Of a stretch of 52,377 bases of DNA, positions 1 to 52,377 are shown piece by piece; the stretch's first letter is position 1; the number at the start of each line of letters is the position of its first letter. The position numbers were made by a program, and so were the translations under genes. The notes below the pieces were generated by a model, which searched no databases, was not told where the DNA came from, and was given only the letters and a program-made list of their open reading frames with translations. The DNA comes from Desulfobulbaceae bacterium (GTDB lineage Bacteria; Desulfobacterota; Desulfobulbia; Desulfobulbales; SURF-16): positions 75,047 to 127,423 of the forward strand of contig PKTX01000004.1 in the NCBI GenBank assembly GCA_002868945.1, in the 5' to 3' direction.

Positions 1-36
1 GAGGAGACCGACCTCTACGTCCTGCTCAAAAGATAA
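1..36 (+). CDS. 3' end of an unidentified gene cut by the window edge
   Basis: Frame 1 reads EETDLYVLLKR followed by TAA. The codons (GAC, CTC, TAC, GTC, CTG) match those favoured by genes across the window, and nothing else covers this stretch, so it is probably the last 11 residues of a gene that starts outside. The family cannot be told from so short a tail, and chance cannot be excluded. Confidence 0.4.
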   Translation, partial: EETDLYVLLKR

Positions 37-127
37 CACTTTAACTTTCCGACCGCCTCTATCTTAAGAGTAACAGCGTAAAAGTTTTTTGCACAACACG
101 GCTTTTTTCGTGCCGGTGAAGAGTGGA

Positions 128-181
128 GGCGTCAGTGGAGTAAAAAAACTCTCGCTCAGCTTTTTTGACTCCACTGACGCC
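128..181. repeat. Inverted repeat, 14-bp perfect arms plus A/T tracts
   Basis: GGCGTCAGTGGAGT (128-141) is repeated exactly in reverse complement at 168-181. The arms are extended inward by an A6 run opposite a T6 run, with one bulged base. As RNA this is a strong hairpin that would be followed by no T tract, so it is not a simple terminator. Related GAGGCGTC-containing stretches occur near 2945, 41140 and 52050. Confidence 0.6.
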
Positions 182-344
182 TGCAACATCCCCCCCCGCA
201 CAACCGTTAAAAAAACGACACTCGTTGCAAAAAGACGAAATTTCCAGACAGGAAACAAATTTTTTAACGTCAAATGGTTGCCGTTTTTCTCGCACTCCTT
301 GCCCTGGCCAAGACGATCTAGTTCTGGCTCGACACACTTACTTG

Positions 345-373
345 TTGCAAATAATAATTTTTATCTGTATCAT
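345..373 (+). promoter_or_regulatory. Possible sigma70-type promoter upstream of chemoreceptor 1
   Basis: TTGCAA (345-350), a 17-nt spacer and TATCAT (368-373) sit in an AT-rich patch of the long non-coding stretch 37-647, about 275 nt before the chemoreceptor start. The rest of that stretch holds only the inverted repeat at 128-181. An open frame at 89-631 has no coding character. Confidence 0.3.
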
Positions 374-647
374 TATACCTACGCATCCTTGGCAGAAAAG
401 GGGCAGCTGCTCGGCCGGGAGACAGGCCCGGCAGCCTGGATTCGTATATCAGTACCCGCACCAGGGGAACGAGGCAACCGCATTACGGTGGCCACACTTC
501 TTGCGTTGATCTTTGCGCCACCCACGGGGTACAATGTCCTGTCTCTCCTGCATTCTTTCCTCTTCACGATGACCTTATCTCGCCCCGCGAAATCCAGGAT
601 TCGCTCAATCCTTCCAGCAATTGTGCAATAAAGAAAGGTGATACTGC

Positions 648-2159
648 ATGCTTAATAGATTGACCATTGGCCAAAGAATTACCAGCGGCTTTGGTGGAGC
701 CCTGTTGATTTTGTTTCTCGGTGTTCTTGCGGTGAGCTATGTAACCACCGACGTCCGCGAGGCAAGCGATGTTGCGGCAACTGAAAGCCAGGTGAGCTTT
801 GATCTGGCCATGGAGGCCCAGTTGATGCGTCTCGACGTCATCCAGGTCCAGCAATGGCTCACCGATATCTCCGCCACCCGCGGTCTTGACGGGCTTGACG
901 ATGGTTTTGCCGAGGCCGCCAAATCTCGCGAATCTTTTCTGCAGCGCCTGCAGGTCTTTCGCACGTATTATCAGGAAAAAAATGATGAGGCGAACCTGCA
1001 ACAACTCACTGAAATGACCGCTCGTTTTGAGGAATATTACCAAGTCGGCCTGAAAATGGCCCAGGCCTATGTTGCGGAAGGTCCGACCGGCGGCAATCGA
1101 CTGATGGATCAATTCGATCAGGTGGCAGGTGCCATTAACGAAAGCATCATTCCCTTTGTCCAGGAGCAGAATCTGGCCGGCGGAACTCAGATAGAGGCCA
1201 TCAGCGCCAGGGTCAAACAATTACAGCTGGGGGTTATAATCGGCGGACTCATTGCCATTGGCAGCGGCATCATGGTCGCCCTTGTCATTACCCGGGACAT
1301 CAACCAAAAACTGGGGAAGGCCATTGCCGAAATAAGTGATGGCTCAACGCAGGTGGCCTCGGCATCCAATCACGTCTCCTCCTCAAGTCAAGAATTGGCG
1401 TCTCAGGCCGCTGAACAGGCCGCCTCGCTGGAAGAAACCTCATCCGCCCTTGAAGAACTCACCTCCATGACACGCCTCAACACCGACAATGCCGGTCAAG
1501 CCGACGAGCTTACTTCGGAAACAAGCCGGGTTGTCCAGGAAGCCAATGTTTCCATGGAGCAGCTTACCAGTTCCATGGCCGCGGTAAGTCAGGCCAGCGA
1601 GGACACCTCAAAGATTATAAAAACCATCGACGAAATCGCCTTCCAGACCAACCTGCTGGCCCTCAATGCCGCAGTGGAGGCGGCCCGGGCCGGCGAGGCG
1701 GGTGCCGGCTTTGCCGTGGTGGCCGATGAGGTCCGCTCCCTGGCGATGCGTGCCGCCGAAGCGGCACGCGACACGTCCGCACTCATTGAAGATACGGTTG
1801 TAAAGGTCAAGGAGAGCAGCAGCCTGCTGGCCGCAACCAACACATCCTTTGGTCGGGTTGCCTCCGGTTCGGCCAAGGTCAACCAACTTGTCTCGGAAAT
1901 TGCCGCGGCATCCCGTGAACAATCACAGGGCATTGATCAAATCAACAAGGCAGTTATGCAAATGGATGAAATAACCCAGGTGAATGCCGCAACGGCCGAG
2001 GAGACAGCAGGTGCCTCGGAGGAACTTAATGCCCAGTCCGCCAGCATGCGGGCCGTTGTCCTTGACATCTCCAAACTCATTGGCAACACTAAGTTTACTG
2101 CCGTCCCGTACAGAGATACCGACAGCAACACCATGCACCAGTCCCACCTCCCTCGTTAA
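648..2159 (+). CDS. Methyl-accepting chemotaxis protein with periplasmic helical sensor
   Basis: 503 residues. A transmembrane helix near residues 14-32 is followed by a roughly 160-residue helical periplasmic domain, a second membrane helix near 193-215, and a cytoplasmic signalling hairpin. The hairpin tip has the hallmark [18 protein letters not shown], followed by [11 protein letters not shown]. It should signal to CheA/CheW at the membrane. The ligand is unknown: the sensor looks like a four-helix bundle and shows no cofactor motif. The ATG follows AGAAAGGTG at good spacing. There is no obvious HAMP domain; a short linker leads straight into the coiled coil. The tail (…MHQSHLPR) lacks the acidic DDDDF ending shared by the other two receptors in this window. 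No chemotaxis genes are adjacent. Confidence 0.93.
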
Positions 2160-2185
2160 CCGATTCTTCCAAGCCACTCATCAAT

Positions 2186-2326
2186 GGGTATCTTGAATAA
2201 TTAGATATTTTGTCCGAGTTCAAGAAGCCTAGAAAATAAAAAGCGCAGCATATTAATGATATGTGAGCATTTTTATTTTCGTAGCGACGAAGAAATCGGG
2301 CAAAATGGCAATTATTCAAGATGCCC
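2186..2326. mobile_element. MITE-like element, copy A (141 bp, 4-bp target duplication)
   Basis: The left end reads GGGTATCTTGAATAATTAG. The right end, read in reverse complement, is GGGCATCTTGAATAATTGC. The flanks are CAAT (2182-2185) and CAAT (2327-2330), an exact 4-bp duplication. The interior is AT-rich and resembles copy D with an internal deletion. No protein is encoded. It ends 31 bp before the tpx start, so it lies in or next to the tpx promoter region. Confidence 0.85.
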
Positions 2327-2357
2327 CAATTCATTAAATCAAACAGAGGAGTACGCT

Positions 2358-2858
2358 ATGACTCAGATCACCCTGGAAGGCAAACCGTTGCAGACGGTGG
2401 GCCAACTTCCCGCCATAGGCAGCCAGGCCCCTGATTTCCGTCTGACCGGCACAGACCTTGCCGACAAGACCAAGGATGATTACGCCGGCCAAAAGCTGGT
2501 ACTCAACATCTTTCCGAGTATCGACACGTCGGTCTGCGCCGCCTCGGTGCGCCGCTTCAACCAGGAGGCGGCCACCATGGACAACAGTGTTGTCCTCTGT
2601 ATTTCGGCGGATCTGCCCTTTGCCCATCAACGCTTCTGTGAAACAGAGGGACTGGACAGGGTTATCCCCCTTTCCGTGTTTCGCTCGTCTTTTGGCGCTG
2701 ATTACCAGGTGACCATTGCCGATGGGCCGCTGGCCGGTCTGCTTTCCCGCGCCCTGATCGTCATTGACGAAAACGGCAAGGTGATCTATACCGAGCAGGT
2801 GCCGGAGATCGGCCAGGAGCCTGATTATGAAAAAGCCCTGCAGGCCCTGGCCGGCTGA
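2358..2858 (+). CDS. tpx: Thiol peroxidase Tpx (atypical 2-Cys peroxiredoxin)
   Basis: 166 residues, the usual Tpx length. It reduces H2O2 and alkyl hydroperoxides with thioredoxin as electron donor. The peroxidatic cysteine is Cys60 in the FPSIDTSVCA motif and the resolving cysteine is Cys94 in RFCETEG, with the expected spacing. The arginine of VFRSSFG is also present. The ATG at 2358 is preceded by AGAGGAG; the frame stays open upstream only through repeat copy A, so a longer start is unlikely. It is monocistronic, followed at once by a strong terminator, and fits oxygen defence in an anaerobe. Confidence 0.97.
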   Translation: MTQITLEGKPLQTVGQLPAIGSQAPDFRLTGTDLADKTKDDYAGQKLVLNIFPSIDTSVCAASVRRFNQEAATMDNSVVLCISADLPFAHQRFCETEGLDRVIPLSVFRSSFGADYQVTIADGPLAGLLSRALIVIDENGKVIYTEQVPEIGQEPDYEKALQALAG

Positions 2859-2892
2859 TACCCTCTGCCTCTCTGCCATGCCGGTCCACGCA

Positions 2893-2930
2893 AAAGGCCG
2901 CCCCTCCAACCGGAGGGGCGGCCTTTCTTT
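2893..2930 (+). terminator. Rho-independent terminator of tpx
   Basis: Perfect 15-bp stem AAAGGCCGCCCCTCC / GGAGGGGCGGCCTTT with a 4-nt loop, followed by CTTTT. The A-rich start on the opposite strand would let it work in both directions, which suits the convergent chemoreceptor gene downstream. Confidence 0.9.
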
Positions 2931-3109
2931 TGCCAGTGAAGGGTGAGGCGTCAGGAGTGAGGAGCAAAAAAGATAAGATTCCGCGACATTCACCCCGTAG
3001 AAAGTGGAGTTCCATGCCTTTGCCGGCCAGACAAGCAGTTATCCTCATCGGTCCCTCTCTGCCCAAATGCCCTCTTCCACTGAAAAAAGACGGGACTTCT
3101 ACGACCCCG

Positions 3110-4852
3110 TCAAAAATCCTCAAAGTCATCATCGTCAAAGGGGATGACCTCCTTGGCCTTGCCGGATGCGGAGCGGCTTGCTGCCGAACCTTTGCCATCC
3201 TTACCCTTGGCGGGCGTCGGCGGCAGGGCACTTTTGGTTGAAGGATGCGGCCGGCCGCTCTTGAACTGTGGCGATTTCCTGCGATGGGCAGTGGTGGCCG
3301 GTGCCTGCCTGGCGCCGACAATATCCGCCAACAGACTCACCAGTTCATTAAGCTCCCGGGCCTGGCCGGACAACTCCTCACTGGCGGAAGCGGATTGCTC
3401 GGAGATTGAGGCGGTCTCCTGGGTGACCTTGTCCACTTCGCTGATGGCGATATTAATCTGATTAACCCCCTCAGCCTGTTCAGTACTGGCCACCGAGATT
3501 TCCTTGGCCAGGGCACTGACCTTGGTCACCCCTTCAGCGATCTTGGTCAGAATCTCCTTGACCCCGGTGGCCGCCTGGACGCCGTTGTCGGCATTATGCT
3601 GGGACTGCTCAATAAGGGCGGCCGTGGTTCGGGCCGCCTCGGCACTGCGCAAGGCCAGGGAGCGGACCTCATCGGCCACCACGGCAAAGCCGGCACCCGC
3701 CTCGCCGGCCCGGGCCGCCTCCACCGCGGCATTGAGGGCCAGCAGGTTGGTCTGGAAGGCGATTTCGTCGATGGTCTTCATGATCACCGCGGTTTCATCG
3801 GCCGATTTCTTAATCTTATCAATGGCGTCGGTCATATTATCCATGTGCGACTGGGCGATTTCGGTATCGCTCTTGGCACTTTCCGCCATTAAACTGGTCT
3901 GACTGACGTTATCGGCGTTGAGTTTGATCATGGAAGAGGTCTCCTCCAGGGAGGCGGAGGTCTCTTCAACACTGGCCGCCTGCTGGCTGGCACCGTCGGC
4001 CAGCTGTGTGCTGGCGCTGGCCACCATATTGGAGGCATCCAGCAGGTTGCTGGAGTTGGCGGTGAGATCGTTGATAATCCTTTTAATGGGCTTAATCACC
4101 GAATTCGAGACAATCCTGATAACCAGCGTGGCAAAAAAGATGGCCATCACAGCAAGGCCTATCATGACAAGCTGGCTGGCCTTCTTAATGGAGCTTGCCA
4201 GTTGCCGGTCCGCCTCCTCCAGAGACTGGATAACCTCAAAGGCCCCATGAATTTCACCAACCTTCCAGTTTTCCATGGGGCCGTCGGTGGGATCAATACC
4301 GCGACTATTGCCCCACAGTCGCTCTGAATCGGCCGGATCGCCATGACAGAGCAGGCAGGTCTCGGAAAGCTTTATGGCCCGGAAATAGCGCACGGCATTG
4401 ATGGTCGGATCAACTTCATAATATTCATCCACCTGATTGTCCTTCATGTAGTTGAGGGCCTTGGCCTCCAGGCGGTCAGGTTCATTTTTCGGGTTACGGG
4501 GGGAGAACTTGGGTACCTTGAAGGTGTAATCTCCCTCCTCCGCCTTGCGCATTGCCGCCTGCCAGGCAGAAACCACCGGCACGGTGGCCAGCACCTTGTC
4601 GCGCCGCCCCTGGTCTGCATACCGGCGCACCTGCTCGGTGCTGAACAGGCCCAGGGCCCATTTGGCCTCCATCTCTTCCCGGGTTGACTCGGCCGTCAGA
4701 CAAATGCCCCGGGCCTTGGCGGCAAAGGACTCAACCGTTTTCTCCCGGGCCTCACTGATATAAAGACGCATGAGAACAACAATAAGGAGGGTGGGAAGCA
4801 GAACGCCGACAAGGACGATCTTGCCGCGCAGGGACCATTGTTTTAAATCCAT
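3110..4852 (-). CDS. Methyl-accepting chemotaxis protein with CxxCH (DUF3365/Tll0287-like) sensor domain
   Basis: 580 residues. Membrane helices lie near residues 12-31 and 227-247. Between them is a periplasmic domain of DUF3365/Tll0287 type with one c-type haem motif, CLLCH (166-170), after a KLSE stretch typical of that family. This suggests sensing of redox state, NO or O2 through a covalently bound haem. The cytoplasmic part has the standard signalling hairpin ([18 protein letters not shown]). The tail is a lysine/serine/proline-rich linker ending [11 protein letters not shown], nearly identical to the tail of the receptor at 50188-51789. The ATG at 4852 follows GGAGAAACAAAG; the open frame extends 72 codons further upstream without protein-like sequence. 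Confidence 0.95.
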
Positions 4853-5265
4853 TCTTTGTTTCTCCTGATTCAGAAAATATGGGCGGATTCTTCTACTGGT
4901 GACGCACCACACCAATTTTGGCAGATGAACCTGCCCGAGGCAAGGGAAAGATGCCCTGCCCTCGGTGCAGGACAGGTGGCGGCGGGCTCTTTGCGCTGCC
5001 GACACCATCTGCCGGCAGGCAGGCCTTGCCGGCAAACACCAGAGCGTACTGCTTAAATCATTGCGCAAGGCATGATAAAATACCCGGAGCAGATGGAGTC
5101 ACTCAATATGACACATATGATCAAGAGAGGTGTTGACATCTCGGAGTTTAAGGGTTCCCATGTTTTTTTGTGCGGATCAGGCTGTTGGCACCCAACAAAA
5201 GGCACATCAACAGCCGGCCAGGGCAACGGGCACATGGAAAGATCCACGGGGCAGAGGCGAAAAGC
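4853..5265. other. Intergenic region between divergent genes, with a small hairpin
   Basis: No coding frame is convincing here. Around 4995-5020 a hairpin forms from GCTGCCG and CGGCAG with ACACCATCTG in its loop; a similar loop occurs in the hairpin at 8336-8374. TTGACA at 5133-5138 could be a -35 box for the phosphoesterase gene, but the matching -10 box is poor. Confidence 0.4.
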
Positions 5266-6288
5266 ATGATCAACAGAAAAATTTTTATTCACCGGCCGAA
5301 AAAAGGCCACAGCACCCTGAAAATACTCTTTCTCGGCATGCTGGTGACGATAGTGGCCCTGGAGATCGTCGCCGTGCTGGCTATCCGCAAGAGCCGTGGC
5401 CCACTGCCGCCCCTTGTCGGCAATTTCCCCGAGATCAGAACCTCTCTGGAAGAGGCGGCGGCCAAGGAGCAATTCAGCTTTGCCGTCTTCGGCGACACCG
5501 AGGGGGCCACCGGCAGTTTTGATCTGCTGGCCGGCAAACTGCGCCGCCAACCGGTGGATTTCGCCATCCACCTGGGCGATGCCTATGCCGAGACCTATCC
5601 CTATTTCCGCGCCGAACTGCACGACGATCTCCGCCTTCCCTTTCCGCTTTTTCTGGTGCCCGGCAACCATGACCTTGACGGTGTTTCCCTTAAAGAGTTT
5701 GAAAAAAACTTTGGCCCCTCACTCTTTTCGTTTACTTACCAGGAGTGTCTCTTCATTGGCCTGCGCATCTCCGGCGGCCTCGACAACACGGCAGCAAGTC
5801 TCGCATTTCTGGAGCACACCTTGGTGGAACAAGGAGCGGCGGCCCGCAAGATTTTCGTATTTATGCATGTGCCCACCACCATCCTGCCGGGCCGTAAATT
5901 CAGCGCCCCGCCGGAGTTGACCACCCTGTTTACCGCCCATCAGGTGGACTATGTCTTCAGCGGTCACTTTCACGGCTATGCCCAGGTGCAGACAGAAGAA
6001 ACAACCTATATAGTCACCGGCGCCGCCGGCAAGCATCTGGAGGAGAACAGTCCCTATGGCCAGTTTCACCACGGCGTGGTGATGACGGTGGGCCCCGGCA
6101 ACAGGGTCTCCGAGGCCATTGTGCCGCTGCCGGTGACATATGACCTGAAGAGCAAGCTGCACCGCTTCGTCATTATTGAGCTCTATCCCTGGCTCCGGCA
6201 AAATCGCGGGCTGGCGGTGGTCGGCAATCTGCTGGTGGCGCTGCTGATCCTCCGGACCTTAGGCAGCCTTTTTCGGCGCGGCAGGTAA
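5266..6288 (+). CDS. Membrane-anchored calcineurin-like metallophosphoesterase
   Basis: 340 residues. An N-terminal signal-anchor (about residues 17-38) is followed by a calcineurin-type fold. Metal-ligand blocks appear in order: GDTEG, GDAYAE, GNHD and GHFH, plus the HVP block before the last. A second hydrophobic helix lies near the C-terminus, followed by RRGR. The catalytic domain is therefore probably outside the cytoplasm and held to the membrane at both ends. The substrate cannot be read from the sequence; relatives cleave phosphomonoesters, phosphodiesters or undecaprenyl-linked phosphates. The start at 5266 follows CAGAGGCGAAA and gives a clean signal-anchor; an earlier in-frame start would add 32 residues with no membrane signal in front of it. 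Confidence 0.88.
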   Translation: MINRKIFIHRPKKGHSTLKILFLGMLVTIVALEIVAVLAIRKSRGPLPPLVGNFPEIRTSLEEAAAKEQFSFAVFGDTEGATGSFDLLAGKLRRQPVDFAIHLGDAYAETYPYFRAELHDDLRLPFPLFLVPGNHDLDGVSLKEFEKNFGPSLFSFTYQECLFIGLRISGGLDNTAASLAFLEHTLVEQGAAARKIFVFMHVPTTILPGRKFSAPPELTTLFTAHQVDYVFSGHFHGYAQVQTEETTYIVTGAAGKHLEENSPYGQFHHGVVMTVGPGNRVSEAIVPLPVTYDLKSKLHRFVIIELYPWLRQNRGLAVVGNLLVALLILRTLGSLFRRGR

Positions 6289-6538
6289 CAGCCCCTTGAG
6301 AAACGTCGCAGGCGCCCGCTCAAGGCAAGGCGGAAGTTCCACTTGAGGATGAAAAACGAGGCGAAAAAAAGCACGGCCGGAGGAGGAAGGGAGCCTGCGC
6401 CACTCCGAGCAGGCTTGGCATGCGGTTTCCATGGGCCGAGGCGCATTTCCGAGTCTGGCAGGATCACTTAACTCAAGCCGAATTGTGACGCCGCACCAGC
6501 AGATGGCAAAGGATGCAAGAGCTGCCAGCGCCGTAGTG

Positions 6539-7114
6539 TTACGGACGGGCCGGCAAGGGATCCTTCCCGCCCCTCAGCAGAAACTTTTTCGGAGTCAAAA
6601 TAACCTGGGCCATGGCAAAACGGCGATTACCCAGCTCCGGACCGCACAGCTCAAGCGAATAGTGGTAGAGGCTCTGTTGCAGGGGTTCAAGGTTGATGGT
6701 GGGGTAGGAGCGCCCCTTGTCAAAGCCGGAAAGGCCGCAGACATGGGCCCTACCCTGGATAACGGTGGGCGTGCCGTAGGTCCGGCAGTTCATGGGCCGC
6801 CCCTGATAACAGCGGCAGGTGTCATCGCTGCCAAGCAGAGGGCAACGGATACGGGCCAGGGCCGGGTCCCCCTGTGCCGCGACAATTTCCTGAAACTGCC
6901 TTTTCGCCTGTTGGGCCGGCTCACGAAGTTCTTCGAGCATGACCGGGCTGAGCAGAGAGGCCAGATAGGCCGCCTCAACGGCGGAGATGTCAAACATGGC
7001 GTGACAACAATCGGCACAGCCTGGCCCGCACCTCAACTCGTCGGCAAATTGACTGCCGATCCGGGCCACGGCCTGGTCTATGACACTATAGAGGTGAAGC
7101 AGCTTGCTGAACAT
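6539..7114 (-). CDS. YkgJ-family cysteine cluster (zinc/iron-chelating) protein
   Basis: 191 residues from the chosen ATG. The N-terminal cluster CGPGCADCC (Cys29, 33, 36, 37) and the later RCPLL…CRCYQGRPMNCRTYG block are the signature of the YkgJ / UPF0153 family, which is predicted to bind zinc or an Fe-S cluster. The biochemical role of the family is unclear. The start is uncertain: no good ribosome-binding site precedes this ATG, and the frame is open for a further 57 codons upstream. It is divergent from the zinc-ribbon gene at 7257. Its 3' side (6289-6538) contains only a degenerate copy of the dispersed core repeat near 6385. Confidence 0.85.
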   Translation of the reverse strand: MFSKLLHLYSVIDQAVARIGSQFADELRCGPGCADCCHAMFDISAVEAAYLASLLSPVMLEELREPAQQAKRQFQEIVAAQGDPALARIRCPLLGSDDTCRCYQGRPMNCRTYGTPTVIQGRAHVCGLSGFDKGRSYPTINLEPLQQSLYHYSLELCGPELGNRRFAMAQVILTPKKFLLRGGKDPLPARP

Positions 7115-7256
7115 GGTGGACAAAATGGCTGGCTGGTTACGACGATGATGCACTATTACGCGAGTGAGCAAAGATAGCCGTTGTGCCGGTGCTGTCAATG
7201 TTTTTTGAGTGACAAGGAGGAGCGGCCGCTGTTCTTCTGATGATACAGGGAAAGAT

Positions 7257-7553
7257 ATGCTTGTCTTGAAATGTGCCGCCTGCAAGAAAAAATTGTGGCG
7301 TTATGACAAAATCGGCCCCGGCGAGCTGCTCCGCTGTCACAAGGCCCGCATTGACAAGATTTATGCCTGCAACAAGGAGGCTGACACGATCAGTTGCCGC
7401 TGCGGCCGCCAAGTGGGCATCGACAAGGGCAGCTACTACAAAATGATCACAAAGAATTTTACCGCATCAGGCGACAAACGCCGGAGCCCTGAGAAAAACA
7501 AGCGGCAGCGGCATCTCCAGCAGCACATTAAAAAAGGTACCGAGCGCAACTGA
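7257..7553 (+). CDS. Small zinc-ribbon-like protein
   Basis: 98 residues. The N-terminal CAACKKK and central CRCG pairs could hold one metal ion, as in zinc ribbons. The block between them (KIGPGELLRCHKARI) looks conserved rather than random, and the C-terminal tail is very basic (KRRSPEKNKRQ). I recognise the style as a small conserved hypothetical but cannot assign a function; nucleic-acid binding is a guess from its charge. The ATG at 7257 is preceded by AGGGAAAG. Confidence 0.6.
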   Translation: MLVLKCAACKKKLWRYDKIGPGELLRCHKARIDKIYACNKEADTISCRCGRQVGIDKGSYYKMITKNFTASGDKRRSPEKNKRQRHLQQHIKKGTERN

Positions 7554-7641
7554 GCCGAATTTTGATGCCAACGCCGCATCAGCAGCCAGCAAACAGAGAG
7601 AGACTTGCGGGCGCTGAGGTTTTCAGACCGGCGGCTACCGC

Positions 7642-8232
7642 TCACGACCCGATGTCTGAAAAATCGCGGCGCACCTCTTTGTTTCTGCGGCGAAAGCTCC
7701 TCGCATCACCATAATCAAAAAACTTCTTATAGCGGCTGTGCGTGTAGCGCACCCGCCTGGCGTGTTTAATGGGACACCAATACTGCTCGGTGCGAGCGGC
7801 TATCTCCTGTACATAGGCAATCAAGCCGTTAAAATAGCCGCAGTAGCAGCAGTTCAGCTTTTCTATCCAATTGAGGTAACTGAGATAGTGCCTGTCAAAG
7901 ACAATGTAGTCATCCCGCTTTACCTTGGGAATACCATAGACCGGAAAACAGATGGCGTGATATATGGTGACCATCAGGTCCAGGAACAAGGCCGGCAGCA
8001 GACAAGACCAGATGAGCGGCGCCGTAAGAATGTTGAGCAGCGACGCATCCTTGAGGTAATAGCGGGTTTTTTTGATCAGGTTCCTGTTCTGACGGCGAAT
8101 CTCTTCCTTGAAGTAGACCTTTTTGTTGCGAATCTCATAAAAATATTCCTGCTGTTTCTTGGCGAATTCATCGCGAAGCTCCTGCTCCAGCCGCCTGATG
8201 CTGTTGAGCAATTCCGTTAAACGATCATGCAT
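7642..8232 (-). CDS. Conserved hypothetical protein with CCYCGYFNGL motif
   Basis: 196 residues. An N-terminal coiled-coil helix rich in E, K and R (residues 1-60) is followed by a hydrophobic stretch (about 70-100) that could be a re-entrant or single membrane segment. Next comes a distinctive conserved-looking segment with YLNWIEKLNCCYCGYF, then EQYWCPIKHARR. The three cysteines plus histidine (C-x2-C…C-x3-H) could bind a metal. I believe similar proteins are annotated only as hypothetical in other proteobacteria, but I cannot verify this. The ATG at 8232 follows TGGAGAAGAC. It is separated from the next minus-strand gene upstream by a hairpin. Confidence 0.8.
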   Translation of the reverse strand: MHDRLTELLNSIRRLEQELRDEFAKKQQEYFYEIRNKKVYFKEEIRRQNRNLIKKTRYYLKDASLLNILTAPLIWSCLLPALFLDLMVTIYHAICFPVYGIPKVKRDDYIVFDRHYLSYLNWIEKLNCCYCGYFNGLIAYVQEIAARTEQYWCPIKHARRVRYTHSRYKKFFDYGDARSFRRRNKEVRRDFSDIGS

Positions 8233-8335
8233 GTCTTCTCCATATAAAACAGCGAGTAAAAAAATGGTGCCCCGACCGGAGGTCTGACCAGAGGTAACCG
8301 ACGCAGCCGCCCCTGCAAAGCTCGGCAGGGAGGTG

Positions 8336-8374
8336 CCCCCGCCTTGCCGCGCACCATCTGTCGGCAAGGCGGGC
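8336..8374 (-). terminator. Hairpin between VIT-like gene and hypothetical gene
   Basis: The arms CCCGCCTTGCCG and CGGCAAGGCGGG pair perfectly around a 12-nt loop CGCACCATCTGT. The hairpin overlaps the stop region of the VIT-like gene, so it probably limits read-through, although a T tract is missing. A second small hairpin (CCTGC…GCAGG) lies just beyond it. Confidence 0.5.
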
Positions 8375-8967
8375 TAGACCACCCCCTGCGAGACGACAAT
8401 CACCGCCACTGTGACAAGGCCGATAATCAAGGTGCGCAGGCCCATCCAGAGCCAGAAGGTTTTGCTTATACGGCCCAAAAAAATGCCGAGCAAAAAGATG
8501 AGTCCCAGGGCAATAGCCATGCCCGCCAGGAAGGGGGAGACCGGCAGGTTTATCAGGCCCCGATCAGCCAGCCAGAGCGGCGTCATGATTATCAGCGAGA
8601 TGCAGAAGGGGGAGAGACCGTTGACCAGGGCAACCAGAATGGGAATGGCCCTGCTTGCCCGTCCCTGGTGGCTGTCGGTGAGATCCCGGAGCAGTGCCGC
8701 CTCCAGATCGTGCAGCTCTTTCTGGCGTTCCGCCGCCTCGCTGAGGTAGGCGCTGCTCAAGCCGCTTGCCAACAGGGCCACTGCCGCACCCAGACAGGCG
8801 TTGATGGCCACGGCCAGGTCAACGCCCTGACCGGCTGTCTCAAACCCCACCATCAGGCCGAGCATGGTCAGGGCGCCATCAAAGCCGTTGGTAACCAGAT
8901 AACGCCTGGTAATGCCATGGGCCTGGCGCAGCTGGCTGCCGATATCACTGTTGTTCATGTTAATCAT
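8374..8967 (-). CDS. VIT/CCC1-family membrane transporter (iron/manganese type)
   Basis: About 197 residues. The N-terminal RYLVTNGFDGALTMLGLMVG segment is the family signature of VIT1/CCC1 transporters. Further membrane helices follow (AINACLGAAVALLASGLSS, ALVNGLSPFCISLIIM, GLIFLLGIFLG and a C-terminal helix). Family members export or sequester Fe2+ or Mn2+. A polar helix with many E and K lies between helices 2 and 3, as in family members that bind metal there. Two starts 9 nt apart (8967, 8958) are possible and neither has a strong ribosome-binding site. The DUF211 gene is 59 bp upstream on the same strand. Confidence 0.82.
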   Translation of the reverse strand: MINMNNSDIGSQLRQAHGITRRYLVTNGFDGALTMLGLMVGFETAGQGVDLAVAINACLGAAVALLASGLSSAYLSEAAERQKELHDLEAALLRDLTDSHQGRASRAIPILVALVNGLSPFCISLIIMTPLWLADRGLINLPVSPFLAGMAIALGLIFLLGIFLGRISKTFWLWMGLRTLIIGLVTVAVIVVSQGVV

Positions 8968-9026
8968 GGATGCCGCAAGGATCAAGACCGGGAGGCGGCA
9001 AAGGGGCCGAAGGGACACAGCTAGCG

Positions 9027-9299
9027 TCAGCCTTCATCGGTAGCACGACCCTCCACCTCAACCTCGTCAATACTGTGCACAGAGGCCCCCATTTTTTTGA
9101 TCTCTTCATTTATCATCTGAAACAGAACATCATCCCCGGTCAGCTCCAGGATGATATTTTCCGTTTTCTTATCCACCTCGGTGACAATGATTTTGACATG
9201 GCACCGGTCAGCCAGCTCCGCCAGGGAAGTGGCAAAATCAACAACATTGGGCTGATGCGGCTTCAGCACATCAAGAACAATTCTGCGTATCTTGGCCAT
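9027..9299 (-). CDS. DUF211 family protein
   Basis: 90 residues, the normal size of the family. It has the recognisable N-terminal block IRRIVLDVLKPH, the mid block TEVDKKTENIILELTG and the C-terminal block ASVHSIDEVEV. DUF211 proteins form small ferredoxin-like folds, are common in archaea, and have no established reaction. The pairing with a VIT-like metal transporter downstream suggests a role connected with metal handling, but that is only inference from position. Confidence 0.9.
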   Translation of the reverse strand: MAKIRRIVLDVLKPHQPNVVDFATSLAELADRCHVKIIVTEVDKKTENIILELTGDDVLFQMINEEIKKMGASVHSIDEVEVEGRATDEG

Positions 9300-9404
9300 G
9301 GGAAAAGAGGGTGAGGGTTATCAGGTGTTCGGTCGAAAAAGGCCACCACTATGAGCAGCCTATCATATTCCGCCAATCAAGAGAAATGGCCGGCGCTTAT
9401 TTCC

Positions 9405-9797
9405 TCAACGAGGCCGATCCGGATCGTCCCGGCCTCGTTGATGCAGAAGCCGGCCATAGAGGAGAACATTAATAAGCAGCACCAGCAGCCCCAGGGTCAT
9501 CTGGCCCTGGCGGCTGAGGCCGGGCGGATAGACGAGCGGCGTTATGTAGTTTTCCAGAAAGCCGCCGCCATAGGCGCCTTGGCCGGCCGCCTGTCGGAAA
9601 TGATTCTCCAGGGGAGTGAGGGGACATGGCCAGCCCCGCAGTTCCACCATGGCCCCCCAGAGGACGGCCGGCAGATGGAGAAATATCAAGGCGGGGCAGT
9701 GCCGCATCAGCAGGGCGCCAAAAACAACAAAGAGGATAAAGAGCAGGTGGATGATCAGCACCATATCCCCGAGAAGCTGGCTATGCATGGCGGTCAT
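9405..9797 (-). CDS. DUF2784 family membrane protein
   Basis: 130 residues with three or four hydrophobic helices (about residues 10-30, 38-55, 100-120). The conserved features of DUF2784 are present: the N-terminal HLLFILFVVFGALL helix, the ELRGWPCPLTPLENHFR loop, and YITPLVYPPGL. It is an inner-membrane protein of unknown function. The ATG at 9797 lies 16 bp after the slipin stop codon, so the gene is probably co-transcribed with the slipin/nfeD pair. A second ATG three codons later is equally possible. Confidence 0.88.
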   Translation of the reverse strand: MTAMHSQLLGDMVLIIHLLFILFVVFGALLMRHCPALIFLHLPAVLWGAMVELRGWPCPLTPLENHFRQAAGQGAYGGGFLENYITPLVYPPGLSRQGQMTLGLLVLLINVLLYGRLLHQRGRDDPDRPR

Positions 9798-9813
9798 CCG
9801 GTGGTCCGGCAGA

Positions 9814-10572
9814 TCATTCTTTTTTCTCCTGAAAGGCCTTGATCAGGTCAAGGGGCAGGGGGAAGATGATGGTTGAGGAATTTTCACTGGCAATGTCGTT
9901 GAGGGTCTGCAGATAGCGAAGCTGCAGGGCCTGGGGGTTGCTGGCAATGACATTGGCGGCGGCCAGCAGCTTTTCCGAGGCCTGCAACTCACCCTCGGCA
10001 TGAATCACCTTGGCCCGCCTTTCACGCTCCGCCTCAGCCTGTTTGGCAATGGCCCGGATCATGTTCTCATTGAGATCAACATGCTTTATTTCAACATTGG
10101 TCACCTTGATGCCCCAGGCATCGGACTGTTTATCGATGATCTCCTGCACATCGGCATTCATCTTATCCCGTTCCGCCAGCATCTCGTCCAGCTCGTGCTG
10201 ACCCAGCACGGAACGCAGGGTGGTCTGGGCCAGCTGGCTGGTGGCATTATAATAATCCTCCACCTGGATAATGGCCCGTTCCGGATCCACCACCCGGAAG
10301 TAGAGCACGGCATTGACCCGCACCGTGACATTGTCGCGGGAGATAACATCCTGACTGGGCACGTCCATGGTGATGACCCGCAGGTCAACACGCACCGCCT
10401 GCTGGATACCGGGGATAACAATGCGCAGGCCCGGCTTCTTGACGGCCTGAAAACGGCCAAGGAAGAAGACCACCAGGCGTTCATACTCCGGCACGATCTT
10501 CAACGAGATTCCGAGCAGGCCGGCCAGCAGGATAAGAGGGATAATATAGGGGGCGATGTCCGGGCTGATCAT
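9814..10572 (-). CDS. Slipin (stomatin/prohibitin-like SPFH protein)
   Basis: 252 residues. One N-terminal membrane helix (residues 5-25) is followed by an SPFH domain ([17 protein letters not shown], then [20 protein letters not shown]) and a coiled-coil, charged C-terminal helix ([20 protein letters not shown]). Slipins form membrane-associated oligomers; in bacteria and archaea they are encoded with NfeD proteases and are thought to organise membrane microdomains or serve as protease substrates. The start is decided by AAGGAGGAAGAGTGACATG: the ribosome-binding site lies inside the end of nfeD, whose TGA precedes this ATG by one base. Confidence 0.95.
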
Positions 10573-10573
10573 G

Positions 10574-11986
10574 TCACTCTTCCTCCTTGAGAATTTCCAC
10601 ATTAAGGGTGAGGCCCTCCTGGCCCGTCACCCTGACCTGTTGGCCCTTGGCCACCGGCGTCCGGCTGAGGGCCTGCCACGATTCGCCATGGATCCAGATA
10701 CGACCCTTGCCGTCAAAACTCTCCATGGCCTCACCCACACTGCCGAGCAACCCTTCGGCGCCGCTCACCAATGGCCGGCGGCTCGTCTTGTAAAACCTAC
10801 CGACAAACAGCATGAGCACCGCAGCGGAGGTCAGGGCCGTGGCGGCAATGAGCGGTCGGGAGATCCGCACTCCCTCATCATTCATCAGGATGAGCGAACC
10901 GCTGACAAAGGCGACAATGCCGCCCACCCCCAGGGCCCCGAAGCTGGGCACAAAGGCCTCGGCGATCATAAACATGATACCCAGAAGCATGAGGGCCAGA
11001 CCGGCGTAATTGACAGGTAGAACCTGAAAGGCATAGAGGGCCAGGAGCAGAGAGACGGCACCTGCCACGCCCGGCAGGACAAGACCGGGATGGGTCAATT
11101 CAAAGATCAAGCCGTAGATGCCGACAAGCAGCAGGAAGTAGGCGATGTTGGGATCGGTGATCACCATGAGCAAACGGATACGCCACGAGGGGGCCAGGGT
11201 CTCGACAAGCATACCCCGGGTGACCAGTTTTTGGGGGCCGCTGCTCAGCGCCACCTCGTGGCCGTCGAGCTGGGCCAGCAGGTCTTCGGGGCCGTCAGCC
11301 ACCAGGTCAACGACGCCAAGCGCCAGGGCCTCGGCAGCCGAAAGACTCACGGCCTGGCGCACGGCCCGGGCCGCCCACTCCGCATTGCGGCCGTGCCGTT
11401 TGGCCAATCCCTTGATATAGGCCTCGGCGTCATTGACCATTTTCCGCTCCAGGACGGAGGAACCGGCAATCTCCTGCTCATCACCGCTGTTGTCGTCGCC
11501 CTTGCCCTCATCCGAGGTCCCGGGCAGGGGCGTGATCCGGAGAGGAGTGGCTGCGCCCAGATTGGTGGCCGGCGCCATGGCCGCCACATGGCTGGCATAG
11601 AGGATATAGGTGCCGGCACTGGCGGCCCGGGAACCGGCCGGTGCCACATACCCGACCACCGGAATGGGCGAGGCCAGGACCGCCTTGATGATCTGACGCA
11701 TGGCCGTGTCAAGGCCACCGGGTGTATCCATCTCCAGGATCACCAGGTGGGCGCCGCTCTGCTCCGCTATGGTCAAGCCCTCCTTGACATATTCGGCCGC
11801 GGCCGGGCCGATGGCCCCTCTTATCTCCAGGCGCAGGGCGGCTGAAGCCGGTCTGTCCTGGGCCAGGGCCGCCTGGGCGGACACAGCCGCAACAAGACAA
11901 CAGATCAGCACCAAAAACAAGGACATGCCGCAGCGCAGCCTGCCGGTGCCGAATCTGTCCATGTGAAGGGGGGCTCTTGTCTGCAT
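10574..11986 (-). CDS. NfeD-family membrane serine protease (ClpP-class)
   Basis: 470 residues of the long NfeD type. A signal/membrane segment (about 20-42) is followed by a ClpP-like protease domain with [14 protein letters not shown] and the nucleophile region [11 protein letters not shown], and a lysine in the [13 protein letters not shown] helix matching the Ser-Lys dyad of archaeal 1510-N. Then come four to five membrane helices and a C-terminal OB-fold NfeD domain ([12 protein letters not shown]). An acidic insert ([14 protein letters not shown]) lies in the protease domain. It is translationally linked to the slipin. The ATG at 11986 follows AAAGGAACG. The gene is divergent from pcm. 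Confidence 0.95.
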
Positions 11987-12191
11987 CGTTCCTTTCGTCT
12001 GCCGGGCCATATACCTTCCACTGTAGCACATTGATTTTGACGAAGAACAGCAAAACCGCTCCTTTTTCAAGCCGGCCCGATTGCCATGCAACCAACGTTA
12101 AATGCGCCTGGAGCTGCCGGAATCCGATGCGCGGCGATATTTTTTTGCCAGCCTCCCCCTGCTGCGCTAAACTAAGACGAGGGAGGCACTC

Positions 12192-12869
12192 ATGCTGCAA
12201 AGAGAAATCCAGGAGATGTTGCACACCATTGAGGTGGAAACCCGTCTCACCCAGGGCTATACAGGGCTTGCCTCGCTGCGGCCCGGGGTGATGGAGGCCA
12301 TGGCCCGGGTGCCGCGTCATCAATTTGTCCCTGATTACCTGAAACCACACGCCTATGCCAATGGCCCTCTGCCCATCGGCAACGGCCAGACCATCTCCCA
12401 GCCCTTTATCGTCGCCCTGATGACCGACCTGCTCTGCCCGACAGCAGACAGTGTCATGCTGGAGGTGGGGGCTGGTTCCGGTTATCAGGCTGCGGTCCTG
12501 TCCCTGCTGATCAAAAAGCTCTACTCCGTGGAGATTATCGCCGACCTGGCCCATCAGGCCGAGCACCGCCTGCAGGAGCTCGGCTTCCATAATGTCGAGG
12601 TCCACCAGGGCGACGGCTATCTGGGCTGGCCGACACAGGCCCCCTATGACGGCATTATTGTCACTGCCGCAGCCGACCATGTGCCCGCTCCCCTGCAGGA
12701 ACAGCTGCGCCCGGGCGGCCGGCTTGTCATTCCGGTGGGGCCACCGCACCGCAGCCAGCAGTTGCTCGTTATCGAGAAGAAGAAGGACAACACCTTTACC
12801 AGCAGAAATGTGCTGGATGTGGCCTTTGTCCCCCTCACCGGCAGCCACGATGAAGGCAAAACAGTATAA
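12192..12869 (+). CDS. pcm: Protein-L-isoaspartate O-methyltransferase
   Basis: 225 residues, typical length. It transfers a methyl group from S-adenosylmethionine to isoaspartyl residues in damaged proteins. Visible motifs are the substrate-region GNGQTISQP, the SAM-binding motif I VGAGSGYQAAVL, the acidic motif II VEIIADLA, and RPGGRLVIPVG near the C-terminus. The ATG follows GAGGGAGGCACTC. It stands alone, divergent from nfeD, and is followed by a repeat-containing gap. Confidence 0.97.
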   Translation: MLQREIQEMLHTIEVETRLTQGYTGLASLRPGVMEAMARVPRHQFVPDYLKPHAYANGPLPIGNGQTISQPFIVALMTDLLCPTADSVMLEVGAGSGYQAAVLSLLIKKLYSVEIIADLAHQAEHRLQELGFHNVEVHQGDGYLGWPTQAPYDGIIVTAAADHVPAPLQEQLRPGGRLVIPVGPPHRSQQLLVIEKKKDNTFTSRNVLDVAFVPLTGSHDEGKTV

Positions 12870-12960
12870 AAAGAATTCAGAATTCAGCGCCGCCGCCGGG
12901 CTCTGACCGGTTTGAACGTTAATGAAACTAATTGAAGTTTCATAAGAGAATTCAGACTTC

Positions 12961-13050
12961 AGGTATCAAGAGTCAGAAGGAAAGTTTCGACGAAAAAATC
13001 GGCCAGATAAACGAACCTGCGAGACTCCGAAAGAGCACCTCTTCAAGATG
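12961..13050. repeat. Degenerate copy (I) of the dispersed MITE-like family
   Basis: The right end in reverse complement reads GGCCATCTTGAAGAGG and the left end is a worn GGTATC. In between lie CGACGAAAAAATCGGCC and the family core AACCTGCGAGACTCCG (about 13005-13030). It sits just upstream of the ribosome-binding site of the next gene. A short hairpin, ATGAAACT / AGTTTCAT, lies to its left at 12921-12942. Confidence 0.55.
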
Positions 13051-13084
13051 GCCGTAACACTCACCATAAAACCAGGAGAAACCC

Positions 13085-13636
13085 ATGCAGTCACCCTTAC
13101 AGATTACCTTTCGCAATATGGATACCTCACCGGCCGTGGAGGAGGATATCCGCCAACGGGTGGACAAACTCAACACCATGCACGGCCCCTTGGTGAGCTG
13201 CAAAGTTGTGGTGGAGGCACCAGCGCGCAGTCAACAGCAGGGCGGCCTTTTTAATGTGCGGATAGACATCACCAGTGCGGCAGGAAAATTTGTGGTCAAC
13301 AAAGAGCCGGCCCCTGCCAACAAGGCCCACACGGATTGCTATGTGGCCCTGCGTGACGCCTTCAAGGCCGCGGCCCGCCAGTTGGAAAAGCATAAGGAAA
13401 GACAACGGGGCCAGGTCAAGAGCCATAGCGAGATGCCCTCCGGTGAAATCAGCCATCTGGTGCCCATGGAGGATTACGGCACCATCACCACGCCGGACCA
13501 TCGGGAGATCTATTTCCACCGTAACAGTGTGGTTAATGACGACTTCGACTCCCTGACCCTGGGTACCAAGGTCACCTTTCATGAGGAGAGGGGCGACAAG
13601 GGCCCCCAGGCGAGCACGGTCAAGGTCAAGGGCTGA
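13085..13636 (+). CDS. HPF/RaiA-type ribosome-associated protein fused to a cold-shock domain
   Basis: 183 residues. Residues 1 to about 105 match the hibernation-promoting-factor/RaiA fold (QITFRNMDTSPAVEEDIRQRV at the start, VALRDAFKAAARQLE helix), which binds the small ribosomal subunit decoding region. Residues about 117-183 resemble a cold-shock domain: DYGTITTPD and IYFHRNSVV correspond to the two RNA-binding motifs, and LGTKVTFHEERGDKGPQA follows as in CspA. The basic linker HKERQRGQVKSH joins them. The usual C-terminal dimerisation domain of long HPF is absent. The ATG follows CCAGGAGAAACCC. Confidence 0.9.
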   Translation: MQSPLQITFRNMDTSPAVEEDIRQRVDKLNTMHGPLVSCKVVVEAPARSQQQGGLFNVRIDITSAAGKFVVNKEPAPANKAHTDCYVALRDAFKAAARQLEKHKERQRGQVKSHSEMPSGEISHLVPMEDYGTITTPDHREIYFHRNSVVNDDFDSLTLGTKVTFHEERGDKGPQASTVKVKG

Positions 13637-13674
13637 GAGCACCCTTGCCGGGGTGGCGGGAAATAAAGGCTGCC

Positions 13675-14535
13675 ATGGCCATGTCTGCTGCACTGGGCGG
13701 CATCATCCTGCTCATTGCCGTGGTCTATGGCGCCCTGTTGCTCTTTGTCTTTATTTACCAGCCCCGTCTCCTCTTTTTACCCGGCCTTGGGGGCCGCAAC
13801 GTCGACAGGACGCCGGCCCAAGTCAATCTGGCCTTTGAAGAGGTGTACCTGACCTCTGCCGACAATGTCCGACTTGACAGCTGGTTTGTGCCGGCAGCCG
13901 ATGCCGACGGTGTGGTGCTTTTCTGCCACGGCAATGCCGGCAACATCTCCCATCGCCTCGACTCCCTGGCCCTCTTTCACGACCTGGGCCTCAGCGTCTT
14001 GATCTTTGACTACCGCGGCTATGGCCGTAGCCAAGGACATCCCAGCGAGGCCGGCACCTATGCCGATGCAGAGGCAGCCTGGCACTACCTCGTCACCGAG
14101 CGCCACATCGCACCGCAGCGCATCATTCTTTTCGGTCGCTCCCTGGGGGCGGCAGTGGCGGCCCGGCTCGCCACGAACCGCCGGCCTGCCGCCCTGATTG
14201 TCGAGTCGGCCTTCACCTCGGTGCCCGATATGGCGGCGGAACTCTATCCCTGGCTGCCGACCCGCCTGCTCAGCCGGCTGCATTACAATACACTTGCGGC
14301 GGTCAGGCAGATCTCCTGTCCGCTCCTGGTGATCCACAGCCGTCAGGATGAGATCATCCCCTTTCAACATGGCGAGGCAATCTTTGCCGCCGCCGACACA
14401 ACCAAGGATTTTCTGGAAATCAAGGGCGGCCACAATGACGGCTTTCTGCTCAGCGACTCGATCTACAGGCAAGGGCTTGCCGATTTTCTAGATCGACACC
14501 TGCCCGGCTCCGCACCGGAAGGAAACAGGCAGTGA
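13675..14535 (+). CDS. Membrane-anchored alpha/beta hydrolase (BEM46/YfhR-like)
   Basis: 286 residues. One N-terminal membrane helix (about 5-28) is followed by an alpha/beta-hydrolase fold with oxyanion segment FCHGNAGN, the YRGYGRS block typical of BEM46/FrsA-like hydrolases, the nucleophile serine in GRSLGAAVA, the acid in SRQDEIIP and the histidine in GGHNDG. All catalytic residues are present. The natural substrate is unknown; related enzymes act on esters or amides. The start is uncertain: ATG 13675 fits the helix, ATG 13681 or a TTG at 13645 are alternatives. It begins a co-directional run with the next three genes. Confidence 0.9.
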   Translation: MAMSAALGGIILLIAVVYGALLLFVFIYQPRLLFLPGLGGRNVDRTPAQVNLAFEEVYLTSADNVRLDSWFVPAADADGVVLFCHGNAGNISHRLDSLALFHDLGLSVLIFDYRGYGRSQGHPSEAGTYADAEAAWHYLVTERHIAPQRIILFGRSLGAAVAARLATNRRPAALIVESAFTSVPDMAAELYPWLPTRLLSRLHYNTLAAVRQISCPLLVIHSRQDEIIPFQHGEAIFAAADTTKDFLEIKGGHNDGFLLSDSIYRQGLADFLDRHLPGSAPEGNRQ

Positions 14536-14539
14536 CGTC

Positions 14540-15592
14540 ATGAAGATCAGACTGACTCCCCGTGGGACAAAAGAGTGGCTGGCGGCCCTGGGCCGTCTCT
14601 GTCTGACCCTGGTGATACTTATGGCTGCTCTCTTTACCTTTTTACAGATGCCGGGCGTCTCCTTTTCCGGCCGCCTTCCAGAACTGAGCACGGCTGAAAA
14701 GGAGTGCGCCCGGCGCCTGGCCGATCATGTCCGGGTCCTGGCCGAGGATATCGGCCCCCGCAACATCTGGACCCATACGGCCATGGCGGCAACCGTCACC
14801 TATCTGCGCAGTCAGTTGCAGGCCCTGGGCTACGAGGTCAATGAACTGCCCTTTCGCGCCGACGGTGTCACCTCCATCAACCTGGAGGTGGAGATCCCGG
14901 GTACAGGTCGGGCCTCGGAAATCATTGTGGTGGGGGCCCACTATGACACGGTGTTCAATTGCCCCGGAGCCAATGATAACGGCTCCGGCGTGGCCGTGCT
15001 CCTGGAGCTGGCCCGTCGCCTGGCCGCCACCACCCCGCAACGCACCATTCGCCTGGTGGCCTTTGCCAATGAGGAACCACCTTTTTTCCTCCAGACGTCC
15101 ATGGGCAGCCGCGTCTATGCCATGGCGGCCCGGGCCCGCCAGGAGGATATCAGAGGCATGATCGCCCTGGAGACCATGGGATACTACAGCGATAAACCCG
15201 GCAGCCAGGATTATCCCTTTCCCTTTAACTATTTCTATCCTGACCGGGCCGACTTCATCGCCTTTGTCGGCAATCTCAGCTCCCGCGCTCTCGTACGACA
15301 GGCCATCACCGCCTTTCGTCATCATGGTCATATACCCTCGCAAGGCTTGGCTGCCCCTTTTTTTGTCACCGGCATCGGCTGGTCCGACCATTGGTCCTTC
15401 TGGCAGGAGGGCTTTACCGCCATCATGATCACGGACACCGCCTTTTTCAGATACGATGCCTACCATACTCCGCAGGACACGCCGGAGAAGCTTGACTATG
15501 AACGTTTAGCCCGGGTGGTCGAAGGTCTGCTCCCCACCATCCTCGACCTGGCCGGCAGGCCGACCGGGAGGGCACAGGAGGATCTCCCATGA
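14540..15592 (+). CDS. M28-family zinc aminopeptidase, membrane anchored
   Basis: 350 residues. An N-terminal membrane helix (about 16-37) places the peptidase outside the cytoplasm. Zinc-ligand and catalytic motifs of M28 are in order: GAHYDTV, NDNGSG, FANEEPPFF (catalytic Glu), and later DTAFFRYDAYHTPQDT, which supplies the last histidine ligand. It starts 4 bp after the hydrolase gene and overlaps the next gene by 4 bp (ATGA), so the three are almost certainly translated together. The specific peptide substrate is unknown. Confidence 0.93.
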   Translation: MKIRLTPRGTKEWLAALGRLCLTLVILMAALFTFLQMPGVSFSGRLPELSTAEKECARRLADHVRVLAEDIGPRNIWTHTAMAATVTYLRSQLQALGYEVNELPFRADGVTSINLEVEIPGTGRASEIIVVGAHYDTVFNCPGANDNGSGVAVLLELARRLAATTPQRTIRLVAFANEEPPFFLQTSMGSRVYAMAARARQEDIRGMIALETMGYYSDKPGSQDYPFPFNYFYPDRADFIAFVGNLSSRALVRQAITAFRHHGHIPSQGLAAPFFVTGIGWSDHWSFWQEGFTAIMITDTAFFRYDAYHTPQDTPEKLDYERLARVVEGLLPTILDLAGRPTGRAQEDLP

Positions 15593-16089
15593 AAGCACTT
15601 ATTGTCAGCGGCCCCCTCTTTGAGGACTCGGAACTGTTGGTCCCCTACTATCGCCTCCTGGAGGAGGGCATAGAGACGCAGGTGGCCTCCCTTGCAAGGG
15701 GCGCCATGCAAGGCAAGCATGGCTATAAGGTTGAAGCCGTCGGTCTGGCCGACATCAATGACCAGGAGTACCACCTGCTCCTTTTACCCGGCGGCAAGGC
15801 ACCGATCACCCTTCGGGCAAACAGTACCCTGTTGGAACTTGTGGGTCGCTTCATGACGCAGGGCAAAACAGTGGCAGCCATTTGTCATGGACCGCTCATC
15901 CTGGCCTCTGCCGGCGTACTTGCCGGCAGACACCTCACCGGCGTGCGCGGTATCGCCCGTGATATAGAAAGGGCCGGCGGCCATTACCTGGATGAGAGGG
16001 TGGTGGTGGACGGCAACCTGATCACCTCGCGGCACCCCGACGACCTGCCTTATTTCATGCGGGAGATTATCAAGAGGTGTCGGTCATGA
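15589..16089 (+). CDS. DJ-1/PfpI family protein
   Basis: 166 residues. It has the class I glutamine-amidotransferase-like fold of DJ-1/PfpI, with the reactive cysteine in the nucleophile elbow AAICHGP (about residue 99) and the upstream acidic residue in LFEDSELLVPYY. Family members include peptidases, glyoxalase/deglycase-like enzymes and chaperones; this one resembles the YhbO/PfpI subgroup. Start and stop are both in ATGA overlaps (with the M28 peptidase and with the GemA-like gene). Stress protection or protein quality control is a reasonable inference for the operon. Confidence 0.92.
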   Translation: MKALIVSGPLFEDSELLVPYYRLLEEGIETQVASLARGAMQGKHGYKVEAVGLADINDQEYHLLLLPGGKAPITLRANSTLLELVGRFMTQGKTVAAICHGPLILASAGVLAGRHLTGVRGIARDIERAGGHYLDERVVVDGNLITSRHPDDLPYFMREIIKRCRS

Positions 16090-16475
16090 GCCAGCTGGAC
16101 CACAAGAAATTGGCGGTGATCCACATCGTCAAGCGGGAGCTTGATCTGGCCGATGAGGACTATCGTGACATGCTGGAAAAGGCGGCCGGCGTCCGTTCGG
16201 CTCGTGATCTGGATGAGGCGGGTTTCCAGCGCCTGATGCGCTCCTTTGCCCGGAGCAGACATTACCGCCCCAGCCGCCAGGGTCTCACCCTGCGTCAACG
16301 CCTCTTCATCAAACACCTGGCGGAGGAACTGGGCTGGGACACCAACAATCTCCGCAATTTTCTTAAAAAATATTACAAGAAAGAGAGAGTGGCCACCCTG
16401 AGCAAAAAGGAGGCCAGCAAGGTGATCATCGGCCTGCAACAGATCTTACACGCCCAGCGGCCCAAGCCTGCCTAG
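16086..16475 (+). CDS. GemA/gp16-like protein (DUF1018)
   Basis: 129 residues, highly basic. The pattern HKKLAVIHIVKRELDLADEDYRDMLEKAAGVRSARDLDEAGF matches in style the DUF1018 family, whose founder is GemA (gp16) of phage Mu, a modulator of host gene expression and DNA topology. The C-terminal half is helical with KKYYKKERVATLSKKEA. No other phage gene is nearby; the gene overlaps the DJ-1 gene by 4 bp and ends at a hairpin. It is either a domesticated phage gene or a chromosomal relative. ATG 16086 is preferred over a GTG at 16077 because of the ATGA coupling. Confidence 0.75.
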   Translation: MSQLDHKKLAVIHIVKRELDLADEDYRDMLEKAAGVRSARDLDEAGFQRLMRSFARSRHYRPSRQGLTLRQRLFIKHLAEELGWDTNNLRNFLKKYYKKERVATLSKKEASKVIIGLQQILHAQRPKPA

Positions 16476-16476
16476 C

Positions 16477-16511
16477 CCGCCTTTCTCACAAGAATCTGCC
16501 GAGAAAGGCGG
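16477..16511. terminator. Hairpin between convergent genes
   Basis: The arms CCGCCTTTCTC and GAGAAAGGCGG form a perfect 11-bp stem with a 13-nt loop, two bases after the GemA-like stop and about 28 bp before the end of the convergent CBS gene. No long T tract follows on either strand, so it may act as a bidirectional RNA end rather than a strict terminator. Confidence 0.55.
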
Positions 16512-16539
16512 CCTCATGTCGTAGCAAGTCGGCAGCCAC

Positions 16540-16992
16540 CTACACCCGGCACCGCCGCTCTCGCTCCGGCTGGCCCATAACCACCCTGGCCACACCGCTC
16601 ATCTCTTCGGCCAAAAGCTCCACCAGATCGTCCACCGTGAGAATACCACTGAGACAGCCCGCCTCATCCACCACCACCAGGCGCCGTACATGTCTGGCCT
16701 GCATACGCTGCAGGGCGTCGCAGAGGCTGTCCGTCTCACAACAGGTAACAAGTTCGTAACTCATGGCATCGCCGACGTTCACCGTCTCCAGGTTCACCTC
16801 CAGGGCCATCAGCTCAATGACCAGGTCACGGTCGGTGATGATCCCCACCGGCACCTTGTTGTCCACGGTTATATCCTGAACAAGGACGACATCGCCGACA
16901 TGGTGGCGGCGCATGAGTTTTGCCACCGCAACAATGTCACTGTGTCGATCCGCCACAACCACCTGCCGATTACAGAATTTTCCCACAGACAT
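16540..16992 (-). CDS. CBS-domain pair protein
   Basis: 150 residues made of two CBS motifs. The first contains DIVAVAKLMRRHHVGDVVLV and ends PVGIITDRDLV; the second has DSLCDALQRMQARHVRRLVVVD and ends LSGILTVDDLVELL. Such stand-alone CBS pairs bind adenine nucleotides or S-adenosylmethionine and regulate partners. Its target is unknown. The ATG at 16992 has an excellent ribosome-binding site (CCAGGAGGCGGAGAT); the long upstream open frame has no protein character. Confidence 0.92.
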   Translation of the reverse strand: MSVGKFCNRQVVVADRHSDIVAVAKLMRRHHVGDVVLVQDITVDNKVPVGIITDRDLVIELMALEVNLETVNVGDAMSYELVTCCETDSLCDALQRMQARHVRRLVVVDEAGCLSGILTVDDLVELLAEEMSGVARVVMGQPERERRCRV

Positions 16993-17326
16993 ATCTCCGC
17001 CTCCTGGTAGATTTTGCCGTTGCAATATCCACTCGTCATGACATGGCACCATATGATGGTCCTGTGTCTCATTCCAGCACAGGCTTTTCCGCTCTGTCAA
17101 GGAAATGGTCAGGGATATTCGCCCCAACAGGGCAGGAGGGCAGGTCCACAAATCTGCTTCATCACCATCATCGCATGTGCTACCATGACCTTTGGAATAT
17201 GATCGCCAAGGACATGAGGCGGGCACCGGGCCCACACGAGCCTTCTGGGACGGATTGTGCCGTCGGACCGTCAGGAACACTATTTTCCCCAGCTAGGCCG
17301 AGGAATAAGGCCCGCCACAGGTTGTC
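16993..17326. other. Intergenic region between CBS gene and mrp operon
   Basis: About 330 bp separate two divergent transcription units. It must hold both promoters, but I see no convincing -35/-10 pair, operator palindrome or repeat in it. Confidence 0.4.
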
Positions 17327-17860
17327 ATGATTGACATGTCTTCCGGAACAAAGAGATACACCTTTTCCACGCCAGCGGCAGTGGCCTGGCGCCTGGCGTT
17401 CTTCGGCTGTCTCTGGCTCCTGCTCAGCGGCGGTAACATGGCAAGCTGGCCCTTTGGCCTGGGCACCACCCTGCTGGCCACCTGGCTCCACATGCATCTC
17501 CCGGCCAGGCAACCGCGCCGCCTGCGCTTTGCGAGCATTATCCGTTTCCTGCCCTACTTTATCGGCCTCTCTTTTTTAAGCGGGGTGGATGTCATGCGGC
17601 GCGTCCTCCATCCCCGACTGCCCATTGACCCGGCCCTGGTGGACTACTCCTTCATTATCGACCACGAGGGCGGGCGCATCCTGCTGGCCAACTGTGTCTC
17701 CTTGCTACCCGGTACCATTTCGGCCCGGTTCCGGCATGACAAACTCCTTATCCACAGCCTCGACAAGCGCCTGCCGGTGGTGGAAACCGTCAGGGACCTG
17801 GAGAGACGCATTGCCGCACTCTATAGCGCCCCCCCTGCGGCGGAGGGTGACGACCCATGA
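17327..17860 (+). CDS. mrpE: Mrp-type Na+/H+ antiporter subunit E (MbhA-like)
   Basis: 177 residues. Two closely spaced N-terminal helices, a third near residues 66-85, and a cytoplasmic domain with the family motifs ILLANCVSLLPGT and RFRHDKLLIHSLD. MrpE is a small accessory subunit of the multi-subunit cation/proton antiporter and corresponds to MbhA in membrane-bound hydrogenases. It is the first gene of a nine-gene operon in the order E-F-G-D-(E+B)-C-D-D-D. Its stop overlaps the mrpF start by ATGA. A second ATG three codons in is possible. Confidence 0.92.
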   Translation: MIDMSSGTKRYTFSTPAAVAWRLAFFGCLWLLLSGGNMASWPFGLGTTLLATWLHMHLPARQPRRLRFASIIRFLPYFIGLSFLSGVDVMRRVLHPRLPIDPALVDYSFIIDHEGGRILLANCVSLLPGTISARFRHDKLLIHSLDKRLPVVETVRDLERRIAALYSAPPAAEGDDP

Positions 17861-18147
17861 ACACCTTTTATGTCAGCCTGGCCCTCATCCTTCTGCTCTC
17901 CGTGGCTGCCGGCCTGCTCAGAATTCTCCGGGGCCCGACAGCAGCGGATCGCATGATGGCGGCTCAACTCTTCGGTACCTGCGGGGTGGCCATCCTTCTG
18001 CTGCTGGCCCGGGGCTTTGACGCCTTGATTGTCGAGGATGTCGCTCTGGTCTTCGCCCTATTGGCCGCCCTGTCCACCGTGGCCTTTGTGCGCCGGGCCT
18101 GGACCGGAAAAATAACGCCAAAAGGACGAAGACATGACCATCGTTGA
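17857..18147 (+). CDS. mrpF: Mrp-type antiporter subunit F (MbhB-like)
   Basis: 96 residues with three predicted membrane helices. The conserved block LRGPTAADRMMAAQLFGTCG is the MrpF signature, with the arginine and aspartate between helices 1 and 2. Overlaps mrpE by 4 bp and mrpG by 14 bp. Confidence 0.95.
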   Translation: MNTFYVSLALILLLSVAAGLLRILRGPTAADRMMAAQLFGTCGVAILLLLARGFDALIVEDVALVFALLAALSTVAFVRRAWTGKITPKGRRHDHR

Positions 18148-18439
18148 GCTGATCGGCACAGGCTGCGTCGTGCTCGGCATTCCCTTTTTCCTCTCCGGCA
18201 CCATTGGCCTGCTGCGCCTGCCCGATATCTACACCCGTCTGCACGCCCTCACCAAGGCGGACAATGTCGGTCTCGGCTTTATTGTCCTGGGCCTGATCAT
18301 CCAGTCCAGTAGCTGGCTTGAGGTGATCAAGCTGCTGCTTATCTGGTTTCTGGTCCTGATGGCCAGTGCCACCTCCTGCCACCTGGTGGCGGATGCCGCT
18401 CTCCGCAAAAAGATCAAACCGTGGACCAGGGAGAAGTAA
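18134..18439 (+). CDS. mrpG: Mrp-type antiporter subunit G (MbhC-like)
   Basis: 101 residues with three membrane helices. The signature GTIGLLRLPDIYTRLHALTKADNVG is present; this loop contacts neighbouring subunits in solved Mrp/Mbh structures. Its TAA shares a base with the next ATG. Confidence 0.95.
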   Translation: MTIVELIGTGCVVLGIPFFLSGTIGLLRLPDIYTRLHALTKADNVGLGFIVLGLIIQSSSWLEVIKLLLIWFLVLMASATSCHLVADAALRKKIKPWTREK

Positions 18440-18732
18440 TGGTTGTCAACGCCTTTGACATATGTCTCTGCCTCACCCTTGCCTGGCTGGCCTGGCAGGT
18501 GCTGCGCAGTCACGACCTTTTTAAGGCAGTGGTCCTTTTCATATCCTTCGGCATGCTGATGGCCTTAAGCTGGGTACGCCTGCAGGCGCCGGACCTGGCC
18601 CTGGCGGAAGCCGCCATCGGCTCCGGCCTGACCGGCGCCCTCTTCCTGTCTGCCCTGCAAAGAGTGACCGGCAACAAACGGGGCGAAAGGCGTCTGGATC
18701 GCAATGAGGAACGCCATGACAAAAGGGCCTAG
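18439..18732 (+). CDS. MbhD-like subunit (DUF4040; C-terminal part of MrpA)
   Basis: 97 residues, three helices. The core SWVRLQAPDLALAEAAIGSG corresponds to the segment that in canonical MrpA is fused to the end of the large antiporter subunit, and in Mbh/Mbx complexes is a separate protein, MbhD. The glutamate in the third helix is part of the proposed ion path. The start at ATG 18439 follows CAGGGAGAAGTA; a GTG at 18421 is less likely. The C-terminal tail is very polar (KRGERRLDRNEERHDKRA) and overlaps the next gene by 17 bp. Confidence 0.88.
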   Translation: MVVNAFDICLCLTLAWLAWQVLRSHDLFKAVVLFISFGMLMALSWVRLQAPDLALAEAAIGSGLTGALFLSALQRVTGNKRGERRLDRNEERHDKRA

Positions 18733-19453
18733 CAAAACGGCTTCAGCATTGAAGCGACAATGGCCGCTGGCCTTGTTGCTGGTGCTGCTCTTTACAGCCC
18801 TGGCCTGGGCCTATCTGGCGCCGGGTCCCGCAGCGGTCGGCCTGGCTGCCCAGGTCGATGCCTCTCTGACAGCAAGCGGTGTCAGCAGCCGGGTCACGGC
18901 GGTACTCCTTAACTTCCGGGCCTATGACACCCTGCTGGAGTGTTTTGTTATCTTCCTGGGTGTCATGGTGGTCTGGTCCCTGCGACCGACAACAGTCACG
19001 GCTCCCCGCCAGCCGCAGGCAGGTGCTATCCTCTCATCTCTGGAACGTCTGCTGGTGCCCCTTATGGTGCTGGTGGCAGGCTATCTGCTCTGGGCAGGCA
19101 GCAATCAGGCCGGCGGCGCCTTCCAGGCCGGTGCAATTCTGGGCGGCGCCGGCGTACTGCTCCTCCTGGACTCCTCACCGCTGCTTGCTCGCTTACCTAA
19201 AGGGGGGCTGGTCTGGGGCATCTGCCTGGGACCTTTTTATTTCCTGGTGGTGGCAGTGGCAGCCATGCTCCGGGGCCGCCATTTTCTCGAATATCGCGCC
19301 CCGGAGGCCACCCTGGCCATAGTCACTCTGGAAGCGACCGCCGCCTTTTCCATCGGCCTCTGCCTGGCCACCCTTTTTGCCGGCCGACAGCCGCAGGGAA
19401 AAAGCAGGGGCGAAAACAGCGCTCACTCGCCTGCATGGGAGGAGGACTCATGA
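18716..19453 (+). CDS. MbhE-MrpB fusion subunit
   Basis: 245 residues combining two modules. Residues about 15-100 resemble MbhE (the last part of canonical MrpA): VTAVLLNFRAYDTLLECFVIFLG. Residues about 110-230 are an MnhB/MrpB domain with LLVPLMVLVAGYLLW and NQAGGAFQAGAILGGA. Six or so membrane helices in all. In the Mbh nomenclature this merges MbhE and MbhF in one chain. ATG 18716 is chosen for its AGGAACGCC spacing; an ATG four codons earlier also exists. Ends in an ATGA overlap with mrpC. Confidence 0.88.
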   Translation: MTKGPSKTASALKRQWPLALLLVLLFTALAWAYLAPGPAAVGLAAQVDASLTASGVSSRVTAVLLNFRAYDTLLECFVIFLGVMVVWSLRPTTVTAPRQPQAGAILSSLERLLVPLMVLVAGYLLWAGSNQAGGAFQAGAILGGAGVLLLLDSSPLLARLPKGGLVWGICLGPFYFLVVAVAAMLRGRHFLEYRAPEATLAIVTLEATAAFSIGLCLATLFAGRQPQGKSRGENSAHSPAWEEDS

Positions 19454-19776
19454 CGATGCTCTCCCCCTCTCTTATATATGGCCTCACCGGCCTGCTGCTC
19501 TTTGTGATGGGGTTGGCCGGTCTCCTCGGCTGCGCGGAGCTCCTGCGCAAGATTCTGGCCACCAATATCATGGCCAGCGGTATTTTTCTCTTTTTGATTA
19601 CCATTGCCCACGGCAGCGGCACCCTCATTGATCCGGTACCCCAGGCCATGGTGCTCACCGGCATTGTCGTTTCAGTAAGCAGTACAGCCGTGGCCCTGGC
19701 CCTGGCCTGCCATGTCCAGGAGGCTGCCCGGCGTCATGACCTGTTGCAGAAAAAAAGAGGCACGGTGCGCCGATGA
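19450..19776 (+). CDS. mrpC: Mrp-type antiporter subunit C (NuoK-like)
   Basis: 108 residues, three helices, homologous to NuoK of complex I and MbhG. Features are GLTGLLLFVMGLAGLL, the middle helix KILATNIMASGIFLFLI, and DPVPQAMVLTGIVVSVSSTAVALAL, the classical MrpC/NuoK ending. The start at 19450 follows GGGAGGAGGACTC. Overlaps both neighbours by 4 bp. Confidence 0.95.
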   Translation: MTMLSPSLIYGLTGLLLFVMGLAGLLGCAELLRKILATNIMASGIFLFLITIAHGSGTLIDPVPQAMVLTGIVVSVSSTAVALALACHVQEAARRHDLLQKKRGTVRR

Positions 19777-21239
19777 CCAACCCGGCCCTCCACTCCTCTG
19801 CCTGGTTGATCTGGCCGGTGGCGGCACCGCTCACCGGGGCGCTGCTCACGTTCCTCTTCAAAGACCACTCCCGCCGGCTCGGCCTCTTTTTTGCCGCGCT
19901 GAGCAGCGGTCTCGGCACTGCCCTGGCCTGGCAGATCCTGGGCCATGGCCCGGCCCATTACGCCCTGGGTGGCTGGCAGCCGCCTTTGGGGATCGCACTG
20001 AGGGCGGACGGCCCGGCAGCACTCATGGTAATGATGACGGCAATAACCGGACTTGCTGTTTCCATTTACAGTGGCGGCTATTTTCAAAGCCGTCGCCGCA
20101 ACAGCAAACACCATGCCTTGCATAGCGCCCAGGAACACGCCTTCTGGTCGCTCTGGCTCCTGTTATGGGCCGCTCTCAACGGTCTCTTCTTAAGCAATGA
20201 CATCTTTAACATCTATGTCAGTCTGGAGCTTGTCACCTTGAGCAGTGTCGGACTTACCGCCCTGTCCGGCAAGCCACCCTCCCTGGTTGCGGCCATGCGC
20301 TACCTGCTGGTCAGCCTGCTGGGCTCACTCAGTTTTCTGCTGGGTGTCGGTTTTTTCTACAAGGCGTATGGCACCCTGGCGCTTACCGCAATCATAAATA
20401 GCCTGAGCCTGTCACCGCCGACCAGCATGGCCCTCGCCTTAATCAGTATCGGTCTGTTACTGAAGAGCGCTCTTTTCCCCTTTCACTTCTGGCTGCCGCC
20501 GGCCCATGCCAATGCCCTGACCCCGGTGAGCGCCATTCTTTCCGGCCTGGTCATCAAGGGCTCCTGGTATCTCTTTTACCGATTCTGGCACGTGGAACTC
20601 ATTTTTACGGCCGTGGGGCTGGTGCCGGCCATTCTCGGCGGTGCCGCCATCATCTGGGGCGCCTGGCAGGCCTTTGCCCAGCAACGCCTGAAGATGCTGG
20701 TGGCCTACTCCACCGTGGCCCAGATCGGTTATCTCTTTGTGGCCTTTCCACTGCTGGCCGAGACAAGCGGCCAGGGGCATGGCGCCCTCTTTTATTTTGC
20801 CATCTCCCACAGCTGCGCCAAGGGCGCCATGTTTCTGGCAGCCGGCACTTTTTTTCTGCAGATGGGCCATGACCGCATCCGTGACCTGGCCGGAGTCCGG
20901 CAACTGCTGCCTGTCTCGAGCTTTGCCTTTGGCTTGGCCGCCCTCACCATCATGGGGCTGCCGCCCTCCGGCGGCTTTATTGCCAAATATCTCTACATCA
21001 ACACCGCTATCAATCAGGGCCTCTGGTGGCTGGCCCTGCTTATTCTTCTGGGCAGCGGCCTCAGTGCCGCTTATATATTCCGGGCCGTCTCCGCCATCCT
21101 CAGTCCACAGCTCCTGAGGATACGGCCCGCCCTGGTGGTAAGTGCTTCCATGCAGTGGAGCGCCCTGACCCTGGCCCTTATCTCCCTGCTGCTTGGCATT
21201 ATTGCGCCTCTGCCCCTGGCCCTGCTGGAGGTGAGCTGA
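19773..21239 (+). CDS. mrpD: Mrp-type antiporter subunit D (NuoN/NuoM-like), first copy
   Basis: 488 residues, about 14 membrane helices. Key ion-path residues of the antiporter family are present: the helix-5 glutamate in FNIYVSLELVTLSSVG, the helix-7 lysine in LLLKSALFPFHFWLPPAHA, and the helix-8 segment TPVSAILSGLVIKG with its lysine. It resembles MrpD/MbhH. The stop TGA overlaps the next ATG by one base. Confidence 0.93.
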   Translation: MTNPALHSSAWLIWPVAAPLTGALLTFLFKDHSRRLGLFFAALSSGLGTALAWQILGHGPAHYALGGWQPPLGIALRADGPAALMVMMTAITGLAVSIYSGGYFQSRRRNSKHHALHSAQEHAFWSLWLLLWAALNGLFLSNDIFNIYVSLELVTLSSVGLTALSGKPPSLVAAMRYLLVSLLGSLSFLLGVGFFYKAYGTLALTAIINSLSLSPPTSMALALISIGLLLKSALFPFHFWLPPAHANALTPVSAILSGLVIKGSWYLFYRFWHVELIFTAVGLVPAILGGAAIIWGAWQAFAQQRLKMLVAYSTVAQIGYLFVAFPLLAETSGQGHGALFYFAISHSCAKGAMFLAAGTFFLQMGHDRIRDLAGVRQLLPVSSFAFGLAALTIMGLPPSGGFIAKYLYINTAINQGLWWLALLILLGSGLSAAYIFRAVSAILSPQLLRIRPALVVSASMQWSALTLALISLLLGIIAPLPLALLEVS

Positions 21240-22741
21240 TGATCTGGCAAAACTGGCTGCTGATCATGATCCTGCTCAGCTCCCTGGTGCCGGGCCTGAT
21301 TATCTTCACCCTGGCCGAATCAAATCGGGCCTGGCGAACCACCCTCAACCTCCTGGGCGCCACCATGAAGATGGTCCTGGTGCTGGTGATGATCATCGGC
21401 ATCTCCCAGGGCCACAGCTTTGCCGCCCATCTGAGCCTGTTGCCCGGCCTTGAACTGGTCCTGCGGGCCGATCCGCTCTCCGCCCTCTTTGTTGCCCTCT
21501 CAACCCTGCTGTGGCTCTTCACCACCATCTATGCCGTTGCTTACCTGGAGGATGCCCCCAACCGCAGTCATTTTTTCGGCTACTTCAGCATCTGTGTGTC
21601 GGTGACCATCGGTATTGCCCTGGCCGGCAATCTGCTCACCTTTCTCTTCTTCTTTGAAATGCTCACCCTGACCACCTATCCCCTGGTGATCCATCGCGGC
21701 ACAGCCGAGGCCATGGCAGCCGGCCGTCTCTATCTGCTCTATAGCTTAAGCGGCGGTCTGCTCCTCTTTGTCGGCGTGGTCTGGCTGCATGTCCTGGCGG
21801 GTCAGATCGACTTCAGCCGACCGGGACTGCTCGTGCCCCTGTTGGTCCAACATAGGCAATCCCTTATTCTCATCTTTTTTCTGCTCATGGCCGGGGTGGG
21901 AGTCAAGGCGGCCCTGGTTCCCCTGCATGGCTGGTTGCCGCGCGCCATGGTGGCACCGGCGCCGGTGAGCGCCCTTCTCCATGCCGTGGCCGTGGTCAAG
22001 GCCGGCGCCTTCGGCATTATGCGTATTGTTCTTGACGTCTACGGTCTACCGCTCAGCCGTGAACTCGGTCTGCTCATGCCCTTGACCCTGGCCGCCACCC
22101 TGACGATTATCTATGGCTCCCTGCTGGCCATACGGCAGGACAATCTCAAACGACGCCTGGCCTATTCCACGGTGAGCCAGGTCTCCTATATCGCCCTGGG
22201 CATCAGCATCGGCAACCCGTTGGCCATCATGGGAGGCATGGTACATCTGGTGCATCAGGGCATCATGAAGATTACCCTGTTTTTCTGTGCCGGCAACATT
22301 GCCGAGACCCTCGGACTCCATAATATAAGCCGTATGAACGGTGTGGGGCGACGTCTGCCCCTGACCATGGCCGCCTTCACCCTGGCCGCCATGGGCATGA
22401 TCGGCCTGCCGCCCATGGCCGGTTTTGTCAGCAAATGGTATCTGGGCCTGGGCGCCATTGAGCAGCCGGGTCACGGTTGGCTTCTCGTTGTCCTGGTCCT
22501 TTCCAGCCTCCTGAATGCCGCCTATTTCCTGCCTATCATCTATGGGGCCTGGTTCAGGAAGCAGGAGGAGGCATGGCCCGAAGATTCCGGTCGCAAGGGA
22601 AACTGGGAGTGCCACTGGATGCTGGTTGTGCCGCCCCTGATCACCGCTGTTGTTTCTCTGTTGGTGGGCTTGCTGGCCAACAGCAACCTCAGCCCCCTGG
22701 CCTGGGTCCGTTTTATTGTCAGCACGAGGTATGGGCCATGA
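21239..22741 (+). CDS. Antiporter-like proton/cation-translocating subunit, second copy
   Basis: 500 residues, about 14 helices. It retains the helix-5 glutamate (FLFFFEMLTLTTYPLV), the helix-7 lysine (GVGVKAALVPLHGWLP) and the helix-8 region (PVSALLHAVAVVKAG), so it should be pump-competent. The HAVAVVKAG pattern is closer to NuoL/MrpA than to MrpD. It may replace the large N-terminal part of MrpA, which otherwise has no counterpart here. Start: ATG 21239 with GGAGGTGAGC in front; the open frame upstream runs in a wrong frame of the previous gene. Confidence 0.9.
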   Translation: MIWQNWLLIMILLSSLVPGLIIFTLAESNRAWRTTLNLLGATMKMVLVLVMIIGISQGHSFAAHLSLLPGLELVLRADPLSALFVALSTLLWLFTTIYAVAYLEDAPNRSHFFGYFSICVSVTIGIALAGNLLTFLFFFEMLTLTTYPLVIHRGTAEAMAAGRLYLLYSLSGGLLLFVGVVWLHVLAGQIDFSRPGLLVPLLVQHRQSLILIFFLLMAGVGVKAALVPLHGWLPRAMVAPAPVSALLHAVAVVKAGAFGIMRIVLDVYGLPLSRELGLLMPLTLAATLTIIYGSLLAIRQDNLKRRLAYSTVSQVSYIALGISIGNPLAIMGGMVHLVHQGIMKITLFFCAGNIAETLGLHNISRMNGVGRRLPLTMAAFTLAAMGMIGLPPMAGFVSKWYLGLGAIEQPGHGWLLVVLVLSSLLNAAYFLPIIYGAWFRKQEEAWPEDSGRKGNWECHWMLVVPPLITAVVSLLVGLLANSNLSPLAWVRFIVSTRYGP

Positions 22742-24471
22742 CAAGCCAGCTGCTCAATAACGGCCAGGCCGGCGTTCTGCTTCTCTCCCTGGTGCCGGGC
22801 CTGCCCCTGCTGGTGGCCCTTCTTCTGGTTATGCGGAGCAGCCGCCGGACAGGGATGCGCTTTGCCGCCTGGAGCACCTTACCGGCCCTGGCTGCCGCCC
22901 TGCTGCTCCAGCCCGGTATCGACCTGGAGGTGGCCTGGTTCTTCATGGGCGGTCGCATGGGCATCGATGAGATGGGCCGTTCCTTTCTGTTGCTTGCCGC
23001 CCTGGTCTGGGGAGCAGCGGCCTGGTTTGCCCACGGCTATCTGGGCGATGACCCGCAACGCCACCGCTTCTTCTTTTTCTACCTGATCACCATGGCCTTT
23101 AACTTCGGCCTCATCCTGGCCCAGGATATGCTCGGCTTTTATCTCTTTTTCGGCCTGATGAGTATCAGTGCCTACGGCCTCATTGTCCACCGAGGCAGCC
23201 CGGAGGCGCGCCGGGCCGGGCGGGTTTATATGGTACTGGTCATGGTGGGCGAGATCCTGCTTTTTTCCGGCATGGTCCTGATGGCCGCCCGCCTGCCTGA
23301 CCTGGAACTCGCCACCATTGCCGCCAGCCCGACCGGCAACCTCAGCCTCACCCTGCTCTTTATCGGTTTTGGCATCAAGGCCGGCCTGCTGCCGCTGCAC
23401 GTCTGGTTGCCCCTGGCCCATCCGGTGGCCCCGGCACCGGCCAGCGCCGTGCTCAGCGGCGTCATGATCAAGGCCGGCCTGCTGGGCTGGCTGCGTTTTC
23501 TGCCCATGAGCCAGGAGATCATTCTGCCGGGCTGGGGCGAGGCACTGATTATCCTGGGGCTGATGGCCGCCTTTTATGGTGTGGCCATCGGTCTGACTCA
23601 GACAGACACCAAGACCATTCTGGCATACTCCAGCATCAGCCAGATGGGCATCATGACCATGCTGGTGGGATGTGGCCTGCTGGCTCCGAACCAGTGGCCC
23701 CAGGTAGCCACGGCAGTCAGCATCTATGCCCTGCACCATGGCCTGGCCAAGGCCTCACTCTTTCTGGCCACCGGCCTGCCCATGGCCCAAAAAAATAGCC
23801 AGGCAGCCCCCTACCTCATCCTGCTGCCGGCCCTGGCCCTGGCCGGCCTGCCCCTGACCAGTGGCGCCATTGCCAAGTTTGCCATGAAGGAGATCGTTCA
23901 TGGCCTGCCCGCCCCCTGGCTCACCCTGTTGGGCTGTGTCCTGCCGCTCACCGCCCTGGCCACCACCCTGATTGTCTGCCACTTCCTCAAGACCATGGCT
24001 GCCAGGCAACCGCAGGAAACCGCCCGCGGCGCAGCGGTCATGACCCGCGCCTGGCTGCTGCTCTGGCTTGCTGTTGCCCTCCTGCCCTGGTTCTGGCCGC
24101 ACCAACAGGCCTATGCCGCCCATGTAACGCAGCTGAACCTCATCTGGCAGGGGCTGTGGCCGGTGCTGGCCGGTGGTGCCATGATGCTGGCGGCCTGGCG
24201 CTGGTGGCCGTCCGGCAGGGGTATCTCCGTGCCGGCCGGGGATATTCTCTGGATCTTCTGGTCGCAGGATCACCCACCGACAGCGGCAAAGAGGCCCCCT
24301 CAACAGAAGCAGAGGAGCGACAAAGAGGCACTCAGCCAGCAGCTGCAACAGATCTTTCATCTTGTCGCCCGCCACAGCAGGCGGTTGGAGAAAATGTTAA
24401 TGCGCTGGTCCCTGACCGGAACAGCCTACCTGTTACTCGGCCTGCTTTTCCTGGTGCTCCTGCTCAAGTAG
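22738..24471 (+). CDS. Antiporter-like subunit, third copy, lacking the helix-5 glutamate
   Basis: 577 residues. The core is a NuoM/N-like protein with the helix-7 lysine (GFGIKAGLLPLHVWLP) and the PASAVLSGVMIKAG helix. At the helix-5 position its relatives carry glutamate, but here the sequence is YLFFGLMSISAYG, with glycine at residue 139. The C-terminus is extended by a polar, cytoplasmic segment (about 500-555, KRPPQQKQRSDKEALSQQ) and a last membrane helix. Overlaps the previous gene by ATGA. Its TAG stop lies at the edge of repeat copy E and may derive from it. Confidence 0.9.
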   Translation: MTSQLLNNGQAGVLLLSLVPGLPLLVALLLVMRSSRRTGMRFAAWSTLPALAAALLLQPGIDLEVAWFFMGGRMGIDEMGRSFLLLAALVWGAAAWFAHGYLGDDPQRHRFFFFYLITMAFNFGLILAQDMLGFYLFFGLMSISAYGLIVHRGSPEARRAGRVYMVLVMVGEILLFSGMVLMAARLPDLELATIAASPTGNLSLTLLFIGFGIKAGLLPLHVWLPLAHPVAPAPASAVLSGVMIKAGLLGWLRFLPMSQEIILPGWGEALIILGLMAAFYGVAIGLTQTDTKTILAYSSISQMGIMTMLVGCGLLAPNQWPQVATAVSIYALHHGLAKASLFLATGLPMAQKNSQAAPYLILLPALALAGLPLTSGAIAKFAMKEIVHGLPAPWLTLLGCVLPLTALATTLIVCHFLKTMAARQPQETARGAAVMTRAWLLLWLAVALLPWFWPHQQAYAAHVTQLNLIWQGLWPVLAGGAMMLAAWRWWPSGRGISVPAGDILWIFWSQDHPPTAAKRPPQQKQRSDKEALSQQLQQIFHLVARHSRRLEKMLMRWSLTGTAYLLLGLLFLVLLLK

Positions 24472-24712
24472 TGTCTGTCCAGAAATAGGTCATTTCGTTC
24501 GAGATCAAGGAGTGCGAGAAAATAAGCACGCCCTGAAAGAGGTAAGGGAGCCTGCGACACTCCGGCTACCCTTGGGGTGCAGGCATATATACGATATCGG
24601 AGTCTCCACTTCGTTTCGCTTACCTCCGAGCATTATTTTTTGAGCATAACGAGGTAAGCGAGCTCGCGAGACTCCGGGAGATTGGACGAAAAAGCAATTA
24701 TTCAAGATAGCC
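24469..24712. mobile_element. MITE-like element, copy E (about 244 bp) between convergent genes
   Basis: The left end is TAGTGTCTGTCCAGAAATAG, the variant end also seen in copy H. The right end in reverse complement is GGCTATCTTGAATAATTGC, identical to copy C. The interior has two direct cores (24539-24564 and 24651-24680) and one inverted core (about 24599-24628), so a large hairpin around GAGCATTATTTTTTGAGCATAAC can form. The right 75 bp are almost identical to copy C. It fills the whole space between the last mrp gene and the convergent hypothetical gene and probably also ends both transcripts. Confidence 0.8.
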
Positions 24713-25376
24713 TAGAGTCATCTTCGACCTGTTGCCGCAACTCCTTGAGATACGCCTCAAAGTTCAGATCCATCAACTTGAGGAGGGCCTCGAAGATTAC
24801 CAGGCCGTTACGCGAGGCCTCGGCATCCGGATGGTGGGAAGCGATAGTAAGTCGCTCAATGAGACTGTCCAGGACGCTAATCTCCAACTTAAACTGACCC
24901 TTCAACCTCTCCAGGGAAACAGGACATTCGTTGCCCGTCAGGTAGCTATTGACCAGAAAGATGGAGAAATAGGCGTAAAAGATATCACGCGGTGCACTGG
25001 AAAAGCGGTAGTGACGCCTGAAGTGGCGGTTTCTGATAAACACGGAGCAGGACGTATTGGAGAGCTGCAGGAAGATGATATGGAAAAAAAGGGATTGGGC
25101 ATCGGCATGAATACGGGTTTCCTTGTCCTCGCCCTCATAGATGGTCAACATCCCCTTGTCAAAGGAGCGAACATCATTGAAATAATTGACGATATATTGC
25201 AACTGACAGGAGAGGCGACAATAATCAATCTCCGGGCCGTGCAGATGATTGCCGGGACAGGGGACCCGCGAGAAACGGGCCCAGTCCGGAACCTCGGGGG
25301 TGAGATCCATTTCATCCAGGGAGAAGCGAAACGTGTCCTTGCCGGCAAAGTCCAGGCGAATGGCAATAGGATCCAT
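24702..25376 (-). CDS. Hypothetical protein
   Basis: 224 residues, no recognised domain, no signal peptide. It is rich in aromatic and charged residues; a motif-like stretch RVPCPGNHLHGPEIDYCRLSCQL contains three cysteines and two histidines and might bind metal. The C-terminal half is helical. The final residues (LS) and the TGA stop are encoded by the end of repeat copy E, so the original C-terminus may have been longer or slightly different. No ribosome-binding site is obvious before the ATG at 25376. It lies 135 bp downstream of lon on the same strand. Confidence 0.72.
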   Translation of the reverse strand: MDPIAIRLDFAGKDTFRFSLDEMDLTPEVPDWARFSRVPCPGNHLHGPEIDYCRLSCQLQYIVNYFNDVRSFDKGMLTIYEGEDKETRIHADAQSLFFHIIFLQLSNTSCSVFIRNRHFRRHYRFSSAPRDIFYAYFSIFLVNSYLTGNECPVSLERLKGQFKLEISVLDSLIERLTIASHHPDAEASRNGLVIFEALLKLMDLNFEAYLKELRQQVEDDSRLS

Positions 25377-25511
25377 GCGGTAACCGTTTAACAGGGGTTG
25401 GCAATCATCTGCCGGATCATTACAGAAGCCCGCAAGGGTTGCCGCTTGCGAACGCGGGTCACAGGGCGGCCTGGACCTTCCGTGAGCGGAGAAGGTGACC
25501 GAGACGACGAC

Positions 25512-27896
25512 TTATTCGTTGCATTGCTTTTTAATGGCCACCTTCAGGGCCTCTTCAATCTTTTTGACATAATGGAAGGTGACCCCCTCCTTGACGTTGT
25601 CGCGGATTTCGTAGACATCCTTCTTATTCAGGTAGGGCAGAATGACATCCGTGATGCCGGAACGCACGGCCGCCAGGACCTTCTCCTTGACACCACCCAC
25701 CGGCAACACATCACCCCGCAGGGTAATCTCGCCGGTCATGGCCACATCTTTACACACCGGCAGATCAGTAAAGAGAGAGGTCAAGGCCACCACCATGGCT
25801 ACTCCGGCAGACGGGCCATCCTTGGGAGTGGCGCCCTCCGGAACATGGATATGGATGTCCTGGTTGGAAAAGATCTCCTCGTCCACCTCGAGCTCTTCGG
25901 CATGGGCCCGGATATAGGTAAGAGCGGCGGCAGTGGACTCCTTCATGACATCACCGAGCTTACCGGTCATCTTCAGGCCGCCGGTGCCCTTCATCATGGC
26001 CGCCTCAATAAAGAGCAAGGCACCGCCCACCGGTGTCCAGGCCAGACCTGTGGCCAATCCCGGCCCCCAGGAATAGGTGGAGGTCTCCGGAAAGTATTCA
26101 ATCTGGCCCAGATACTCCACCAGCTTCTTGGGGCCAACCGTCACCTTTTTCTTGTGGCCGGTGACGATATTCTTGGCCACGCCGCGACAGATGGCCGCCA
26201 GTTTCCGCTCCATGTTCCGGACACCTGCCTCCCGGGTGTAGGAGCGGATCACCGTACGGATGGCCTCATCGGTGATCTCCAGATTTTTGGCCGTCAGACC
26301 ATGGGCCTCAAGCTGTCGCTTGAAGAGATGCTCCTTGGCAATATGCAGCTTCTCTTCCTCCGTGTAGCCGGTGAGGCTGATCACCTCCATGCGATCGCGC
26401 AGCGGCTCGGGAATATTCTCCAGGTAGTTGGCCGTGGTGATGAACATCACCTTTGACAGATCAAAATTGACCTCCAGATAATGATCGCTGAAGGTGGAGT
26501 TCTGTTCCGGGTCCAACACCTCAAGCAGGGCCGAAGAGGGGTCGCCGCGGAAATCATTGCCAAGCTTATCGATCTCATCGAGCATGAACAGGGGGTTGTT
26601 GGAGCCGGCCTTCTTCAGGCTCTGGATAATACGACCCGGCAGGGCGCCGATATAGGTGCGGCGATGGCCCCTGATTTCCGCCTCATCGCGGACGCCGCCC
26701 AAGGAGAGCCTGACAAACTTGCGACCCATGGTGTGGGCAATGGACTGGCCCAGGGAGGTCTTGCCCACCCCGGGCGGACCGGCAAAACAGAGGATGGGAC
26801 CGTGCATGTCGCTTTTCAGTTTGCGAACGGCCAGAAACTCGACAATCCTCTTTTTGATTCTCTCCAGACCGTAATGGTCCTTGTTGAGATCCTCCTCGGC
26901 CTTACTGATATCCAGTCTGTCGCGGGTTGACTTTTTCCAGGGCAGGTCAAGTATCCAGTCAAGATAGGTTCGTGACACCGTATACTCCGATGACGAAGGG
27001 GAGATGCGCGACAGGCGATCAAGCTCCTTTTCCGCGACATTGCGCACCTCCTTGGGCAATCTGGCCTTGGCAAGACGCTCCTTGAGTTCGACAAAGTCAA
27101 GATTCTCACTATCCTCACCCAGCTCCTTTTTGATGGCGGCCAGCTGCTGACGCAGAAAGAACTCGCGCTGCTTGGAGTCGATGTCATCCTTGACGTTTTT
27201 CTGGATGGCGGCGCTCATCTCAATGGTTTCCAGGCGCTTGGCCAGTTCTTTGGTGACCCGGTGCAGCAGATCCTTGGCCTCGCTCTCTTCCAGGATTGCC
27301 TGCTCCCCCTCAACCGGCAGATGCAGCTGGGAGGTGGTCAGGTAGGCGATGTGAAAAGGGTCGGAAAGGGAATCCATGGTCATGATCAGCTCAGGCGGCA
27401 GCTTGGAGATTTCCACCAGTTCTTTAAACTGATCACTTATATTAAGGCTCAGGGCCTCAAGCTCCTGGTCCATGGTAAAGGTCATGGGGATTTCCGAGAC
27501 CGTGGCCACCAGATAGGGCTCTGTCTGGCTATAGTCGTGCAGGGCTATTTTCTTAATGCCGCTGACCAAAATCTGATACGAATCATCGTCGTTTTTGATC
27601 AGCTTGTGGATATAACCGGCAACGCCGACACTGTAGAGATCTTCCGGGCTGACCCGATCTTGGGGGTCCTGGTTGTCGACATAGGTGACAATGGCGAAAA
27701 GGCGATCCCTGACCAGGGCATCGTCGATGAGCCGCTTGGACGATTGGTCCTTCACCTGCAAGGGAAAACCCATCCCTGGATAGAAGACAAAGCCGTGCAG
27801 AGGCAATACCGGCAAAGAGTCCGGCAAGGCAAGCTTGGTGGGGTCCAGGGCCTTGTTGTTGTCCTTTTCAGATTCCGATTTTTTTTCTTCAGTCAT
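25512..27896 (-). CDS. lon: ATP-dependent protease Lon
   Basis: 794 residues. Substrate-binding N-terminal domain beginning LPVLPLHGFVFYPGMGFPL, a coiled-coil segment, an AAA+ module with Walker A GPPGVGKTSLG (about residue 370) and the LGGVRDEAEIRGHRRTYIGA region, and a C-terminal protease domain with the catalytic serine in PKDGPSAGVA (about residue 692) and the partner lysine about 43 residues later (VGGVKEKVLAA). It degrades damaged and regulatory proteins in the cytoplasm. ATG 27896 follows AGGACGCAAAG. The small heat-shock gene lies directly upstream on the same strand, so heat-shock co-regulation is likely. Confidence 0.97.
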   Translation of the reverse strand: MTEEKKSESEKDNNKALDPTKLALPDSLPVLPLHGFVFYPGMGFPLQVKDQSSKRLIDDALVRDRLFAIVTYVDNQDPQDRVSPEDLYSVGVAGYIHKLIKNDDDSYQILVSGIKKIALHDYSQTEPYLVATVSEIPMTFTMDQELEALSLNISDQFKELVEISKLPPELIMTMDSLSDPFHIAYLTTSQLHLPVEGEQAILEESEAKDLLHRVTKELAKRLETIEMSAAIQKNVKDDIDSKQREFFLRQQLAAIKKELGEDSENLDFVELKERLAKARLPKEVRNVAEKELDRLSRISPSSSEYTVSRTYLDWILDLPWKKSTRDRLDISKAEEDLNKDHYGLERIKKRIVEFLAVRKLKSDMHGPILCFAGPPGVGKTSLGQSIAHTMGRKFVRLSLGGVRDEAEIRGHRRTYIGALPGRIIQSLKKAGSNNPLFMLDEIDKLGNDFRGDPSSALLEVLDPEQNSTFSDHYLEVNFDLSKVMFITTANYLENIPEPLRDRMEVISLTGYTEEEKLHIAKEHLFKRQLEAHGLTAKNLEITDEAIRTVIRSYTREAGVRNMERKLAAICRGVAKNIVTGHKKKVTVGPKKLVEYLGQIEYFPETSTYSWGPGLATGLAWTPVGGALLFIEAAMMKGTGGLKMTGKLGDVMKESTAAALTYIRAHAEELEVDEEIFSNQDIHIHVPEGATPKDGPSAGVAMVVALTSLFTDLPVCKDVAMTGEITLRGDVLPVGGVKEKVLAAVRSGITDVILPYLNKKDVYEIRDNVKEGVTFHYVKKIEEALKVAIKKQCNE

Positions 27897-27994
27897 TCTT
27901 TGCGTCCTAATGGCTTGGGAGACAGGGCCTGATGCCGCGAGTGGCATGCTGCACACGGATGCTGGCGGATCGCCGTTCGACTTGGCATGGCCCT

Positions 27995-28429
27995 TTAGTC
28001 AACCTCTATTTTGATATGGCTCTGGCTATGCAGCTTGGGCATGGTGATGATCAGGTAGCCGTTGTGACATTTCGAGGTGGTGGCGGAAATGTTGACCGGC
28101 ACCGGCACCTTGATGGTCCGTCGGAAATCACCATGATCTATCTCCAGATTATGAATACAGATGGTATCGGCAAAGGCTGGGGCGGGCCGTTCTCCGGAGA
28201 TGGTGACGCTGTCCGACTCGGCGACCACCGAAATCTGATCCGGTTCAATGCCCGGCAATTCCATATAGATGATAATCTCCCCGGCCGTTTCAAAGACATC
28301 CGTGGGCGGCGCCTTCATCACCGCATGATAGGGCAGCATGCGGGGCATTGAGATGTGATCCAGGACACGGCCCAGATGTCGCTCCAGGTCGCTGAAACTA
28401 CATGGTTTATTTTTTTTAAATCGGTCCAT
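27995..28429 (-). CDS. Small heat-shock protein (Hsp20/alpha-crystallin family)
   Basis: 144 residues. The alpha-crystallin domain spans about residues 45-140: PPTDVFETAGEIIIYMELPGIEPDQISV, SDSVTISGERPAP, then the GDFRRTIKVPVPV block and NGYLIITMPK. It holds unfolding proteins in a refoldable state. The C-terminal IKIEVD tail resembles the IxI anchoring motif. ATG 28429 has AGGAAGGTG upstream; a GTG at 28438 is less likely. Transcribed toward lon with a 98-bp gap. Confidence 0.93.
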   Translation of the reverse strand: MDRFKKNKPCSFSDLERHLGRVLDHISMPRMLPYHAVMKAPPTDVFETAGEIIIYMELPGIEPDQISVVAESDSVTISGERPAPAFADTICIHNLEIDHGDFRRTIKVPVPVNISATTSKCHNGYLIITMPKLHSQSHIKIEVD

Positions 28430-28522
28430 CACAAACACCTTCCTGAAAAGTCACGATCAAATATCACAATATTCCTGTCATGCGTTTTGGCAGGCCCGAC
28501 GCCTCTCGTCACCCGAATGCGA

Positions 28523-28978
28523 TTACTTGCTTTGGGCCATGACCCGGATGACATCAGCCTTGCCGATTACCCCCACCAGCTTACCTTCCTTTAGCACCGG
28601 CAAGGTATGCACACCATGATCGGCAATAAGGCTGGCGATATCCTCCAGACTGGCATCCTCTTCCACGCTGAAGAGGCGCTCCGAGCAGAGGTCGGCAACC
28701 CGGGAACCGGTCATCCGTTTAATCTCCTTTTCAAAGGAGGCAGCGCTGTCCAGAAAGATAACGGAATCAAGGAAAGACGCCATGGTGGGGATATGCAGTT
28801 TTTTGTTCTGATCGATGAGATCATTTTCCGTTACCACCCCCACCACCGTGTCGTTGTCATCCACCACCGGCACTCCACCGATCCTGTTTTCGTAGAGCAA
28901 AACAGCAAGATCCTTGACGCTCATCTCAGGGTGAGCAACCTTTACATCGCAGGTCATAATATCCTTGGCCGTTAACAT
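28523..28978 (-). CDS. CBS-domain pair protein
   Basis: 151 residues. Two CBS motifs: MTCDVKVAHPEMSVKDLAVLL with GVPVVDDNDTVVGVVTENDL, and LFSVEEDASLEDIASLIADHGVHTLPVL with GKLVGVIGKADVIRVM, separated by a helical insert of about 45 residues. It probably senses adenine nucleotides. The ATG follows AAAGGAGAGATAGATA. Partner unknown; it lies upstream of hsp20 on the same strand. Confidence 0.92.
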   Translation of the reverse strand: MLTAKDIMTCDVKVAHPEMSVKDLAVLLYENRIGGVPVVDDNDTVVGVVTENDLIDQNKKLHIPTMASFLDSVIFLDSAASFEKEIKRMTGSRVADLCSERLFSVEEDASLEDIASLIADHGVHTLPVLKEGKLVGVIGKADVIRVMAQSK

Positions 28979-28992
28979 TATCTATCTCTCCT

Positions 28993-29334
28993 TTATTTTT
29001 TGCTGATATCCCAGCTGACAGTATAGCAGAAAAGTACTCGACGAAAACATTTTCCATGCCGCCACGATAAGCATTCTTGCTGGAACGGGAAAGACAACCA
29101 CCTGAAACAGCAACATAATTCAACAAGAAAAGCCGTTAAACATCCTTGACAAAACCATTTCAGCCAATAAGATGGGGCCCTGAGTGGCCGTGAGCAGATG
29201 TTGTCTTTTTTACAGTCGGCATCCTGTTCTCCGCCCAGCCATTCCACGTAACGGACACTCTCGTCTGGCTGGAAACAACATAAGGGGTCTTGAAGAATTG
29301 CTCGTTTTACACAATGACCAGGACAATTTTTCAT
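28993..29334 (-). CDS. Possible small cysteine-rich protein (doubtful)
   Basis: An open frame starting MKNCPGHCVKRAILQDPL contains CxxxC, CC and later cysteines, and its first 50 residues (…ESVRYVEWLGGEQDADC…) look like a real folded small protein. The rest, rich in W, F and C, does not, so there may be a frameshift after about residue 55. It starts 23 bp from the divergent rnfC start and has only a weak ribosome-binding site. It may also be chance. Confidence 0.25.
   Translation of the reverse strand: MKNCPGHCVKRAILQDPLCCFQPDESVRYVEWLGGEQDADCKKDNICSRPLRAPSYWLKWFCQGCLTAFLVELCCCFRWLSFPFQQECLSWRHGKCFRRVLFCYTVSWDISKK
29146..29173 (+). promoter_or_regulatory. Putative promoter of the rnf operon
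   Basis: TTGACA (29146-29151), 16-nt spacer, TAAGAT (29168-29173): a near-consensus sigma70 promoter about 185 nt upstream of rnfC in the 378-bp gap. No riboswitch fold or operator was recognised in the leader. Confidence 0.5.
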
Positions 29335-29357
29335 AATCCCCATAAAGCAAACAGATC

Positions 29358-30677
29358 ATGACAACTTTACTGACATTCCCCAAGGGCGGCGTTCACCCTC
29401 CGGCAGCAAAAGAGTACACCGCGCATCTGGCCACGGAAGCCATGCCGGTTCCCGACGAGCTGGAAATCATTCTCGGTCAACACATTGGCGCGCCCTGTAC
29501 TCCCACTGTCAGCAAACGGGCCGAGGTTGAGGAGGGCGAGCTGATCGGCGAGGTCAAAAAAGGGCTGGGTGTGCCTCTGCATGCTCCCGTGGCCGGCACC
29601 ATCAAGACCTTCGGCACCTCCGGCCACCCCATGCGGGTCTCGGCCCCCTCCATCACCATTCGTACCGATCAGGCGGCGCCGGCCCGCACCTATGAAAAAA
29701 AGGCGTGGTCACAGCTTGATGCCAAGGAGCTGCTGGCCAAGGTCCACAATGCCGGCATCATCGGTATAGGCGGCGCCGGTTTTCCCTCCCATGTCAAGCT
29801 CAGCCCTCCCCCGGACAATCCCATCGACACCCTTATCCTGAACGGTGCCGAATGTGAACCATACATCACCGCCGACCATCGTCAGATGCTGGAGAGAAGC
29901 GCCGAGATTGTCGAAGGCGCCAAGATTATCCTGAAGATTCTCGGTATCACCACCTGCCACATCGGCATTGAAAACAATAAACCCGATGCCATCAGCGCCA
30001 TGAACGTGGCCGTGGCCAATGCCGCCTCCGAGGAATTCACCATCAAGGTCCAGCCCCTGCAGGTCAAGTACCCACAGGGCTCGGAAAAGCAGCTTATCCA
30101 GGCCGTCACCGGCCGTAAGGTTCCTGCTTTTGCCCTGCCGTCAGCGGTGGGTGTCGTGGTGCACAACGTCTCCACCACGGCGGCCATCCATGATGCCGTG
30201 GTCCTTGACAAACCCCTCTATGAAAAGGTGGTGACCATCTCCGGCAAAGGCATCAGCAGGCCTGCCAATCTGCGGGTCAAGGTGGGCACCAAGCTCAGCG
30301 ACATTGTCGACTACCTGGGCGGTGTTACCGACGATCTGGCCAAGATCGTCATGGGCGGCCCGATGATGGGCTTTGCCGTTTCCAGCCTCGACATCCCGGT
30401 GACCAAGACCACCTCGTCGGTGCTCTTTCTGGCCGAGGACGAAATCGACACCTCTCCCCACTCCCAGTGCATCCGCTGCGGCTGGTGCCTGGAGGCGTGC
30501 CCCATGGGTCTGGAGCCCAAGGAGGTCGCCATCCATGTCGAGGCCGGCCGGCCACAGGACACCAAGCAGTTTGGTGTCTTTGAATGTTTTGAATGCGGCT
30601 GCTGCGCCTTTGTCTGTCCGGCCAAGCGGCCACTGGTGCAGTTTATCCGTCTGGCCAAGATGAAGGCCGCCGGTTGA
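29358..30677 (+). CDS. rnfC: Rnf complex subunit RnfC
   Basis: 439 residues. It is the cytoplasmic NADH/NAD+-binding, FMN- and Fe-S-containing subunit of the ferredoxin:NAD oxidoreductase. Features in order: N-terminal barrel with FPKGGVHPP, glycine-rich nucleotide site IIGIGGAGFPSHVK, NGAECEPYITADH (FMN/NADH region), an SLBB-type segment (TISGKGISRPANLRVKVG), and two 4Fe-4S motifs CIRCGWCLEACP and CFECGCCAFVCP. First gene of rnfCDGEAB. No clear ribosome-binding site precedes the ATG. Confidence 0.97.
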   Translation: MTTLLTFPKGGVHPPAAKEYTAHLATEAMPVPDELEIILGQHIGAPCTPTVSKRAEVEEGELIGEVKKGLGVPLHAPVAGTIKTFGTSGHPMRVSAPSITIRTDQAAPARTYEKKAWSQLDAKELLAKVHNAGIIGIGGAGFPSHVKLSPPPDNPIDTLILNGAECEPYITADHRQMLERSAEIVEGAKIILKILGITTCHIGIENNKPDAISAMNVAVANAASEEFTIKVQPLQVKYPQGSEKQLIQAVTGRKVPAFALPSAVGVVVHNVSTTAAIHDAVVLDKPLYEKVVTISGKGISRPANLRVKVGTKLSDIVDYLGGVTDDLAKIVMGGPMMGFAVSSLDIPVTKTTSSVLFLAEDEIDTSPHSQCIRCGWCLEACPMGLEPKEVAIHVEAGRPQDTKQFGVFECFECGCCAFVCPAKRPLVQFIRLAKMKAAG

Positions 30678-30729
30678 CAAGGCACCTTGAGCGAAAAAAG
30701 TCGGCGCTCACGACCGGTTCATAATATGA

Positions 30730-30810
30730 GGGTATCTTGAATAATTAGATATTTTATTTTCGTAGCGACGAAAAAAAATCGGGCAATAATAGCAATTATT
30801 CAAAATGGCC
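30730..30810. mobile_element. MITE-like element, copy B (81 bp) inside the rnf operon
   Basis: Left end GGGTATCTTGAATAATTAG; right end in reverse complement GGCCATTTTGAATAATTGC. The middle (ATTTTCGTAGCGACGAAAAA) matches the right part of copy A, so B is a strongly deleted version. No target duplication is visible (ATGA versus CATA), suggesting an older or rearranged copy. It lies between the rnfC stop and the rnfD ribosome-binding site, 13 bp before the AAGGAG. Confidence 0.8.
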
Positions 30811-30836
30811 CATAGTTTTTTATAAGGAGAGAAGCC

Positions 30837-31907
30837 ATCAAACAGCAAGACCCTGCCAACCTGGCGACTCAGGCCGGCCATGGCTTATGGAAAGTCTCGG
30901 TTTCCCCCCATGTGCGCAGCAGTGAGTCGGTTGAAAAAATCATGTGGAGCGTGGTGGCCTGCCTGGTGCCGCCCCTGATTCTGTCGACCTTCATCTTCGG
31001 CATCCAGACGTTGATCATCACCGCGGTCTCCGTGGCCAGCTGCGTTGCCGTGGAGGCCATCAGCCAGAAGGTGATGGGCCGCCAAGTAACGGTCCGCGAC
31101 GGCAGTGCCGTGATCACCGGCATGCTGCTCGCCTTTGTTATTCCACCCGGCGTTCCCTACCTGCTGCCGGTATTGGGGGCGGTGATGGCCATCTATATCG
31201 GCAAGCACCTGCTGGGCGGCATCGGTTACAACATTTTTAATCCGGCCCTGCTGGGCCGCGCCTTCCTGCTTGCCACCTTTCCGGTGGCCATGACCTCTGC
31301 CTGGTTGCCGGCAACACCGCCCTCGGAGATGGCCCTGTTCAAGTATCTGGGCACGGACATTGATGCCGTATCCACCGCCACCCCCCTGGCCCTGCTCAAG
31401 GAACAGGGCATGACCGCTGTCAACGAGACCTTTGGCGCCACCGCCAACCTCTATACCGACTTTTTCCTGGGTATCCGGCCCGGCTCCATTGGTGAGACCT
31501 CCGGACTGCTCATCCTTCTGGGCGGCCTCTACCTCCTTTATCGGCGCTACATTTCCTGGCATATCCCGGTAAGCATGCTGGCCACCATTGGCCTGCTCAC
31601 CTGGATCTTCGGCGGCGTCACCCCCTTCAGCGGCGATCCGCTGCTGGCCATTCTCTCGGGCGGTGCCCTGCTCGGCGCCTTTTTCATGGCCACTGATTAT
31701 GTCAGCAGTCCCACCAATAAAAAATCGCAGCTTATTTACGGCATGGGCATCGGCGCCCTTACCGTGCTGATCCGTCTCAAGGGTGGTTATCCGGAAGGGG
31801 TCTGCTACGCCATCCTGCTCATGAACCCCATCAGCTCGGTGCTAGATTCCTGGTTCAAGCCCAAGAGATTTGCCGCCCCCCTGCCTTCCCAGGGAGGTGC
31901 CAAATGA
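30837..31907 (+). CDS. rnfD: Rnf complex subunit RnfD, apparent ATC start
   Basis: About 356 residues, a membrane subunit with nine to ten helices. The family block VSVSPHVRSSESVEKIMW begins about 20 residues in. The flavin-attachment region reads STATPLALL (about residue 182), where relatives usually have SGATPL; the threonine that carries FMN is kept. The only good ribosome-binding site (AAGGAG, 30824-30829) is followed at 7 nt by ATC AAA CAG CAA. No ATG, GTG or TTG lies in frame between it and the conserved block; the first GTG (30912) would cut into conserved sequence and has no binding site. Translation therefore seems to start at ATC, or an ATG was altered here. The end overlaps rnfG by ATGA. 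Confidence 0.88.
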   Translation: MKQQDPANLATQAGHGLWKVSVSPHVRSSESVEKIMWSVVACLVPPLILSTFIFGIQTLIITAVSVASCVAVEAISQKVMGRQVTVRDGSAVITGMLLAFVIPPGVPYLLPVLGAVMAIYIGKHLLGGIGYNIFNPALLGRAFLLATFPVAMTSAWLPATPPSEMALFKYLGTDIDAVSTATPLALLKEQGMTAVNETFGATANLYTDFFLGIRPGSIGETSGLLILLGGLYLLYRRYISWHIPVSMLATIGLLTWIFGGVTPFSGDPLLAILSGGALLGAFFMATDYVSSPTNKKSQLIYGMGIGALTVLIRLKGGYPEGVCYAILLMNPISSVLDSWFKPKRFAAPLPSQGGAK

Positions 31908-32800
31908 AGGATATCTTCACCATTATCATCCGCCTCACCCTGGCCTGTATCATGGCCGGTCTGGTCATGGGCACCACCTATATTTTTACCAGCAACGCCA
32001 AGAAACATAACGAGCATGTCAACGAACAAAAGGCCATGTACGGTCTGCTCGGTTACGGCCCCGCCAACCAGGCACCCGACTCCATGGTCCTGCACGCCTT
32101 CTATCGCTACATAGTCAGCCATGACGATCTTCTCCACCTGGGGTATCTGGTTCCCCTGCAGGACAAGGGCTTCAGCTTTGTCACCATTGACCTGGACGGC
32201 AACTTTGTGGCGGCCCGGCAAGTGGATATCACCGGCAAGGAGGCCATTGAAGAAGAGGCGCGTCACCAGGCCATCGCAGCCGTTTTGGACGAAGAAGCCA
32301 CCATCCGCTATGCCGACAAGACCATCGTCGCCACCAACGACGGAAGGCGTCAGGCCTACCTGCTGCCCGGCGCATTCCCCGGCTTCAAGACCTTTATCCA
32401 CGTCATGCTGGCCCTGGATCCCCACTTTACCGTCCTTGGCCTGGAGGTCATGGAGCATGAGGAGGATCCCGGCCTGGGCGGTGAGATTGAAAAGGACTAC
32501 TTCAAAAACCAGTTTACCGGCAAGCCGTATGAGGTCTTAAAACACCTGGACGTCACCAAGACGCCCCTGCCCGACGACTATCGCCGGGCCCTGGAGGCGG
32601 ACCGCACCGGCATGAGCGCCGACGATGTCCGTGTCATCCAGGAGCAGTACAAGGATAAGGATATCTACGCCCTCACCGGCGCCACCATTTCCAGCCGGGC
32701 CGTTACCAACGGGGCCAAGGCCATTGTCAAGAAATTCGCCTATCGCCTCGGCATTCTTGACAAGGTCCTGGCGCAGGAAAATATTGCCGTCCCCTTTTAA
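31904..32800 (+). CDS. rnfG: Rnf complex subunit RnfG (covalent FMN)
   Basis: 298 residues, longer than the roughly 200 of typical RnfG. One N-terminal membrane helix (about 5-28) anchors a periplasmic FMN-binding domain. The flavinylation motif TGATISS is near residues 257-263; ApbE attaches FMN to its threonine, and apbE lies at the end of this cluster. The GLEVMEHEEDPGLGGEI block is the usual conserved stretch. The extra length lies between the membrane helix and the FMN domain (about 45-140). Confidence 0.95.
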   Translation: MKDIFTIIIRLTLACIMAGLVMGTTYIFTSNAKKHNEHVNEQKAMYGLLGYGPANQAPDSMVLHAFYRYIVSHDDLLHLGYLVPLQDKGFSFVTIDLDGNFVAARQVDITGKEAIEEEARHQAIAAVLDEEATIRYADKTIVATNDGRRQAYLLPGAFPGFKTFIHVMLALDPHFTVLGLEVMEHEEDPGLGGEIEKDYFKNQFTGKPYEVLKHLDVTKTPLPDDYRRALEADRTGMSADDVRVIQEQYKDKDIYALTGATISSRAVTNGAKAIVKKFAYRLGILDKVLAQENIAVPF

Positions 32801-32812
32801 AGCGGAGAGAGT

Positions 32813-33430
32813 ATGGCTACAGACAAGTCAAATATACAGCTGATTACCAACGGCATCTTAAACGAGAATCCCATTTTTCGTCTGGTGCTTTCCATGTGTC
32901 CGGCCGTGGGCATCAGCACCACGGTGATGAATGGTATTATGCTGGGGGTTGCCGTCCTCTTTGTCCAGGTCTTCTCCAGCGTCACCATCTCCATCTTCAA
33001 GAACGTCATTCACCCGCGCATCCGCATCCCGACCTACACCCTGACCATTGCCACCTGGGTAACGGTGATCGACCTGCTGCTCGCCGCCTACCTGCCCGAG
33101 GCCTACGGCAAGATGGGTATCTTCGTCAAACTGATCGTTGCCTTTGCCATCATCACCATGCGCCTGGAGATGTTTGCCTGCAAGGAATCGGTGCAGGCCT
33201 CCTTCTGGGATGGTATCGGCATGGGCCTGGGCTTCATGTTCGGCATGATGGCCATCGGCTTTGTCCGTGAGCTTCTGGGCATGGGCACCCTGCTGGGCTA
33301 TGATATTCTCGGCTTTCAACCCTTGCTCTTTTTTGTCCTGCACTGCGCCGGTTTCTTTGTGGTGGGGCTGATGATGGCCTTTTTCAACTATGTCGAGATC
33401 ATCTACAAAAAAACGAAACAGGGGGCCTGA
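32813..33430 (+). CDS. rnfE: Rnf complex subunit RnfE
   Basis: 205 residues, six helices. The RnfD/E family start NGILNENPIFRLVLSMCPA, the central YTLTIATWVTVIDLLL, and the MRLEMFACKESVQASFWDGIGMGLGF region are present; the paired cysteines (one in each half) bind the membrane-embedded 2Fe-2S cluster with RnfA. The ATG follows GCGGAGAGAGT. Confidence 0.96.
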   Translation: MATDKSNIQLITNGILNENPIFRLVLSMCPAVGISTTVMNGIMLGVAVLFVQVFSSVTISIFKNVIHPRIRIPTYTLTIATWVTVIDLLLAAYLPEAYGKMGIFVKLIVAFAIITMRLEMFACKESVQASFWDGIGMGLGFMFGMMAIGFVRELLGMGTLLGYDILGFQPLLFFVLHCAGFFVVGLMMAFFNYVEIIYKKTKQGA

Positions 33431-33443
33431 GGGAAAAGCTATT

Positions 33444-34388
33444 ATGAAAAACATCATGCTCCGCCAGATTATCATTATACTGCTGCTCTGCGGCCTGCCC
33501 GGTCTGACCCAGGCCGCGGACCTCATTGCCGACAAGAGCTTTGGCGACGACAATGAAATCATCGTCACCTTCAGTCAGGCCGTTGACATGGAGGCCGCCA
33601 TCAATCCGGCCAATTACACGGTCTACGAGGAGCCGGACCCGGATATCCGTCTGAGCGTCGAGGCCGTCAGCGTGGCCGACGACCTGATGAGCGCCAGCCT
33701 GCGCTTTCGTGAGCCCCTTAACACCAGTCAACCCCATGTGGTGGCCATAGCCAATCTTAGCCCCGACCCGGAGGTGGTAACCACCTTCACCGTGGCCAAA
33801 CCTTATATCGGCTATCTGCTCGGCATCCTGGTCTCCGCCCTGCTTATCAACAACTTTGTTTTCACCAAGTATCTTGGCCTCTGCGTTTTTTTCGGCACCT
33901 CAAAGCGCAAGGATACAGCCAAAGGCATGGGCTTCACCTTCACCATCGTGATAGTGGTCTCCGCCATTATGAGCTGGTTTTTCTACCAGTTCATCCTCAA
34001 GCCTTTTGACCTCAACTTCCTGCAGATTGTTATCTTCATCGGCCTGGTCTCCCTTACCGTTCAGGCGGTGGACACCATCCTGCGCAAGGTGAATCCCGAC
34101 CTCTTCAACGCCTTTGGAGTCTACCTGGTGCTGGTTATCGCCAACTGCGTCATTATTGCCGTACCCCTGATCCTGGCCGATAACGAGTATAATTTCTTTG
34201 AGACCTTCATGCTGTCGCTGGGCGCCGGCGGCGGCTTCCTGCTCGCCCTCTACCTGATGAGTTCGGTACGCGAACGCATAGAACTGGCCAACGTGCCGCC
34301 TACCTTCAAGGGTGTACCCATTGCCTTTATCGTGGCCGGCCAGTTTGCCCTGGCCTTTCTCGGTTTTTCAGGAATGCAGCTCTTTTAA
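33444..34388 (+). CDS. rnfA: RnfA with N-terminal secreted Ig-like extension
   Basis: 314 residues instead of the usual 190 or so. Residues 1-24 form a clear signal peptide (MKNIMLRQIIIILLLCGLPG, then LTQA). Residues about 25-115 look like a SbsA/CARDB-type Ig-like domain (IIVTFSQAVDMEAAINPANY, then YTVYE). From about residue 118 the normal RnfA begins: YLLGILVSALLINNFVFTKYLGLC, followed by five more helices; the cluster-binding cysteines are present in LGLC and ANCVII. The extension would sit in the periplasm beside RnfG. The start has GAGGGAAAAGC upstream and the frame is continuous, so this is one protein rather than two. Confidence 0.94.
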   Translation: MKNIMLRQIIIILLLCGLPGLTQAADLIADKSFGDDNEIIVTFSQAVDMEAAINPANYTVYEEPDPDIRLSVEAVSVADDLMSASLRFREPLNTSQPHVVAIANLSPDPEVVTTFTVAKPYIGYLLGILVSALLINNFVFTKYLGLCVFFGTSKRKDTAKGMGFTFTIVIVVSAIMSWFFYQFILKPFDLNFLQIVIFIGLVSLTVQAVDTILRKVNPDLFNAFGVYLVLVIANCVIIAVPLILADNEYNFFETFMLSLGAGGGFLLALYLMSSVRERIELANVPPTFKGVPIAFIVAGQFALAFLGFSGMQLF

Positions 34389-34454
34389 GGAATCGCTAGC
34401 CGTGTCATGTAACGACCTTCAATATTTCGGCGCCAACCGGAACAGGTGTAAAAT

Positions 34455-35330
34455 ATGGATCCAGCATTAGTCAAATTAGCCTTGGGCGGCGTGGCCCTGC
34501 TTGCCTGTATCGGCCTTTTTTTCGGCATCGGCCTGGCCCTGGCCGCCCACAAGTTCGCTGTGGAGACCGATCCCCTTATCGAAGAGGTTCTGGAATCTCT
34601 GGCCGGAGCGCAATGTGGCGGCTGCGGCTATCCCGGCTGTGAGGGTTACGCCATTGCCGTGGTCACCGACCCTGATGTCCCCCCCAATCTCTGTTACCCC
34701 GGCAAGGAAAAGGTGGCGGAGCGGGTGGCCGAACTCACCGGCAAGAAGATGGCGGAGATAGAGGACATGATTGCCCTGGTGCGCTGCTCGCGCCCGGAGG
34801 GGCGGGTCAGCCACAAGCACGAATACATCGGCTTTGCCTCCTGCACGGCCGCCAATCTCGGCTTCGGCGGACCATCTGCCTGTCAATACGCCTGCATCGG
34901 CCTGGGCGAATGTGCCCAGGCCTGCCCCTTTGACGCCATCACCATGGTGGACGGCTTTCCGGCGGTCAATCCGGATAAGTGCGTGAGCTGCGGCACCTGT
35001 GTCAAGACCTGTCCCAAACAGATCATGGTCCTGCAGAGTCTCAAGGCCCGGGTCTATGTGCCTTGTTCCACCAAGGATATAGGCAAGAAGGTCAAGGAGG
35101 TCTGCGAGGTGGGCTGTATCTCCTGCCAGATCTGTGTCAAGAAATGTCCGGCCGAGGCAGTGCGCCAGGACAACGGACTCATCCAGATCGACCAGCAGAA
35201 ATGCCTGGACTACGGTCCATCCTGTGAAGAGATCTGCGTGGAAAAATGTCCACGGGATATCTTCCGAAGATATGACGGCCGCCAGGTTATCCGCCGCCAT
35301 CCGGAAAACGGCCTGAAAATGGCGGGCTAG
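34455..35330 (+). CDS. rnfB: Rnf complex subunit RnfB (ferredoxin-oxidising Fe-S subunit)
   Basis: 291 residues. N-terminal membrane helix (about 8-30), then the four-cysteine QCGGCGYPGCEGYA cluster motif, further cysteines in the linker (CSRPEG, ASCTAANLGFGG), and several 4Fe-4S motifs: CIGLGECAQACP, CVSCGTCVKTCP and CISCQICVKKCP, plus a C-terminal set ending CVEKCPRDIF. RnfB takes electrons from reduced ferredoxin at the cytoplasmic side. The ATG follows ACAGGTGTAAAAT, 66 bp after rnfA. Confidence 0.97.
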   Translation: MDPALVKLALGGVALLACIGLFFGIGLALAAHKFAVETDPLIEEVLESLAGAQCGGCGYPGCEGYAIAVVTDPDVPPNLCYPGKEKVAERVAELTGKKMAEIEDMIALVRCSRPEGRVSHKHEYIGFASCTAANLGFGGPSACQYACIGLGECAQACPFDAITMVDGFPAVNPDKCVSCGTCVKTCPKQIMVLQSLKARVYVPCSTKDIGKKVKEVCEVGCISCQICVKKCPAEAVRQDNGLIQIDQQKCLDYGPSCEEICVEKCPRDIFRRYDGRQVIRRHPENGLKMAG

Positions 35331-35453
35331 CGGCGCGTCAGACAAGAAATCTGCGTGCCACTGTCCGGCGCAGAGCGCAGTTTAAGAAAAAAGAGGCGAG
35401 CCGACCGGCGTTGCCGGTTCGAGAGCCAATCCATAGCAACAACCGAGGACACC

Positions 35454-36497
35454 ATGATACCTGCAAAAAAATATCAGTGTGACACGCGGAGAAGATCTTT
35501 CATCAAAGGTGCCGCTCTTCTGGGGCTGGGCGCCGCCACCACCGGCCTGCTGCCGGCCCGCTCTGCCGAGGCGGTGCTCTTTGGCGCCAAGGAGTACAAG
35601 GTCTCCACCACCAGGCTGGCCATGGGCACCTACGTCAACATGACGGCCATCCACCCCTCCCGAGACCAGGCCCAGGAGGCCTTTGCCCTGGCCTTTGCCG
35701 AGATCGACCGCTTGACCGGCCTGCTCAGCCGCTTTGAGGCCGACTCTCCAGTGGCCCGACTGAACAGCAGCGGCCTCCTGCGCCATGCGCCCCAAGAGGT
35801 CCTGGAGCTGGTGGCCCGTTCCCTTTACTACCACAGACAGAGCAACGGCGCCTTTGATATCACGGTCAAGCCCCTCATCGACCTCTATCGGCAAAGCTTT
35901 GCCGACGGCCATAAGCCAAGCGAAGAACAGATCGACTCGGCCCTGGACCGGGTGGGCACCGACCAGCTCCGTTTTCAGGACGGCCATGTCGCCTTTACCC
36001 GGGCGGACATGGGTATCACCCTGGACGGTATTGCCAAGGGCTTTATCGTGGACCGGGCCGCCGAGATATTGAGCCGGCACGGCGTCACCAACCACCTGAT
36101 CAATGCCGGCGGCGACATCCGTACCAGTGGCGCGGCCGCCAAAGGCAAACCGTGGACCATTGCCGTACAGGACCCGGCCAAGAAGAGGGAGTATCCCGAT
36201 ATCATCACCTTAACCAGCGGCGCCATTGCCACCTCGGGCAATTATGAGGTCTATTACGACAACGAAAAGATGTTCCACCATATCATCGACAGTCGCTCCG
36301 GCCATTCACCGGTCCATAGCAGCAGCGTTACAGTGCAGGCTCCCACCGTCATGGATGCCGACGCCCTCTCCACCAGCATCTTTGTCATGCCGCCAGCCGC
36401 GGGCCTGGCCTTGATCGCCGGCCAACCCGGTTGCGCCTGTTTTGTCATTGCCGCAAACGGAGACACGCACCAGTCGCCCTCCTGGCAGAGCAGCTGA
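35454..36497 (+). CDS. apbE: FAD:protein FMN transferase ApbE, Tat-exported
   Basis: 347 residues. The twin-arginine signal RRRSFIKGAALLGLGAATTG (residues 12-31) points to folded export. The ApbE core follows: TRLAMGTYVNMTA, DITVKPLIDLYRQ, DMGITLDGIAKGFIVD, NAGGDIRTSG, and the metal/catalytic HHIIDSRSGHSP and DALST segments. It transfers FMN from FAD to the threonine of RnfG and RnfD. Placement at the end of the rnf operon supports this. The ATG has ACCGAGGACACC in front. Strong palindromes downstream mark the end of the unit. Confidence 0.96.
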   Translation: MIPAKKYQCDTRRRSFIKGAALLGLGAATTGLLPARSAEAVLFGAKEYKVSTTRLAMGTYVNMTAIHPSRDQAQEAFALAFAEIDRLTGLLSRFEADSPVARLNSSGLLRHAPQEVLELVARSLYYHRQSNGAFDITVKPLIDLYRQSFADGHKPSEEQIDSALDRVGTDQLRFQDGHVAFTRADMGITLDGIAKGFIVDRAAEILSRHGVTNHLINAGGDIRTSGAAAKGKPWTIAVQDPAKKREYPDIITLTSGAIATSGNYEVYYDNEKMFHHIIDSRSGHSPVHSSSVTVQAPTVMDADALSTSIFVMPPAAGLALIAGQPGCACFVIAANGDTHQSPSWQSS

Positions 36498-36544
36498 GTG
36501 CTTCGTTCCCTCCCCCAAAAAAATGGTTGAGGTAGGCGAGCAAG

Positions 36545-36566
36545 GATTGCCCCAATTGGGGCAATC
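36545..36566. repeat. 22-bp perfect palindrome after apbE
   Basis: GATTGCCCCAA is followed directly by its reverse complement TTGGGGCAATC with no spacer. It could be a protein-binding site or the first part of a double transcription end with the hairpin at 36597-36650. Confidence 0.6.
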
Positions 36567-36596
36567 ACAAAATGCACCCTTTGTGCAACATTTCAT

Positions 36597-36650
36597 CCGT
36601 CAAAAACAAGAGGCCATTCCCGGACGGGAATGGCCTCTTGTTTTTGACGG
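36597..36650. terminator. Very strong 26-bp hairpin terminator
   Basis: CCGTCAAAAACAAGAGGCCA… and its exact reverse complement form a 26-bp stem with only GA between the arms. The inner part is GC-rich and the outer part has A5/T5 tracts, so it can terminate in both directions. It closes the rnf-apbE unit. The remaining gap to 36957 shows no gene. Confidence 0.88.
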
Positions 36651-36957
36651 AGCTGCTCTTGCCGCAGCAGCGCCAACTGCCTACTCTATAGGTAAGAGCA
36701 CCCCCCATCTTTTTTATTTTGCGCTTCCATGTTTTTCTGCGATAATGGCAAATTGTCCCTACTAAAAAAGAACTCTGCCAGGCAAGATACCTTTTTTTGA
36801 TTGCCCTTTCTCTTGAAGCTGCACAGCAACGCTTCTTCTCAGCCGGAAGCACAGAAACAGGGCGACTGAGACTCACGGCTCAGCAAGCAGCGCATGCCAT
36901 TGCAGCAAGGCCGCCTCGCGTGGATCATGCCGGCACCGTACTTTGCAAGGAGCTTCC

Positions 36958-39084
36958 ATGCCTCATCGCTATTTTCAGCCAAAGCCCTATGCCGGTTTAA
37001 CCCTGCGCGGCAAATTCAAGCTGATCGTGATCCTGACGGCCCTGGCCGTCGGATTGGCCTCCATCCTCGGGGCCTGGAACTATCGACAATTCTCCCGGAG
37101 CAAACAGCTCATTGATCAAACCTCGCAAACCCTGCTTACCGAACTGGAGGAGACCTTTAACGACTCCCTGCGTCTTGCCAAGATCCAGTCGGATCTGATC
37201 CTCTTCATCCAGACGGCCCAGCCGCAGGCCATGGCCGATATCGTCAATGAATCAAAGGCCCTGCAGAACAATCTGCCGGAAGCCGTTCAACCCCTGCTGA
37301 GCACCTTTCTGAACATGGCCGAGACCCTGGAAATACGCATGGGCAGTCTCCGCTTTAACAATAACAAGGTGGTCTCCAGCGGCAATACCATTATTGAGGC
37401 CTTGGAAAACTCGGCCGCCTGCGACGCCGAGCCCGGCTGTCTGCAGGGGGTGAAGCGCAGCGGCCAGACCTTTCGCCAAGTCAGAACACTTTACATTGCC
37501 GGCATCCTGAACGGCCAACCCCAGGATTTTTCAGCAACCCAGGAAAAAATATCCCTGCTGCTGGGCACGGCCAAGAAGGAGCTTCTCTTTTTTGCCGGGC
37601 AAGGCGATAGAGTCCAGGCAACATACCTCAACCAATTTATTGACCTCTTTAATGACTTGGAAGATGCCATTGTCACGGTGGCGGCAATCAGGGAAAGGGT
37701 GGTGACCAGTGAGAAAGAGATCAACGACCTCTTTCTCACCTTAAACAACAAGCTGGCCCAGATTACCATTGACAACAACAAACAGGTGAGAACCCTGGCC
37801 GACCAGAGCCTGCGCCTGGCCACCAACTATGTCTTTCTACTCTTCACCGCCCTGGCCCTGGTCGGCCTCTGCTGCGTCCTGGCCTTTGCCTTTGTGGCCA
37901 AATCAATCCTGGCGCCCCTGGACTCCCTGGTCAATTTATTGCAACGATTCTCCACCGCTCTGCGCGGCGCCCGGCGTCTCTCCAGTGCCGAGAAACTGCA
38001 GTTCCAGGAAATACATAAGAACATCATCAACCGCCAGGACGAAATCGGCGATGTGGGCCGGGCCAGCCAGGCCCTGCTCAACCATATCCACAACATCTCG
38101 GAATTCCGGCGCAAGATTGAAATGGACAAGACCTGTGCCGATGTCCATCAGCGACTGGGCAAGATCTTTGTACAGGAGTTGAACCTAACCCGTTTTGTTC
38201 TCTATGAGGTGGATGACAACGGTCCCATGCTGCCTGTCTACTCACAACCGCCTGAACTGAAGGATGAAATGCCTGATTTCTCCGGCAATGACATCTGTCG
38301 AGCCAAGCGCACCGGTAGCCTGGTCCACTCCTTCCACGACGCGGATATCTGTTCCGCCTGCCGCATCAACAATGTCCTTGATTATTTCTGTCTGCCCTTG
38401 ATAGCCGGCGGCGAGACCCTCGGTATCGCCCAGATCCTCTTGCCCATTGCCACCAGTGACGCTCAGAAACATGCCTATCAGGAACGCATTGAGGAGGCGC
38501 GCAACTATATTGACGAGGCCATGCCCATCATGCAGGCCAAACGCTATGCCCGCAAGCTTGAAATAATCGCCACCCATGATCACCTCACCGGCCTCTATAA
38601 CCGCCACTATCTCGACATCTCCCTGCCCCAGCTGGCAGCACGCATCAAACGGCGCAAATCCCGGATAGGCGTGCTGCTCTGCGACATGGACCATTTCAAG
38701 AAAATCAACGACACTTATGGCCATGAAGCCGGTGACCAGGCCCTGGTGGAGCTTGCCGGTATTCTGCGCGCCACGGTACGGAATTCCGATCTCGTGGTCC
38801 GCTATGGCGGTGAGGAGTTTCTCATCCTGCTCATTGATATCCAGGATGGCGAAGAGATGAGCGTGGCCGAGAAAATACGGCAGGCCGTGTCTGATCATCC
38901 CTTTCAGCTTCCCGAAGAGGCGCGCCAACAGACAATCAGTATCGGCGTCACCGATTTTTCGGCCGAAACCCCTGAGGGCATGGACAGGATCCTGCACTTG
39001 GCCGACCTCGCCCTTTACCAGGCCAAGGAGGCGGGGCGCAACCGCGTCGTCAGGTTCAACCGGGAGAATAACGGCACCAACTAG
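36958..39084 (+). CDS. Membrane diguanylate cyclase with periplasmic helical sensor and cysteine-containing GAF-like domain
   Basis: 708 residues. Membrane helices near 20-42 and 290-315 enclose a periplasmic helical domain with two cysteines (AACDAEPGCLQG). A HAMP-like linker is followed by a GAF-like domain (about 370-510) with CRAKRTGSLVHSF and DADICSACRINN, a CxxC that could bind metal or sense redox. The C-terminal GGDEF domain has the active-site form RYGGEEF (about residue 617) and, just before it, RNSD, an RxxD inhibitory site for c-di-GMP feedback. It should make c-di-GMP from two GTP. The start at 36958 follows CAAGGAGCTTCC. Its TAG stop shares CTAG with the convergent aat stop. Confidence 0.94.
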   Translation: MPHRYFQPKPYAGLTLRGKFKLIVILTALAVGLASILGAWNYRQFSRSKQLIDQTSQTLLTELEETFNDSLRLAKIQSDLILFIQTAQPQAMADIVNESKALQNNLPEAVQPLLSTFLNMAETLEIRMGSLRFNNNKVVSSGNTIIEALENSAACDAEPGCLQGVKRSGQTFRQVRTLYIAGILNGQPQDFSATQEKISLLLGTAKKELLFFAGQGDRVQATYLNQFIDLFNDLEDAIVTVAAIRERVVTSEKEINDLFLTLNNKLAQITIDNNKQVRTLADQSLRLATNYVFLLFTALALVGLCCVLAFAFVAKSILAPLDSLVNLLQRFSTALRGARRLSSAEKLQFQEIHKNIINRQDEIGDVGRASQALLNHIHNISEFRRKIEMDKTCADVHQRLGKIFVQELNLTRFVLYEVDDNGPMLPVYSQPPELKDEMPDFSGNDICRAKRTGSLVHSFHDADICSACRINNVLDYFCLPLIAGGETLGIAQILLPIATSDAQKHAYQERIEEARNYIDEAMPIMQAKRYARKLEIIATHDHLTGLYNRHYLDISLPQLAARIKRRKSRIGVLLCDMDHFKKINDTYGHEAGDQALVELAGILRATVRNSDLVVRYGGEEFLILLIDIQDGEEMSVAEKIRQAVSDHPFQLPEEARQQTISIGVTDFSAETPEGMDRILHLADLALYQAKEAGRNRVVRFNRENNGTN

Positions 39085-39773
39085 CCCTCAACCTCTCCGC
39101 TCCAGCTACCGCGCCGGCTTGGCCTGGCCAGACCCTCCTGCAGACGCCGGCCAAACTCGCTGCCGCTGATCTCCCGACCACCCAGGCGGACCAGGTGATC
39201 ACTCTTCATCTGGCAGTCGATCAGATCAAAATCCCAGGCCAACAGACGCCTGACCAGCACGGCCATGGCAACCTTGGAACTGTCGGCAACCCGGCTGAAC
39301 ATCGACTCGCCAAAGAAACAACCGCCCAGAGAGACACCATAAAGACCACCTGCCAGCCCATGGCCCTGCCAACATTCCACCGAGTGGGCCCAGCCCTCGG
39401 CATGGAGACGACAATAGGCCTCCTGCATTTCCGGGACAATCCAGGTGCCGTCCTGACCGGGACGGGGCGCGGCGCAGCCGGCCACCACCCGGGCAAAGGC
39501 CTGATCAAAGGTGACGGTAAACACCTGTTGGCGCAAGGTGCGGGCCAGGCGGCGGGAGCAGTGAAATTCCGTCGGAAAGAGGACCATGCGCGGATCAGGC
39601 GACCACCAGAGCAGGGGGTCACCTGCCGAATACCAGGGAAAGATGCCCATGGAGTAGGCCAGCAGCAAACGTTCCACCGAGAGATCGCCGCCCACGGCCA
39701 GCAGGCCGTCATCCCGGGCCAGCATGGGCGGTGGAAAGAGAAGTTTGTCCGAGAGTTTGAAAATCATTGTCAT
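39081..39773 (-). CDS. aat: Leucyl/phenylalanyl-tRNA-protein transferase
   Basis: 230 residues, normal length. It attaches Leu or Phe from aminoacyl-tRNA to N-terminal Lys/Arg of proteins, making N-end-rule degrons. Family motifs: FPPPMLARDDGLLAVGGDLS, LLLAYSMGIFPWYSAGDPLLWWSPDPRMV-type block, GTWIVPEMQEAYCRLHAEGWAHSVE, GGLYGVSLGGCFFGESMFSR and DLIDCQMKSDHL. Convergent with the cyclase gene; the two stops share CTAG. The upstream 248-bp gap contains only one weak solo repeat end at 39941-39957. Confidence 0.96.
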   Translation of the reverse strand: MTMIFKLSDKLLFPPPMLARDDGLLAVGGDLSVERLLLAYSMGIFPWYSAGDPLLWWSPDPRMVLFPTEFHCSRRLARTLRQQVFTVTFDQAFARVVAGCAAPRPGQDGTWIVPEMQEAYCRLHAEGWAHSVECWQGHGLAGGLYGVSLGGCFFGESMFSRVADSSKVAMAVLVRRLLAWDFDLIDCQMKSDHLVRLGGREISGSEFGRRLQEGLARPSRRGSWSGEVEG

Positions 39774-40021
39774 GAATCACTAAAGCGCCCCTGACCAGGC
39801 CAAAGGCTGAGAAAAAGATAGACCCCAGGGGCCATGCCGCCATGCCGCAGCACAACAGAGGCGCCCCGCCAAACAACCGAATGCACATCCTCGGCCAGGC
39901 TCGGCCTTGACACCTCTGAGCGGGCACTATAATCTATCTGATATCTCTTGAATAATACGTTTTTTTATTCACGATACCCCATCGCCCCTCTCTTGCAAGC
40001 AAACCTCTGTCGGCCACTACC

Positions 40022-40261
40022 ATGGATAGAAAAAAACAGAACTGCCCCTACTGCCAGGAAAGCATCTACGCCAACGCCATTGTCTGCCGTTACTGTTCCC
40101 GCGACCTGCCGCCCAACATTCCCCACCTGGAGTATCAGTCATCAACACCATGGCTGCCCCTGCTCCTTACCTCGGCCCTGCTCATCGGCGCCACCGCCAT
40201 TTTCAGCAGCAGCCGGATGCGCGACCGCCTCGGCCTGCCGCATCGCAAGACACGATCCTGA
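40022..40261 (+). CDS. Small zinc-ribbon membrane protein
   Basis: 79 residues. An N-terminal zinc ribbon with CPYCQESI and CRYCSRDL (C-x2-C, 12 residues, C-x2-C) is followed by one membrane helix (about 43-62) and a basic tail. This zinc_ribbon_2/DUF-like layout is common in small bacterial proteins of unknown function. There is no strong ribosome-binding site before the ATG. Confidence 0.72.
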   Translation: MDRKKQNCPYCQESIYANAIVCRYCSRDLPPNIPHLEYQSSTPWLPLLLTSALLIGATAIFSSSRMRDRLGLPHRKTRS

Positions 40262-40289
40262 CCCGGCCGCAGAGATCAACCGGCAACCT

Positions 40290-40955
40290 TCAGCCCTTGC
40301 GGGCCACCAGCACCACAAAGCCCGCCCCTCGACTCCGTCCGGAGCGGGAAGGCTCAAAGCCATGCAGCTCATCCGGCCCCTGGTAGAGAGACGAACGCTG
40401 CTCCACGAGGCGGAAGCCGGCCGCAGCCAGCCACTGCTCCACCTGGACCACCTCATAAAAGGAGGCATGCCGGTAAAAGGGATGACCGGCCCGGCCTTTG
40501 GCTGCCAGGGCCCGACCCCAGGGTCCCTCCCCCGGCACAAGACCCAGCACCAGATGACCGCCCGGCCGCAGCACCTTGGCGGCCTGTCGAACCACTTGAA
40601 GCGGATCCTCCACAAAGCAGAGGGTGAAGAGGACAAAGAGGGTGCCGATGGCCTCCGGCCGCAGAGGCAGGTGTTCAGCCACCCCCTGGCACACCCCGGC
40701 CAGGCGTGGCGCCGCCAGGGTCAGGGGGGTCCAGGCCGGATCAATGCCCAGAATGACATCCAACTCCGCGGCAAAACGGCCCGGGCCGCAACCCACCTCC
40801 ACACGGGGCCCGCCCAGAGGGGTCTGTAGATCCTTGAGGGCGGCAAGCTCTATGGCAAAGAGCAGGCTGTCATCATACCATTTGTCATATTCCGCGGCGC
40901 GCTGGTCAAAAACCCGGGCAGCCTCCTGCCAGGCGGGCCTATTCTTCTCTGCCAT
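40290..40955 (-). CDS. Class I SAM-dependent methyltransferase
   Basis: 221 residues, UbiE/type-11 methyltransferase fold. SAM-binding motif EVGCGPGRFAAEL, acidic motif ILGIDPAW, AEHLPLRPEAIGTLFVLFTLCFVEDP and VLRPGGHLVLGLVPGEG are all in place. The N-terminal DQRAAEYDKWYD is typical for the family. The substrate is not evident. ATG follows CAGGGGAGGGAAG. Runs convergent to the zinc-ribbon gene with a 28-bp gap. Confidence 0.92.
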   Translation of the reverse strand: MAEKNRPAWQEAARVFDQRAAEYDKWYDDSLLFAIELAALKDLQTPLGGPRVEVGCGPGRFAAELDVILGIDPAWTPLTLAAPRLAGVCQGVAEHLPLRPEAIGTLFVLFTLCFVEDPLQVVRQAAKVLRPGGHLVLGLVPGEGPWGRALAAKGRAGHPFYRHASFYEVVQVEQWLAAAGFRLVEQRSSLYQGPDELHGFEPSRSGRSRGAGFVVLVARKG

Positions 40956-41319
40956 CTTCCCTCCCCTGCTCTTCCGACGTCCTCATGCTGATCTTCGCAG
41001 CGACCCTTGCCCATCTCCCCCCTCTTTTTACCATGGCCATTTCGCCTGTCCCGATTTTTTTTACGGCAATCTTCTCACCTTTTTTTATCGAATGTCGTGA
41101 TGATTGCGGCCAATGCAACCTGTTTCCTTGCCGGTGAAGGGGAGGCGGCGCGCTCTTCATCCGGCCAACCGAAGAGTGGACACCTCGCCTCTTCCCTCTT
41201 CAAAAGAAATACGAAATTTCAATTTATTAACCACCACGAAAAGCAGGATAGAGAAAATTTTGGTATTCCCTGCTGCATGAATTCTTTGTGATCTCAGCGG
41301 CCTCGGTTATGATGGGTGC
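40956..41319. other. Intergenic region between divergent methyltransferase and metF
   Basis: No gene is convincing. It has several T runs (41060-41090) and, near 41132-41155, TGCCGGTGAAGGGGAGGCGG, similar to the GAGGCGTC repeats at 112-133 and 2931-2950. An AT-rich patch at 41200-41270 could hold the metF promoter. Confidence 0.4.
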
Positions 41320-42879
41320 ATGTCCAGCCACGCCGCCGGTGTCAGACGTTTCCGGCAATCACTCCACAATACCGACGAATTCACCCTCTCCTTTGAACTG
41401 GTACCCGGCCGCGGCGGCCGCTCCACCGTGCACACCAGGGCCCTGGATATGGCGCAGGCCATGGTGGCCGACGGCCGCATCTGCGCCGTGTCCATCACGG
41501 ATAATCCCGGCGGCCACGCCACCTTGGCGCCTGATGTCCTGGGCCAGGAAATCCTGGCCATGGGTCTGGATGTCATCAGCCACTTCTCCTGCAAGGACAA
41601 AAACAGAAACAAGATGGAGAGTCTGCTCTTCGGTTGGGACCGTCTCGGCCTTCACAACCTGTTGGTTATTGCCGGCGACTATCCCCAGAAAGGCTTCTGC
41701 GGTCACCCCAAACCCGTCTTCGACCTGGATACCGTCCACCTCATTGATCTGCTCAGCCACCTCAACAAGGGAGAAAGCGATCTCGACGTGCAGCCCACCT
41801 CCTTTCATATCGGCGTAGCTGTCTCTCCCTTCAAATATAGTGAGGCAGAGCAGATGATGCAGTATTACAAACTGCAGCGCAAGATCGACGCCGGTGCCCA
41901 TTTCGGCATCACCCAGCTCGGCTTTGATGCCCGAAAATACCACGAGGCCCTCCTCTATGTGGAGGAGCACGGCCTTGCCCTGCCACTGCTCGGCAACCTT
42001 TTCATCCCGACCCTCAAGGTGGCCCGCCTCATTAAAAAAGGCGCCATCCCCGGTTGCCGCATGCCGGAACACCTCTTCAGGCAGATGGAGAAGGAGGCCC
42101 GCTCGCAGGACAAGGGTAGAAAGGCCCGCCTGGAAAGGGCCGCCAACCAACTGGCCGTGTTACGCGGCATGGGGTACAGCGGCGTCCATATCGGCGGCCC
42201 GACGCTGACCATGGCGGATCTCGACTTTGTCCTCAACCAGGCCGAGGCCCGCCAAGAGCAATGGCCCGAGCTGCTGGTCGAATTTCGTCCCGACATCTCC
42301 GCCGCCTTTTATTACTTCCAGGCCGATCCGGCCACCGGTCTCAACAGCCGTCAGCGCACCGCCCTGAGCCCGGCCAAAAGACAACCTCCCCTCTATCACC
42401 TCAGCAACCTTATCCACAACCTTGCCTTTGCAGCCGACGGACCGCTCTACCGGCCGGCCCGCACCTGCTGCCTCGCCCTTGATAAAACCCTGTTGCGCCG
42501 CCCCCTCTTCTGGCTTGAGCATCTCTCCAAATTCATTCTTTTCTCCTGCCGGAACTGCGGCGACTGTACCCTGGCCGAGTATGGCTACCGCTGCCCGCAG
42601 GCCGGATGCGCAAAGTATCTGCTCAACGGTCCCTGCGGCGGCAGTATTGACGGCTGGTGCGAGGTCTATCCGGGCCGCAAACGCTGCCACTATGTACTGG
42701 CCTACGAACGCCTGAAGAGCAAAGGCGCTGCCGATGCCTTCAGCCGGGGTTATATCCCTCCCCGGGACTGGAGCCTGGAAGACGGCTCCTCCTGGGTCCA
42801 TTTCTATGCCGGACTGGACCACAGCAACCGCTGCTGCGACCGCCAAGATACCGCCCCGTCCACCCCGAAAAAAGAATGA
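41320..42879 (+). CDS. Methylenetetrahydrofolate reductase MetF fused to a MetV-like C-terminal domain
   Basis: 519 residues. The N-terminal TIM barrel (about 1-310) has MetF features: FTLSFELVPGRGG, VSITDNPGGHA, LLVIAGDYP, HIGVAVSPFKY and LPLLGNLFIP. It reduces methylene-tetrahydrofolate to methyl-tetrahydrofolate. The C-terminal part (from about 390) is a cysteine-rich MetV-like domain: CRNCGDCTLAEYGYRCPQAG, then CAKYLLNGPCGGSIDG. The same pattern occurs in the separate MetV protein at 47314-47985. In acetogens MetF and MetV are separate proteins; here they are one chain. The ATG has no clear ribosome-binding site. Confidence 0.92.
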   Translation: MSSHAAGVRRFRQSLHNTDEFTLSFELVPGRGGRSTVHTRALDMAQAMVADGRICAVSITDNPGGHATLAPDVLGQEILAMGLDVISHFSCKDKNRNKMESLLFGWDRLGLHNLLVIAGDYPQKGFCGHPKPVFDLDTVHLIDLLSHLNKGESDLDVQPTSFHIGVAVSPFKYSEAEQMMQYYKLQRKIDAGAHFGITQLGFDARKYHEALLYVEEHGLALPLLGNLFIPTLKVARLIKKGAIPGCRMPEHLFRQMEKEARSQDKGRKARLERAANQLAVLRGMGYSGVHIGGPTLTMADLDFVLNQAEARQEQWPELLVEFRPDISAAFYYFQADPATGLNSRQRTALSPAKRQPPLYHLSNLIHNLAFAADGPLYRPARTCCLALDKTLLRRPLFWLEHLSKFILFSCRNCGDCTLAEYGYRCPQAGCAKYLLNGPCGGSIDGWCEVYPGRKRCHYVLAYERLKSKGAADAFSRGYIPPRDWSLEDGSSWVHFYAGLDHSNRCCDRQDTAPSTPKKE

Positions 42880-43087
42880 CCACGGGGCCGTGCCGCCCCC
42901 CCCATCCAGTCGACTCATCCCAAAAAAGGCAAATATGTTTTGCGCCGCCCCCATAAAGAGGGTAAATTAGGTACTTTTTTTACGGGAATAGACCAGGCCT
43001 TATGGCGATACATGCAGCCATGCCGCTGCCTCGCCGGTCGACGTTTATCCCCATGAACAGCGAACTGCTCCCCATGGGAGGAATATA

Positions 43088-44560
43088 GTGCTGTTCAGCC
43101 AGAAGAAATACCTTTTCCGCTCAACAGCAAGGATGACAGCAATGGGCACGAACCCATCTTCACGACCCAAGGAAGAGTGCGGGGTCTGCGGCATTTTCGG
43201 TCATAAGGACTCTGCCAAGCTGACCTATTTCGGACTTTACGCCCTCCAGCATCGCGGCCAGGAAAGTGCCGGCATCACCGTCTCGGACGGCAGCCATGTC
43301 CAGGAGCACAAAGACATGGGCCTGGTCTCGGAGGTATTCAAGGAAAACGACTTTGAGAAGCTCCAGGGCCACCTGGCCATCGGCCACGTGCGCTACTCCA
43401 CCACCGGTGCCTCCAACCTGGTCAATGCCCAACCCTTTACCGCCAACCATCGCGGCGAGACCTTTGCCGTGGCCCACAACGGCAACCTGGTCAACATCCG
43501 CAAGCTGCGTGACACCCTTGAGGAGAGCGGCTCCATCTTCCAATCCACCATGGACAGTGAGGCGGTGGTCCATCTCCTGGCCAAGGAGTGTTGCACCAAG
43601 AACTTGAAGGATGCGGTACACGAGGTGGCCTGCCGTATCCGGGGGGCCTACTCCCTGCTCATCATGACCCGCACCCACATGGTGGCCATGCGCGACCCCC
43701 AGGGTTTCCGCCCCCTCTGCCTCGGCAAACTGCCCAACGGCGGCTATGTCGTGGCATCCGAGACCTGTGCCCTGGACCTGATCGAGGCTGAATATATGCG
43801 CGACGTGGAACCGGGCGAGGCCCTGATCATCAGCAAGGCTGGCATTGACTCCTTCTTTCCACAGGGTCGTCAGAAGTCAAGCTTCTGCATTTTTGAACAG
43901 GTCTATTTCGCCCGCCCCGACAGCGACATCTTCGGCCTGAATGTCTACAACTATCGCAAACGGACCGGTGAGATCCTGGCCCGGGAGCGCACCATTGATG
44001 CCGACTTTGTCATGCCTTTTCCAGACTCGGGCAACTATGCGGCCATCGGCTACTCCCAGGCCTCCGGCATCCCCCTGGAGTTTGGCGTCATCCGCAACCA
44101 TTACGTGGGCCGCACCTTTATCCAGCCCTCCCAGTCCATGCGCGATTTCTCGGTACGGGTCAAGCTCAATCCGGTGCGCTCCTTTTTAGAGGGCAAGCGG
44201 GTGATCATCATTGAGGATTCCATTATCCGCGGCACCACCGGTCGCAGTCGGGTCAAGTCGTTACGCCGGGCCGGCGTCAAGGAGATCCACATGTTGATCA
44301 GCTGCCCGCCCACCTGCAACCCGTGCTACTACGGCATTGATTTTCCGGATCGCCGGCAACTGATCGCCGCCCAGAAGTCCATTGACGAGATTCGCGACTA
44401 TCTCGACCTGGACAGCCTCTACTACCTCAGTCTTGAGGGTCTGGTGGAGGCCTCCGGCATGCCCAAGGAGACCTTTTGCCTGGCCTGTTTCAACGGCGAG
44501 TATCCGGTGGAACCGGATCTCACCTTCCACAAAAACACCCTGGGCTGCGGTTGTGGATGA
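43088..44560 (+). CDS. purF: Amidophosphoribosyltransferase PurF
   Basis: 490 residues. It makes 5-phosphoribosylamine from PRPP and glutamine, the first step of purine synthesis. The catalytic cysteine is Cys31 in EECGVCGIFGH, so the first 30 residues would be a propeptide that is cut off, as in Bacillus-type PurF. Glutaminase motifs (HRGQESAGI, HVRYSTTG, AHNGNLVN) and the PRPP loop VIIIEDSIIRGTTGRS follow. Cysteines in CNPCYYGIDFPDRR and CLACFNGEYP fit the Fe-S-containing class. GTG 43088 is chosen because GGGAGGAATATA lies at ideal spacing; ATG 43133 is an alternative. Confidence 0.96.
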   Translation: MLFSQKKYLFRSTARMTAMGTNPSSRPKEECGVCGIFGHKDSAKLTYFGLYALQHRGQESAGITVSDGSHVQEHKDMGLVSEVFKENDFEKLQGHLAIGHVRYSTTGASNLVNAQPFTANHRGETFAVAHNGNLVNIRKLRDTLEESGSIFQSTMDSEAVVHLLAKECCTKNLKDAVHEVACRIRGAYSLLIMTRTHMVAMRDPQGFRPLCLGKLPNGGYVVASETCALDLIEAEYMRDVEPGEALIISKAGIDSFFPQGRQKSSFCIFEQVYFARPDSDIFGLNVYNYRKRTGEILARERTIDADFVMPFPDSGNYAAIGYSQASGIPLEFGVIRNHYVGRTFIQPSQSMRDFSVRVKLNPVRSFLEGKRVIIIEDSIIRGTTGRSRVKSLRRAGVKEIHMLISCPPTCNPCYYGIDFPDRRQLIAAQKSIDEIRDYLDLDSLYYLSLEGLVEASGMPKETFCLACFNGEYPVEPDLTFHKNTLGCGCG

Positions 44561-44588
44561 TGCTTCGCATCCAGAATGTAAAGAATGA

Positions 44589-44686
44589 AGAGAAGGTAAA
44601 GAAATAAAGAACGACTCTAACTTCTTTACCTTCTCTAACTTTTTTACTTCCTTTAACTCCTTTAACTCCTTTAACTCCTTTAACTC
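44589..44686. repeat. Inverted repeat and four 9-bp tandem repeats between purF and kdsD
   Basis: AGAGAAGGTAAAGAA (44589-44603) is repeated in reverse complement at 44622-44636, giving a 15-bp stem, possibly the purF transcript end. Then CTTTAACTC occurs four times in perfect tandem at 44651-44686, immediately before the kdsD start. The non-template strand is almost purely pyrimidine here. Confidence 0.75.
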
Positions 44687-44694
44687 CTAAGATA

Positions 44695-45669
44695 ATGTCT
44701 TCACTCGCCCGCGCCAAAGAGGTCCTCCAAATCGAAGCAGAGGGGATCACCGCTGTCATAGACCAGCTTGATGCCGATTTCGATACGGCCATTGAGCTGA
44801 TCCTGGCCTGCCCCACCCGGTTGATTATTACCGGTATCGGCAAGTCCGGCATTATCGGCCAAAAGATCGCCGCCACCCTTAACTCCACCGGCACCCCCTC
44901 CATCTTTCTCCATCCGGTGGAGGCCATGCACGGCGATCTGGGTATTGTTCACCCCAGTGATGTGGTACTGGCCATCTCCTACAGCGGCGAAACATCGGAG
45001 CTCAACCTCCTGATGCCCACCCTGAAGAAACGCGGCGTCAAGACCATCGCCCTTACCGGCAACCGCCACTCCTCCCTGGCCGATTTTGCCGACGCCACCC
45101 TGTGTGCCGCCGTGCCGCGAGAGGCCTGCCCCCTGGGCCTGGCCCCCACGGCCAGCACCACGGCAGCCATGGCAGTGGGCGACGCCCTGGCCGTGGTCCT
45201 CATTGACAGGAAAAATTTCGCTGCCAGTGACTTCCGCCGCAACCATCCGGGCGGCAGCCTGGGTGAACGGCTCAAGGTCAAGGTCTCCGAGGTCATGATG
45301 ACCGGCATTTCCCTGCCCACCGTCCGGCCCGACACCCCTTTTGCCGACTTTGTCGCCATCCTCAATGAAAAGAATATCGGCGCGGTCCTGGTTCTGGAGG
45401 ACCATGAACTGCGCGGCATTATCACGGATGGTGATATTCGCCGACTCATCTGCAACAAGAGCAGCGACCTGGGCAGTGTCGTGGCCGGCCAGGTGATGAC
45501 CGCCTCCCCCAAGACCATCAAGGAAGATCTGCTGGCCGCCGACGCCCTCAGCATCATGCAGCGCCACGAGGTCACCGCCCTGCCGGTCACCAGCAAGAAC
45601 GGCAAGCTCTGCGGCCTGCTGCACCTCCATGACCTCCTGGGCAAAGGCGAGTTCCGCCTGCTGGTCTGA
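44695..45669 (+). CDS. kdsD: Arabinose-5-phosphate isomerase (KpsF/GutQ/KdsD)
   Basis: 324 residues. An N-terminal SIS domain with ITGIGKSGIIGQKIAATLNS, MHGDLGIV, SYSGETSE and the NHPGGSLGERL block is followed by two CBS motifs (about 205-324). It interconverts ribulose-5-phosphate and arabinose-5-phosphate for KDO and lipopolysaccharide synthesis. Length and architecture are normal. The ATG has no usable ribosome-binding site: the preceding bases are the CTTTAACTC tandem repeats and CTAAGATA. Confidence 0.95.
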   Translation: MSSLARAKEVLQIEAEGITAVIDQLDADFDTAIELILACPTRLIITGIGKSGIIGQKIAATLNSTGTPSIFLHPVEAMHGDLGIVHPSDVVLAISYSGETSELNLLMPTLKKRGVKTIALTGNRHSSLADFADATLCAAVPREACPLGLAPTASTTAAMAVGDALAVVLIDRKNFAASDFRRNHPGGSLGERLKVKVSEVMMTGISLPTVRPDTPFADFVAILNEKNIGAVLVLEDHELRGIITDGDIRRLICNKSSDLGSVVAGQVMTASPKTIKEDLLAADALSIMQRHEVTALPVTSKNGKLCGLLHLHDLLGKGEFRLLV

Positions 45670-46079
45670 ACCCGTACAACTACCTAAATTCAGGCAGAAA
45701 TAAGGCTCTTACCCCCTGCAAGACCACTTGACAAAGCGCCTTGATTTCTGGTAGCTTCATCGACTGCCTTTGTCGTGAAAAGGCCAAGGCAGGACAGAGT
45801 ACAGCCACCGGCCGGGGACACCTTATACCGGTAAAACGTTGTCTGTTCGCAAAATGGGATGTTTCGGAGTCTCGCAGGCTCGTTTACCTGTTCGCGATCA
45901 CCGGAGTGCGAAAAAGAGAAGCGGCCACCTCCTGGGTTACCGAGCCTTTTTCCTGAGAGCATGCCGTAGCGATCGGCCGGAAGGACCTTAACCGGACAGG
46001 CACCAACGAGCAGCGCTGCAATCCGTTGACAATCTTCAGGGTTGCTTTGAGGCTATCATGAATACTTTACTAACGAGTT
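45670..46079. other. Intergenic region with an isolated repeat core
   Basis: No gene is supported. The family core in reverse orientation, CGGAGTCTCGCAGGCTCG, occurs at 45864-45890 without recognisable ends. TTGACA (45728-45733) with an 18-nt spacer and TAGCTT is a weak candidate promoter for the downstream hdrC-like operon. Confidence 0.4.
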
Positions 46080-46261
46080 CTGTCCGGAACGAGGTCGTTT
46101 TCTTCGAGGTCAAGGAGAGCGAAAAAATAAGCACCCTGTAAAGAAGTGCGCATGGGGCACAGACAGATAGCAGCTTTTGTCGGGCATTATTTTTGAGCAC
46201 AACGAGGTAAGCGAGCTCCCGAGACTCCGGGATCTCGGCCGGAAAGGCCATTTATGGACAG
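46080..46261. mobile_element. MITE-like element, copy G (about 182 bp) upstream of the hdrC-like gene
   Basis: Both ends are the CTGTCC variant: left CTGTCCGGAAC, right in reverse complement CTGTCCATAAATGG. The interior shares TTCGAGGTCAAGGAGAGCGA with copy E, GCATTATTTTTGAGCACAAC, and the core GAGGTAAGCGAGCTCCCGAG (46204-46232). ACGA may be duplicated at the flanks, though the exact boundary is uncertain. It ends 17 bp before the next start codon, so the leader of the operon partly comes from the repeat. Confidence 0.7.
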
Positions 46262-46278
46262 AGACGAACGAGGAAATT

Positions 46279-46836
46279 ATGGCAATTACAAATAAAGAGA
46301 TCAACGCCTCCTTTGGGGCTGAAGTAACCGCCCTGCCCGGCGGCGAACATCTCAACTCCTGCTTTTCCTGCGGGGCGTGCAGCGGCGCCTGCCCTGTCAG
46401 CCAGGCCATCCCGGAGTTTGATCCACGCAAGATTATTCATATGGTCCGCATGGGCCTGAAAGACCAGGTCCTGCAGGCCGACCTGCTCTGGTACTGCTCC
46501 CAGTGTCAAAGCTGTGTCTTTGTCTGCCCTCAGAATGTCCGCTTTGCCGCCATCATGTCCGCCATTCAGAAAATGGCCATGAAGGAGGGCATTATCACGG
46601 AGGACGACCTGCGCGACAAGGGCAAGATCGCCTGGGTGGAGCGCGACCAATGTGTCTCCTGCCTGACCTGCGTGCGGGTCTGCCCCTTTGAGGTCCCGGT
46701 TATTGATGACAAGGGCGTCGCCTTCATTAACGCCGAGACCTGTCGCGGCTGCGGCATCTGCGTGTCCGAATGCCCGGCCCGGGCCATCAAGCAAAATCAG
46801 GGCGAGGATGAGCGCCTTATTGCCGCTGCCGGCTGA
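46279..46836 (+). CDS. HdrC-like iron-sulfur protein with added 2[4Fe-4S] ferredoxin domain
   Basis: 185 residues. The N-terminal half resembles HdrC of heterodisulfide reductase (CFSCGACSGACPVS and CSQCQSCVFVCPQNV, two 4Fe-4S motifs with the HdrC spacing). The C-terminal half is a bacterial-type ferredoxin: CVSCLTCVRVCPFEVP and CRGCGICVSECPARA. So four cubane clusters are expected. It should pass electrons between an HdrA-type flavoprotein and MvhD/MetV partners in the cytoplasm. ATG 46279 follows CGAGGAAATT. First gene of a three-gene operon; no hdrA or hdrB is in the window. Confidence 0.9.
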   Translation: MAITNKEINASFGAEVTALPGGEHLNSCFSCGACSGACPVSQAIPEFDPRKIIHMVRMGLKDQVLQADLLWYCSQCQSCVFVCPQNVRFAAIMSAIQKMAMKEGIITEDDLRDKGKIAWVERDQCVSCLTCVRVCPFEVPVIDDKGVAFINAETCRGCGICVSECPARAIKQNQGEDERLIAAAG

Positions 46837-46853
46837 CCAGGCTAACGTCACAC

Positions 46854-46885
46854 AAACTCCCGCTGCCGCGGGTTTACCTTTTTTT
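46854..46885 (+). terminator. Hairpin with T tract inside the hdrC-mvhD gap
   Basis: AAACTCCCGC and GCGGGTTT pair around TGCC with one bulged T, then ACC and a run of seven T follow. This looks like a weak terminator or RNA-processing site between the first and second genes and could lower expression of mvhD and metV relative to hdrC. Confidence 0.45.
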
Positions 46886-46897
46886 ACGGAGACTTCC

Positions 46898-47317
46898 ATG
46901 AGTTTTACTCCAAACATCCAAGCATTTTGTTGCCATTACACCTCGCAACAGAGTCTTGCCGAAGGCCCGGAAGGACTGAAGGCCGACGGCATGCCCGAGA
47001 ACATCACCATCAACCGGTTGGTGTGCGGTGGCAAGCTGCAGGAGACCACCCTGCTCCAGGCCTTTGAGGATGGCGCTGACGCCGTTTTCTTTGTCGGCTG
47101 CCCCATTGATCAATGCCACAACAAAAAGGGTAGCGAGCGGGCCGCCAAGCGGGTGTTGGCCGTCAAGAATGCCCTGCAGGAGCTCGGCCTCGGCGCGGAA
47201 CGGGCCGAGATGTTCCACAGTGAGCGCGGCTTCCACATAGAGTTTGTCGAGGCAGCCCAGCTGATGAATAAACGTATTACCGCCTTAGGCCCGGCCTTCG
47301 AGGGAGGCGCAAAATGA
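46898..47317 (+). CDS. MvhD-type hydrogenase/heterodisulfide reductase delta subunit
   Basis: 139 residues. The family pattern is present: FCCHYTS near the start, VCGGKLQ, then DGADAVFFVGCPIDQCHNKKG and RAKRVLAV-type helix. MvhD carries a 2Fe-2S cluster and links HdrA to an electron donor such as a hydrogenase or, in MetF complexes, to MetV. The ATG follows TTACGGAGACTTCC. Overlaps metV by ATGA. Confidence 0.92.
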   Translation: MSFTPNIQAFCCHYTSQQSLAEGPEGLKADGMPENITINRLVCGGKLQETTLLQAFEDGADAVFFVGCPIDQCHNKKGSERAAKRVLAVKNALQELGLGAERAEMFHSERGFHIEFVEAAQLMNKRITALGPAFEGGAK

Positions 47318-47985
47318 TTATTGCCGAACGTAAACCCATGAGTGAGATCCTTGACATGGTCAAGGATGCCAAAAAGATCCTGGTTCTGGCCTGTCGCGGT
47401 TGTGTTTCCGTATGCTCGGCCGGTGGCGAACGCGAGGCCGATATCCTCGCCTCCCTGATCCGCATCGGCCTCAAGAAAGAGGGCAAAAAGGCCAAGGTGA
47501 GCACCGGCTCCCTGGTGCGCCAGTGTGATAAGGAGTATATCGATGCCATTGACCAGTTCAAGGGTACATATGATGCCATTGTCTCCACCGCCTGCGGCGT
47601 CGGCGTCAACTTCATCGCCAATCTGCGCCCCAAGGACACCGTCTACCCCGGCCTCAACACCTCCTTCATGGGCGGCTCTGCCGAGCAGGGTATCTGGGCC
47701 GAACAGTGCGGCGGTTGCGGTGACTGCGTCCTGCACCTCACCGGCGGCCTCTGTCCGGTGGTGCGCTGCGCCAAGAGCCTGATGAACGGCCCCTGCGGCG
47801 GTTCCGTGGACGGCCGGTGCGAGATCCATAACGATGTGGAATGCATCTGGCAGTCCATCCATGACCGGATGAACCGTATCGGCCAGGCCGACGGCCTGGA
47901 TCGTATCGCCCCCATCCGCGACTGGTCCAGCGCCACCCATGGCGGCCCCCGCAAGACCGTACGCGACGACCTCACCGTCTCATAG
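47314..47985 (+). CDS. MetV-like methylenetetrahydrofolate reductase zinc-cluster subunit
   Basis: 223 residues. The N-terminal half has LACRGCVSVCSAGG and VSTACGVGVNFIANL; the C-terminal half CGGCGDCVLHLTGGLCPVVR then CAKSLMNGPCGGSVDG is the MTHFR_C/MetV cysteine domain. In acetogens MetV partners with MetF and connects it to the HdrABC-MvhD electron-transfer module. Here it sits with hdrC-like and mvhD genes, while the MetF-like protein at 41320 carries its own MetV domain. Confidence 0.92.
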   Translation: MIIAERKPMSEILDMVKDAKKILVLACRGCVSVCSAGGEREADILASLIRIGLKKEGKKAKVSTGSLVRQCDKEYIDAIDQFKGTYDAIVSTACGVGVNFIANLRPKDTVYPGLNTSFMGGSAEQGIWAEQCGGCGDCVLHLTGGLCPVVRCAKSLMNGPCGGSVDGRCEIHNDVECIWQSIHDRMNRIGQADGLDRIAPIRDWSSATHGGPRKTVRDDLTVS

Positions 47986-48002
47986 AAGGATCTGTAATTT
48001 TA

Positions 48003-48018
48003 GGCCATCTTGAATAAT
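48003..48018. repeat. Solo end of the MITE-like family
   Basis: GGCCATCTTGAATAAT, identical to the right terminal repeat of copy D, stands alone downstream of metV with no partner end nearby. It probably remains from a deleted copy. Confidence 0.55.
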
Positions 48019-48046
48019 CGGCAAGAGTGATCAGGTCTCTGCCCAC

Positions 48047-48081
48047 AAAAAAAAGCCACCCCGAACGGGGCGGCTTTTTTT
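48047..48081. terminator. Bidirectional terminator after metV
   Basis: AAAAAAAAGCC and GGCTTTTTTT flank CCCC-GAAC-GGGG with one A/C mismatch. The A tract on one side and the T tract on the other allow termination from both directions. Confidence 0.85.
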
Positions 48082-48110
48082 GTGCCTTGCATCGTGCATC
48101 TCAACCCTCT

Positions 48111-48650
48111 TTACGAATGGCTGAGAGGCGCTGGCAACCAGAGTATTTTTTGTGTATACCGCAATGATCGGCTGACAGGAACATCTCGAAAGAGGCACGA
48201 GAGAGCCTTGTGGGGCCCCCAGTCTTGCGTACAGCCCGCCGATTGGATGGAACCATGGTAGTGGCAGTCGAAACAACCGGTATCACCGCCGCAATGCAGG
48301 CCGACATTATGGCAACGGATGCAAATCTCATAGGCGGACCAGTTCCATTCCTTGGTTTTCAGATGGCTCGGCCCGCTGCTGGTGCCGTTTATCCCCTTGC
48401 GGAGGAGAAAGGAGTTGCCCTGCATAAGGGTGCCGTGCGGCTCGTGACAATCCAGACAGGAAAGGACATAATTGGGGGACGTGCCGCCCAGGGTGGTAAC
48501 ATAGGGCTCCTTGAGGGTCGCACCCGCCTCATACTATTCGGCATAGCGGAGACTGCCGCCGTGCATGTCTTTCACGCTGGCCCTAAACATGGTGCTTCTG
48601 GAATTGGCGCATGGATGTGGGCGAAAAAGGAAGCAGGGGCGTAGTAAGGC
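48111..48650 (-). pseudogene. Remnant of a multihaem c-type cytochrome (doubled-CXXCH type)
   Basis: Reading the minus strand gives a continuous cytochrome-like segment with CLDCH (48444-48458, in SCLDCHEPHG), CIRCH (48309-48323) and CFDCH (48261-48275). Upstream in the same frame, a TAG stop (48534-48536) interrupts ...GGSLRYAE*YEAGATLKEPY..., and the next motif has decayed to CANSR (48597-48611) from what was probably CANCH. There is no start codon, signal peptide or ribosome-binding site, and the 5' part is missing. The CxDCHEPHG context is typical of periplasmic doubled-CXXCH cytochromes. The gene is therefore broken by at least one nonsense change and a lost haem site. Confidence 0.8.
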
Positions 48651-48731
48651 CTGGTGTCTCTGGAACTCCACTGAAACTTATCGGCCTGAGCTACGCTCCC
48701 CACCTTTTTCAACGGCCGGTTAAGGAGAGAA

Positions 48732-48983
48732 TCAGCCTTTCTTAATGAAAAAATGTATACAGCCATCACCTTCTTTTTCACCGATAAAGGTGTGGCCGCT
48801 CTTCTCGCACCAGCCGGGCAGATCATTACGTGAACCCGGGTCAGTACCGAGGACTTCGAGAATTTCACCTGATTTAATCTTGCCCATCTCCTTCTTGGTG
48901 CGGAGCAGGGGCATGGGACAGCTTAAACCTTTGGCGTCCAGAGTCAGGTCGGCTTTTACATCGGCTGGGGCGGTAATAGTCAT
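48732..48983 (-). CDS. tusA: TusA-family sulfurtransferase
   Basis: 83 residues. The conserved LDAKGLSCPMPLL places the sulfur-carrying cysteine at Cys22; GEILEVLGTDPGSRNDLPGWCEKSGH completes the fold. TusA proteins carry persulfide sulfur for tRNA thiolation or, in sulfur-metabolising bacteria, for dissimilatory sulfur transfer. Here the gene is alone, so either role is possible. ATG 48983 follows AAGGAGAACGCC; the long open frame upstream is not protein-like. Confidence 0.95.
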   Translation of the reverse strand: MTITAPADVKADLTLDAKGLSCPMPLLRTKKEMGKIKSGEILEVLGTDPGSRNDLPGWCEKSGHTFIGEKEGDGCIHFFIKKG

Positions 48984-49151
48984 GGCGTTCTCCTTGAAAA
49001 GGGTGAAAAGAAAGATACAGATTCCTGTATTATGCATTGAACCGGTGCTTTTAGGAAACTTTTTTTGATTCCCAGACCTCTTCACCCGGAATTGCCCAAA
49101 GCCGAAAAATAAAACAGTGCCCGCAGGGCATCCGCCTTGTTGTTCCCCATC

Positions 49152-49264
49152 CAGCCCTGAGCTCGTTTTCTTTCGTGAAAGGGATTGGAATTTCAGCATG
49201 TCTGAACACCCGCAGGGTGTGAGTTTCTGAAATTCCCCTTTCACGAAAGAAAACGAGCGGGCTG
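49152..49264. repeat. Long near-perfect inverted repeat (cruciform) of 113 bp
   Basis: The left arm 49161-49196 (GCTCGTTTTCTTTCGTGAAA…) pairs with 49227-49258 over 32 bp with a 4-nt bulge (ATTG). Outer CAGCCC (49152-49157) pairs with GGGCTG (49259-49264). The 30-nt loop contains a second perfect hairpin ACACCC-GCA-GGGTGT. Just downstream, GGTTCCTTTTTG (49297-49308) pairs with CAAAAAGGAAC (49313-49323). Nothing here codes for protein. It lies in the gene-poor stretch 48984-50187 and may be another repeat family or a structured RNA. Confidence 0.8.
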
Positions 49265-49497
49265 TCAGGCCAGGGCTGTTGGGGCGCCCTTTTTCGGTTC
49301 CTTTTTGGGCGGCAAAAAGGAACAAAAGATCAAGTGCCACCCAAACAGATGAAACCCCGGATTGCGTTAGGCCGGAATCGGGTTATCAAAAAGTAATTGG
49401 AGATGATATTTCCGGCATTCCCGGCATACAAGGCCGCAGCTTTGCCGTGGATTAGGCAGGTGGGTTGGGATGGGTATACGTGGCCGTTGAGTCTGTA

Positions 49498-49662
49498 GGC
49501 TATCTTGAATAATTGCTTTTGCGTCCAATCTCCCGGAGTCTCGCGAGCTCGCTTACCTCGTTATGCTCAAAAAATAATGCTCGGAATATCAAATATATGC
49601 CTGCGCTTATTTTTTTCGCATGCCTTGATCTTGAACGAAAAATCTAATTCTTCAAGACACCC
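49498..49662. mobile_element. MITE-like element, copy C (165 bp, 4-bp target duplication)
   Basis: Left end GGCTATCTTGAATAATTGC; right end in reverse complement GGGTGTCTTGAAGAATTAG. The flanks are TGTA (49494-49497) and TGTA (49663-49666). Contains the core TCTCGCGAGCTCGCTTACC in inverse orientation and GAGCATTATTTTTTGAGCAT. In reverse complement, its right half is nearly identical to copy E. Confidence 0.85.
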
Positions 49663-49853
49663 TGTAGAAAAACACGTTTGAAATGGTGCAGCGGGGAAGA
49701 GGCGAATTTTATTTCACCAACGTTTTCCTCTGTCCCGGCCTTTCAGAGCGAGCGGGCCGTTACAAGGACTCGTAGGGCTGATGGCCGGTAGGGGACAAGA
49801 GGGGGAGGAGGAGAAAGCCGCGTGTGCCGCTTGTCTGATTGGGACCGACTGAC

Positions 49854-50022
49854 GGCCATCTTGAATAATTGCTGTTTTGCCCGATTTTTTCGGTGCTACG
49901 AAAATTAAAATCCTCACATATGCTCGATATGCTGCACCCCAAGGGCACTTCTTTCAGGGCGCGCTTTTTATTTTCTATGCTTCTCAAACTCGAACAAAAA
50001 CATCTAATTATTCAAGATACCC
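49854..50022. mobile_element. MITE-like element, copy D (169 bp, 4-bp target duplication)
   Basis: Left end GGCCATCTTGAATAATTGC; right end in reverse complement GGGTATCTTGAATAATTAG. The flanks are TGAC (49850-49853) and TGAC (50023-50026). It lacks the GAGCTC core but shares with copy A the CCCGATTTTTTCGGTGCTAC region and CTATGCTTCTCAAACTCGA, and with copy E the CACCCCAAGGGC segment. Inserted about 190 bp upstream of C relative orientation, close to the 3' side of chemoreceptor 3. Confidence 0.85.
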
Positions 50023-50187
50023 TGACCTTGTCCATGGTTTGCCGGCAGGGTATTGTCTCTCGAAAAAGTGCGGAACTTAAGCAAGGCCCTGCAAGCGCAC
50101 TCACCTCCCCCTACAAAAGAACCAGACACAGAGTGCTTGCTGATGCAAGGTACTCCGCGCCTTGCTGCTGTTTTACCAGTACCCTTT

Positions 50188-51789
50188 TTAAAAATCTTCA
50201 AAGTCATCGTCGTCAAAGGGGATGGCCTCAGCGGCCTTACTCGCTGCCGAGGTTTTCTTTTTCTCGGCAGGGACTGTCGGGAGACTCTTGACCGGCGCGG
50301 CCTGCGGCCGCGGCTGCGGCCTCTTTGCCGCCACAGCTCCTGTGCCATGCTGCGCCCTGGCAGTGCGACCCTCGACAAAGGCGAGCAGCTCCTCAACATA
50401 GGACTTCATCATATCGGCCTGGCCGCTGAGCTCCTCGGAGGCGGCGGCAGCCTGTTCGGCGGCACTGGCGTTGGACTGGGTTACCGTCTCAATCTCCTGG
50501 AGGGACTGGTTCATCTGGGCCAGGGCTGCGGCCTGCTCGGCGGCCGACGAGGCGATCTCGGCGATCAGCACAGCGATGCGGTCGGTGCCATCGCTGACCG
50601 AACCAAAGGACTTACTGGTCTCCTCAACCAGCGAGGTTCCCACCTGCACCTTCTGCACCGTGCCCTCAATCAGGCCCGAGGTGTTCTTGGCCGCCTCGGC
50701 GGCACGCATGGCCAGGTTGCGGACCTCGTCGGCCACCACGGCAAAACCGGCACCGGCCTCACCGGCCCGGGCCGCCTCAACAGCGGCATTTAAGGCCAGC
50801 AGGTTTGTCTGAAAGGCAATCTCGTCAATGGTCTTGACGATTTTCTGCGTTTCCGCGCTGGCCGCCGATATCTCGGCCATGGACTCGGTCATCCTGGTCA
50901 TGGAGGTGCCGGCCTCGTTAATCACCTTTTTGGTGTCACGCATCAGGTTGTCCGCCTCCTTGGCGTTATCGGCATCGCGGCGACTCATGGAGGCCACCTC
51001 CTCCATGGAGGCGGAAGACTCCTCCACCGAGGCCGCCTGCCGGGAGGCGCCATCGGCCAGGGTCTGCGATGAGGATGAAATCTCGCCGGCGGCATCGGCA
51101 ACCTGATTGGAGGCACTGTCCAGACTGCCGCTCACGCCACTCACCGTGCTGATTATCGACCGGCTGATGACAAAGAGAATGGGCAGGATAAGGGCCAGGG
51201 CAACGCAAAAGACCACCAGGCCCAGAAGAGAGCTCCGCGACAGAACGCGCTCCGCGGCAAGGGTGGCCCGGGTGACCTCCCCTGCCACTGATTCCTTGAT
51301 ACGATACAGCTTCGCCTCAACGCCATCTCCGTAGGTATCAAGCACATCATCCATCTTTAAGAATTCCGAATCAGCCGCCCGAGATTCAATGAGGCGAACA
51401 AGCCGCACCTGGATACCCTCGGCCAGCTTGGCAAAGTCCTCCTTTATCTCCTTGGCCAACTTCTTCTCTTCCGCCGTGTCCGCCATGGCCTGCAGAGAGG
51501 CAAGGCTGTTATTGATAAAGGTGACGTTGTCATTAATCAGCGCCCTGCGCTCCGGCGCGATGCGACCTTCATCCTTGTCAATAATAGAGTCCATGGCCGC
51601 CAGCATCAGGTGAAGCTGGGCGACCAGCATATCATTGACCAGATCGATCTCCTCGTTCCGCTCGGTCTGCAGCTCGACGCTGGAACGGACGGAACTATTG
51701 CTGAAAAAGGAAATGCCACCCATAAGACTCATGGTCACCACCACGGTGGCACCAAGCACGATCATCTTCTTTGCAATTGACAGCTTCAT
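50188..51789 (-). CDS. Methyl-accepting chemotaxis protein with four-helix-bundle sensor
   Basis: 533 residues. Membrane helices near residues 9-30 and 190-210 flank a helical periplasmic domain (4HB_MCP style). No strong HAMP is seen, then the signalling coiled coil with [18 protein letters not shown] and [17 protein letters not shown]. The ligand is unknown. The tail is a long A/P/K-rich linker ([20 protein letters not shown], then PQAAPVKSL) ending [14 protein letters not shown], the same terminal motif as the receptor at 3110-4852. ATG 51789 follows GGAGTGGCGTGAA. Confidence 0.95.
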
Positions 51790-52279
51790 TTCACGCCACT
51801 CCGTTGTTCACTTTTTTAAATTTGCCGGTTCGAGGCCAAAGAAAAACTTGTGAAATAAGGGGCCCCTGCGTTTCTTGCAAGTATAGGGGTATGAAAAAAC
51901 AAAATGCAATAAATAATAATTCCTACTCACTTTCTCCGGTTATGCCCCTTTTTTATCAAGAAAACGTTCTGAGGTTGTTACTCTCTTGAAATTTCGTCTT
52001 TTTTGCACTGTTTTTCGTTTGATTCAGCGGAGGGGAGAGGATGAGGAGAGGTGTGAGGCGTCGGAGGGATAAAAAAATCCGCTGAGCGAGATCTTGGCGG
52101 AACCGCCGCAGCCCACGCACCGCCCTGCCACACCTTGCCTGAGAAAAGAGCGGCCCGGCAGGTTTCCAGGAAAGAAAGAGGGCCACAGAGTCTGCCGGGC
52201 TCCAGCGATGACAGCGCGGCAGAGCCTGTATGAGCCGGATTTTCCGCAGCAGCTCAGCGTTAAATCCGCCACTCCTAAC
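51790..52279. other. Intergenic region upstream of chemoreceptor 3
   Basis: No gene is supported. An AT-rich patch (51885-52000) probably contains the receptor promoter. Around 52050-52090, GAGGCGTCGGAGGGATAAAAA and GAGCGAGATC resemble the inverted repeat at 128-181. Confidence 0.4.
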
Positions 52280-52377
52280 TAGTGCCTGTCCAGAAATGGC
52301 CCTCTCGGAGTCTCGTAAACTCGCTTACCGGCCCGATCTCGGCGTCATGCTCAAAAAATAATGCTCGGAGGTAAGCG
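52280..52377. mobile_element. MITE-like element, copy H, cut by the window end
   Basis: It begins TAGTGCCTGTCCAGAAATGG, matching the left end of copy E, then carries the inverted core CGGAGTCTCGTAAACTCGC (52304-52330), CATGCTCAAAAAATAATGCT and GGAGGTAAGCG at the last base of the window. The other end lies outside. Confidence 0.75.

Follow-up and report, generated by a model that had tools for sequence, protein, structure and literature searches.

RnfA is canonically a bare protein of about 190 residues, whose N-terminus lies at the first transmembrane helix (TM1). The rnfA gene found in a Desulfobulbaceae bacterium (contig PKTX01000004.1; the window, i.e., the whole stretch of DNA analysed, is 52,377 nucleotides long) departs from this scheme, as it encodes 314 residues, 118–124 of which precede TM1. 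This locus thus raises the questions of what the extension is, whether it truly belongs to RnfA and what it could do in the Rnf complex.

Anatomy and orientation of the extended RnfA

The gene belongs to a cluster of rnfC-D-G-E-A-B order, followed by an apbE-type gene, all on the forward (+) strand. RnfC (439 aa; 29358..30677) and RnfD (30912..31907, start codon uncertain) were assigned from operon order and homologues, and RnfG (298 aa, FMN motif TGAT; 31904..32800) from PF04205 and the match of its model to RnfG/NqrC. RnfE (32813..33430) and RnfB (291 aa, short type; 34455..35330) exceed the cut-offs of their NCBIfam models (NF009070, 207 bits for a cut-off of 184, and NF005503, 446 bits for a cut-off of 252, respectively). 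The ApbE-type protein (35454..36497), which we take from knowledge of the ApbE family to be a flavin transferase, is encoded next to rnfB, and homologues are likewise placed in the great majority of loci with an extended RnfA. The rnfCDGEAB cluster with its rnfB, together with the RnfB and RnfE scores, places the system among the Rnf complexes; the operon is a complete rnfCDGEAB-apbE one, whose product would be expected to couple ferredoxin:NAD+ electron transfer to ion pumping. No other Rnf or Nqr membrane subunit of the PF02508 kind was found in this genome besides the RnfE/RnfA pair. RnfA itself scores 197.9 bits with TIGR01943 (rnfA), 139 with nqrE and 55 with rnfE, and is thus closest to RnfA, at a score below the TIGR01943 naming cut-off of 229.3 bits. 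It is a divergent RnfA-type subunit, outside the narrow TIGR01943 model.

The reading frame runs from an ATG at 33444 to 34388 (+), over 314 codons without internal stop. As PF02508 covers residues 126–311 only (152 bits, cut-off 23.8, E 2.2e-44), about 124 residues stand ahead of the canonical core. The protein comprises a predicted type I signal peptide (residues 1–24, MKNIMLRQIIIILLLCGLPGLTQA; 33444..33515), a predicted Ig-like periplasmic domain of Big_5/SbsC type (residues 25–118; 33516..33797), a linker into TM1 (KPYIGY, residues 119–124; 33798..33815), whose K119, Y121, G123 and Y124 are kept in 53–57 of 60 relatives, and the six-helix core (residues 125–314 and the stop codon; 33816..34388). 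Upon alignment of the core to 9eri_A, C147 and C235 are the equivalents of the [2Fe-2S] ligand positions. An earlier note on this DNA had described an extension of about 117 residues ending at 33800: the extension is indeed present, but its extent is about 118–124 residues (33444–33815). That an exported Ig-like module of Big_5 fold is fused ahead of TM1 in an RnfA-type subunit is, in our view, almost certain.

The earlier note had itself raised two ways in which this reading could fail, namely that the extension is translated separately (which would make it a small secreted protein of its own), or that translation begins at the RnfA core. A GTG codon at V117, with GTG or TTG at this place in 37 of 60 relatives, could provide such an internal start. 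However, in all 60 relatives the frame is open throughout, with no stop separating the extension from the core; nine of them have no start codon at all between positions 104 and 130, ATG is missing there in 37, and TM1 of the core directly follows the extension. Moreover, the Ig-like domain is under purifying selection in this frame, its pairwise dN/dS being well below 1 for nearly all close pairs, with a still much lower ratio in the core. Either artefact is thus extremely improbable, and chance is ruled out by the dN/dS of the domain and by the occurrence of the fusion in 81 or more genomes of the order. As far as sequence can tell, there is strong support for the extension and the RnfA core being translated as one polypeptide.

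To characterise the domain, AlphaFold2 modelling was combined with structure and profile searches. Residues 25–118 are predicted to form a seven-strand sandwich with a pLDDT of about 90, the RnfA core being modelled with modest confidence only (60–68). The best match among solved structures is the Ig-like domain of the S-layer protein SbsC (Z 14.1, 2.2 Å over 93 residues), followed by that of the S-layer protein Sap (Z about 12), which was also found by profile search (E 2.6e-5). The Pfam family Big_5 (PF13205, formerly SbsA Ig-like domain) matches 31 of 45 homologues (best E 1.8e-7) and gives no match to the window domain itself at E up to 1; a PHROGs search returned no matches. The predicted fold is therefore of the SbsC/Sap (Big_5) type, in agreement with the SbsA part of the "SbsA/CARDB-like" label initially given to the domain, whereas the CARDB part is unsupported.

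This fold tells little about function. Compared to Big_5/SbsA-type domains of surface proteins, with which it shares the fold (Z 12–14) and a weak but significant profile similarity, the present domain carries an invariant PDI loop of its own and occurs as a single copy on an ion-pump subunit of the membrane, not as a tandem surface repeat. The match to the S-layer assembly domains of SbsC and Sap could suggest that it attaches to peptidoglycan, to an S-layer or to a component of the outer membrane, and thereby fixes Rnf in the envelope. Such anchoring is nevertheless very unlikely, given a single, membrane-adjacent domain whose outward loops are little conserved (see below), and a shared fold shows no function.

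The export signal was judged by eye and from its pattern in 60 relatives. Residues 1–24 have the n/h/c layout of a signal peptide (MKNIMLRQ, IIIILLLCGL and PGLTQA, with A after the cleavage point), and an AxA-like cleavage site is found in all 52 relatives devoid of a lipobox. In the sister family f63 and its nearest relatives (L079, L104 and L106), a lipobox (LxGC, e.g., LAGC or LGGC) occupies the same place. Two different cleavage signals ahead of one domain provide good evidence that the export signal is genuine, as the earlier note had proposed. As a separate observation, the extended RnfA of the f63/f47 loci (L102–L107, L152–L170) carries this LxGC lipoprotein signal, and would then be a lipidated ion-pump subunit.

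The orientation of TM1 leads to the same side of the membrane. In Acetobacterium woodii RnfA, K32 is directed towards the cytosolic domain of RnfB, whereas L22 lies outside (PMC11889175); these residues align without gap to K154 and L144 of the window RnfA. The N-terminus of TM1 should thus be periplasmic, and so should the domain, irrespective of whether the signal is cleaved, which is in line with the periplasmic location initially assigned to it. Altogether, it is strongly supported at the sequence level that the export signal carries the domain across the membrane, with the C-terminus of the domain running straight into TM1.

Distribution and origin of the extension

The earlier note had considered the extension as an oddity of this RnfA, but our surveys, and a tree, indicate that it is clade-wide. 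Using a six-sequence profile, full-length extended RnfA was found in 81 of the 258 genomes of the order (counted from the match table), a few more being cut by contig ends; the class survey was a repeat of this order survey. In an even sample of the phylum, the fusion is present in 13 of 395 genomes, window included, which adds five further families; in two of these, it was found in 23 of 46 genomes (plus one partial) and in 18 of 18 (one partial match). Carriers identified by a contig scan include two named isolates (Desulfopila sp. IMCC35008, Desulforhopalus sp. IMCC35007) as well as a single Gammaproteobacteria MAG, which is the sole basis for a spread beyond Desulfobacterota. The locus of this MAG (RBG_16_51_14; L082, MGXK01000084.1) is a full extended operon with an RnfA 58% identical, reflecting either transfer or misbinning.

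When a tree is built from the cores alone, the extended RnfAs form one clade (100/98), the Nqr subunits form their own (100/99), and the Rnf type with a long RnfB falls elsewhere. The sister of the extended clade is the bare, 199-residue RnfA of locus L086 (genome G046, same order), nearest by tree and 58% identical in the core. A single evolutionary origin of the fusion is strongly supported by this topology, and the extended RnfA is, judging from sequence, a clade-wide and largely vertically inherited form.

The extended RnfA also differs from the closest known systems. The RnfAs of A. woodii, Clostridium tetanomorphum and Azotobacter vinelandii (9eri, 7zc6 and 8ahx) share the six-helix core (about 185–189 residues aligned), the Cys positions and the operon partners, but have 190–191 residues, without signal peptide or periplasmic domain, and their RnfG chains are shorter (189–237 residues). 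NqrE of Na+-NQR has a homologous core and about 200 aa without extension, and its partner NqrC is, too, longer than RnfG, but the window operon contains rnfB. Nqr operons of the order first seemed to encode ordinary RnfA; they were told apart by a D subunit of NqrB size, by the lack of an rnfB match and by the tree. Finally, the Tol2-type Rnf (L088, L089 and L097; PMC5109826) occurs in the same bacterial order with the same CDGEAB order, but with a bare RnfA, a short RnfG and an RnfB of about 700 aa. Two genomes (G148 and G149; loci L089, L095 and L099) apparently contain up to three systems each, namely the extended Rnf, Nqr and an Rnf whose RnfB has about 720 residues. Another locus (L087; G192:C59:1-10000) has an rnfCDGEAB operon whose C, D and G genes, as well as the RnfA extension, are split into several frames, owing either to operon decay or to poor assembly; a different contig of the same genome encodes an intact extended RnfA.

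Our search of the open-access literature returned no description of an RnfA extension, an earlier report elsewhere being possible. The extended RnfA is a real and conserved Rnf variant which is apparently undescribed so far.

The enlarged RnfG and the possible role of the domain

The other unusual subunit of the operon is RnfG. Beside an extended RnfA, RnfG has 296–315 aa wherever the rnfD-rnfE space is measurable (the frameshifted L087 was left out), with the exception of L081 (266 aa, masked bases). Beside a bare Rnf-type RnfA it has 192–218 aa, and NqrC has 213–269 aa in Nqr operons. The long RnfG, about 90 residues longer, is thus found only beside the extended RnfA, and both subunits are short in L086, whose RnfG has about 217 aa. 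In the window, the extra region (about residues 60–145; 32081..32338) is predicted to contain strands (61–107) and helices (111–127) ahead of the FMN_bind (PF04205) match (160–275). It precedes and interrupts the FMN-binding domain and is largely absent from the L086 RnfG; the predicted model nevertheless keeps the RnfG/NqrC fold (Z about 12).

This co-occurrence suggests, from sequence comparison, that the Ig-like domain contacts the enlarged RnfG. As it reflects a single clade, it counts as one evolutionary step and not many, and does not prove contact. Furthermore, the partial distance correlation with the RnfA extension is not specific to RnfG (0.50 for the RnfG insert, 0.52 for RnfD and 0.47 for RnfC). 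The position beside RnfG that the earlier note had envisaged for the domain is strengthened by the co-occurrence.

The conservation of the domain itself gives further insight. Consecutive strands of an Ig-like sandwich alternate in direction, and loops AB, CD and EF should therefore lie at the C-terminal end, here the membrane end, as deduced from the Ig topology and not from coordinates of the complex. The CD loop contains a conserved stretch (EEPDPDIRL, residues 62–70, strands C–D; 33627..33653), whose PDI triplet is invariant in all 60 relatives and in all 78 unique extended proteins. The loops at the TM1 end are better conserved than the outward ones (2.65 versus 1.88 bits, p 0.005, the positions not being independent), and the outward FG loop reaches 1.36 bits.

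The domain could alternatively capture a periplasmic redox partner (cytochrome c or hydrogenase) or an envelope protein, providing an extra exit or entry for electrons; the earlier note had envisaged the docking of a cytochrome or of a cell-surface partner. In surface proteins, Big_5-type domains serve as binding or structural modules, the best matches here being S-layer proteins, and periplasmic cytochromes are numerous in sulfate reducers. A cytochrome gene is also present in the cluster of another Rnf type (PMC5109826). In our loci, however, an ORF with at least three CxxCH motifs lies near the operon in only one (L144) of about 70 extended loci, no conserved partner beyond rnfCDGEAB-apbE was recognised among the neighbour genes, and the loops presumably turned towards the periplasm are those conserved least. 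A Cys is present in only one of the 60 relatives' domains, which also makes a redox role of the domain unlikely. The capture of an outside partner is thus unlikely and does not find support here. An invariant PDI loop and conserved membrane-end loops, together with variable outward loops, favour instead docking on the periplasmic face of the complex itself.

The domain might also only stabilise RnfA folding or hold the complex to the surface of the membrane, with no role in gating electron transfer. Its identity among relatives is moderate (26–67%, versus 58–93% for the core), and the lipobox of f63 would tether it at both ends, but a PDI loop kept invariant despite identities down to 26% suggests a specific contact, making a purely structural role rather improbable. 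We consider it fairly probable that the Ig-like domain docks on the periplasmic side of the complex to which it belongs, probably at RnfG.

A mechanism can be proposed on this basis. According to the published mechanism (PMC11889175, reviewed in PMC12174285), RnfG must approach RnfA/E from the periplasm, moving between the RnfA/E cluster and RnfD. The conserved loop end (EExDPDI and EPLNT) would face the membrane, RnfA/E and RnfG, and the domain would sit beside the path of RnfG between the RnfA/E cluster and RnfD. It could there contact the enlarged RnfG and help to hold or gate its FMN domain between the RnfA/E [2Fe-2S] cluster and RnfD, modifying electron transfer and ion pumping by structural means rather than serving as a new redox carrier. 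Gating of RnfG in particular is proposed tentatively. For the explanation as a whole, i.e., an exported Ig-like module which docks on its own complex and holds or gates RnfG, we see about even chances. One further and more doubtful possibility is that of a distinct Rnf subtype, in which the Ig-like domain and the enlarged RnfG would form a periplasmic unit gating the transfer from [2Fe-2S] to the RnfG flavin, and thereby change the coupling, direction or ion stoichiometry.

RnfB variants and implications for Rnf function

An independent observation concerns RnfB. In several loci, the rnfB gene beside an extended rnfA has an in-frame TGA exactly where the iron-sulfur motif AGAQ-C-GGCG has its first Cys (L079, L103, L104/L147, L105, L106/L148, L150, L152, L153, L156–L159, L161, L162 and L170); the equivalent in the window is RnfB Cys54, encoded by TGT (34614–34616). 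A hairpin is predicted downstream of the TGA in all five loci folded, and a strong tRNA-Sec gene is present in all four TGA-rnfB genomes tested. Selenocysteine thus apparently serves as an iron-sulfur ligand in these predicted RnfB proteins; our literature search found no paper on selenocysteine in RnfB.

A BLASTP survey has reported that Rnf is absent from Desulfobulbales (PMC10553843, S9 Fig). Our results disagree with this report, as complete rnfCDGEAB operons are common in the order, many of the loci being named Desulfobulbaceae or Desulfocapsaceae: a complete Rnf is present in a sizeable part of the Desulfobulbales. The way in which electron transfer by Rnf is coupled to ion pumping is a matter of dispute, the moving part being the periplasmic domain of RnfG, between RnfA/E and RnfD. 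A lineage that has added a periplasmic domain to RnfA and enlarged its RnfG would offer a ready-made test of this movement. Finally, the enlargement of RnfG, periplasmic like the added RnfA domain, suggests that these sulfur-cycling bacteria possess a textbook energy-conserving machine in modified form.
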